A DNA stretch of 37,609 nt from a virus. Made by a program: the position numbers and the translations under genes. This document shows, piece after piece, positions 1 to 37,609 of this stretch. Location: positions 1-37,609 of IMG/VR virus record IMGVR_UViG_3300031250_000004. One strand, given 5' to 3'. Below the pieces are notes generated by a model that was given only the letters and a program-made list of their open reading frames with translations, was not told the DNA's origin and did not search any database. Numbering within the stretch: the first letter of the stretch is position 1; each line of letters opens with the position of its first letter.

Positions 1-146
1 GCACCGGATCATCGCAGGCAAATCAAGCGAACCTCGGTAATCAAGGCCAACAGGGATATAACACTGATGTCACCACCGGCCAAAGTCTGTATGCGAAGCA
101 ATCAGGTGCGGCCACCGGCAGTCAGGTAACTGGTCAGCAAGCTAAC
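1..146. repeat. Terminal direct repeat, left copy (circular assembly overlap)
   Basis: These bases correspond to 37464-37609. Bases 21-146 match 37484-37609 without a difference. Bases 1-20 carry five substitutions relative to 37464-37483. The coding frame passes through the overlap in phase, which fits a circular or terminally redundant genome cut inside a gene. Simple end-to-end joining of both copies would break the frame. Confidence 0.9.
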
Positions 147-791
147 TCTCAAGGTCAGCAAACGGCTCAAGGTGGTTTGAACACTCAACAACAGGCGGCT
201 TCTGGAATTGGCAACTGGCTTCAGCAGGGAGCAGGGCCATCAGTCGCAGAATCACAACTCAAACAGGGCAACGACACGAATGTAGCCAACATGATGGCTA
301 TGGCTGCAAGCGGTCGAGGTCAAGGCGGCGGTGCTGCGGCTCAGCAAGCGGCGGCATTCCAGGGTGCCAATGCTGGACAGCAAACGAATCAGCAAGCAGC
401 AACCCTCAGAGCCCAAGAAACACAGAACTATAAACAGAACCAGTTGCAGGGATTGCAAGCTCAAGCGGGCATCGGTTCGAGTATGACCAGTGCCGGGCAG
501 AATCAGCAGAACCTAGGGCTCAGCTACAATCAATTGGCAGCCAATCAACAACAGAATGCAAGTGGCGACTTGCTCAACTCTATGAGTTCTGGACAGCAGA
601 ACAACCAGTACTACAGCAACTTGCAGCAGCAACAGTTGGCCAACGAAAGTCAATCTGCAACCGGTCTGCAGACAAGCACGAACCAAATCAACGAAGATGC
701 CGCCAAGGCCAATCAACAAAGCACATATCAGCATCAGTCCGGTGTTTCAGGGATGATTGGTGCGGCAGCTGGTGCACTAGCTTTCCTCTGA
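3..791 (+). CDS. Gln/Asn/Ser-rich virion (ejection-type) protein, 3' part; gene continues from the window's right end
   Basis: The frame is open from the first bases and ends at TGA 789-791. It continues the gene starting at 37265: bases 1-146 repeat 37464-37609, and joining them at 146/147 gives one 329-residue protein. The sequence is extremely rich in Gln, Asn, Ala, Gly and Ser, with almost no charge in the middle and a short hydrophobic Ala/Gly tail ending in LAFL. No catalytic motif is visible. It lies between the nozzle-like gene and three further low-complexity virion-type genes, a position where podoviruses encode internal or ejected proteins. Function is inferred from position and composition only. 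The real start is the ATG at 37265; no start inside this part is needed. Confidence 0.8.
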   Translation, partial: TGSSQANQANLGNQGQQGYNTDVTTGQSLYAKQSGAATGSQVTGQQANSQGQQTAQGGLNTQQQAASGIGNWLQQGAGPSVAESQLKQGNDTNVANMMAMAASGRGQGGGAAAQQAAAFQGANAGQQTNQQAATLRAQETQNYKQNQLQGLQAQAGIGSSMTSAGQNQQNLGLSYNQLAANQQQNASGDLLNSMSSGQQNNQYYSNLQQQQLANESQSATGLQTSTNQINEDAAKANQQSTYQHQSGVSGMIGAAAGALAFL

Positions 792-804
792 AAGGGACAC
801 GACA

Positions 805-1449
805 ATGGATCCTAGTTCAATGATGGGTGGCGGCGGGGGCGGTGGCGCCGGAATGGGCTCGATGTTTTCGGCGTATGGTGCCGGAGTGAAGCCGCAGGGC
901 GGGCCGTCGCAACCTCTGCAAGCGCAACAGCAGCAACCATTTCGACAGAATCAGCCTGGCCCAGCTACGGCTCAGCCCATCCAGGCTCAGCCGCAGCAAG
1001 TAAACCAGCCGCAGCAAGTAAACCAGCCGCAGCAATCCCAACCGTGGGGGATTGTCGGTACGGACAATGATACCTCTCACGGTTACTCGGCGACAGCGGG
1101 AAAGATGGCTGGCAACGCGGCTCGGGCATCGTCGCTACAGACGGCGATCAGTAACTACCATCAAGCGCAAGCGCTCGGCAATCAAGCGCCTCCGCAATCG
1201 ACCCAAGCGCAAGGTGCGCAACGACAACCGCAATCGAACCTAGCTCAACTGAGCCGGCAGCTGCAGGCAGACACTGCCGGTGAATCGGCTGCGCAGCAGT
1301 ATCAAGCTAATCCAAATTACCAATGGGCGAGTCAGCAACAGGTCAATCCTGCCAACATGCAGGATATGAACAACGCTGAAAACTACGTCAATCAGAACGC
1401 GAACACTCCACGCAACCTGCTCGACGCGACGCGAGGACTCAATGACTAA
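805..1449 (+). CDS. Gly/Gln/Pro-rich low-complexity virion-associated protein
   Basis: A 214-residue protein of unknown function. It starts at ATG 805 with an AAAGGGA ribosome site about 8 bases upstream. Residues 7-17 are a glycine run. Residues ~35-75 are a Gln/Pro-rich segment containing two perfect copies of an 18-base unit (988-1023). The rest is Gln/Asn/Ala-rich with no predicted membrane segment or catalytic motif. It follows the previous gene by 13 bases and its stop overlaps the start of the 1442 gene by 8 bases, so it is translated as part of the late structural operon. Composition like that of its upstream neighbour suggests a flexible internal or ejected virion component; this is an inference. 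Confidence 0.75.
   Translation: MDPSSMMGGGGGGGAGMGSMFSAYGAGVKPQGGPSQPLQAQQQQPFRQNQPGPATAQPIQAQPQQVNQPQQVNQPQQSQPWGIVGTDNDTSHGYSATAGKMAGNAARASSLQTAISNYHQAQALGNQAPPQSTQAQGAQRQPQSNLAQLSRQLQADTAGESAAQQYQANPNYQWASQQQVNPANMQDMNNAENYVNQNANTPRNLLDATRGLND
988..1035 (+). repeat. 18-bp tandem repeat within coding sequence
   Basis: Two identical 18-base units (988-1005 and 1006-1023) are followed by 12 bases of a third. In frame they encode a QPQQVN hexapeptide, so copy-number change would keep the reading frame. Confidence 0.9.
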
Positions 1450-3208
1450 TTCGCTCGTTGGCTTCGAGCCTGACCCCAACACGCCCGGCGCCGGTACCGC
1501 CAAGCTTTCCGATGGCTCAACGTTGTACGGGCGCCAGAGTGACTTTGCGCCCTACGCAAACCCGAACCAATCGTCAGCAATAGCGCCAACACAACAGCCT
1601 CCACAGGGTGCGCCGCAAGCTGGTGAGTCTGGCAATCCGTTGCTGAGTGCGGGGCTGCAAGCGCTCGGCGCAACCCCACGTGATGTTGCCGCGCAATACG
1701 CTCTGCAGCAGACCGGTCGCAACGTGGACTTGCCAACGCTGCTGGCGGCCAAGAAAAATCAGGTGGTGCCTGGTACTCCGGCAATGACACCGGGCACCGA
1801 GGCTAATCAGTTTCCGTGGCGCACCAACACGCAACGCACCACGGAAGGCGCCAAGCCCATTGACGAGGACCGTTGGGGAAACGTGCAACGACTCGCCGGG
1901 GAAGCGGTTGAGGCGCAATCACGAGCGCAACTCGCAGAGGGACAAGCCGCTCAAGAAACCGCACGCGCGCAAGCTGAATCCGCGGCGCAGTTACACCAGC
2001 AAATGGAAGCCCAGCAGGCGCGTCAAGAAGCGTCCTGGCAAGACCAGCACCAGCGATTGCTACAGGAGGTCGATGATGCATCAAAGTCCGAGCCCGACCA
2101 GAAACGCTGGTTCGCAGAGCATGGTGCCGTCGGTTCCATTTTTGCGATCTTGGGGTCAATGGCACAAGGCTACGGCATGGGATTGCATGGGCAGTTTGGG
2201 CCGTCGATGCTTGAGCGTTTTGTCAACAACGACATTGCTCTTCAGCAGCGCCAAATTGAACTGCGCGGCGCGAATGCTCGAAACAAGCTAGCTGATCTCT
2301 CACAACAGTACGGATCACTCGAAGCGGGAAAAGCGGCCCTACGCGCATCGCAACTACGGCTCGCTGATGCTCAGCTCGGCCAGATTGCGGCAACCGCGAA
2401 GCAACCAGCGATTCAGGCCAATATTGCAGCCCAAAAAGCCCAGATGCAAAAGCAGATTGCTGAGGCTGACTACAATCTGAGAGCAGCGGCAATGGGCACG
2501 CAGAAGACCTCGGAAGCTGCGCAGTATATGTTGCCGCGCAAGGCTACAGCGGGGGGCGTTCGAACCTCTTACAATCTAGGTGGCGTACTCGAGCAGTCGA
2601 ACAAAGAGCGTGAATTCCAGTCCAAAGAAGGCGAAGAGGCGCAGAAGCAAGCCGGAACCATCGCAGAGAAGGCGGAGTTCACGAACACAGCGATCAAGGC
2701 TGCCGACGAGTATGCAGAGGCAGCGGGATTTGTTCGCGGCAAGAGCGGACAGTGGGAAGCGCCACGAGGACACGACCATCCTTTGTTTGGACCGTGGGAC
2801 ACTACGATCGGACAGAATCGCGGGATGGGTATTTGGGACACGGACGCTACCGAGCATCGAAGGCTAGCAGCCCAGAAGCTCGAAGAAGCGGCGGCGGCTG
2901 GACGTCGAGCAAAGTACACGCGAGCGCAGGGTGGCGCTGGTGGCGACGAAGGTGGAGGACCCGTCAACACGCACGATCAAGAGGTGACCATGTTGCTCGG
3001 CAATAGCCCAAGGAACTCACCGGCGGCAGTCAACTCGTATATCGAAAACCTCAAGAGTCGCGGCCAGGCAATTCGAGCGGGGCAGACTGGGCGCGGCGTG
3101 GAGAAATTCCAGACTGGCCTCAAGCGCGAAGAGCGTCGCGATTTAGGCGAGGGCCGCGAAGCTGCGCGTAACGCAAACGGTTTCCGCCCATTGGGGCTGA
3201 AGGAATAA
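1442..3208 (+). CDS. Coiled-coil internal virion/ejection protein
   Basis: A 588-residue protein starting at ATG 1442, which overlaps the upstream stop by 8 bases. Residues ~1-135 are Pro/Gln-rich and probably disordered. Residues ~145-360 are a long Ala/Gln/Glu-rich segment (repeated QAARQE/AEAQ-like patterns) that reads as helical coiled coil, interrupted near residues 225-255 by a Gly-rich hydrophobic stretch (GSIFAILGSMAQGYGMG). The C-terminal part is again charged and helical. I recognise no enzymatic domain. Length, composition and position before another large Ala-rich protein match ejected internal virion proteins of podoviruses. This family varies too much in sequence for a firm assignment. 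Confidence 0.7.
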   Translation: MTNSLVGFEPDPNTPGAGTAKLSDGSTLYGRQSDFAPYANPNQSSAIAPTQQPPQGAPQAGESGNPLLSAGLQALGATPRDVAAQYALQQTGRNVDLPTLLAAKKNQVVPGTPAMTPGTEANQFPWRTNTQRTTEGAKPIDEDRWGNVQRLAGEAVEAQSRAQLAEGQAAQETARAQAESAAQLHQQMEAQQARQEASWQDQHQRLLQEVDDASKSEPDQKRWFAEHGAVGSIFAILGSMAQGYGMGLHGQFGPSMLERFVNNDIALQQRQIELRGANARNKLADLSQQYGSLEAGKAALRASQLRLADAQLGQIAATAKQPAIQANIAAQKAQMQKQIAEADYNLRAAAMGTQKTSEAAQYMLPRKATAGGVRTSYNLGGVLEQSNKEREFQSKEGEEAQKQAGTIAEKAEFTNTAIKAADEYAEAAGFVRGKSGQWEAPRGHDHPLFGPWDTTIGQNRGMGIWDTDATEHRRLAAQKLEEAAAAGRRAKYTRAQGGAGGDEGGGPVNTHDQEVTMLLGNSPRNSPAAVNSYIENLKSRGQAIRAGQTGRGVEKFQTGLKREERRDLGEGREAARNANGFRPLGLKE

Positions 3209-5800
3209 ATGGCCGACCTTGCCTATCGAGACGGACGCGTAGTCCTAGCCGACCCTAAGGGAAACATCGGCGATGTTGCGCCCGAAGAGCTGCAACACTA
3301 TCTCGATCAAGGATTCACTCCAGTTGCACAGCAGGTATTGACGAAGGCAGAGAAGGACGCAGCTGAGCTAGAGCAGAGTCAATCGGCAGCTGGTAAGGCG
3401 CGCACTGCAGTCACATCATTCGCGCAGGGGTTGTCGGCTCCCGTCAATTGGGCGCTGGGTCCTACGCAAAGCGATATGCCATTGTTTCGGGCGGTCAATG
3501 AGCAGACAGCCAAGGAACATGAAGCCAATCCATTGACGGCAATGGGTGGGCATATGGCTGGCGAAATGGCTGGCCTCAAAGGTTTCGGAATCGCTGGCGG
3601 CGCAGCTAAAGCTGGGGCTGCCATTGCCAACCCAATTGCGCGCGCAGCAGTGACCGCCGGCGTTGAGGGTGCCGGTCTGGGCACTATCGGCGCAATGGAG
3701 GACCCGGACGCATCAGCGGAGCACGTGTTGGCATCTGGTGCATTAGGCGCACTGATTGGCGCTGGTACGGGTACTGTGTTTTCGGCTGCGGGTCGAGGAC
3801 TGTCGAAAGTGTTCGGCAGAGCAGGGGCGCTCGAGGATACCGTCGCGAACCCGGAGAACTTCTCACGCGCCAAGGATATCTACAATTCCGCCGTTTCCGT
3901 GGCGAGCAAGATACCCAAAGAAATCCTTGAAGAAGTCGGACCATTTGGCGCACGACGCGCAGAGGCCGAAGCTGCATCGCATGGGCTTGAGGAGACGATC
4001 AACAAACAGGCGCTCGAAATGCAGCCGCTCATCACGAAGGTCGATGAGAACGTTGACGCTATTACGCGGCGTGTACGCGATTCGCTGATGAAGAAAGAAA
4101 GCCTAGCTGAGATTGCTGGTAAGGACTTTGAAACACCGACACGAATATCTGCCGCCAAGGGACTAGTGAACGGGGCTTACGAGAGCATCGCTCCTCAGCT
4201 GCGCGAGATCGAAGAATTCGAAGCGGCCAACCCAGAAGTGCGAATACCTGCTCAAACCAGAAGAGAATTGAACGCCTTGCGCAGCGAACTAGAAGATGCT
4301 GTTGATTTGTCGCAGACTGAAGGAACGCGAGCCATTGATAACTGGTCGCTAGCCAATGGGATCAAGCAAAAACTTGATACGGTAGTCAAAGGTTTACGCA
4401 CCGACACACGACGGCTATCGGGGTCAATCTCTAGTAACCAGTCGCGCAACATGCTTGAGATTGCCAAGGGTTTGCAGGTTGCGGCGGACAACACGCGCGA
4501 GTCATTGATGAGCGAGAAACTGTGGGGCGAGGCCGTAGCGGGAGCACAACGTGACGTCAATGAGATTTGGAGCGGCGGAGCGATCAGCGCAATGAAGCGG
4601 TTCGGCAAAAACTTCATGCGCGACACGGGCGAAGAGCATTACTTTCGCGGCGGAAACATTTTCGAGAACGATCCAGCGCAGACCGCAAAGGCACTCCGTT
4701 CGCTCGGAACCCCCGAGGGTTGGCTGAGCGAGACCGCGATGGGTGATTACATCGAGCACGCTGGAAAGCTCATTGACACCATCGGCGAAAAGTACGGCGT
4801 GGAGGGTGGCAAGAAAGCGCTTATCGACGAGACCAAGCGGCAGCTCACCGAGCTAAAAGCGCGATTTGGAAGCGTCAAGGATAAGGCCGACCTGGCCAAG
4901 AAATACGAGCGTATGATCGGAATCGAAGAGAAGAACAAAGGGATAGCCAATTCGCTGCCCTTGCTCGGTGGAGTACTTGGCGGCCCGGTTGGTGCCGGCA
5001 TAGGCGTAGCTGCCCGAGGACTACTCCAGCCGGGGGCTCTGGCGCACGGGCTATCCGAGATGGCTCGAGCCACGGAGCGCGTCCACGCGGTCACCGCAGG
5101 CGTCCAGACGTGGCTTGCGAAGGGGGCCGGGGTCGTCTCGTCCACCGGTCGCAACCGAGCTCTGACGTCGGCCGCTCTCCACGTTTGGAGCCGCAAGGGC
5201 AAGACTGATCGGGAGACCTATCAGGAGCGCGCCACGACCGTCGCTAACGCGGACCTGGCATCGGTTGGGCCACACGTCGAGGGGCTACCTCCCGACGTCC
5301 AGGCGGCGGCAGGAGGCGGCACGGCGAGGGCTCTGCAGTACCTCCAGGCGCTACTGCCGGCCAAGGCGGGCGGACCCACGCTCATGAACCCGTCCAGGAG
5401 CATTGTCGCTGCCGTACCCGAGCAGCAGAAATTCGCTAAAGCGTGGGCCACGGTGGTTGATCCAACGTCCGCCATCCGAGACCTCAAGCGCGGCCAGCTC
5501 AGTCCGATCCAAGTCCAGGCGCTAAAGACCGTTTACCCGAGAATCTACGACGACGTCAGGCTCAGCGCGCTGCAGGGCATTGCTCAGGCGGACGCCTCGG
5601 GTAAGGCAATCCCACTGCACACGCGTCAGCAACTCTCGCTGCTACTCGACCTGGGTGGCGCAGCACAGCCCGCATTCTCGGACCAGATGGTGGACATCAT
5701 CCAGCAGGGTCTTGCTGCGCAGAACAAGCCCGCACAAGGCCAAAAAGCTCCGCAACTCTCCAAGGGTCTCAAGTCTCCATCGCAATCACAGTTAGGATAA
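3209..5800 (+). CDS. Large internal virion (DNA-ejection) protein
   Basis: An 863-residue protein starting at ATG 3209 directly after the previous stop, with AAGGA a few bases upstream. The N-terminus (LADPKGNIGDVAPEEL, then a QGFTPV-type turn) resembles the short 'value-of-position' motif seen at the start of many podovirus ejection proteins. Residues ~110-200 contain Ala/Gly-rich hydrophobic helices (GGAAKAGAAIANPIARAAV and GALGALIGAGTGTVFSAAG) that could insert into a membrane. Residues ~220-560 are charged and helical. A second hydrophobic Gly-rich segment lies near 585-610 and the tail is Gln/Pro-rich. I see no lysozyme or protease catalytic motif. Alternating membrane-active and helical parts support a role in a trans-envelope ejection conduit, by inference. 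Confidence 0.7.
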   Translation: MADLAYRDGRVVLADPKGNIGDVAPEELQHYLDQGFTPVAQQVLTKAEKDAAELEQSQSAAGKARTAVTSFAQGLSAPVNWALGPTQSDMPLFRAVNEQTAKEHEANPLTAMGGHMAGEMAGLKGFGIAGGAAKAGAAIANPIARAAVTAGVEGAGLGTIGAMEDPDASAEHVLASGALGALIGAGTGTVFSAAGRGLSKVFGRAGALEDTVANPENFSRAKDIYNSAVSVASKIPKEILEEVGPFGARRAEAEAASHGLEETINKQALEMQPLITKVDENVDAITRRVRDSLMKKESLAEIAGKDFETPTRISAAKGLVNGAYESIAPQLREIEEFEAANPEVRIPAQTRRELNALRSELEDAVDLSQTEGTRAIDNWSLANGIKQKLDTVVKGLRTDTRRLSGSISSNQSRNMLEIAKGLQVAADNTRESLMSEKLWGEAVAGAQRDVNEIWSGGAISAMKRFGKNFMRDTGEEHYFRGGNIFENDPAQTAKALRSLGTPEGWLSETAMGDYIEHAGKLIDTIGEKYGVEGGKKALIDETKRQLTELKARFGSVKDKADLAKKYERMIGIEEKNKGIANSLPLLGGVLGGPVGAGIGVAARGLLQPGALAHGLSEMARATERVHAVTAGVQTWLAKGAGVVSSTGRNRALTSAALHVWSRKGKTDRETYQERATTVANADLASVGPHVEGLPPDVQAAAGGGTARALQYLQALLPAKAGGPTLMNPSRSIVAAVPEQQKFAKAWATVVDPTSAIRDLKRGQLSPIQVQALKTVYPRIYDDVRLSALQGIAQADASGKAIPLHTRQQLSLLLDLGGAAQPAFSDQMVDIIQQGLAAQNKPAQGQKAPQLSKGLKSPSQSQLG

Positions 5801-5806
5801 ACGACC

Positions 5807-6115
5807 ATGACATTTCCCGCAGTAGGCATCGCACAAAACAACGACCGTGGACCCGACACTCGAACAAAGTCTTTTTGGGCTGGTTCGGTTGGCCCTGCCC
5901 TTACTGCCACGGACCTAGTGTTCTGCGGCAACCCACCTCGACGGCTGTACGTCGGCACAGCAGGCGCGCTCGTGCTCACCCATACAGACGGTAACGGCGG
6001 AACATACGATGACACGATCACTGGCATTGTCGCAGGCACTCAACTTTTCAAGAGCTCGATTGTCGGCGTAAAGGCGTCAGGCTCGACCGCATACAACCTC
6101 ACGTTTGGGTGGTAA
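5807..6115 (+). CDS. Small beta-rich virion protein
   Basis: A 102-residue protein starting at ATG 5807, preceded by AGGA about 10 bases upstream. The sequence has alternating hydrophobic strands (RRLYVGTAGALVLTHTDG, DTITGIVAGTQLF, SIVGVKASG) and ends NLTFGW. This pattern is typical of small one-domain beta-sandwich proteins found beside tail-fibre genes in podovirus late operons. No cysteine pair, signal peptide or membrane segment is present. It lies between the ejection protein and the tail fibre, so a baseplate/fibre-attachment or decoration role is plausible but not shown. Confidence 0.6.
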   Translation: MTFPAVGIAQNNDRGPDTRTKSFWAGSVGPALTATDLVFCGNPPRRLYVGTAGALVLTHTDGNGGTYDDTITGIVAGTQLFKSSIVGVKASGSTAYNLTFGW

Positions 6116-6117
6116 CC

Positions 6118-8196
6118 ATGCCCGATCCGATCATCGAGAAAGCTGCCGGAGACAACATCCCATTCGTGCACGATTGGTCAAAAGACCTCGCGCGTCTCGG
6201 CGATGCTCTGATCACTGAGTCGCATTGGAACGTAGACGTCGGTAGCATCGTGATCGGCTCGGACGGGCGCTCTTCGTTTATCGCCGGTCCAATTACAGGA
6301 TGCTACGTACAGGGCGGTACTCCCGACGAGTATTGCGTGCTCAACAATTCGATCTTGTTGAACAAGGCAGTCGATCCGGATAGTGGAGATAAGCTTGTGC
6401 GGCGTTTCATTGTGCACATTCTCGATGGTCTTTGGGAGCCCATGACTCCGCCTGTCGTCATTTTGCCCGACGGCTTAGCGGACATCGCAACGCTCGAGGC
6501 ATTCCGAGGCGCAACTCCTGGGGTTTCGATCTGGGTTGACGCGACTCCTGACTATCCAGCGGGTGATCTCTACTACGCGGTTCCTGATAGCTATGCGGTA
6601 ACTCCTGACGGCCATCTCGTGGTACAGGGACGACTTGTGAAATGGATCTCTATCCACGGGTTAGGCTCCTATACAGGGGTACTACCATCGAGGAGCATCA
6701 GCACTACAGCACCTCTTACGGGTGGTGGTGACCTCTCTACCAACAGGACCCTAGGAATCAGTGCAGCTACAACGAGTGCAGCTGGTTCGATGAGCCCGAC
6801 TCAGGTAACAGAGCTGAATGCCCTCCTGGGAGCTACGCTGCTCACTGATGCTGACGAGAGTGCTACGCTTCCAAGTAGCGACCAACTAAGCATTCGGGAC
6901 GGTGATCCGAACAGTGCTCTGGTCATTGACCACGAAGGAAGCGGGAGTTGGACTATCAGTGCATTATTTGGGGCGACTGCCACCACCTATATGCGGGGTA
7001 ATGCTATCAGTGGCACACCGAACGTTGTGGCTAAATTCGTTGGCAACACAGCTGTTGGTAACTCAAATATTTCCGACGACGGATCACACGTATTCGTCAC
7101 TCACGACGCTGCGACGGCACTTTCGCCAATTGACTCCGGACAACTGATCCTGAGAGGCGCAACCAACAACACCTATCGGCTTGGGCTATCCATAGATACA
7201 GCACTGAATGTCGGCATCATCCAAGCTGGACGATCCGGATTCACCGAATTGCCACTAAGCTTCAATCCTAAGGGGCTTGCTAATGTCGGTATCGGCACCA
7301 GCTCGCCAAGAACCCAAGTGTCAATTGTCAATGCGTCTGTGGACACGATACCGTCACCAGGTGCAGCGGGCGGCAAATTCTCAATCCTCAACGAGACCGC
7401 AGGTAACTACGGCATGCTGTTTGGCGTGCTGGCAGCTGGTACTGGATTTATTCAGCAGCAAAGAGTTGACGGTACCAACTCCACGTACAATTTACTACTG
7501 AATCCAAATGGCGGAAACGTCGGCATAAACCATAATTCGATCACGCCAGCCGCCGCATTGGATGTGAATGGCAATCTTTTCGCGCGATACAATTCTTGTT
7601 TTGGCGGCAATACTAATCCGACTGCAGCTGTAGACACGACTACATTGCGAGTCCGCACCGGTGCTGCTGCGGGGTTCCTTGCACAGTCGGACGCTAACGG
7701 AAACGTGACGTGGAGCGATCGAACGCTGATCGTCAACAGCGAGGGCACTCACCAACAACATTCTAAACACTTTGAGGCGGTGGTGCCGTACAACACCACG
7801 CGCAGTTTCGGATTCACCGAGTCGCAGTGGAAGGGAAACTCGCTGGCCCCTACTGGTGACACTGGGGTCAGAGGATGTTCCGACGCTTCGATCAGCGTGC
7901 GAATCATCGGTCGAGATTCTAACGCAACCGGCAATGCATTCGACTGGACCTATCGCGGCACCATTCAGCGAGTTTACGATACTGGGGCTGGCGGTTCTTG
8001 GGTGACCACCATAGGGCTCACTGCGGTGACTGGTCTGTGTATCGGATCAAACTCGACCGTATCGGCTGCATTTGGCCTTAGCGGGGCAGCCAACGGAACA
8101 ATCACAGTAACCATCTACAACGTAATCAGCAGCGGAATACCCGCAGACTGCGCGCTTATTGTGGACATCATTGGAGCCGGCAATTACACGGCATAG
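6118..8196 (+). CDS. Tail fibre protein
   Basis: A 692-residue protein. ATG 6118 is preferred over GTG 6109 because a GGGTGG ribosome site lies 5 bases upstream. Residues ~195-240 contain the widespread fibre motif around APLTGGGDLS, TNRTLGI and ATTSAAGSMSPTQ, followed by an ELNALL stretch. The following ~330 residues are Gly/Asn/Thr-rich with repeated beta-type patterns (VGIGTSSP, LDVNGNLFAR) usual in trimeric fibre shafts. The C-terminal ~130 residues form a separate beta-rich domain. I do not see a catalytic Ser-Asp chaperone/peptidase S74 motif. The N-terminal ~60 residues probably attach to the tail. Recognition of the host surface is the expected role. Confidence 0.85.
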   Translation: MPDPIIEKAAGDNIPFVHDWSKDLARLGDALITESHWNVDVGSIVIGSDGRSSFIAGPITGCYVQGGTPDEYCVLNNSILLNKAVDPDSGDKLVRRFIVHILDGLWEPMTPPVVILPDGLADIATLEAFRGATPGVSIWVDATPDYPAGDLYYAVPDSYAVTPDGHLVVQGRLVKWISIHGLGSYTGVLPSRSISTTAPLTGGGDLSTNRTLGISAATTSAAGSMSPTQVTELNALLGATLLTDADESATLPSSDQLSIRDGDPNSALVIDHEGSGSWTISALFGATATTYMRGNAISGTPNVVAKFVGNTAVGNSNISDDGSHVFVTHDAATALSPIDSGQLILRGATNNTYRLGLSIDTALNVGIIQAGRSGFTELPLSFNPKGLANVGIGTSSPRTQVSIVNASVDTIPSPGAAGGKFSILNETAGNYGMLFGVLAAGTGFIQQQRVDGTNSTYNLLLNPNGGNVGINHNSITPAAALDVNGNLFARYNSCFGGNTNPTAAVDTTTLRVRTGAAAGFLAQSDANGNVTWSDRTLIVNSEGTHQQHSKHFEAVVPYNTTRSFGFTESQWKGNSLAPTGDTGVRGCSDASISVRIIGRDSNATGNAFDWTYRGTIQRVYDTGAGGSWVTTIGLTAVTGLCIGSNSTVSAAFGLSGAANGTITVTIYNVISSGIPADCALIVDIIGAGNYTA

Positions 8197-8205
8197 GGGG
8201 ACAGC

Positions 8206-8301
8206 GTGCAGGACAAAAATCTCTCTCAGCGAATACCGAATGGACAATTGGTGACGCTTAACGCACCGGGAGGAAATCATGCCACTACCAATCTACACTG
8301 A
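8206..8301 (+). CDS. Possible 31-residue peptide overlapping the next gene's start
   Basis: A GTG start at 8206 is preceded by a strong GGGGGA ribosome site 5 bases upstream. The frame runs 31 residues to TGA 8299-8301 and overlaps the next start (8279) in another frame by 23 bases. The peptide is hydrophilic without recognisable features. It may simply be a translated leader that couples expression of the tail protein. The main support is the ribosome site and the otherwise empty 82-base gap. Confidence 0.3.
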   Translation: MQDKNLSQRIPNGQLVTLNAPGGNHATTNLH

Positions 8302-10795
8302 CGAAAACCCCATGGTTTGCGCGACCACTGCGATCCGGGATGCGTTGCTCAACGATCCGGCATACAAAGTGGCTGGTTTGAGCGTTAGAGTTGGCGACCA
8401 GTTATGGTGGCTAAATAACGATCTCAGCTCTTGGTCAGTCGCTTCTATTGTAACGTCAACATCAGTTGGAATAAATCAAACCACCCTAGCCGGTGGCACC
8501 ATTGGGCTTACCTATACCCAAAGAATTACGATAAGCGGCGGCGTAGCACCCCTCACGTTCGCTGCTTCCGGACTACCTGCGGGTCTCAGCATCAACGCAT
8601 CAACCGGAATCATCAGCGGCACCCCGACGGCGCGAAATAACGGCTCGGTCGCAGTCACGGTAACTGACAGCGCCGGAACTAAATTCAGTCGAGGGCTTCC
8701 ACTGCAAGTCGGCGTGTATTCCGACAAGGTCAAGGCTTTGTTTGGCTCATCGCTGATCGGGTACTGGCAGCTCGCTGAGGCCTCTGGCGCTGCTATTGAT
8801 AGCAGTCCAACCGTGAGCAACGGAACGCACACGAGCGTGACGCTAGGCCAACCAGGCATTGGCGATGGGCAAACTAGCGGCACATACACATCAGCACCGG
8901 TCTCCTTTACGAGCCTATTTTCCACTAAATTGCTAGCTGCATTCAATCCTTCTGAAATTTCAATGGGTTGTTGGGTAAAAGTAACTGATCCAGCATTTTG
9001 GTCTGCGACAACAAATCCAATTCTTATGCGATTTGGAAACAGTATTGGTTCAGAAGTGATTGACATTATCAAACAAGGATCTGGCCAATTAGTAGGTAGA
9101 TATTTTTCCGCCGGAAATACTTCAGCTGGAAGTCCAATTAACACATTAAATGGGACTAATTGGTTTCATGTAGCACTATCCTTTTCAGTCTCAAATAATC
9201 GAATAAGATTTTACTTAAATGGAGCATTATTACAAGAAGGTATTGCGACCACACCAATGGTTACACCAATCAATACAGCTCAATGTCATGTTGGCGCGAC
9301 TGGAGCTACAAGTACATGGCAAGGGTCTGTAGCGCATGCATTTGTAATGAATCGAGAAGTAACGCCGTTAGAAGTGCAACAACTAGCTCTTATCCAGCCT
9401 GGTATATGGACCATCGAAGGAACTGTACTAGAAGCTAGCTACCCGGATGAAGACAGGTGGCTTGGTGAACCAAACATTATTCATGACAGCAATCCTATGA
9501 TTCTCAATGGCGATAATGTTTTTAAGTCATGGTTTACTCAAGCTGAAGCAAATTTTTTCATCGGCTATGCAGAAAGCTACGACGCTAAGAACTGGACTAA
9601 ATGGCCAATACCAGTATTAACGACAGCACTACGTCCGTCAGTATCCAAAATCGGATCTACATATTGGCTTGTTGGATACGGAGGAAACAATCTAGATTTG
9701 TACTCGTCACCGGATGGGATCCAATGGACACTATATCAGTCGAATATTATTTTGCCCAGTTTGGGGCAGTGGGACAGCGCCATCGCCGGCAATTCGATAA
9801 TCTGGCAAGAAAATGGGACGTGGTACTTGCTATACGACGCCTGCAATGTTGGAAGTGGCGGACTATATAAAATCGGACTCGCCACATCGCCCGACGGACA
9901 CACGTGGACTAAATACTCTGGTAACCCAGTAATATCAGGCGCTACTAGCGGTCCTAATATAGCTAGTGGAGCGGGTGGACCTTATATATACAAATCATCG
10001 TCTAATATTTACTATTGTTGGGCACAGTGTGGTCAAAATGGAAATAACGGACCTACTGACGTTGTACGTTTTTACTCTAATTCTCCACAAGGTCCTTGGT
10101 TACAATCAACTCAAGGAAATTCGTTAACGAGATACTCAGAAAATAGTGGAAGTCCTAACGCTGGCACTGGAGTAGGTCAAGTAGCTGATATATCACTATG
10201 TGAATACAACAAAAAAACCTACATGCTTTTTACTGCCATGCCTGATCAAAACTCACTTCATATTGAATTAGCAATTTCCAATCTAACTCTAGAACAAATC
10301 GTTACTACAAATGAAGGCAACGGACAGATAAACACATACGATTGGCTTCCAAATGGAAGTTTTGAAATTGTAGGTGCAAGTTCAACTTATCAGTATTGGA
10401 CCGATAACGCAGATGATGGTGTTATTACACGAACTTTAGTACCGTCTGAAGTAGTTAAAAATAGTAGTCGCATAGCCGCATGTAAATTGTTAGCCGGAAC
10501 TAAGTTTGATACTAAAACGTCTCAATTAGTTCTAGGACTTATACCAGATCGAACTTATACATTTAACGGAAATGCTCGTGGTGACGGTATGAATGCTGGC
10601 CGTATCCGTATACAAGATACTGCATCAGTAGACTTAATCGCATGGCCAACAACTCTTACTTCTGGAGTCGAATACCAATACTTCAGCATAACATTCATTG
10701 CTCCTGCTAATGGTCAGGTATCCGTGTCCTGCTATTGCCCAGCAGTTTCGGGCGGCACCTCCTACTTTGATGACCTGTCCTTGAGGCTAGCATGA
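8279..10795 (+). CDS. Multidomain receptor-binding tail protein: Ig-like, LamG-like, GH43/GH130-type propeller, C-terminal CBM-like
   Basis: An 838-residue protein with ATG 8279 behind GGGAGGA. Residues 1-60 are probably a virion anchor. Residues ~62-145 match a putative Ig (He_PIG) repeat, with the phrase GLPAGLSINASTGIISGTP. Residues ~150-370 look like a LamG/concanavalin-type domain (LIGYWQLAEASGA; WFHVALSFS; RFYLNGALLQEG). Residues ~380-690 have repeated Trp/Asp-rich blades (LYSSPDGIQWT, LATSPDGHTWTKYSGNPV, GGPYIYKSS) characteristic of five-bladed GH43/GH130-like propellers. Residues ~690-838 resemble a carbohydrate-binding jelly roll (LPNGSFEI ... YFDDLSL). It probably binds and possibly cleaves host polysaccharide. 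Catalytic residues were not assigned. From about 8930 onward the DNA is clearly AT-rich with different codon choice. Confidence 0.85.
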   Translation: MPLPIYTDENPMVCATTAIRDALLNDPAYKVAGLSVRVGDQLWWLNNDLSSWSVASIVTSTSVGINQTTLAGGTIGLTYTQRITISGGVAPLTFAASGLPAGLSINASTGIISGTPTARNNGSVAVTVTDSAGTKFSRGLPLQVGVYSDKVKALFGSSLIGYWQLAEASGAAIDSSPTVSNGTHTSVTLGQPGIGDGQTSGTYTSAPVSFTSLFSTKLLAAFNPSEISMGCWVKVTDPAFWSATTNPILMRFGNSIGSEVIDIIKQGSGQLVGRYFSAGNTSAGSPINTLNGTNWFHVALSFSVSNNRIRFYLNGALLQEGIATTPMVTPINTAQCHVGATGATSTWQGSVAHAFVMNREVTPLEVQQLALIQPGIWTIEGTVLEASYPDEDRWLGEPNIIHDSNPMILNGDNVFKSWFTQAEANFFIGYAESYDAKNWTKWPIPVLTTALRPSVSKIGSTYWLVGYGGNNLDLYSSPDGIQWTLYQSNIILPSLGQWDSAIAGNSIIWQENGTWYLLYDACNVGSGGLYKIGLATSPDGHTWTKYSGNPVISGATSGPNIASGAGGPYIYKSSSNIYYCWAQCGQNGNNGPTDVVRFYSNSPQGPWLQSTQGNSLTRYSENSGSPNAGTGVGQVADISLCEYNKKTYMLFTAMPDQNSLHIELAISNLTLEQIVTTNEGNGQINTYDWLPNGSFEIVGASSTYQYWTDNADDGVITRTLVPSEVVKNSSRIAACKLLAGTKFDTKTSQLVLGLIPDRTYTFNGNARGDGMNAGRIRIQDTASVDLIAWPTTLTSGVEYQYFSITFIAPANGQVSVSCYCPAVSGGTSYFDDLSLRLA

Positions 10796-11322
10796 ACAAC
10801 CAGCACGACACCGACCCCACCGAACTCACTCCCCCCGATGGCAACAGTATTTTACCACCTGACGCTTCGCATTCGCAGGTGATTCACGCTATCAACCGAC
10901 ACGACAGCGTTCAAAAAAAGACCTTTGACGCGGTGATGAGCATTCACGCCGGGCTGGTTGCCAGCGGGATGTGCCCGCACCCGGACCAGAAATGCGCAGC
11001 GCTCGAGATGGCTGGCACCGCCTCCATCGGTGTTGCCGAGCTGCATGGCTTGAGACGGCGCGACAACCGTTGGATGATGTTCGTCGGCATTATCATCGGT
11101 GGTTTGACTGCATTCTGCGGGGCTTGGTTGTCACGCAACACAACCGAAGCGGCGGCGGCCGTTGCTGCCAAGGTTGCTGTTGATGCGGCAAAAGAAGAGG
11201 TGCAGAAGTCGCAGAAGACAACGGCGGACATTGCATTTGCTGCCGGGCGTGACGGAGCGGAACTGGGCGTGCGAGCGGGTCTAGCAGCACGCAACCCACA
11301 ACCGCTCGTGGTTACCAAGTAG
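10792..11322 (+). CDS. Single-TM protein at the end of the tail operon
   Basis: A 176-residue protein whose ATG 10792 overlaps the upstream TGA (ATGA). The N-terminal ~90 residues are soluble, with a CPHPDQKC motif near residues 60-68. Residues ~98-116 form one hydrophobic segment (MMFVGIIIGGLTAFCGAWL) after a basic RRRDNR. The rest is an Ala/Lys/Glu helix (VAAKVAVDAAKEEVQKSQ). A small membrane protein after tail genes could be a holin- or spanin-like lysis protein, but the topology alone does not prove it and a separate lysis block exists at 24.8-27.4 kb. Its stop lies just before the hairpin at 11333. Confidence 0.65.
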   Translation: MNNQHDTDPTELTPPDGNSILPPDASHSQVIHAINRHDSVQKKTFDAVMSIHAGLVASGMCPHPDQKCAALEMAGTASIGVAELHGLRRRDNRWMMFVGIIIGGLTAFCGAWLSRNTTEAAAAVAAKVAVDAAKEEVQKSQKTTADIAFAAGRDGAELGVRAGLAARNPQPLVVTK

Positions 11323-11332
11323 CGCACAAAAC

Positions 11333-11364
11333 AACGCCCCGAAGTCGTTTCACTTCAGGGCGTT
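11333..11364 (-). terminator. Hairpin terminator between convergent operons
   Basis: A 13-base arm (11333-11345) pairs with 11352-11364 with one mismatch, and the loop is 6 bases. Read on the minus strand the stem is followed by GTTTTGT, a U-rich tail, so it best serves as terminator of the leftward operon. On the plus strand no U run follows, though it may still stop or protect the tail transcript. Confidence 0.75.
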
Positions 11365-11405
11365 GAGCGCATCAGCTGTCAGTGGGGATTGATTGCTGAC
11401 GCGCC

Positions 11406-11600
11406 TTAGTCTCTCCCCGGGCAAACAACGGTCTTGCGGATCGCCTCGCGCAGTATATCGGTTTGCCTCATCTCGCAGGCTATGAGACTTCCTGCGGCTA
11501 TCAATGCTTCAATCGACGCCCGTAGCCAGTCGCCTTGCCGCGTCAATATCACGGCGCTCTGCAGTTGATTCAACACTTCTTGTTTCTTGGATTCTTCCAT
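11406..11600 (-). CDS. Small hypothetical protein, last gene of the leftward operon
   Basis: A 64-residue protein. Its ATG (11600-11598) overlaps the TGA of the upstream gene, so translation is probably coupled. The sequence is a predicted helical protein (NQLQSAVILTRQGDWLRASIE) with a moderately hydrophobic middle (ALIAAGSLIACEM), too short and amphipathic to call a membrane segment. No family recognised. It ends about 40 bases before the terminator hairpin. The position after nuclease/recombination genes suggests an accessory early function, without evidence for which. Confidence 0.6.
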   Translation of the reverse strand: MEESKKQEVLNQLQSAVILTRQGDWLRASIEALIAAGSLIACEMRQTDILREAIRKTVVCPGRD

Positions 11601-12007
11601 CAGTCTTCTCCCGGTTCGCGTTGTTTCGGTTGCTCTTGAGTTGCTGGAGCCGATTGCTGACGACTCTTAGGGTACACGGCATCAATGACGGTCATCGAAA
11701 AAACCTTCCCGCCTTTGGGACTTTGCGCCATTTGCACCGTGATTTTCAGAGCGCAACCGATAACGTCCTTGTTTGCCTTCGTGCCCAGCTTGTAGGCGAT
11801 GAATATTCGAGCGCTGTTCTTCAGAAACATCTTGCGCTTGTCACCCTTGCAAATGAAGTAGGGGCGCTCGTCGCCTCCGCCCGGGGGCGTCCCGGTACCG
11901 ACCGATTCAATCACGACCTGCTTAGTTGTCGGCTGCATGCGGTCGTCCAGGAAATCGAGGGCGCCCCAACACTCACGGTGTTGTTCGGCTAGGAACGATT
12001 CGTTCAT
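11600..12007 (-). CDS. Hypothetical protein of the recombination operon
   Basis: A 135-residue protein with ATG at 12007-12005 overlapping the previous TGA. The central part (FICKGDKRKMFLKNSARIF; IGCALKITVQM; GKVFSMTVIDAVYP) shows alternating strands and basic residues that would fit a small beta-barrel such as an OB fold. The last ~25 residues are Gln/Pro/Glu-rich and acidic, reminiscent of single-strand DNA-binding protein tails. This comparison is only suggestive: I do not recognise a family. Its place two genes after a RecE-type exonuclease makes an annealing or ssDNA-binding role worth testing. Confidence 0.65.
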   Translation of the reverse strand: MNESFLAEQHRECWGALDFLDDRMQPTTKQVVIESVGTGTPPGGGDERPYFICKGDKRKMFLKNSARIFIAYKLGTKANKDVIGCALKITVQMAQSPKGGKVFSMTVIDAVYPKSRQQSAPATQEQPKQREPGED

Positions 12008-12243
12008 AACGGCTCCAGTGAGTCGGCTGAGTCAGGTTCTGTAACTGGTAGTGGCATCTGCACTAGACGTGGTGGCCTAGGATACGAGCACCGGCAAACC
12101 TTAGCCCATGCCTTGGCGTGTTTTAGTACCTCGATCAACTCGTCAATATTTTCCGGATCAATATCGACACTTGATCCGTATTTTGCGCCGATCTCAATTA
12201 CGAATTCTGAACTGACTCTAACCTCTGGCAATTGGCTTTTCAT
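12004..12243 (-). CDS. Hypothetical 79-residue protein
   Basis: The start is taken at ATG 12243-12241 because it overlaps the TGA of the exonuclease gene (12242-12240), the same ATGA arrangement used throughout this operon. A longer upstream start would overlap the exonuclease by about 70 bases. The protein begins MKSQLPEVRVSSEF, has an acidic helical centre (DPENIDELIEVLKHAKAWAK), and ends in a Pro-rich tail with two cysteines before it. No family recognised. Confidence 0.6.
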   Translation of the reverse strand: MKSQLPEVRVSSEFVIEIGAKYGSSVDIDPENIDELIEVLKHAKAWAKVCRCSYPRPPRLVQMPLPVTEPDSADSLEPL

Positions 12244-13127
12244 ACAAACGACTCTCCTTTCGGCAACGGCTCGCCGCCGAACCGTGCTACTGCACGCTCC
12301 ATATCCCACGTGCTAGCCTCGACGACATGAGTTGCACCGGGCTCCACATACTCTCGCCACACGTTCGTCGCGAGGCATTCAGCCCATCTACGTTGTGCAT
12401 ACTGCCACTTCATCTTTCCGATCATGGCCGCTTCGTGTGACAGTCGCGCCGGGGTAATGCAGTACGGTTCGGACGTTTCACAAAAAAGCAGAGTGAAATC
12501 GTCCTGGCCATCGGAGTCAACGGAAACCAGCTCGCGAATCGCCTCCGTGTAAGCTGCGTGCTGAATGTCGTAGCCCATTGATTTTACCTGACGGTCGATA
12601 AAGTCGGGGTGTGCACATTCGGTGAACTTCAGATCGAGAGCTTTCGGTCCCTCGATATTATCGATTCTCGCTTTGCACTGGCACCCATTTTTCGACCAGA
12701 ACATAGCAACTTCGCAGTGTTCTGGCTCGAACCAGATGCCTATGTGTCGCAACTTCTCGCGGATGATTTGAGCCGAGCTGACGAGTGATCCTTGCTCGCC
12801 GTACTCCTTATTTTTGAGCGGAATCACACCGCGTGCAATTGCTTCGTCACGACGTTCCCGAGCCAACTTGGTCTTGTAGTCGTCGAACGGTATCAGCTCA
12901 ACCTCGGGCAGTGGCTTACCGAGCATCAGTGCGTGGCAGATGGTACCGACGTCCATCGCGTGAGTTGTGCGGAATGGTTTGCCACCAAGCCTAGGGTGCG
13001 CATCGCGAGCGTGACGTTCGGACTGGCTGACAAGTATCTTTGCGATCGACTGCGAGAGTGATGGTGTCTCGCAGGGGTCGGCGCGGTATTTGTCCTCAGG
13101 ATAGTTGTATGAAATGCAGTGCATCAT
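12240..13127 (-). CDS. RecE-like PDDEXK exonuclease (exonuclease VIII family, DUF3799-type)
   Basis: A 295-residue protein. The start at 13127 (ATGATG) overlaps the upstream TGA. Family hallmarks: GTICHALMLG at 61-70 with His65, Glu139 (HCEVAMF), KARID with Asp156, then DLK with Asp165 and Lys167, and Gln189-x3-Tyr193 (IQHAAYTEA). This is the His/Glu/Asp/Asp-x-Lys/Gln-Tyr order of RecE/lambda-exonuclease-like PDDEXK nucleases. Such enzymes resect double-strand ends 5' to 3' to give 3' overhangs for single-strand annealing. The usual RecT/Beta partner is not recognisable beside it; the 11600 gene is the only candidate of similar context. The leftward operon is probably early. Confidence 0.85.
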   Translation of the reverse strand: MMHCISYNYPEDKYRADPCETPSLSQSIAKILVSQSERHARDAHPRLGGKPFRTTHAMDVGTICHALMLGKPLPEVELIPFDDYKTKLARERRDEAIARGVIPLKNKEYGEQGSLVSSAQIIREKLRHIGIWFEPEHCEVAMFWSKNGCQCKARIDNIEGPKALDLKFTECAHPDFIDRQVKSMGYDIQHAAYTEAIRELVSVDSDGQDDFTLLFCETSEPYCITPARLSHEAAMIGKMKWQYAQRRWAECLATNVWREYVEPGATHVVEASTWDMERAVARFGGEPLPKGESFV

Positions 13128-13654
13128 GTGACAGTCTCCAATCGCAACAGAGCCTCGCGACAATCGGCGATCTGTTGTTTGCGAGCTTCGGTCCAGCGAG
13201 AAGCAGCGAAAGCAGCAGCATTAGCAGCATCAGCAGCAGCATTAGCAGCATCAGCAGCAGCATTAGCAGCATCAGCATTAGCAGCCCAGCGAGCAGCGTT
13301 AGCAGCACCATCAGCAGCATCAGCAGCGTTAGCAGTAGCCCAGCGAGCAGCAGCAGCAGCATCAGCAGCATTAGTAGCAGCAGCATTAGCAGCCCAGCGA
13401 GCAGTGTTAGCAGCAGCATCAGCAGCAGCAGCAGCAGCAGCGGCATCAGCAGCCCACTTGTGTGCTAGAGCAATGAGAGCATGACGGTCGTAGCGCGCCA
13501 AGACATTACACGCTCCCCAAATGCGATCAACATCTGGAATTTCGAGGTCAATCAGCTGAATCGGCGTCAGTCCTGAATCTGGAACGAGCTCAGCAATGCG
13601 CTCGTCTTTGTAGCACGCGTTCCAATTGCGCAGTAGTTGTCGGGTGATGATCAT
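13124..13654 (-). CDS. Alanine-rich heptad-repeat protein, first gene of the leftward operon
   Basis: A 176-residue protein with ATG at 13654-13652 and a good GGAG ribosome site 7 bases upstream. Residues 1-65 are an ordinary globular N-terminus (WNACYKDERIAEL; LTPIQLIDLEIPDVDRIWG) of a type seen in many phage proteins ahead of Ala-rich repeats. Residues ~68-155 are almost only Ala with Asp/Asn/Thr and recurring Lys/Arg-Trp pairs, including three DAANAAA heptads. The last ~20 residues are charged (RWTEARKQQIADCREALL). This should form a long single helix or alanine coiled coil. Function is unknown. Other frames of the repeat are also open but lack start signals and globular ends. Confidence 0.75.
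   Translation of the reverse strand: MIITRQLLRNWNACYKDERIAELVPDSGLTPIQLIDLEIPDVDRIWGACNVLARYDRHALIALAHKWAADAAAAAAAADAAANTARWAANAAATNAADAAAAARWATANAADAADGAANAARWAANADAANAAADAANAAADAANAAAFAASRWTEARKQQIADCREALLRLETVT
13211..13273. repeat. Three perfect 21-bp tandem repeats
   Basis: Units 13211-13231, 13232-13252 and 13253-13273 are identical and encode, on the minus strand, a seven-residue DAANAAA unit. They lie in a larger imperfect GCA/GCT-type triplet tract (about 13200-13455). Because the unit is 21 bases, expansion or loss keeps frame. Confidence 0.9.
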
Positions 13655-13707
13655 ATCGTGTACTCCTATCGACGCAAAACTGCGCCGGTGTCCTCACTGA
13701 TATTTGC

Positions 13708-13736
13708 AGCATGGGGCAGCGGTTTGCGGCGGTCAA
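13708..13736 (-). promoter_or_regulatory. Promoter candidate for the leftward operon
   Basis: On the minus strand TTGACC (13736-13731), a 17-base spacer and CATGCT (13713-13708) precede the 13654 start by about 55 bases. The -10 resembles the CATACT of the two cassette promoters. The region is AT-richer than its surroundings. The call is based on motifs only. Confidence 0.5.
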
Positions 13737-13748
13737 GTAAAAAAGTGA

Positions 13749-13777
13749 TTGACAGCGTGGAGCCGGCGGCACACCAT
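13749..13777 (+). promoter_or_regulatory. Promoter candidate for the rightward early operon
   Basis: A perfect TTGACA (13749-13754), a 17-base spacer and CACCAT (13772-13777) are followed by ATG only 8 bases later (13786). The expected transcript start nearly coincides with the start codon, so the mRNA may be leaderless. The two divergent -35 boxes form a GTCAA-N14-TTGAC dyad around an A-rich centre, a possible operator. Confidence 0.5.
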
Positions 13778-13785
13778 TGTCAGCC

Positions 13786-13995
13786 ATGGGACAAATGACG
13801 CAAGGTTCCGAGCTACTACGTGACGCAGTAAATCAACGCGGGGGACTGCGCGCATGCGCCAGGTGGCTCGGGGTACCGTGGAGCACGTTGGGCAGACATG
13901 TGCGGTCTGAGCACCCACCGGACTATCGCTATCGGATGCTTTACGCAAAACGGCTCAAGGTTCGCGCGGCTGCATTTGACGAGGTGGTGTGGTGA
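13786..13995 (+). CDS. Small helix-turn-helix DNA-binding protein (Cro/YdaS-like)
   Basis: A 69-residue protein, first gene of the rightward operon and facing the leftward operon across a shared promoter region. Residues ~11-40 (LRDAVNQRGGLRACARWLGV, then PWSTLGRHV) fit a helix-turn-helix: helix, GVPWST turn, recognition helix. A basic C-terminal helix (YAKRLKVRAAAF) follows. This organisation suits a Cro-type regulator of the divergent promoters. I see no partner repressor gene. The ATG has no Shine-Dalgarno; a second ATG at 13795 is possible. The stop overlaps the next start (GTGA). Confidence 0.65.
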   Translation: MGQMTQGSELLRDAVNQRGGLRACARWLGVPWSTLGRHVRSEHPPDYRYRMLYAKRLKVRAAAFDEVVW

Positions 13996-14195
13996 CGTCG
14001 AATGCAATTCGCAAGCATCAATTTATCAAAAACGCTGGCGCGGAGAACTATCATCCAAAATGGTCAGTGCGCCGTTGCGAGTCGCGAGTTGCGGTGAGAA
14101 TTTGGTGCACCGAAATGAGTGCATTGGATTGCCTAGAATTGGCTGCTGCTTGCTTGAGTACTGCGGAACAAGCAAAGATATGGGGACGCAAATGA
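13992..14195 (+). CDS. Hypothetical 67-residue protein
   Basis: The start at GTG 13992 overlaps the upstream TGA, and the stop overlaps the next ATG (14192-14195, ATGA), so it is flanked by coupling signals on both sides. The N-terminus is basic (SNAIRKHQFIKNAG) and the C-terminus is an Ala-rich helix (ALDCLELAAACLSTAEQAK). No family recognised. Confidence 0.5.
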   Translation: MTSNAIRKHQFIKNAGAENYHPKWSVRRCESRVAVRIWCTEMSALDCLELAAACLSTAEQAKIWGRK

Positions 14196-14539
14196 CCAAT
14201 CGTCGCGTACTGCATGCGCTACTAACTATGGAGCTCGACCTACCAACGTTCGATCCGGAGGTAGACGCCTGGTGTTTTGCGCACGGGCTCACGGTATACG
14301 CCGACGAAGGGCGCGGACCATTATCGCTCACCACTACCGGCAAAAACCTGCTCAACAACACGAGTCAACATTTCAGCCTCGCACTGCAGAACTTTCACGA
14401 CTCGGGACAACTCAACGTAAAGGACGCCAATGGCACGAACAAAGAAAACAACGACGACGCCCACGAACAAAAACGAGACGGCGGCAAAGGTAAAGCTACC
14501 AAGGGCCGTAAAAAAGGAAACTCTAGTGGTGAGCTCTGA
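14192..14539 (+). CDS. Hypothetical 115-residue protein overlapping the next gene out of frame
   Basis: The ATG at 14192 overlaps the upstream TGA. The frame is open far upstream, but only this start shows a coupling signal. Residues 1-75 look globular (VLHALLTMELDLPTFDPEVD; AWCFAHGLTVYADEGRG). The last ~37 residues are strongly hydrophilic (Asn, Lys, Glu, Gly) and are encoded in the region shared with the next gene (14430-14539). No family recognised. The tail may be a by-product of the overlap. Confidence 0.5.
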   Translation: MTNRRVLHALLTMELDLPTFDPEVDAWCFAHGLTVYADEGRGPLSLTTTGKNLLNNTSQHFSLALQNFHDSGQLNVKDANGTNKENNDDAHEQKRDGGKGKATKGRKKGNSSGEL

Positions 14540-15116
14540 AGGGATAACCCTCGGCGAAGTTGCCGAAGCGAAGGCGAAAAAAACCAAGGGCCCCCCGCCA
14601 CCAAAGGACCCGAAAGTTGAGAACTTTGAACGCTTGTTGCCGTGCAATCTCACTGACGCCGAGTTGCTTGAGAAGTCTCAAGAGCGCTCATACATTGGGC
14701 AGCGCATCGATTCACTCACCGAAGCACGGGACAACTACATCAAAGAAGCGAAGACTGAAGTTGCGCGGCGCAATGACGAGATTCGCGGGCTCACTGCAAC
14801 GGACCGCTCGATTCGAATCAACATTGGGCAAGGCACGGTGGAACGTTTCACTCGTTGCCAACGCGTATTCGACTACCAAGCACGACCACAGCCAACGGTG
14901 CGTGAGTTGCGCATTGATACTTGCCCGCCGACGCAACTGAGTGAGCGCGCAATGGAGCCAGCTGAGATTGACGAAGGCGTAGGCACATGGGTGGGAACAG
15001 CGTTCGAAAAAGTTACGAAGACCGGTCCGTCACACACAGAGACCGACGATGAAATCATCGACGACACCATCCCGTTTGGCGAAGACTCCGACGAGCAGGA
15101 CATTGATTTCGAGTGA
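14430..15116 (+). CDS. Hypothetical 228-residue acidic-tailed protein
   Basis: ATG 14430 has AAAGGA 7 bases upstream, a clear start even though it lies 110 bases inside the preceding gene. Residues 1-55 are Lys/Thr-rich and basic, residues ~65-170 are helical and charged (LTDAELLEKSQERSYIGQRI; EARDNYIKEAKTEVARR), and residues 195-228 are strongly acidic (DDEIIDDTIPFGEDSDEQ). Four scattered cysteines do not form a clear zinc motif. The helical core resembles phage proteins that handle paired strands or replication factors in layout only; I cannot name it. It is followed after 24 bases by the DUF6948 gene. Confidence 0.7.
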   Translation: MARTKKTTTTPTNKNETAAKVKLPRAVKKETLVVSSEGITLGEVAEAKAKKTKGPPPPKDPKVENFERLLPCNLTDAELLEKSQERSYIGQRIDSLTEARDNYIKEAKTEVARRNDEIRGLTATDRSIRINIGQGTVERFTRCQRVFDYQARPQPTVRELRIDTCPPTQLSERAMEPAEIDEGVGTWVGTAFEKVTKTGPSHTETDDEIIDDTIPFGEDSDEQDIDFE

Positions 15117-15140
15117 GTTAGGATTGAAAGGATACCGATT

Positions 15141-15457
15141 ATGACTGCTAAAAATACTGTGGCAAAAAAGACTGTGGCAAAGAAACTGCCCTACGTGATC
15201 TTTCGCGGAACAGGCGCCGGAGTGCATGCGGGTGAACTCGTTTCGCGAAAAGGAACCGAGGTGGTGCTGAGAAATTCTAGGCGACTGTGGTACTGGAAGG
15301 GCGCAGCGTCGTTGAGCGAACTGAGCCAATTCGGGGTCAAGTCACCAGCAGAATGCAAATTCGGTGTTGTTATCACCGGCGATTCTACGCTACTAGGGGC
15401 ATGCGAAATCCTGCCTGTAACAAGCACCGCTCGGTTATCGATCGAAGGGGTACCAGA

Positions 15458-15470
<13 letters not shown>
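15141..15470 (+). CDS. DUF6948-domain protein
   Basis: A 109-residue protein with ATG 15141 and AAAGGA upstream. After a Lys/Ala-rich leader, residues ~18-95 match the DUF6948 pattern: YVIFRGTGAGVHAGEL, then a VVLRNSRRLWYWKGAASL core, then EC(K)F and an ACEILP phrase. The RR-L/I-WYW-GAASLSQL core is the family's signature. Function is not known in the family as far as I recall; it is common in phage early regions. The last codons overlap the start of the Gly-X repeat gene by 13 bases, so the two are translationally linked. Confidence 0.8.
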
Positions 15471-15859
<389 letters not shown>

Positions 15860-15868
15860 TTGAATCAC

Positions 15869-17200
15869 ATGCAATTCCGCGATTACCAATTCCGAACGAT
15901 TGTTGACGCATGCTCTACCAGTGATCGGGTGTGCGTGGCGGCTCCGACTGGCGCTGGCAAAACGGCAATTGGTAGCGGGTGTGCGGCTCGATTTAGCTCG
16001 GTGTGCTGGGTTGCTCCACGCATCGAGCTAGTCGAGCAATCACGGGCAGCGCTGAAACTATGGGCACCAAACACGCGTCGCAGTGTCATCACGATTCAGT
16101 CAATCTCTAAGCCCAGCGCGCACCATTACGACCTGCTCGTGCTTGACGAATGTCATCATTTTTCGAGCGATGATTGGTCGCTCATCACTACCAACGTGCA
16201 GCACGACAAGCTCATCGGGCTCACTGCGACCCCCTATCGTGGTGACGGTCGTGCGCTCACTGGGCAGTTCGACCGCATCGTTGTTGCAGCTACTTACTCA
16301 GAGCTACTTGACCGCAAACTACTTGTGCCCTGTCGAATTACCTCTGGCCCTGAAGATCGAGAGGGAATCGCGGCTAACCCACTGAAAGCCTGGAAGGAAC
16401 ATGGAGAAGATGCACTCACAATCGCGTTCGCACCGTCAATCCCACTCGCCGAGAAATGGTCTGCAGAGTTCAACGCGGCAGGTATTCCGTCAACGTGCGT
16501 CACTGGCAAGAGTGCGGACCGAACTGATCTCATTGATTCATTCCGAAGTGGTCGCACCAAAGTCATCTGGAATTATGCGATCCTCACGGAGGGGTTCGAC
16601 GTGCCGGAAGTTGCGTGCATACTGCTTGCTCGAAAATGCGGCACTGCTGGTATATACCTACAGATCGTTGGTCGAGGTCTCCGCGTCGCAAGTGGCAAAA
16701 CTCATTGCAGATTGCTTGACCTCGCAGGTAACTATCGAATTCACGGATTGCCGACCGAGGACCGCGAGTATTCACTCGAAGGCAAGGCAATTCGTCGTTG
16801 CAAAGTACAGCGACTAAGGCAATGCCTAGCGTGCGGTGCAGTTTGCGTTGCTTGGGTCGGTGAGTGCCCCGAGTGCGGGTTCGTCACGCCGCGCCGAAAC
16901 CTACCGGTGAAAGTGCACAACGAGCAGCTACTCGAAGTTTTCGACGGCGAGAATACTCCCGAGGACGCTAAGCAAACCACGCTGCAACTCATGCGTGACG
17001 AGTATCGCAAGGCAGGCAGGTCAGTGATTCAGTTAGCGAACGATTACAAGGCTCAGTTCGGGGCACGCCCGAAGATTCGCGACCTAGATCAAATGGAAAA
17101 GGCGTTCTTGTGGCGCGTTTACTCAGGAAAGTTTGGACCGACCATGCAAGCGAAAATTGTATACAAGGCATTTACTGGCGAATGGCCCTCGAGGTATTGA
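15869..17200 (+). CDS. SF2 DEAD/DEAH-type helicase with C-terminal zinc ribbon
   Basis: A 443-residue protein. ATG 15869 (MQFRDYQ, the usual R-x-YQ start of these helicases) is preferred over TTG 15860. Motif I is PTGAGKT (~27-33), motif II DECHH (~93-97), motif III LTATPYR (~118-124), and motif VI QIVGRGLR (~265-272). A C-x2-C...C-x2-C zinc ribbon (CLACG, CPECG) lies at ~320-337. It is an ATP-dependent DNA or RNA translocase of the type phages carry for replication or recombination restart. No ribosome site is visible because the upstream DNA is the hexamer repeat, so it probably depends on coupling to the Gly-X gene that stops 9 bases earlier. Confidence 0.9.
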   Translation: MQFRDYQFRTIVDACSTSDRVCVAAPTGAGKTAIGSGCAARFSSVCWVAPRIELVEQSRAALKLWAPNTRRSVITIQSISKPSAHHYDLLVLDECHHFSSDDWSLITTNVQHDKLIGLTATPYRGDGRALTGQFDRIVVAATYSELLDRKLLVPCRITSGPEDREGIAANPLKAWKEHGEDALTIAFAPSIPLAEKWSAEFNAAGIPSTCVTGKSADRTDLIDSFRSGRTKVIWNYAILTEGFDVPEVACILLARKCGTAGIYLQIVGRGLRVASGKTHCRLLDLAGNYRIHGLPTEDREYSLEGKAIRRCKVQRLRQCLACGAVCVAWVGECPECGFVTPRRNLPVKVHNEQLLEVFDGENTPEDAKQTTLQLMRDEYRKAGRSVIQLANDYKAQFGARPKIRDLDQMEKAFLWRVYSGKFGPTMQAKIVYKAFTGEWPSRY

Positions 17201-17388
17201 TGCAAAAACATCCTCCACCTCGCAAGTGTCAACCACTATGTCCCGATTGCATGAGCGCTCCGAAAGCTCCAGGTGATGGTTACTGCCAACCGTGTCGGTA
17301 CGCGCGCACTCGACGCACCCGAGAGCGATTCCTCAAGCGACGAGAATTTGAGGTACTCAGTGGTGACGTAAAACGCTGCCATTTCTGA
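17200..17388 (+). CDS. Small zinc-ribbon protein
   Basis: A 62-residue protein with ATG 17200 overlapping the helicase stop (TGATG). CPDC and CQPC pairs, 13 residues apart, are followed by a basic region (RYARTRRTRERFLKRREF). A zinc-stabilised nucleic-acid-binding role is likely. It is the first of two small cysteine-rich proteins between the helicase and a nuclease. Confidence 0.6.
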   Translation: MQKHPPPRKCQPLCPDCMSAPKAPGDGYCQPCRYARTRRTRERFLKRREFEVLSGDVKRCHF

Positions 17389-17433
17389 GCGATTTAAACC
17401 CTGGCGTCGCAAGGGACTACGAAAGGCTGGAAT

Positions 17434-17700
17434 ATGAATAAACCATTAAAGCTCTGCAAATGCGGTTGTGCTCGTCCAGTTCGAACACCATGGTCTAGGT
17501 ACTCCGAGTTCTGCCACCAGCAGCGCATGAAGTTTTCTGAGATTCAAGTCTGCAAAGTGTGTGAGTGCAGTTTGCGACGAAGCGTAGATGACACCTACTG
17601 CGTAGACTGTGATCGGTTTTATCGCAATCGAATCAAAGGAACCGACTGGCGATCATTGGCGCGCGACCATGCGAAGAAAATCGGAGCATCCAATGAGTGA
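17434..17700 (+). CDS. Cysteine-rich zinc-binding protein
   Basis: An 88-residue protein with ATG 17434 behind GAAAGG. An N-terminal LCKCGCARPV and a later FC give one Cys cluster (~8-27). CKVC...CVDC (~40-60) forms a second zinc ribbon much like the one in the preceding protein. The basic end (RNRIKGTDWRSLARDHAKK) fits nucleic-acid contact. The last 8 bases overlap the start of the VRR-NUC gene. Confidence 0.65.
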   Translation: MNKPLKLCKCGCARPVRTPWSRYSEFCHQQRMKFSEIQVCKVCECSLRRSVDDTYCVDCDRFYRNRIKGTDWRSLARDHAKKIGASNE

Positions 17701-18115
17701 ATCCGAATTCGACGCGCGAGTGCGCCTTGCATTGCATGAGGCATATCATCCTTGTGGAACATTCTGGAACAACAAGACCGGGTGGAGCAACAACGGTCTC
17801 GTTCAGAACCATGACCCATTCCCGGGACGCGGTGGTGGAGACCTAATCGGTTGCGTCATGGGGCTCTGGATCGAAGTCGAAAACAAGGCAAAAACAGGCA
17901 AGTTGCGCGAACTGCAGAAGGTTCGTCGCGAGCTCGTGACGAAGTGCGGCGGGCTTTACGTCGAATGTCGTGAACTAGGGTTCAATTTTGCGGGTGACTT
18001 CGATCAAGGGTTCGAACGAGTTTTGATTCGCATCGACATTTACATTCGCGACATGTTTGGGCTCGAAGTTTTGGACAGAATCGTGGCTGCAAGGAAAGCA
18101 AGGAAAGCAAAGTAA
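17693..18115 (+). CDS. VRR-NUC-type PDDEXK nuclease
   Basis: A 140-residue protein with ATG 17693 overlapping the previous gene by 8 bases. Residues 47-90 carry the VRR-NUC arrangement: GGGDLIG (Asp50), then WIEVENKAKTG with Glu63-Asn-Lys65 as the E-x-K pair, Gln75 (LRELQKVR) and CGGLYV. Stand-alone phage VRR-NUC proteins are structure-selective endonucleases acting on replication or recombination intermediates, e.g. junctions. Length is normal for the family. It precedes the primase-helicase. Confidence 0.8.
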   Translation: MSESEFDARVRLALHEAYHPCGTFWNNKTGWSNNGLVQNHDPFPGRGGGDLIGCVMGLWIEVENKAKTGKLRELQKVRRELVTKCGGLYVECRELGFNFAGDFDQGFERVLIRIDIYIRDMFGLEVLDRIVAARKARKAK

Positions 18116-18177
18116 TGAAACTCATCTACGTGGCACATGTTTTTGGCGGCAGACAGAGTAACGCAGTCGTGGGTTGA
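18115..18177 (+). pseudogene. 20-residue remnant resembling the N-terminus of a DUF4406/nucleoside deoxyribosyltransferase-like protein
   Basis: ATG 18115 overlaps the VRR-NUC stop (TAATG) and has GGAAAG upstream. The peptide MKLIYVAHVFGG matches the typical first strand of DUF4406-like proteins (KLIYVAHPYGG), then ends at TGA 18175. Full members are about 100 residues, and no continuation exists in other frames before the next gene at 18199. It is either a decayed gene stub or a short translated leader. Confidence 0.4.
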
Positions 18178-18198
18178 TAGTTTGAGCAAAGGCGAGTG

Positions 18199-20871
18199 AT
18201 GAACCAAGTCCTAGTCCCTACGTTACGAGGTGCACGTATCAAGTCATGGCCCGAGCACGAGCAGGGAGGTTTCGCAAAGTATGAGTCATTGAGTGACGTT
18301 TTGGTGACTGACTACAAGACGGACGTTCACTTTGCCCAGTACTCACGTCCGCAATGCACACGACGGCTCTGCAGTGACGCACTGAAGTCGCCGCACATCG
18401 AGAAGCTGTTCGGCTCTGTCGTCATGCCGATCATTGTCTTTGACGTTGACGGCGAGGACCACAAGGCGTCCGAGTCGTGGCGCAAGGCTGAGCGAGTCAA
18501 AGTGCTGCAGCTGCAGGTGGAGCACCCTGGCGTGTACATGTACGAGACCCGCCACGGCTATCGACTCGTCGCGGTGCTCGAGCAACCCATGCTGCTCACG
18601 TGCTCCGAGTCAGCAAAGGAGTGGAGCAAGCAATACCTGCTCAATGTCGCCTACCTCAAGCGAGTCTTCGATATCAGAGCCGATCCGCTGCATGATTGGA
18701 CCAGACTTTTCCGCGCTCCACATGCGACGCGCGACGAAGGGGGGCGGCCAGAAAACTACCCGTCCATGGGCGACTCTAACAACGTCGGAACATGGGTCGC
18801 GCCAGCATTCACGCCCGAGGACGACCTCGTTGCAGCGACATTGGGCAAGCGCCCGCCAAAGGACCCTAAACCTCGTCCTGAGCGTGGCCAGGTCAATTAC
18901 ACGGGCCGTGGCGTAATTGGTCGCTTGCTTGAGCAAGACGGCCTCCTCGGTGAGCAGGTCGAGCCCGGGGTATGGTCAATGACGTGCCCCAATGCCAGAG
19001 AGCACAGCAGCGGAGAGCCGTTCGACTCGACCTGCCGGTACTACGAGCCCAACACGCTCGGCCACTACCTCGGTACCATCGATTGTCTGCATACGAGCCA
19101 CGGGCACAACCTCTTCGGGAGCAAAGAATGGCTCAGTGGATGGTCGCAGGACAGGATAGACGACGCGCGCAAGGCGGAGGGGCTACCAGAGTTCAGGCGG
19201 CGGCAACCCGCGCCACAACGCAACGTCGAGCAACCCGAAGCCCATCGATGCGAGACATCGATGCCCGAGGACGACCTGTGGGCAGGCGAGGTACTGGACG
19301 ACTCCGGCGACGATGACGCAGTTTCGTCCGACCCCACCGAGCACGACCCGAACTGGGGGGGGCTCACTGACTTGGGCAACGCCGAGAGATTCGTCGCGAT
19401 GCACGGCAAAAATGTGCGTTACAGCTACGCCAAGAAGAAGTGGTACTTTTGGTGCGGCACCCACTGGGAATTGGACGAGGATGGCGCTACGCAGCGGCTC
19501 ATGAAGCAGACGGTTCGCAGCCTGTACAAGGTCGCCAACGACTGTCCTGACCGAAACAAGGCCAAGGACTACGCGGCTTGGGCATACAAGTCCGAGGCCT
19601 CCCCGCGCATCCAAGCGGCACTCATGCTCGCGCAATCCGAGGTTGGGATACCAGTCAACTCCGACGCATTCGACTCTGATCCGTGGCTTTTCAACTGCCA
19701 AAACGGGATCCTTGACCTACGCACGGGAAAGCTTGGCAAGCATGATCGCCTGCAGCTGATGACTCGGATTAGCCGAGCCAGCTACGATCCAGACGCTGAC
19801 ACGACAGTCTGGCTCCAATACCTCGACAGCTCCACCTACGGAGACACGGGGCTGCAGCGGTACCTACAACGCGTGGTCGGGTACTCAATGACGGCCTTCA
19901 CCACGGAAAAGTGCTTCTTCTTCTTCTATGGCCCTCCAGACTCGAGCAAGAGCACGTTTCTTAAAGTGGTGGGCAACACGTTCGGGACCTACGCGGCCAA
20001 CGTCGCCAGCAGCACCTGGCTCGTACAAAACAACGTCGGAGGCAACCGAGGTGACATTGTGAGGCTCGCAGGCGTTCGACTCGTAACGAGCTCAGAAGTA
20101 AAGAAAGGCTCGAAGATTGACGAAGAATTGATGAAGAGTGTGACTGGGTCGTGTGATCCGCTGACCTACGCGGCCAAGTATGAGAACGAAATTGAGATAA
20201 TGCCGCAGTTTTCGCTCTTTTGGGCAGCCAATGACCCATTGCTAATCAGAGATGAGGACGCCGCAATGTGGAGAAGGGTGAGGCGGGTCCCGTTCGCTCA
20301 CACGATACCAATCGAGAAGCAGAACCCAAAACTGGTCGAGCAGATGGCAAGACCGGCCATGTTATCAGCAATCCTCAAGTGGGCGCTGGACGGCTGTCTA
20401 GAATGGCAACGGCTAGGTGGCCTAGGAACGTGCGACGCAGTGGCCGACAGCAGTGAAAAGTATCGAAACGAGATGGACCGCTCTGCAGACTTCATTCGCG
20501 ACTACCTGGAATTCTTCCCGAGCTACAGCTGCCCGACGTCTGAATTGAGAGAAAATTATGAAACCTGGTGTTCGGACAGAGGAATCAGAAGACCAATCAC
20601 TGTCCAGGAATTCGCAAAGAAACTAGAGCAAAAAGGCTGCGAAACGAAGAAAGGACACCACGGTAGAAGATTCTGGATGGGCGTTAGGCTGAACACATCA
20701 GGTGGCGTAGGTGGCGAACAAGACGATTTCCCCCAAAGTATTTCATCTCAAAATCTCATGGGAAAGTCTGGGGAAAACACCAACCATCGCCACCTACGCC
20801 ACCAGGACGACTCTGACGACGTTATGACCGACCAGCCGTTATTCTCCAAGGACGAGCTGGACAAGTTGTGA
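18199..20871 (+). CDS. Primase-polymerase/D5-like replicative helicase
   Basis: An 890-residue protein. ATG 18199 is preferred because AAAGG lies 6 bases upstream. The N-terminal ~250 residues resemble an archaeo-eukaryotic primase (prim-pol) fold, with FDVDGE near 80-85 supplying the acidic D-x-D and HGYRLV near 118. Residues ~410-560 are the D5 N-terminal region (WYFWCGTHWELDED; FNCQNGILDLRTG). The SF3/D5 ATPase follows: Walker A GPPDSSKST (~577-586), a TSSEVKKGSKIDEELMKSVT segment, and WAANDPLLIRDED with an MWRRVRRVPF arginine motif. The C-terminal ~90 residues are charged with a winged-helix-like piece. It should prime and unwind phage DNA and is the only polymerase-like enzyme in the genome. 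Confidence 0.88.
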   Translation: MNQVLVPTLRGARIKSWPEHEQGGFAKYESLSDVLVTDYKTDVHFAQYSRPQCTRRLCSDALKSPHIEKLFGSVVMPIIVFDVDGEDHKASESWRKAERVKVLQLQVEHPGVYMYETRHGYRLVAVLEQPMLLTCSESAKEWSKQYLLNVAYLKRVFDIRADPLHDWTRLFRAPHATRDEGGRPENYPSMGDSNNVGTWVAPAFTPEDDLVAATLGKRPPKDPKPRPERGQVNYTGRGVIGRLLEQDGLLGEQVEPGVWSMTCPNAREHSSGEPFDSTCRYYEPNTLGHYLGTIDCLHTSHGHNLFGSKEWLSGWSQDRIDDARKAEGLPEFRRRQPAPQRNVEQPEAHRCETSMPEDDLWAGEVLDDSGDDDAVSSDPTEHDPNWGGLTDLGNAERFVAMHGKNVRYSYAKKKWYFWCGTHWELDEDGATQRLMKQTVRSLYKVANDCPDRNKAKDYAAWAYKSEASPRIQAALMLAQSEVGIPVNSDAFDSDPWLFNCQNGILDLRTGKLGKHDRLQLMTRISRASYDPDADTTVWLQYLDSSTYGDTGLQRYLQRVVGYSMTAFTTEKCFFFFYGPPDSSKSTFLKVVGNTFGTYAANVASSTWLVQNNVGGNRGDIVRLAGVRLVTSSEVKKGSKIDEELMKSVTGSCDPLTYAAKYENEIEIMPQFSLFWAANDPLLIRDEDAAMWRRVRRVPFAHTIPIEKQNPKLVEQMARPAMLSAILKWALDGCLEWQRLGGLGTCDAVADSSEKYRNEMDRSADFIRDYLEFFPSYSCPTSELRENYETWCSDRGIRRPITVQEFAKKLEQKGCETKKGHHGRRFWMGVRLNTSGGVGGEQDDFPQSISSQNLMGKSGENTNHRHLRHQDDSDDVMTDQPLFSKDELDKL

Positions 20872-22721
20872 ATCAACGGGCCTACACCCCCAATTTGGAG
20901 CATGCTGGACTCATGACCGACGGACTATCAGGCAGGGAGCGGCGCCGCCAACGAAGCAAACAATCGCTCGTGACTAAGAGTGTGAAGTGTGTGGACAAGC
21001 AACCAGTACCGCCTGCTCCAGATCCGCCGCTGCCCGCACCACGTGGCGCCAGGCAACACAAAAACCCGCTCAACGACAGATGGCCCACAAAGCCGATAGA
21101 GACCGCAGCGCAGCTCGCTGAGCGCATGCGGATCAAGCTGCAGCGCAAGAGAGAGGCCAGGGCCATCCTAGCTGCGGAGGGCGTGCTCCCGGTCCAGGGC
21201 AGACCAGACCGCCCCGAGACACCGCCGGCGAAGTGGCTCCGCACTGGTCCAGGGGCGAGGACAGCAGCGCGCGTCGCAATCTACGACACCATGGTCGGGC
21301 TCGATGCAACGCTCGTGTCACGTGGGCACCGGAGACTCACTGAGTCATGGCGCTTGATCCTAGAGCGGTGGTTGTGCAAATCGAACGCGCTGACGCTCAC
21401 GATCCGCAAGGGCAGGCGCGTCGGAGCATCGACCATCATTGCACCGCGTATCATCGTCTCGTGGATACGAGTGGTGTTGCCGCGGCTCGACCTGCCTCCA
21501 GGCGAGATCGTGGTGGTCGGCCTCGTATCGGTGCGACGTGGTGAGGCGGCGAATCGAATCGCGCAGATTGCGGCGGTGATGACCGCGTGCAACATGCTGC
21601 ATCGAGCCAAGGGCGATGAGATTGAGATGGTGGGCGCGCCCATCCGAGTGCGTGTGCTGACAAAAAACTGGCGCAGTGCAGTCGGCGAAAACATCGGGCT
21701 GCTGTGGTGCGATGAGGTATCGCGCTGGGAGTCAGAGGACTCGAGCGCGAACCCGGCGAGTGAAGTGATCGGCTCACTCAAACCAACGCTAGCGACACTG
21801 CAGACGATGGGCTACGCGCTGATGGTACTGAGTTCGTCACCGTGGAGCGAGGATGACTACCACGCGAAGCAGTACGATCGCGGAGACACCGAGGACCAGT
21901 GCACAGCGTTTCTGCCGACATGGGAGGGCAATCCTACGTTGAGCGAAAAGCAGACTCACCTCCTCGAACCTGATGAGCGCACGTGGGCACGAGAGTACGC
22001 GGCGATACCAGGCAACGTGCTCTCGCAGGCACTTGACCAGGACGACGTCAACGCAGCGTTTGGCATGGTGGTACCTGTTGGTGACCTGCGACGCTGGTGC
22101 TGCATTGACGCAAGCTCACTGCGCGGCGACGCGTTTGCCTGGATGGTTGGGCACGAGGCTCGGGGCGGACTTGTTGCTGATAAGATTGGTGGTTGGAGCG
22201 ACGCGTCACTACGCGACCTGTCACTCGACACCGTCGTCGCAGAGATTGCTGGCGAGTGCAGAGCGCGCGGTATCACTCGAGTCTGGGGCGACCAACGCGA
22301 AGAGGCTGGACTGCAGGTGCTGTTCCGGCAGCAACAACTCACGTTCGAGTCATTCGCATGGTCCAACACGAGCAAGCACGACGCGTTCACAATGCTCCGC
22401 CGGCTGCTACGAGATCGGCGCGTGCAATTGCTCGAGCACGCAGAGCTACGTACTCAGATGCGCAGCTGCAAGGCGCGCCTGCTGCCCGGTGGTGCCACGA
22501 GCTACGAGACCAATGGCCTCGACTACCTGAGCGCGCTCATCACGCTGATGCACGGCTACGAGACTCACTACCCGCAGGCTCTGTCGCAGATACTCTCAGG
22601 TCGCATCCTGGATGCTCCCGCGACCGCGGAGGAGGCAGCGCGCAGACTCGCGGAGGAGCAGCGCGTCAAACACCGGCGAGAGGCTGAGAGGCGAGCCAGG
22701 GTCCGGGGCAGGCGGTACTAA
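20868..22721 (+). CDS. terL: Terminase large subunit
   Basis: A 617-residue protein starting at GTG 20868, which overlaps the primase-helicase TGA. Residues 1-135 are a long basic, Pro-rich extension. ATPase: RKGRRVGAST at ~178-187 is a deviant Walker A lacking Lys before Ser/Thr, with Lys near the start of the loop as in lambda gpA. Walker B is IGLLWCDEVSRWE (~275-287) and the coupling motif MVLSSSPWS is near 320. Nuclease: acidic residues in CIDASSLRGDAFAW (~412), VWGDQREEAG (~472) and SKHDAFTMLRRLL (~503), the three-Asp pattern of terminase RNase-H folds. It packages DNA into the prohead. No typical small terminase gene is adjacent. The portal is 4.8 kb downstream. Confidence 0.9.
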   Translation: MNQRAYTPNLEHAGLMTDGLSGRERRRQRSKQSLVTKSVKCVDKQPVPPAPDPPLPAPRGARQHKNPLNDRWPTKPIETAAQLAERMRIKLQRKREARAILAAEGVLPVQGRPDRPETPPAKWLRTGPGARTAARVAIYDTMVGLDATLVSRGHRRLTESWRLILERWLCKSNALTLTIRKGRRVGASTIIAPRIIVSWIRVVLPRLDLPPGEIVVVGLVSVRRGEAANRIAQIAAVMTACNMLHRAKGDEIEMVGAPIRVRVLTKNWRSAVGENIGLLWCDEVSRWESEDSSANPASEVIGSLKPTLATLQTMGYALMVLSSSPWSEDDYHAKQYDRGDTEDQCTAFLPTWEGNPTLSEKQTHLLEPDERTWAREYAAIPGNVLSQALDQDDVNAAFGMVVPVGDLRRWCCIDASSLRGDAFAWMVGHEARGGLVADKIGGWSDASLRDLSLDTVVAEIAGECRARGITRVWGDQREEAGLQVLFRQQQLTFESFAWSNTSKHDAFTMLRRLLRDRRVQLLEHAELRTQMRSCKARLLPGGATSYETNGLDYLSALITLMHGYETHYPQALSQILSGRILDAPATAEEAARRLAEEQRVKHRREAERRARVRGRRY

Positions 22722-22725
22722 TCCC

Positions 22726-22806
22726 GGCCCCGTGAACTATCTTCGCGAGCACCAACGAATTAGTTGGCGCATGCGATAATCTCTGCCATACTAGTTTTGT
22801 CAGTAC
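22726..22806 (+). repeat. Promoter cassette repeat, copy A
   Basis: From 22732 to 22805 this matches 23261-23334 at 63 of 74 positions with no gaps. Seven of the eleven differences fall together in the promoter spacer and three just before the conserved AACGAATTAGTT segment. The upstream GTGAACTATCTTCGCGA segment is identical in both copies and may be an activator or operator site. Confidence 0.85.
22764..22792 (+). promoter_or_regulatory. Promoter candidate, cassette A
   Basis: TTGGCG (22764-22769), a 17-base spacer and CATACT (22787-22792). Both hexamers are conserved in cassette B while half the spacer is not, which is the pattern expected for a working promoter. The transcript should begin near 22799. 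Confidence 0.65.
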
Positions 22807-22964
22807 GGAAACGAACTGACAGGGTCAGACGAGGCCCTCCAAACCCAAGTGGCTCGGCACTCAAACGACGAGCAAGGCAGCACGGAAAGACGGCACGTAC
22901 GCCCACGGAGCCAAAGTGGCTGAACAGAGCCTGACCGACCCGGCACCCCGAAAGGGGCCCGGGT
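22799..22964 (+). ncRNA. Hairpin-rich structured leader RNA of cassette A
   Basis: The expected transcript begins with a hairpin: GTCAGT (22799-22804) pairs with ACTGAC (22815-22820), closing a CG-GAAA-CG tip. Further stems: 22821-22826 with 22833-22838; 22852-22856 with 22869-22873; 22909-22913 with 22917-22921; and ACCCGG (22938-22943) with CCGGGT (22959-22964), enclosing CCCC-GAAA-GGGG. Two GNRA-type GAAA tetraloops and five stems in 166 bases are unusual. No U run follows, so it looks like a regulatory 5' leader rather than a terminator. The homologous cassette B lacks it. The start of the 22994 gene follows after an AGGGAG ribosome site. No known riboswitch class recognised. Confidence 0.4.
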
Positions 22965-22993
22965 TGAGGCAGTAGAAGCAGGGAGAAACGCAA

Positions 22994-23248
22994 ATGACCA
23001 ATTCAATGCAAAATCGAATCGCAAGCCTGAAACAAGAAGCCGCGCAAGCTGGGGACGACGACATGGTCGAGATGATCATTCGCGCGTCTGAGTATGCCGC
23101 ACTGTGCGACAGTGACACGGATGAGTACCTCACTCCAGAGGACCTCGGGGTATCGCTCACCGAGTATCTGGAGGGCGTCATTGAGTCGCTAGATGCATGC
23201 GAAGGCAACGTCCGCGTTAATGGTCGCCGAGTGTACGCGTTTACCTGA
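22994..23248 (+). CDS. Small acidic protein, paralogue A
   Basis: An 84-residue protein with ATG 22994 behind CAGGGAG. It is acidic and helical at the N-terminus (LKQEAAQAGDDDMVEMIIRA). From residue ~38 it shares a pattern with the 23347 product: CDSDTDEYLTPEDLG matches YDSETNESLTAEDLG, and EGNVRVNGRRVYA matches EGHVRVGGHGRRVYA. No known family. With the duplicated promoter it forms the first of two cassettes. Confidence 0.7.
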   Translation: MTNSMQNRIASLKQEAAQAGDDDMVEMIIRASEYAALCDSDTDEYLTPEDLGVSLTEYLEGVIESLDACEGNVRVNGRRVYAFT

Positions 23249-23255
23249 TTCGACC

Positions 23256-23335
23256 GGCCCGTGAACTATCTTCGCGACCGCTAACGAATTAGTTGGCGCA
23301 TGCGATAAAAAGGCGCATACTAGATTTGTCAGTAG
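23256..23335 (+). repeat. Promoter cassette repeat, copy B
   Basis: Second copy of the block at 22726-22806, beginning GGCCC then GTGAACTATC. After GTCAGTA the two copies diverge: copy B goes directly to AGGGAGAG and the start codon 12 bases later, where copy A has about 160 extra bases. Confidence 0.85.
23293..23321 (+). promoter_or_regulatory. Promoter candidate, cassette B
   Basis: TTGGCG (23293-23298), 17 bases and CATACT (23316-23321). The transcript would start near 23328, giving a 19-base leader with GGGAGAG as ribosome site for ATG 23347. Confidence 0.65.
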
Positions 23336-23346
23336 GGAGAGACACA

Positions 23347-23547
23347 ATGACCAAAATCAACACCAGCAAATCGTCACTCCAAACCCAGACGCTATACGAC
23401 TCAGAGACCAACGAGAGCCTGACCGCTGAGGACCTAGGGATTAGCGACGCTGCATACGAGCATCTAGTCGGTGAGTCGATGTCCACCGAGCAACCCGAGG
23501 GTCACGTGAGAGTCGGTGGCCACGGCCGCCGAGTATACGCACAGTAG
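23347..23547 (+). CDS. Small acidic protein, paralogue B
   Basis: A 66-residue protein. ATG 23347 is chosen over upstream starts because those would lie inside the promoter and because GGGAGAG sits about 7 bases before it. It shares LT-EDLG-S and EG-VRV-G-RRVYA with the 22994 product, so the two genes and their promoters arose by duplication. The N-terminal 20 residues are Ser/Thr/Lys-rich and unlike paralogue A. Function unknown. Confidence 0.7.
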   Translation: MTKINTSKSSLQTQTLYDSETNESLTAEDLGISDAAYEHLVGESMSTEQPEGHVRVGGHGRRVYAQ

Positions 23548-23560
23548 TCGCCACCCATTC

Positions 23561-23600
23561 CGCCCCCGCCCGCCCCTGAAATAATGGCGGGCTTGGGGCG
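23561..23600 (+). promoter_or_regulatory. GC-rich hairpin before the 23618 gene
   Basis: CGCCCC (23561-23566) pairs with GGGGCG (23595-23600) and CCCGCC (23569-23574) with GGCGGG (23586-23591), with an 11-base AT-rich loop. No U run follows, so it is a weak terminator candidate. It ends just before the GAGAGGA ribosome region of the next gene and may protect or control its mRNA. Confidence 0.45.
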
Positions 23601-23617
23601 TCGAGAGGACCCGGAAA

Positions 23618-23971
23618 ATGGCAAACACACTGAGACCGAGCATCCACAAATCCCCGTCACCCGTCACCGCACATGGTGACCTATGCGGCATCCTGACCAA
23701 CCGAAGCACCTCTGGAGTCGTCTCGATTGGTATTGCAGCGGCGCTCGCTACCTGCGGTATTGTGGCCACTGTCATCGTATCCGGGCAGTCGATATCTGTG
23801 ACACACGAGAGTGACCTGCAGGCAGCACTGACCCATGTCGTGCGACCTCTGCAGTACGACGCTGCTCTCGAGTCACGAGTGCCATCTGTCCCGTCCTACT
23901 GGTACAGCGATGACGCGGCTATCGTGTGCCAGGTAGGTGACTACTGCATTAAATTGGAGACAGCAAAATGA
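23618..23971 (+). CDS. Single-TM hypothetical protein
   Basis: A 117-residue protein with ATG 23618. Residues ~33-55 form one hydrophobic segment (VVSIGIAAALATCGIVATVI) preceded by a polar N-terminus, so it is probably an inner-membrane protein with the C-terminal ~60 residues outside. Two cysteines near the end (IVCQVGDYC) could pair in the periplasm. No family recognised. Its last codons overlap the next ATG. Confidence 0.6.
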   Translation: MANTLRPSIHKSPSPVTAHGDLCGILTNRSTSGVVSIGIAAALATCGIVATVIVSGQSISVTHESDLQAALTHVVRPLQYDAALESRVPSVPSYWYSDDAAIVCQVGDYCIKLETAK

Positions 23972-24282
23972 GTCACATACCAATCGACAAACAACTACGA
24001 GCGCATGGGTTGCGACGCGCTAAGACAGGAGAGGACGCGCTGGTGGTCTGTCTGTCTCACAAAGGCGAGTCGCTGGCAATTTCCGCAGTGCAGATGCCAA
24101 TCGTGCTCGATGAGATGGTGGTCGTTGTACTGCGTGCATTCGCTGGTACTCTATGGGCTCGGTGTCCCGAGCTGACGCTGAATCAATTACGCATGGCAAT
24201 GTGCGTCTACTCCGAGCAGATTGGAGCAACCGATGCAGAGGTTACGCAGGCGTCGCTACGATTGGAGCTTGTGCGCGAATGA
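23968..24282 (+). CDS. Hypothetical 104-residue protein
   Basis: ATG 23968 overlaps the upstream TGA. The protein is mixed alpha/beta by eye (GEDALVVCLSHKGESLAISA, then VLDEMVVVVLRAFAG and a helical end). No motif assigned. It is followed by an HTH gene with another ATGA overlap. Confidence 0.55.
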   Translation: MSHIPIDKQLRAHGLRRAKTGEDALVVCLSHKGESLAISAVQMPIVLDEMVVVVLRAFAGTLWARCPELTLNQLRMAMCVYSEQIGATDAEVTQASLRLELVRE

Positions 24283-24521
24283 CTGCCAGTAAAAATCCCG
24301 TCGCAGTAGCGCTCGGTGCTTGCCTCGAGTGCCCCTCAGAGCACAGACTACACCGCGTCGCAGTGTCCTACGTTCTGGCGCGAGTCGCAGAGCATCACTA
24401 CCAATCAGACGCGGCCGAAGCCATCGGTGTGAGTCCGACGTATCTCAGTATCTTGATGACCAAATACCCAGAGCTCAAACCATTCCCCTCGTGGGCCAGC
24501 AAACGGAGACCAGAAAAATGA
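24279..24521 (+). CDS. Small Fis-type helix-turn-helix protein
   Basis: An 80-residue protein with ATG 24279 overlapping the previous TGA. Residues ~28-65 (VSYVLARVAEHHYQSDAAEA, IGVSPTYLSILMTKYP) match the helix, AAEAIGVS turn and recognition helix of Fis/NtrC-type DNA-binding domains. It could regulate the late operon. It could also be a minimal small-terminase DNA-binding subunit, since terL is upstream and no other candidate is obvious. The basic tail SKRRPEK fits DNA contact. Confidence 0.6.
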   Translation: MTASKNPVAVALGACLECPSEHRLHRVAVSYVLARVAEHHYQSDAAEAIGVSPTYLSILMTKYPELKPFPSWASKRRPEK

Positions 24522-24799
24522 CCACTACGCTTCGCCCCGCCAAGAGCCTCGTGAATCTCGCCGCTGATCTGCTCGTGCTGCGAGCCAAAGAGCTACTTGC
24601 CATCATCGGACCAACGAAGAGCGACTCAGTCATGGCGCTCAGTGACGCTATCCACATGTACACCGATGCGCGCATCGACAGCGAAATCACCGAGTCGATG
24701 GACATTCTGCTCGCTCCTGTCGATGCGGCACTTAAGATTTGTGACGAGCAGTCGTTAGAGTTTGAGAAGGTCATGCAGCAGATTGAGAGCGAATCATGA
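24518..24799 (+). CDS. Hypothetical helical protein
   Basis: A 93-residue protein with ATG 24518 overlapping the previous TGA. It is almost entirely helical (LVNLAADLLVLRAKELLAII; DILLAPVDAALKICDEQ) and acidic at the end. No membrane segment or family recognised. Its stop overlaps the ATG of the lipoprotein-like gene. Confidence 0.55.
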   Translation: MTTTLRPAKSLVNLAADLLVLRAKELLAIIGPTKSDSVMALSDAIHMYTDARIDSEITESMDILLAPVDAALKICDEQSLEFEKVMQQIESES

Positions 24800-25236
24800 A
24801 TATCCAATATTGCCAACCCGAACCAAACATCACCGATCTAGCTCGCCGAGAACGTGGCGCCCGACTCGAGTGCGAACGCCTCGCTGCTCAAATCGAATCG
24901 ACCATCAAGCGCGCGATTGCACTGGCGGCTCTACTCGCGTTGAGCGCTTGCGGGACACCAGGTACTGAGGACGCGCCGAGCAGCACAACGCTCGAGCAGA
25001 CTGACGCTGGTGTGTCGTGCACCATTGAGCTGTGCGGAGTTGCGCACTCGGGACTCTGTAGCTCCAAGTACGGAGACGTCGTGTATCACGTGGACGGAAT
25101 GGGTGCAGCGCCAGGCGAACCGTCATGGTGCTCCACCTCTGACCAGGGCGATCACTGGACTACGTGCTGCGCTGTTTGGTGCACTCCAGGTGACGACGCA
25201 ACGTTTGAATACCAGTGCGGGACGGTAGCAAAGTGA
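24796..25236 (+). CDS. Cysteine-rich lipoprotein-like protein with internal lipobox
   Basis: A 146-residue protein with ATG 24796 overlapping the upstream TGA. Residues 37-52 (IKRAIALAALLALSAC) read exactly like a lipoprotein signal with lipobox LSAC and Cys52. It is preceded by 36 charged residues, and no usable start codon lies directly before the signal. The mature part has about ten cysteines (e.g. CTIELC, WCS, TTCCAVWC), consistent with an exported disulfide-rich domain. It may be an envelope component of the lysis block (o-spanin-like) or a surface lipoprotein altering infection. The long pre-signal extension is odd. Confidence 0.6.
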   Translation: MNIQYCQPEPNITDLARRERGARLECERLAAQIESTIKRAIALAALLALSACGTPGTEDAPSSTTLEQTDAGVSCTIELCGVAHSGLCSSKYGDVVYHVDGMGAAPGEPSWCSTSDQGDHWTTCCAVWCTPGDDATFEYQCGTVAK

Positions 25237-25286
25237 GCATTGTAGCCATTATTCTCGTGCTCATTGCCGTCATGGTCTTTCGGTGA
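25233..25286 (+). CDS. 17-residue membrane peptide
   Basis: GTG 25233 overlaps the TGA of the lipoprotein gene (GTGA). The frame encodes MSIVAIILVLIAVMVFR and stops at TGA 25284. All but the ends are hydrophobic, a single transmembrane helix ending in Arg. Being just before the holin-like gene, it could be a tiny lysis regulator. Real translation is plausible given the coupling signal. Confidence 0.45.
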   Translation: MSIVAIILVLIAVMVFR

Positions 25287-25293
25287 CATCCTA

Positions 25294-25319
25294 CGCCGGT
25301 AGCTACACCGCCACCGGCG
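25294..25319 (+). promoter_or_regulatory. Short hairpin before the holin-like gene
   Basis: CGCCGGT (25294-25300) pairs with ACCGGCG (25313-25319) around a 12-base loop, directly followed by the GAAGGAA ribosome site of the 25335 gene. It could limit or time translation of the lysis gene. Confidence 0.4.
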
Positions 25320-25334
25320 GAAGGAAAAACAACC

Positions 25335-25787
25335 ATGATCAATTGGAAAACGACACTAGGCGCTATCGTTCTCGGAACATTGGGAATTCTGCAAACCACT
25401 CTAACGGCGTACCAAAACGGTACGCCAATTCAATGGCTACAGGTAGCAATGTGCATTGTCGTGATGGCTCTCGGGCTAGTCATGAAAGACTTCGATGTCA
25501 CCGGCAACGGTAAGACAGCGACGACGGCAACCAAGTCCACGCTAGTCACGCTAGCGTCTATCGTGTTGCTTGCTGGGTGTTCATCGACGCAACTCGTTGC
25601 CGCAACTGCAAGCAATGGAGATCAGTTTCCGTACTGCCTCGAGGTCACATTCCACGTGCAACCACTGCAGGCTGACACACTGTTTTGCGCAGGTCTGAGC
25701 ACGATTCAAGCTGAGCAAGCGAAGCAATCTGCACTACATCCAGAGAACACGTACACCATCGTTGAGCAACACAAGGTGACAAAGTGA
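25335..25787 (+). CDS. Holin-like membrane protein with an internal lipobox
   Basis: A 150-residue protein with ATG 25335 behind AAGGAA. Residues 1-50 resemble small phage holin-type proteins (INWKTTLGAIVLGTLGILQT; WLQVAMCIVVMALGLVMKDF). Residues 68-82 (STLVTLASIVLLAGC) then form a perfect lipoprotein signal with LAGC and Cys82, followed by a ~65-residue domain with two further cysteines. No frameshift is needed: one open frame joins both parts. It may be a holin fused to an outer-membrane lipoprotein, a spanin-like envelope bridge, or a fusion assembled by deletion. Its stop overlaps the next GTG. Confidence 0.6.
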   Translation: MINWKTTLGAIVLGTLGILQTTLTAYQNGTPIQWLQVAMCIVVMALGLVMKDFDVTGNGKTATTATKSTLVTLASIVLLAGCSSTQLVAATASNGDQFPYCLEVTFHVQPLQADTLFCAGLSTIQAEQAKQSALHPENTYTIVEQHKVTK

Positions 25788-26182
25788 ACCGATTTCTACG
25801 CGCCACGATTAGCGCACTACTCACGTTCGCTTGCGGCTCGACCAGTGGCGTGACGGCAACAGGCTCCGGAGTTGCGGTATCCGTCATGGTCGGGACTCAG
25901 TCCTACGCGTGCTCAGCAGTGCAGCCACACACGGGCGGTTCTGCCGGTGTCGGAGGCTCGGTGTCAACCGGTGGCGCTCCTGGCACTGGCGGTGCACTGG
26001 CGACCGGCGGCAAGGCTGCTACGGGTGGGGCTAGCGCATCCCCTGGCAATACAGCGAACTGCATTGCTGCGCTATCCAAAGACGTAGCGCTCAAAAATGT
26101 TGCAGCTCAGCAGGGAATCACAATCAAGACACTCGCAACCAAAATGTGCGCTGACCCCAACATCCTGTCGAGGTATCCATGA
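25784..26182 (+). CDS. Secreted protein with Thr-Gly-Gly repeat linker
   Basis: A 132-residue protein with GTG 25784 overlapping the upstream TGA. Residues 1-17 form a signal (NRFLRATISALLTFAC), possibly a poor lipobox. Residues ~50-85 are a linker of STGGAPGTGG, ALATGGKAATGG type, the kind common in exported Myxococcota proteins. The last ~45 residues are a small domain with two cysteines (NCIAALSKDVA ... TKMCADP). It lies between the holin-like and protease genes, so it probably acts in the envelope. Function unknown. Confidence 0.6.
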   Translation: MNRFLRATISALLTFACGSTSGVTATGSGVAVSVMVGTQSYACSAVQPHTGGSAGVGGSVSTGGAPGTGGALATGGKAATGGASASPGNTANCIAALSKDVALKNVAAQQGITIKTLATKMCADPNILSRYP

Positions 26183-26859
26183 GCCAACTAGTTCGACTGC
26201 AACCTGAGATCATCGTACCCGGCAAGCGACTGGGGCGACACGTATCGATTGACCCGCGCAGAGAGCAGCACGGAGTTCGTTCGCTGCCTCGCTCTGCCAT
26301 CAGGACCATCGAATGGAAGCGCAATGTCCCAATCTTCGACCAAGGCGACGTTGGTTCATGCGAGGGCAACGGAGCCGCCGGAACACTTTCGACGGCCCCA
26401 TTCACGAACAAATTCGATGAAGCAGAAGCGGTCAAGATTTACACGCTGGCCACGCAACTCGATAGTATCCCAGGTACCTATCCCACAGAGGACACCGGAA
26501 CCGATACTACGAGCGCTTGGAATGCGTGCAAACAACTCGGACTTGTCAAGAGCTTCGCTAATGCCTTCTCGCTCACCGATATCCTGACGGCGCTGCAGAG
26601 CGGGCCTGGTGATGTTGGTTGGGATTGGTACGAGGGTTACGACAGCCCAGATGGCAATGGACTTGTGAAGCCCACTGGCGCAGTACGTGGTGGGCATTGC
26701 ATCGAGTGCGTTGGATGCGACATGGAAGCGCGACTGCTCAAGTTCGCAAACTCGTGGGGCCCATCGTGGGGCAAAGACGGATATTTCTACATCTCGTTTG
26801 AGCACGCGGAATCCATGATGGCAACTGACGGTGATTCAATTTTTCCGAGCGTGGCATGA
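26179..26859 (+). CDS. Papain-like (C1-family) cysteine protease
   Basis: A 226-residue protein with ATG 26179 overlapping the previous TGA. All catalytic elements are visible: DQGDVGSCEGNGAAG with oxyanion Gln (~55) and nucleophile Cys61, GGHCIECVGCD with His173, and FANSWGPSWG with Asn191. The ~50-residue N-terminal segment could be a short propeptide. There is no signal peptide. Its place just before an NlpC/CHAP-type hydrolase suggests a lysis role, such as cleaving envelope proteins or peptide cross-links, or else processing of virion proteins. The first is an inference from position. Confidence 0.85.
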   Translation: MSQLVRLQPEIIVPGKRLGRHVSIDPRREQHGVRSLPRSAIRTIEWKRNVPIFDQGDVGSCEGNGAAGTLSTAPFTNKFDEAEAVKIYTLATQLDSIPGTYPTEDTGTDTTSAWNACKQLGLVKSFANAFSLTDILTALQSGPGDVGWDWYEGYDSPDGNGLVKPTGAVRGGHCIECVGCDMEARLLKFANSWGPSWGKDGYFYISFEHAESMMATDGDSIFPSVA

Positions 26860-27365
26860 TGGACGAATATCAGCAACGAATCGTCGGTATCGTAAACAGC
26901 TACGTCGGCTGCTCACTATCGAATCGCAAGGATGAGCTAGCGGAACTCATCTGCTTTCCTGGCGATGATCCGGAGCAGGACGTGCTCATCAGAACGAACT
27001 GCGCCATGTTCGCGTTGGCGGTATGGCGCAAGGTTGGTGTGCAGCACGAGTTGCTCGACGGCCCTTACAAGATAGGAATGGCGATGGCTTGGGTGCTGCA
27101 GATTGCACGCGACAAGCAAGCACTCGTTCGTGCAACGTCGACCATCGAAGTGCCACCACCAGGTGCATTGATGCATTACGCCAACGACGGCAAGAACAAT
27201 GACCACGTCGAATTCTGCCTGAGCGAACCGAACGCTCTCAGGCAAATCGAGCACGCCGGCGGCGGGCGCGGAAACAACGCGATTGGCGCAGGCGTCGGCA
27301 TGTGGTCGTGGAATTACGGCAGACCGCTGCAGCATTGGGTTGACGCGACCAAGTTACTCGAGTAG
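26856..27365 (+). CDS. NlpC/P60-CHAP superfamily peptidoglycan hydrolase (endolysin candidate)
   Basis: A 169-residue protein with ATG 26856 overlapping the previous TGA (a second ATG is at 26859). Cys49 in RTNCAMFALAVWRKVG and His117 in NNDHVEFCL, after PPPGALMHYANDG, give the Cys/His arrangement of this superfamily. It would cut amide bonds in peptidoglycan. No separate binding domain and no signal peptide are visible, so export would need the holin-like protein upstream. It is the last gene before a strong terminator. Confidence 0.75.
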   Translation: MMDEYQQRIVGIVNSYVGCSLSNRKDELAELICFPGDDPEQDVLIRTNCAMFALAVWRKVGVQHELLDGPYKIGMAMAWVLQIARDKQALVRATSTIEVPPPGALMHYANDGKNNDHVEFCLSEPNALRQIEHAGGGRGNNAIGAGVGMWSWNYGRPLQHWVDATKLLE

Positions 27366-27396
27366 ATTCCGAGCCTCACCATGTCGGGCGAATAAG

Positions 27397-27430
27397 CCCC
27401 GGTGCCATGCTGGTGCCGGGGTTTTTCTTT
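27397..27430 (+). terminator. Rho-independent terminator after the lysis block
   Basis: CCCCGGTGCCA (27397-27407) pairs with TGGTGCCGGGG (27411-27421) including two G-U pairs, with a 3-base loop, followed by TTTTTCTTT. Strong canonical form; it separates the lysis block from the structural operon. Confidence 0.9.
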
Positions 27431-27460
27431 GTGTGCCAATGTAATTGCGCCACGTAACCA

Positions 27461-27489
27461 TTGACAATTGGCACAACTTGGCGCACCAC
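27461..27489 (+). promoter_or_regulatory. Promoter candidate for the structural operon
   Basis: TTGACA (27461-27466), a 17-base spacer and CACCAC (27484-27489), then 8 bases to GTG 27498. The arrangement is identical in spacing to the one at 13749, including the distance to the start codon. The -10 is poor by the standard consensus, so the call rests on the shared geometry. Confidence 0.5.
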
Positions 27490-27497
27490 TCTGACTT

Positions 27498-29444
27498 GTG
27501 CCAGACCAGTGGTTCGACCTAGACGGTAACGAAGCGGCCCTCAAAGCCCACTCGCTCTGTCGGACGCTCTGGGACCAGTCGAGCCTGCAGAGGCAGCGCT
27601 GCAGGAGGCAAATCGAGCGGTATTACGGCGCCAGCCTCGACCCGATGCTCTGGCGCAACAAGTACCAGATTGCCGACGATTTGCCGCTGGTCTGGAATTT
27701 GACGAAGTCGCTGGTCAAAACCATTGAGTCAAGAATTGGCGCAGTGGCACAACCCAAGCTCCAATTTGTCACAAGCGATGCGACGTGGACAGTGCGCCGG
27801 CGAGGTCAAAAGCTCGATCAATTTATCGACGCTCTCGCCCTGCAGGACTGCGGAAAATTCCCAACGGTGCACGCTCTGCGCGTCAATCGACTGCGTGATT
27901 GCTGCATTTTTGGAATCGGTTGGGCGCAGGTGGACGCTGACTACGACATGGGGCGCGTGCTCACCGAGCCGTGTTTCTCGTGGGAAGTGTTCACCGATTC
28001 GCGCGACGCGCGCTACGGACACCCAACGACGTGGGTTCGAACGTGCACCGTCAGCAAGCACTCGCTAAAAGCGTGGTACCCCGAGCACAAGGCGGAAATC
28101 GAAGCAGCGCGCGAGTCCAGCGACATCGAGCTGGAAGTCGAACTCGGACTATCTCAGCGCACGACTCCAATGCACGCAGACATCGTTCGTTGCTTTCACG
28201 TCTGGCATCTTGCGGCGGGTCCCGAAGCTCCAGGACGTCACATGTTTCTGCTCGACGACGGTGCGGTAGCATTGACCGACGAAGAGTGGTTACTCGATAA
28301 GCCCCCACTCATCCCGATGTTTTGGGACGATCCGCTCATTGGCGTGCAGACCATGGGTCTCGCCGATGACATTGCCCCGATGGAGGACGAGATCAACCGC
28401 AACATCCAGCGCATGGGTGATGCGATTCGTCGAACCGGCATGGCGACGCATTGGGTGCAACAGGGCACCGTGGACAAGAGCCAGCTCGAAGAGACGCGCG
28501 ACTCGACGATACTCGAGTACGAAGGCTCCACGCCTCCGATCACGGTCAACGCAGAACCGTTCGGTCAGGCTCACATCGAGTGGATCAATCTGTTCTACGG
28601 CAAGACGCATGAGCTCACCGGTGTCAGCGAGATGGCTGCTCACGGGCAAAAGGAGCCGGGAATTACGTCTGGTGTTGCTATTCGCGCGGTGTCCGAAATT
28701 CAATCGGATCGATTCGCCGTGCTCACTCATGCCCAAGAAAATTGGATGATCCTGTGGGCGGAACTCGCGATCAATGCTGTGCACATGATCGCAGAGGAAA
28801 AGAAGAACTTCGAAGTCAAATGGAGCGGCGGAAGCTTTCTCAAACAACTCAATTGGAAAGACATCTCGCTCACACAAGACCAGTACGTCATGCAAATTCG
28901 CCCAGTGTCGGGCAATAAGAACGAGCCATCTGACAGGCTGCAGCGTGCCGAAGAGTTGCTAGGGGCAGGCATGATCTCGCAGCAAACGTATCTGTCGATC
29001 ACGCAACTCACTCTCGACGTACACGGCGCAGCAGACGCGAACACCAACCAGCGTGAGCTCATTGACTGTTACATCGAGCGATGGTTGGACGCGACCGACG
29101 AACAGTTGCAGTCGGGCATGTTTGACGAGGACAAGCAAATAGCGCTCGTGCCTCCACCACTGCGCTGGCTCAACATGCCAGAGGCGATTCTGCAGGTTGC
29201 TCAGGCGTACATGAAGAGCGAGATAGATGGAGCTCCTGACAACATTCGGCAGCTATTTATCCAGTGGCTTGACTTAGCAGAGAACGAACTTCAGTCGCAA
29301 GACGCACGCAAGCAGGCGGCTGCTCGCGCGCAACAGCAAGCTCTTAGTCAGACGAATCAAGCAGGGCCAGCACAAGCGGCACTGCAACAAATGGGCGACG
29401 TGCTCAACGCGGGATCGGGACCCGTCGCTCCACCACAGGGATAA
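27498..29444 (+). CDS. Portal protein
   Basis: A 648-residue protein starting at GTG 27498; the first in-frame ATG is 50 codons later, inside clearly conserved-looking sequence. Podovirus portal features: an early LPLVWNLTKSLVKTIESRIG stretch, WFDEEI-like and CFHVWHLAAG segments, the long region IAPMEDEINRNIQRMGDAI, ELTGVSEMAAHGQKEPGITSG (~370-395), and a Gln-rich C-terminus after residue ~610. It should form the dodecameric ring through which terminase loads DNA. No Shine-Dalgarno precedes the GTG, in keeping with the leaderless layout suggested by the promoter. Confidence 0.85.
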   Translation: MPDQWFDLDGNEAALKAHSLCRTLWDQSSLQRQRCRRQIERYYGASLDPMLWRNKYQIADDLPLVWNLTKSLVKTIESRIGAVAQPKLQFVTSDATWTVRRRGQKLDQFIDALALQDCGKFPTVHALRVNRLRDCCIFGIGWAQVDADYDMGRVLTEPCFSWEVFTDSRDARYGHPTTWVRTCTVSKHSLKAWYPEHKAEIEAARESSDIELEVELGLSQRTTPMHADIVRCFHVWHLAAGPEAPGRHMFLLDDGAVALTDEEWLLDKPPLIPMFWDDPLIGVQTMGLADDIAPMEDEINRNIQRMGDAIRRTGMATHWVQQGTVDKSQLEETRDSTILEYEGSTPPITVNAEPFGQAHIEWINLFYGKTHELTGVSEMAAHGQKEPGITSGVAIRAVSEIQSDRFAVLTHAQENWMILWAELAINAVHMIAEEKKNFEVKWSGGSFLKQLNWKDISLTQDQYVMQIRPVSGNKNEPSDRLQRAEELLGAGMISQQTYLSITQLTLDVHGAADANTNQRELIDCYIERWLDATDEQLQSGMFDEDKQIALVPPPLRWLNMPEAILQVAQAYMKSEIDGAPDNIRQLFIQWLDLAENELQSQDARKQAAARAQQQALSQTNQAGPAQAALQQMGDVLNAGSGPVAPPQG

Positions 29445-29447
29445 TCT

Positions 29448-29774
29448 ATGGCAAACAACGAACAGAACTTTTGTCACGCACTTCGCAACTGTATTGTGGA
29501 CGGTGTCCGCATTCGACGATCAAGCTGGGAAGGTACGCCATGTTTCGTCATGCTCGCCAAGGATGTTGCAGTCGCCATTGGTGAGAATGAATTTGTTGAC
29601 ATGGGTCAAGCTATCATCTGCAGGACTGGCACAGGGTCGTTTGTTCCCTGGATACCAACGCAGTCCGATTTACTAGCGGTCGATTGGCAATGGCTGAATC
29701 GCGGCACATGGATCAGTGCCATTGCATGGGCAGCTGAAGTAATAACGACCGGTAGCCTCAAGGAGTGCAGCTAA
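29448..29774 (+). CDS. Tad2-like (DUF2829) protein, candidate Thoeris anti-defence
   Basis: A 108-residue protein. The N-terminal FCHALRNCIVDGVRIRRSSW corresponds to the FGEALEALKAGKKVARKGW-type opening of the family. CFVMLAKD follows, and residues 67-80 (PWIPTQSDLLAVDW) match the hallmark PW-x-x-SQTD-LAEDW. Tad2 proteins bind the cyclic-ADP-ribose-type signal of Thoeris and so block NADase activation. The residues binding the ligand were not checked. It sits between portal and scaffold genes, a place where phages carry inserted accessory genes. Its stop overlaps the scaffold start (TAATG). Confidence 0.75.
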   Translation: MANNEQNFCHALRNCIVDGVRIRRSSWEGTPCFVMLAKDVAVAIGENEFVDMGQAIICRTGTGSFVPWIPTQSDLLAVDWQWLNRGTWISAIAWAAEVITTGSLKECS

Positions 29775-30853
29775 TGGCAACTCCAAACGCAGCAACAGCA
29801 ACAGAGCCAGTGGCATCAGTCGAAGAGGCGTCCACTGCGAAGAACGCAGACTTTGCGAGCCAGCTACACGACGAGTTGCTGCAAGCGGATGACGACGACG
29901 CGGAAGAAGCTGCAGCTGCGACCACGGCGACTACTGCTGCGGCAAAGAAGCCAGCGGCGTCAATCGCTGACAAGCAGATTGCAGCCGACAGAGTTCTCGA
30001 TCTATTGCGCTCCGGTGATATGGCAGCCCTTGCGAAAGAACTTGGTCAAGACCCCAAGGACTTCCGCGCCAAGAACTCGCAGTTCATTCGATTGCGCCAG
30101 GCCGAAGCAAAGACACGCAAAGCGCTCGCCCAAGAACGTCAGCAGGTCAATCACGAGCGTGAGACTCTTGCTCAGCAACGCGCCAACCTGCAGCAGACGC
30201 AAGCTGCAATTTTCAAGGCCGTCAAGCATATTGAGGACGAGGACTGGATTGGATTCCTTGAGACCGCTACGGGCCGAAGCTTCGACGAGATTCAAAAGCA
30301 GCTCGTACAGAACTCCCTTGATCCAAGCGCAAAAGAGGTTCGAAAGCTTCGGGCTGAGCAGGAGCGATTGCAGCGCGAACGCGATGAGGAAAACACGCGT
30401 CGTCAGCACGAGCAGCTCACTGTGCAGCAGCAACAAGCCCGCAACCAATATATGGGGCAGCTCAAGGCCGAACTGCTTGAGGACGAAGACTTCGCGGAAT
30501 TCGGCGACCACGCCAATATGCCTCGATTCCTGGATGCTGTATTTACTGAGCAGCAGAAGGCATTCGACGGCGATCAAACCATCTCGGTACGTAAGGCAGC
30601 GCAACGCGCAATCAAAGTCCTAGTGTCCGAGGCACATTCCTGGTCACCCTTCGTGACCAAGTTTAGCGGTACCGTTGCGACCACGCCGAAAGGCAAAACC
30701 AACGAGCATAGCGCCCGCCCCGCTCAAGGTGCGAGAACCAAATCGGTTGCACGAGGACAAGGCGGCGCACCTCCGAATGTTCGCGACATGTCACCCCAAG
30801 AACGCATTGCGTTCTTCGGTGCACAGATGCGCGCGGAAAATAGCGGACGGTAG
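29774..30853 (+). CDS. Capsid scaffold protein
   Basis: A 359-residue protein with ATG 29774, AGGAG 8 bases upstream and a TAATG overlap with the previous stop. Residues ~1-70 are acidic and Ala-rich (DDDDAEEAAAATTATTAAA), residues ~110-245 are a long Gln/Arg/Glu coiled coil (LAQERQQVNHERETLAQQRA), and the C-terminus is basic (GKTNEHSARPAQGARTK). Position directly before the major capsid gene and this composition are typical of podovirus scaffolds. The basic end would bind the coat protein. Confidence 0.8.
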   Translation: MATPNAATATEPVASVEEASTAKNADFASQLHDELLQADDDDAEEAAAATTATTAAAKKPAASIADKQIAADRVLDLLRSGDMAALAKELGQDPKDFRAKNSQFIRLRQAEAKTRKALAQERQQVNHERETLAQQRANLQQTQAAIFKAVKHIEDEDWIGFLETATGRSFDEIQKQLVQNSLDPSAKEVRKLRAEQERLQRERDEENTRRQHEQLTVQQQQARNQYMGQLKAELLEDEDFAEFGDHANMPRFLDAVFTEQQKAFDGDQTISVRKAAQRAIKVLVSEAHSWSPFVTKFSGTVATTPKGKTNEHSARPAQGARTKSVARGQGGAPPNVRDMSPQERIAFFGAQMRAENSGR

Positions 30854-30874
30854 AGCGCCACCAAGTAGGTGGTC

Positions 30875-32176
30875 ATGGCTTCTCAAGCACTTCTAAATTT
30901 TCTCAAGGTCAAGTACGACAACGGCAAGATCCCACGTCAGGTCTATCAACAATATCCATTCCTTGACGAGGTCCCCAAGTTCAGCGACGGCGGCGGTCTC
31001 AATTTCACCACTGCAGTCGTAACGGGCAATCCAGAGGGCATCGGAGCAACGCTCGCAATTGCACAAGCAAACGCGGGACTAGCTGGTGGACTTTCGGACT
31101 TCAAAGGCAAGCAATGGATCGTCCCATATGGTGACTACGATGGCGTGGTCAACATCAATGACAAGGACATCAAGCGCGCTCGCAAGAATGAGGACGTGTT
31201 CTTCAATTGGTTCGACGAGGAAATCGACGGCATTTGGCGCGCATTCCTGACGCACATGAGCTACCTCATGTTCACGGAAGCGGGACAATACCTCGCCTCA
31301 GGAACCATTCACGCCAGCAACGGAACGATCACTCTGGACGATCCGACGGCGATCATTCGGTTCCCGATCGGGGCAACGCTACAGGCGTCGACCGCCAGCG
31401 GCGCATCGACGTCGGACGCGCTCATTACCGGTGGCAACATCGGCTATGTCATGTCTCGCGATGACAACGCGGGCACGTTCGTCGTTGCGACGTCTGACGC
31501 GAACGCTGCTGCTGGCACCGGTGGCACTCCGACGGGGTGGAATGGGCAGACCATCTACCTATTCCGTCAGGGCGACTTCGGTGGCACATCGACACCAAAC
31601 GTCATCTTCAAGGGCCTCGGGTCGTGGATTCCTCCGGCAGCTCCGAGCTCTGGTGAGAATTTCTATAACGTCGACCGTTCACTGGACGCGGCGAAGCTCG
31701 CAGGGTTCCGTCTGCTCGCAGCTGACGTTGCCGGGATGAGCATTCGCAAGCGAATCAAGCGCGCAGTTGCGATCATCAACAACCGGTCCACTACGCCGGG
31801 CATTACCCACGTGGTGCTCAACAAAGAGAAGTGGCAGGACCTGGCTGACGAACTGGAAGCCCAGGGAATTCGCATCCTCGAGACCAACGAGAAGTATGGT
31901 TTCGGCACCAATAGCATCGCGCTCGCGGCTGGCGGTGGCGTGGTCAATGTCATTGGTGACCGTGCTTGCCCGTTCTCGACTGGCTACGCGTTGACGATGC
32001 CTAAGGATGGCTCGTGCATCCAAATGAAGAGCATCGACGGTTTCCCACACATCATCCGCGAAGACGGTCTCGAGATCGTCCGCGCCGCTGCAGCCAACGA
32101 CTACCAGCACCGCATTGCCGCTTACCCGGCATTCGTCGTGAAGGCCCCTGGCTGGAACGGTCGTTTCCCAGTCTAA
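30875..32176 (+). CDS. Major capsid protein
   Basis: A 433-residue protein. ATG 30875 is preferred over GTG 30869 because the AGGTGG ribosome site overlaps the latter. Soluble alpha/beta protein with elements such as IKRARKNEDVFFNWFDEEI, ASQALLNFLKVKYD and a Gly/Ala/Ser-rich insertion (~190-235). It follows the scaffold gene and precedes small head genes, so the assignment is firm from order and length. An HK97-type fold is expected for tailed phages but not shown here. A hairpin follows its stop. Confidence 0.85.
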   Translation: MASQALLNFLKVKYDNGKIPRQVYQQYPFLDEVPKFSDGGGLNFTTAVVTGNPEGIGATLAIAQANAGLAGGLSDFKGKQWIVPYGDYDGVVNINDKDIKRARKNEDVFFNWFDEEIDGIWRAFLTHMSYLMFTEAGQYLASGTIHASNGTITLDDPTAIIRFPIGATLQASTASGASTSDALITGGNIGYVMSRDDNAGTFVVATSDANAAAGTGGTPTGWNGQTIYLFRQGDFGGTSTPNVIFKGLGSWIPPAAPSSGENFYNVDRSLDAAKLAGFRLLAADVAGMSIRKRIKRAVAIINNRSTTPGITHVVLNKEKWQDLADELEAQGIRILETNEKYGFGTNSIALAAGGGVVNVIGDRACPFSTGYALTMPKDGSCIQMKSIDGFPHIIREDGLEIVRAAAANDYQHRIAAYPAFVVKAPGWNGRFPV

Positions 32177-32184
32177 TTCCATTG

Positions 32185-32235
32185 CTCGCTGGTGGGCCTC
32201 GCATTGGGGCTCACCACGCTGGCGAGAAAGTTTTT
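32185..32235 (+). terminator. Hairpin with T run after the capsid gene
   Basis: CTCGC (32185-32189) pairs with GCGAG (32222-32226). Inner GGTG/CACC and GGCC/GGCT-type pairs add a second stem. TTTTT follows 4 bases later. The stem is interrupted, so it is probably a partial terminator lowering expression of downstream head-tail genes relative to the capsid. Confidence 0.6.
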
Positions 32236-32246
32236 GAGGTATTGCA

Positions 32247-32630
32247 ATGGCAGCACCAACACTCAGCAGCTCGGCAGGACTAGAAGCTAGCTACAACCCG
32301 AGAACAGTATCCTCGGGGTGGACGTACGCACGTGACGTGGTGACCTATGGAGCATCAGGCGCCCCCACTGACTCGGCGGACCATCCGAGCATCAGCACCA
32401 CCCGCAACAGTACTGGTAATTACGCGCTAAAATACCCGCCATGTGCAGACTTCGATCTAGATTTCTGCATCATATCAGCAACTCAAGCGGTCAGTAATGT
32501 CGTAATCACTGCGCTGAACACAACCGCTGGAACCGCAACAATCGTCACCACAAACGCCGCGGGAACCGCAACCGATCCGGCGAGTGGTGACGTTATCCAC
32601 CTCAACCTTTCGTTGCGTCACAAGGAATAA
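32247..32630 (+). CDS. Small head protein (decoration-type)
   Basis: A 127-residue protein with ATG 32247 and GAGG upstream. Thr/Ser/Ala-rich with a beta-strand pattern (VVITALNTTAGTATIVTT; GDVIHLNLSLRHKE). Small beta proteins in this place after the capsid gene are often head decoration or stabilisation proteins. No specific family recognised. Confidence 0.6.
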   Translation: MAAPTLSSSAGLEASYNPRTVSSGWTYARDVVTYGASGAPTDSADHPSISTTRNSTGNYALKYPPCADFDLDFCIISATQAVSNVVITALNTTAGTATIVTTNAAGTATDPASGDVIHLNLSLRHKE

Positions 32631-32634
32631 TCCG

Positions 32635-32883
32635 ATGGCGAAAGACGGACTAGCGCTCATCTTCGGGCCCGGAAAAAAGGGCATGAAAGGCGAAGAGCCT
32701 GACGACGAAGAGATGGACGACGACGACGAAGAGTCTGAAGGCGATGACAAAGAAGAAATTCGCGGAGTCGCCCGCAAGATTCTGGACGCCGTGAAGGCTG
32801 ATGACGAGGACGCCCTCGTTGACGCGTTGGAAGAATGGAAAGGTCTCGACGAGCAATGGGACCGTGACGAGGATAAGGACTAA
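32635..32883 (+). CDS. Small acidic protein
   Basis: An 82-residue protein with ATG 32635 and AAGGA 8 bases upstream. The first ~20 residues are GPGKKGMKGEE-like, then an Asp/Glu run (~22-42) and a helical end (LDAVKADDEDALVDALEEW). This kind of small acidic protein is widespread in podovirus head operons. Function unknown. Confidence 0.65.
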   Translation: MAKDGLALIFGPGKKGMKGEEPDDEEMDDDDEESEGDDKEEIRGVARKILDAVKADDEDALVDALEEWKGLDEQWDRDEDKD

Positions 32884-32886
32884 ACC

Positions 32887-33717
32887 ATGGTCTGGGCGCG
32901 CACGCTGGGCGATTTGACGACTGACATTGCCGATCGGGTGGACTTGACTGCATTTCGCAATCGGCATCCACCCGAGACTATTCGACGTCGGTTGATCGAA
33001 TCGTACCAGCGTCTGCGCGAATGGGTGACGGACGCTGGTTCGAGCATGTTCCTTGGTGGCCCCTACGTACTCGATCAATCTAACCCGGTGCTTCTCGATT
33101 ACGGTTGCAGTTTCCCACTGAAATCGACTCATCGTGTCGGTACAACGAACACGTACGCCACTCAGATATTCACTCACCTTAGGCGTATCGAAGCTAATTA
33201 TTTGCAGGGATGGTACGACGTACCGCGCCAAACGATTTTCAGCGCGGACACTTGGGTCAACTACCAGAACACGCGTTACCCGTTGGAATTCTTTCTCACT
33301 GGGCAAGGCTTCAATGTCCCGGATGGCGCGCTCAGTAATTGGAACTCAGCAGATCCGATCAGTCAAACAACGACTCCAGATCAGGATGGCGAACTGCGCA
33401 TTGTCCTGATGCCCTACCTTGGAGACGGCGCATACCCGATTCGAATCTACGGCATGCCGGCGCTAGACATTGTGGACGACTACAACACGCGAATTACGCT
33501 CGACACTACGGGATTCGACTGGCTCATCTATGACGCGGCCTTGAAGCTCGTGGTGCGGGACAATGATTCGCAAGGGCTTTACCAGATGGTATCAAACGAA
33601 CGCTCGCAAGCTGAGGCTACAATTCGCAAGGCCATCACGCGCGAGCTGTCCATCCCAACGCGGCGACGCGATGTGTTTGAAGTTTCGGACCGATACCGCT
33701 ATCGCAGAGGATTCTAA
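32887..33717 (+). CDS. Head-tail adaptor protein
   Basis: A 276-residue protein with ATG 32887 behind AAGG. It starts LGDLTTDIADRVDL, RRLIESYQRLREWV, the usual helical opening of adaptor proteins. The middle is beta-rich (IVLMPYLGDGAYPIRIYGMP), and a helical C-terminus (ALKLVVRDNDSQGLYQMVSN) ends with a basic segment. Such adaptors bind under the portal. Assignment rests on order and general sequence features. Confidence 0.65.
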   Translation: MVWARTLGDLTTDIADRVDLTAFRNRHPPETIRRRLIESYQRLREWVTDAGSSMFLGGPYVLDQSNPVLLDYGCSFPLKSTHRVGTTNTYATQIFTHLRRIEANYLQGWYDVPRQTIFSADTWVNYQNTRYPLEFFLTGQGFNVPDGALSNWNSADPISQTTTPDQDGELRIVLMPYLGDGAYPIRIYGMPALDIVDDYNTRITLDTTGFDWLIYDAALKLVVRDNDSQGLYQMVSNERSQAEATIRKAITRELSIPTRRRDVFEVSDRYRYRRGF

Positions 33718-34103
33718 TGTCGAAAATGAGGCAACAGCGCACCATGCAAACCGATACTCCGAGCAACACGGCGCTCACTCTGCAACGCGTGGAGAAGGCT
33801 GCCAGTGACGCTATAGACGATCTCGACAACGATAAGAGCAACCGTTTCAATGTCGTGACAGTAACCAACGGAGCAACGTGTCAAGCGAAGCCCTGGGACT
33901 TCGTGGTGGCTTCAGGTGGCGCTTACGTGAACCTACCCAGCGCTACCCCCCAACTTGACGGCGCGCAGATTGCAGTAGTTTCTGCAGACGCGTCAACGAT
34001 TCGAATCATCCCACTCAATGCAAAACTACGAGGCGCTGCATCACTCAACTACTCCGCGCAATCACAAGCAACCTTCATCTGTGACGGGGCTAGCTGGTGG
34101 TAA
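33717..34103 (+). CDS. Small virion protein
   Basis: A 128-residue protein with ATG 33717 overlapping the previous TAA. Residues 1-45 are polar and helical. The rest is a beta-rich domain (VTVTNGATCQAKPWDFVVAS, ATPQLDGAQIAVVS) ending in FICDGASWW, a C-terminal pattern typical of small fibre/spike-like domains that pack strands in trimers. It may be a head-fibre or tail knob component. Not named. Confidence 0.6.
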   Translation: MSKMRQQRTMQTDTPSNTALTLQRVEKAASDAIDDLDNDKSNRFNVVTVTNGATCQAKPWDFVVASGGAYVNLPSATPQLDGAQIAVVSADASTIRIIPLNAKLRGAASLNYSAQSQATFICDGASWW

Positions 34104-37100
34104 ATGGCTGGTGAACTCGTTTCCATCCCCATTCAAGGGGGCATCGACCAAAGCGTAGCCATAGCGCTCGGTGAGCCGCGCGTGTGGCGTCTTGAGCGCG
34201 CTCGCTTCGTCCAGCCCGGTGAAGTGACGGTCAGTCCTGGCTATGCATACGATCCGAACCCGCTACTCATCAATGACACGCAGCACCTAGTTGCACTGGG
34301 CTATTCGACCATTGCCGGCAATTGGGCTGTGGTCAGCGGTAACGACGGAACGACGTGGAGCACGCATCTGATACGCCGCGACCCGGTGCACGGCTGGAGA
34401 TTTCGCAACGAGTATGTGAGCCCGGCGCAGGCGCCCAAGAGACACACTCTGCTAACGAATGCTCTGTTCAACGCAACGCCACAGATGGTTCGCACAACAG
34501 ATCCGGCGCTTGTGTTGGTGATTTCCAACAACACGTGGCTCACGTATTGGCGCAACGGCAAGATCGTCAAGGAAATGGAATTTGGCGTTTCGTCAGTACC
34601 GGACCGCACGAAATACTACGCGGCGGGCTTTTGCTTCATTGGCGCTCGTGGCGGAGTGTATCGATACAACGCGACAACTGATTCGTTCAGCGTTCCGGTT
34701 AGTCCAGGGTCAGCGACAACACTCAGCGTGTGGGCTGACGAAAACTTCGGTCTCTCCGGTTCGGGTGTCCAATATTGCGCAGTGGTTCTTACGACTGGCG
34801 AGATCTACGTGTACAAGTGGGATGGCACGAGCGTGTTCAGTACGCTTGGTGTGATCCCAGCAGCAGATATTCCGGCGGTTTCACCAGTTGGTGCGCAGCC
34901 GGGACTAATCTCATGTTGCTTCGTGAACAATCTACTGGTTCGATTTTCCGGCTCGGGTCCGGTAGGCACCGGCACTCAGATGACTCTGTATGTCAACGAA
35001 TACGGTTTACCTGGACTCGTAAAGCAATTCGGAAGTGACGTAGGACTACACTCTGCGTTCGGTGGTGTTCCGGCGCAGCCCATCTCAGAGATTAACGGCG
35101 CTGGAGTTGGCAATCTATGGCTAGCGTTCCAGGTCTATGAGAACACTACCGATCTGGTGTCAACCAATATTTGGACAATGAATGTTGCGACGCCTGCTCT
35201 CACAATTGTCAGACCGATCACGGGGCGCGCACTCAGAGGGAGACTTTCTCGTGCGCCTGGCGAGTCGCTGACATCGGTTACGCAGGGAGTACTGGTCCCT
35301 TGCCAATACGGACCTACGAGTGACCCAGCGTCGGAACTGTGGAGCGTGACGGCCGATGGAGCTCAGTTGCTCACGACGCTGCACGGCAATCAGTTTTATT
35401 GGGGCTCAACTGGAGCACAACCTTCGCCCAATGCGTTCGCAGTCGTACGCTCTGGTCTCGATCATCAGGAGACGAGCGCTCTGCTGATTGCTGGGCAATC
35501 TCGGCTCAATAATACCAATTCACCAGGGCTTGGCACTGCTGCTGTCAGGTGGGCGAGCGAGCTTGTGTCGATTGAATTAGGGGCACTGCCAAACAATCCA
35601 GCGACGGTTACTGGTCTCGGCCTACTCTCGCCGGGGTATCAGCACTCGCCACTCGAATCGTACCAACAAGCTGGTGATTTGGTATCCGGCGGTTTGCCGC
35701 TATCGATTGGCAATCGACTCGACAGTGCTGGATGTCTATTCGTACCACCAGCACCAACGCTTGCTGCCTCATCGGGGGCAGGGCTTGCTGCTGGCACGTA
35801 TCTCTACGTTGCTGTGCTCGAGATCCAAGACTCAGAAGGCAGAGTACTGCGCAGTTCACCGAGCGCGCCTGCTTCGATTACTATCGTGAGTCCGTACTTC
35901 ATTTCGAATGTGATATTTCAAGCGACTCCGTTACCAACGATATCAGGAATCGACGCGAATACTTCGCAGTGGATCATCTACCGCACACTAGTAAATGGCA
36001 CGGTGTTCTACCGACTCGGAGCAATGAGCAATAACATGTTCGTTGACACAACGTCAGACGCTGATCTGCAAGTCGCATCGATACTCTACACGCAGGGTAG
36101 CGGCGGCGGCATATCGGGAATTGTCCCGTCCTACGGTGTTCCGCCATGCCGAACGATTTGGAAGGGCCGCGACCGTGTGATCGTCGGTGGCCTTGAGTTG
36201 CCAAGACGCGTCCGCTGGTCTAAATTATTCTACGCCGGTGAAGGCGTAGCGTTCCCTCACCCTAGCTCTGCGCAGTGGTACTACGACGTAGACGACGACG
36301 TCACAGCAGTCGCGCAGCTGGACGATGCGTGGCTCGTATTCTGCCGCACAAGCATCTACGCAATTTACGGAGTTGGACCCGACGACACGGGAGCCAACGG
36401 AAGCTTTGACGCCCCCCGGTGCATCTCGCGCTCGTTCGGTTGCCATAGTCCGAGATCCCTCCTCGAGATCCCGGAGGGCGTGCTTTTTCAAGGCCAAGAC
36501 GGCGGAGTGTATCTGCTCACTCGTGGGACACTGCAGGTCGTTTGGTGGAGCGAGAAGGTTCGCGATTTGATGGGCGACGTCGGCACGGGATTGCCCAACG
36601 GCTGGATCACCGCAGTGATCGCACACGAGAGCAAGAACACCATCCACTTCATTCGCGACACGCAACCGCCAGTGGTCTACGACAAACGCATCCAAGCATG
36701 GTCGCTCGACACTGACTGGGTTAGCCCGGGCCTTACAGGAGCCATCGCTGGTTGCGTTGCTCATCTGCCTGCAGCAACCCAGACGCTGCAGAATGCGACG
36801 GACGAGAACTTCTCATTGTTCATCGGAATAGTGAGCGGAAATCTGATTTATGAAGGCTGCAACAACGGTGCAATCATCACGACGGGACCCGATGGCACTG
36901 TCCCTTGGACTCCGCTGCTCGAGACTTCGAACATCAGTTCGTTTGGTCTTATGGGTTGGGGAGCGACTCCGCGTATCTCACTGATGTTTGGAGCTGGAAA
37001 TTGCACGATTCCGAGCAATCCAATGGTCACGCTGACTCTATTCAATGCGCCGAACCGTGGCGACGACGAGCCCGATCCGATAGATGTGCCGCACGAGTTT

Positions 37101-37265
37101 ACGGACGCTTCACAATATGTTGCTTCAAGCGTGGCCCCCAAGTTCATCAAGTCATCAGCGCTTCGAATGCGCGTCGAGTGGACACGCGAATCGTTCGTCG
37201 GATTTGTCATCGAGATCGACCAGAAGCCACGCACGGAACGCACCCAATCAACGGTAAGGTCCTAA
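34104..37265 (+). CDS. Tail nozzle/hub-like protein
   Basis: A 1053-residue protein with ATG 34104 directly after the preceding TAA. It is beta-rich throughout with repeated Trp/Gly blades. The opening ELVSIPIQGGIDQSV is the type seen at the start of podovirus tail nozzle/P22 gp10-like proteins. Residues ~690-830 have WYYDVDDDVTAVAQLDDAWL, IYAIYGVGPD, and GVLFQGQDGGVYLL near 790-805, then VWWSEKVRDLMGD. It should form the propeller-like distal tail tube. The stop overlaps the next ATG (TAATG). Confidence 0.75.
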   Translation: MAGELVSIPIQGGIDQSVAIALGEPRVWRLERARFVQPGEVTVSPGYAYDPNPLLINDTQHLVALGYSTIAGNWAVVSGNDGTTWSTHLIRRDPVHGWRFRNEYVSPAQAPKRHTLLTNALFNATPQMVRTTDPALVLVISNNTWLTYWRNGKIVKEMEFGVSSVPDRTKYYAAGFCFIGARGGVYRYNATTDSFSVPVSPGSATTLSVWADENFGLSGSGVQYCAVVLTTGEIYVYKWDGTSVFSTLGVIPAADIPAVSPVGAQPGLISCCFVNNLLVRFSGSGPVGTGTQMTLYVNEYGLPGLVKQFGSDVGLHSAFGGVPAQPISEINGAGVGNLWLAFQVYENTTDLVSTNIWTMNVATPALTIVRPITGRALRGRLSRAPGESLTSVTQGVLVPCQYGPTSDPASELWSVTADGAQLLTTLHGNQFYWGSTGAQPSPNAFAVVRSGLDHQETSALLIAGQSRLNNTNSPGLGTAAVRWASELVSIELGALPNNPATVTGLGLLSPGYQHSPLESYQQAGDLVSGGLPLSIGNRLDSAGCLFVPPAPTLAASSGAGLAAGTYLYVAVLEIQDSEGRVLRSSPSAPASITIVSPYFISNVIFQATPLPTISGIDANTSQWIIYRTLVNGTVFYRLGAMSNNMFVDTTSDADLQVASILYTQGSGGGISGIVPSYGVPPCRTIWKGRDRVIVGGLELPRRVRWSKLFYAGEGVAFPHPSSAQWYYDVDDDVTAVAQLDDAWLVFCRTSIYAIYGVGPDDTGANGSFDAPRCISRSFGCHSPRSLLEIPEGVLFQGQDGGVYLLTRGTLQVVWWSEKVRDLMGDVGTGLPNGWITAVIAHESKNTIHFIRDTQPPVVYDKRIQAWSLDTDWVSPGLTGAIAGCVAHLPAATQTLQNATDENFSLFIGIVSGNLIYEGCNNGAIITTGPDGTVPWTPLLETSNISSFGLMGWGATPRISLMFGAGNCTIPSNPMVTLTLFNAPNRGDDEPDPIDVPHEFTDASQYVASSVAPKFIKSSALRMRVEWTRESFVGFVIEIDQKPRTERTQSTVRS

Positions 37266-37609
37266 TGTCCTATAGCGATTACTTGACCACAAGTACCCCC
37301 GGATACACCCCACAGAAGAATGCCGCCGGTTTTCTTCCCGGTCAGGGTAACTCTACTGGCAGCATGGACAACCCCGTGGGGGACTGGGCGCACGACACGT
37401 TCGGAAAGGCCGCCGATGTCCCGACGACTCAAGCGGACTATTCAACCACTCAATACGGTGGCAGCACCGCTGCATCGCAAGCTAATCAAGCGAACCTCGG
37501 TAATCAAGGCCAACAGGGATATAACACTGATGTCACCACCGGCCAAAGTCTGTATGCGAAGCAATCAGGTGCGGCCACCGGCAGTCAGGTAACTGGTCAG
37601 CAAGCTAAC
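37265..37609 (+). CDS. Gln-rich ejection-type virion protein, 5' part; continues at the left end of the window
   Basis: ATG 37265 overlaps the nozzle-gene stop. The first ~70 residues are polar (SDYLTTSTPGYTPQK; NPVGDWAHDTFGKAADV), then the Gln/Asn/Gly-rich repeat region begins. At 37609 the frame runs on; joined to base 147 it ends at 791 and gives 329 residues in total. Confidence 0.8.
   Translation, partial: MSYSDYLTTSTPGYTPQKNAAGFLPGQGNSTGSMDNPVGDWAHDTFGKAADVPTTQADYSTTQYGGSTAASQANQANLGNQGQQGYNTDVTTGQSLYAKQSGAATGSQVTGQQAN
37464..37609. repeat. Terminal direct repeat, right copy
   Basis: Partner of 1-146; see that entry. 126 of the 146 bases are identical and contiguous. Confidence 0.9.

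What the first reader, a model, noticed from the sequence alone, without database searches (positions are those of the whole stretch)
22726..23547. Tandem promoter-plus-gene cassettes with selective conservation
Two blocks (22732-22805 and 23261-23334) match at 63 of 74 bases without gaps. The -35, -10, an upstream GTGAACTATCTTCGCGA element and the AACGAATTAGTT segment are unchanged, while seven of the eleven differences fall in one contiguous stretch of the promoter spacer. Each drives a small acidic protein, and the two proteins share EDLG and VRV-G-RRVYA motifs. This is a duplicated, separately controlled unit placed between terL and the membrane-protein block, with unknown function.
Basis: partly seen in the sequence, partly recalled or inferred. 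Interest (0 to 1): 0.65.

Follow-up and report, generated by a model that had tools for sequence, protein, structure and literature searches.

The report
Twin operator-controlled phage accessory gene cassettes
A bacterial virus carries two tandem copies of a control region, each with a hidden 34-base mirror-symmetric regulator site and each driving a related small acidic protein, and an otherwise different virus carries the same unit once in the same place, so this is a swapped, regulated accessory (possibly anti-defence) unit rather than chance.

Summary
In detail: 22732-22805 and 23261-23334 match at 63/74 bases, and 7 of 11 differences are contiguous (22780-22786). The two proteins (84 and 66 aa) are true paralogues. 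There the dyad is stronger (14/17, best in that contig), the core is a perfect palindrome, and the frame is kept (55% protein identity). G001 is a contractile-tail phage with a TerL unrelated by BLAST; its copy also lies directly after terL, and the block is better conserved than the genes (64/74 bases versus 62% coding identity). (3) Downstream in both phages is an 80-aa helix-turn-helix protein, 95% identical. Best reading: an autoregulated accessory operon working like acr-aca loci, with the HTH protein binding the dyad and the acidic proteins acting on the host or its defences. Shown: conservation, dyad, synteny, homology. Inferred: promoter activity, which protein binds, sign of regulation, protein target. 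No family or fold match exists. Only two phages are known.

The parts
22732..22748 (+). Conserved upstream element, copy 1 (GTGAACTATCTTCGCGA; the first 16 bases are also invariant in G001)
22743..22776 (.). 34-bp dyad, proposed operator, copy 1 (13/17 pairs; core 22754-22765 AACGAATTAGTT)
   Evidence: joint best 34-bp dyad in the window
22764..22792 (+). Proposed promoter P1: -35 TTGGCG 22764-22769, 17-bp spacer, -10 CATACT 22787-22792 (start site about 22799, inferred)
   Evidence: consensus match 8/12 only
22800..22993 (+). 194-nt leader of gene A, absent from the other two copies; folds only slightly better than shuffled, no Rfam match
22994..23248 (+). Cassette gene A, 84 aa, acidic; N-terminal helical part plus conserved C-terminal domain
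23261..23277 (+). Conserved upstream element, copy 2
23272..23305 (.). 34-bp dyad, proposed operator, copy 2 (12/17 pairs; core 23283-23294)
23293..23321 (+). Proposed promoter P2: -35 TTGGCG 23293-23298, -10 CATACT 23316-23321
23347..23547 (+). Cassette gene B, 66 aa, acidic; keeps only the C-terminal domain
23561..23601 (+). GC-rich hairpin without T-run between gene B and the next gene (by eye); similar hairpins follow the G001 cassette gene
23618..23971 (+). 117-aa small protein, not shared with G001
23968..24282 (+). 104-aa protein, 71% identical in G001
24279..24521 (+). 80-aa predicted helix-turn-helix protein, 95% identical in G001; candidate regulator of the dyad
24518..24799 (+). 93-aa protein, overlaps the HTH gene by 4 nt; the DNA from here to 24932 is 73% identical in G001
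27394..27424 (+). Intrinsic-terminator-like hairpin that probably ends the accessory and lysis operon

Best explanation
The two blocks are phage promoters (P1, P2) that share one operator, a 34-bp dyad overlapping the -35 and centred near -40, plus an upstream element. They drive paralogous small acidic accessory proteins and read on into a tightly packed small-gene operon that includes an 80-aa HTH protein. That protein probably binds the dyad as a dimer and shuts the promoters down once it accumulates, giving an early burst of the acidic proteins. This is the logic of anti-CRISPR/Aca operons. The acidic proteins most likely act on the host or its defences. Shown: block and dyad conservation, paralogy, synteny, conservation of the HTH gene, presence after terL in two otherwise different phages. 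Inferred: promoter activity, HTH-dyad pairing, repression rather than activation, protein targets.
For: Third copy with the same spacing in G001; 57 of 74 columns invariant in all three, the variable run being the last 7 bases of the -35/-10 spacer, as expected for a promoter. Dyad scores of 13, 12 and 14 of 17; W1 is joint best in the window and L007 best in its contig; sliding the centre by up to 15 bases left or 29 right drops the three-copy sum from 39 to 25 or less. The block occurs nowhere else in either phage, so it belongs to this unit. HTH protein 95% identical, dN 0.037 and dS 0.67, predicted HTH helices, weak HTH matches. Genes from 23618 to 25236 overlap by 4 nt each. Aca operons have one inverted repeat inside the core promoter and an HTH gene downstream; Aca1 is 79 aa (PMC9410906); Aca10 sites overlap -35 and -10 (PMC9410881).
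Against: Only two phages support it. No transcription or binding data. The HTH call rests on weak profile matches and a two-sequence model (pLDDT 80). Core promoters are weak by the E. coli consensus, which also fits activation. A GC-rich hairpin lies between gene B and the rest of the operon. No similarity to any known or solved protein was found for the acidic proteins.
Confidence: 0.45

Rival explanations
1. Activated promoters: the dyad is a class-II activator site (centre near -40) for a host or phage activator, and the blocks switch on the accessory and lysis operon in the middle or late phase.
For: Dyad position overlapping a weak -35; a second conserved element at about -68 to -52; the blocks stand between the replication/terL genes and the accessory, lysis and head genes; terminator-like site only at 27394-27424.
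Against: In G001 the lysis module (85% nt identity) is far from the block, so the block is not tied to lysis; no activator gene identified.
Confidence: 0.3
2. The block is a shared DNA site kept as a recombination joint, so that phages of one host can swap or stack small cassettes by homologous or site-specific recombination; promoter function is secondary.
For: The same module occurs in two phages with different virion genes, one of them contractile-tailed, at the same place; direct repeats flank gene A.
Against: Conservation follows promoter anatomy (variable spacer end, fixed -10 and start region), which a recombination joint does not need; no recombinase seen next to it.
Confidence: 0.12
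3. The block is a packaging (cos/pac) or replication-origin site beside terL.
For: It lies just after terL in both phages; dyad plus flanking element.
Against: The TerL proteins are not similar by BLAST, although both match PHROG 2, so a shared packaging site is unlikely; two copies 529 bp apart; each copy is followed by a kept gene.
Confidence: 0.04
4. The dyad acts as an RNA hairpin in read-through terL transcripts.
For: W1 and L007 fold into the dyad hairpin.
Against: W2 does not fold into it, and z-scores are only -1.4 to -1.9; no T-run.
Confidence: 0.05

Closest known systems
Anti-CRISPR (acr-aca) operons with Aca autorepression (PMC9410906, PMC9410881)
   Same: Small proteins first, small HTH protein downstream, inverted repeat inside the core promoter overlapping -35, module found in otherwise different phages.
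   Different: No sequence similarity to Acr or Aca proteins found in the libraries searched; several genes and a GC hairpin lie between cassette and HTH gene; the operator-promoter is doubled with a paralogue per copy; no CRISPR inhibition shown.
Start-associated sequences and extended SAS of Cluster K mycobacteriophages (PMC3203893)
   Same: Conserved DNA, including inverted repeats, placed before a subset of small phage genes.
   Different: SAS are 13-bp elements at the translation start, 11-19 per genome; here 1-2 long blocks per genome with -35/-10 spacing.

Membership tests
acr-aca operon | HTH protein encoded downstream in the same operon | tested here: inconclusive
   Predicted HTH protein about 730 nt downstream of gene B, joined by 4-nt overlaps from 23618 on; gap of 70 nt with a GC hairpin after gene B
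acr-aca operon | Inverted repeat within the core promoter | tested here: met
   34-bp dyad overlapping -35 in all three copies; that the site is a promoter is itself inferred
acr-aca operon | HTH protein related to a known Aca family | tested here: not met
   No significant match by phmmer to solved chains (Aca1 and Aca2 structures exist), none in NCBIfam or PADLOC; Aca-specific models were not available
acr-aca operon | A gene product that inhibits CRISPR-Cas | not testable with these tools
   Needs a plaque or interference assay; host unknown
Cluster K SAS/ESAS | Many copies of a 13-bp element at translation starts | tested here: not met
   Only two blocks in the window and one in G001

The most novel reading that the evidence does not exclude
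A new anti-defence protein family, with its own Aca-like regulator and a twin operator-promoter that lets a phage stack paralogous inhibitors, passed between phages of different virion type that share a host.
Probability: 0.22. Interest if true: 0.65.

Novelty: new variant of a known kind. Interest (0 to 1): 0.45.

Why it matters
It gives a specific, cheap test (does one 80-aa protein bind one 34-bp site?) for an orphan regulatory unit, and a handle for finding small phage effectors by their operator rather than by protein similarity: the control DNA is better conserved (64/74) than the proteins it drives (55% identity).

Tried and rejected
Chance similarity: rejected. Known families or folds for the acidic proteins: none in Pfam, PHROGs, NCBIfam, PADLOC, PDB sequence, or PDB and BFVD folds; a weak S4-domain-like match of the VRVNGRRV end (E 0.097) was not pursued. 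More relatives: GenBank phages, plasmids (57; one hit at E 0.1, inside a PAS-domain protein, not convincing), IMG/VR by protein, profile, HTH, C-terminal motif and block pattern (16, 30, 31, 36, 39), genome contigs (32, 40): only G001. Five of the six 16-mer hits (L002-L006) lack the rest of the block and are chance. Structured leader RNA for gene A: no Rfam match, z -2.0. tRNA: none. G001 CRISPR spacers against the window: no convincing match (longest exact match 13 nt). Single-subunit RNA polymerase promoter set: unlikely, as only two blocks exist in the genome. The host was not established.

Full report
Setting. The window is an IMG/VR virus record of 37,609 bases. By PHROGs it holds a helicase, endonuclease and D5-type primase, then TerL (20868-22721), then a small-gene region, a papain-like peptidase and a CHAP-like protein, then portal; an internal-virion-protein-like gene lies near the window's start. 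No tail-sheath or tape-measure family was matched among the proteins scanned, so a short-tailed virion is likely but not proven.

The observation. The two blocks match at 63/74 without gaps, with seven contiguous differences at 22780-22786. The next best same-strand match in the window is 35/74. The proteins A (84 aa) and B (66 aa) are homologous over a C-terminal stretch of about 50 residues (54%). B lacks the N-terminal helical part that A shares with the G001 homologue.

A third copy. Searching IMG/VR for GTGAACTATCTTCGCG gave six hits; five lack the rest of the block, but L007 (contig IMGVR_UViG_3300014494_000009, here G001) carries the whole block followed by a start codon and a homologous 83-aa gene. 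In 74 columns 57 are invariant; pairs score 64 (W1-L007), 63 (W1-W2) and 59 (W2-L007). Block 1 is thus as close to the other phage's block as to its own neighbour, so the duplication need not be recent. Coding identity of A with the G001 gene is 62% at the nucleotide level (dN 0.45, dS 0.94): the non-coding block is the better conserved part.

The dyad. AACGAATTAGTT is the core of a longer symmetric site. Counting Watson-Crick pairs over 17 bases on each side gives 13, 12 and 14; W1 ties for the best such dyad in the whole window and L007 is the best in its contig. Shifting the centre by up to 15 bases left or 29 right lowers the three-copy sum from 39 to 25 or less. In G001 the core is a perfect palindrome (AACTAATTAGTT). 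The site covers the proposed -35 and the first part of the spacer; its centre lies at about -40 if transcription starts about 7 bases after CATACT. The hexamers (TTGSCG, CATACT, 17 bp) are weak by the E. coli consensus and are not listed by the >=9/12 scan. The block occurs nowhere else in either phage.

A module shared by different phages. G001 has a tail sheath, baseplate wedge and tape measure, and its TerL has no BLAST similarity to the window's, though both match PHROG 2. Yet both carry, directly after terL, block and cassette gene, a few unshared small genes, a 104-aa gene (71%), the 80-aa HTH gene (95%; in G001 its frame runs on to 122 aa) and the next gene. They also share a lysis-type module at 85% nucleotide identity, but at different map positions. 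This fits module exchange among phages of one host.

The candidate regulator. The 80-aa protein gives weak HTH matches (PHROG 7126 E 0.013; HTH_3 E 0.07) and a model with three helices in HTH arrangement (pLDDT 80, two sequences). Its best partial fold matches include LysR-type and NtrC/Fis-type DNA-binding domains, none significant. It is better conserved than its 104-aa neighbour (dN 0.037 against 0.22).

Mechanism. An inverted repeat inside a core promoter, small accessory genes and a downstream HTH gene is the plan of acr-aca operons (PMC9410906, PMC9410881). I take autorepression by the HTH protein as most likely (0.45), activation through the dyad as the main rival (0.3). I do not file the unit as an acr-aca member: no Aca relative was found and CRISPR inhibition is untested. 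The acidic protein models well (pLDDT 87) but matches no known fold.

Limits.

Noticed in passing
L007:1535-3201 (- strand; IMGVR_UViG_3300014494_000009): The related phage G001 encodes a 471-aa TnpB/Cas12f-like protein followed directly by a 4-repeat CRISPR-type array (36-nt repeat, 34-36-nt spacers). Alignment to solved TnpB-type nucleases shows the RuvC-I Asp replaced by Ser and the RuvC-III Asp by Arg, so it looks nuclease-dead: a possible phage-borne RNA-guided silencer comparable in logic to Cas12m2 (PMC10442227) or TldR.
   Followed up: partly
window 25314-26846: Lysis-type module (small lipoprotein-like genes and a papain-like peptidase) 85% identical in DNA to G001 although head and tail genes differ: a recent exchange.
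   Followed up: partly
window 15480-15863: Open frame made almost only of Met-Ala/Leu-Ala repeats (MAMAMALALAMATAM...), a simple repeat between a small gene and the helicase.
   Followed up: no
window 22800-22993: 194-nt GC-rich leader before gene A, missing from the other two cassettes, with a strong CCCGG-CCCC-GAAA-GGGG-CCCGG hairpin; origin unknown.
   Followed up: partly
window 12240-13163 (-): Exonuclease VIII-like gene on the minus strand, against the direction of nearly all other genes.
   Followed up: no
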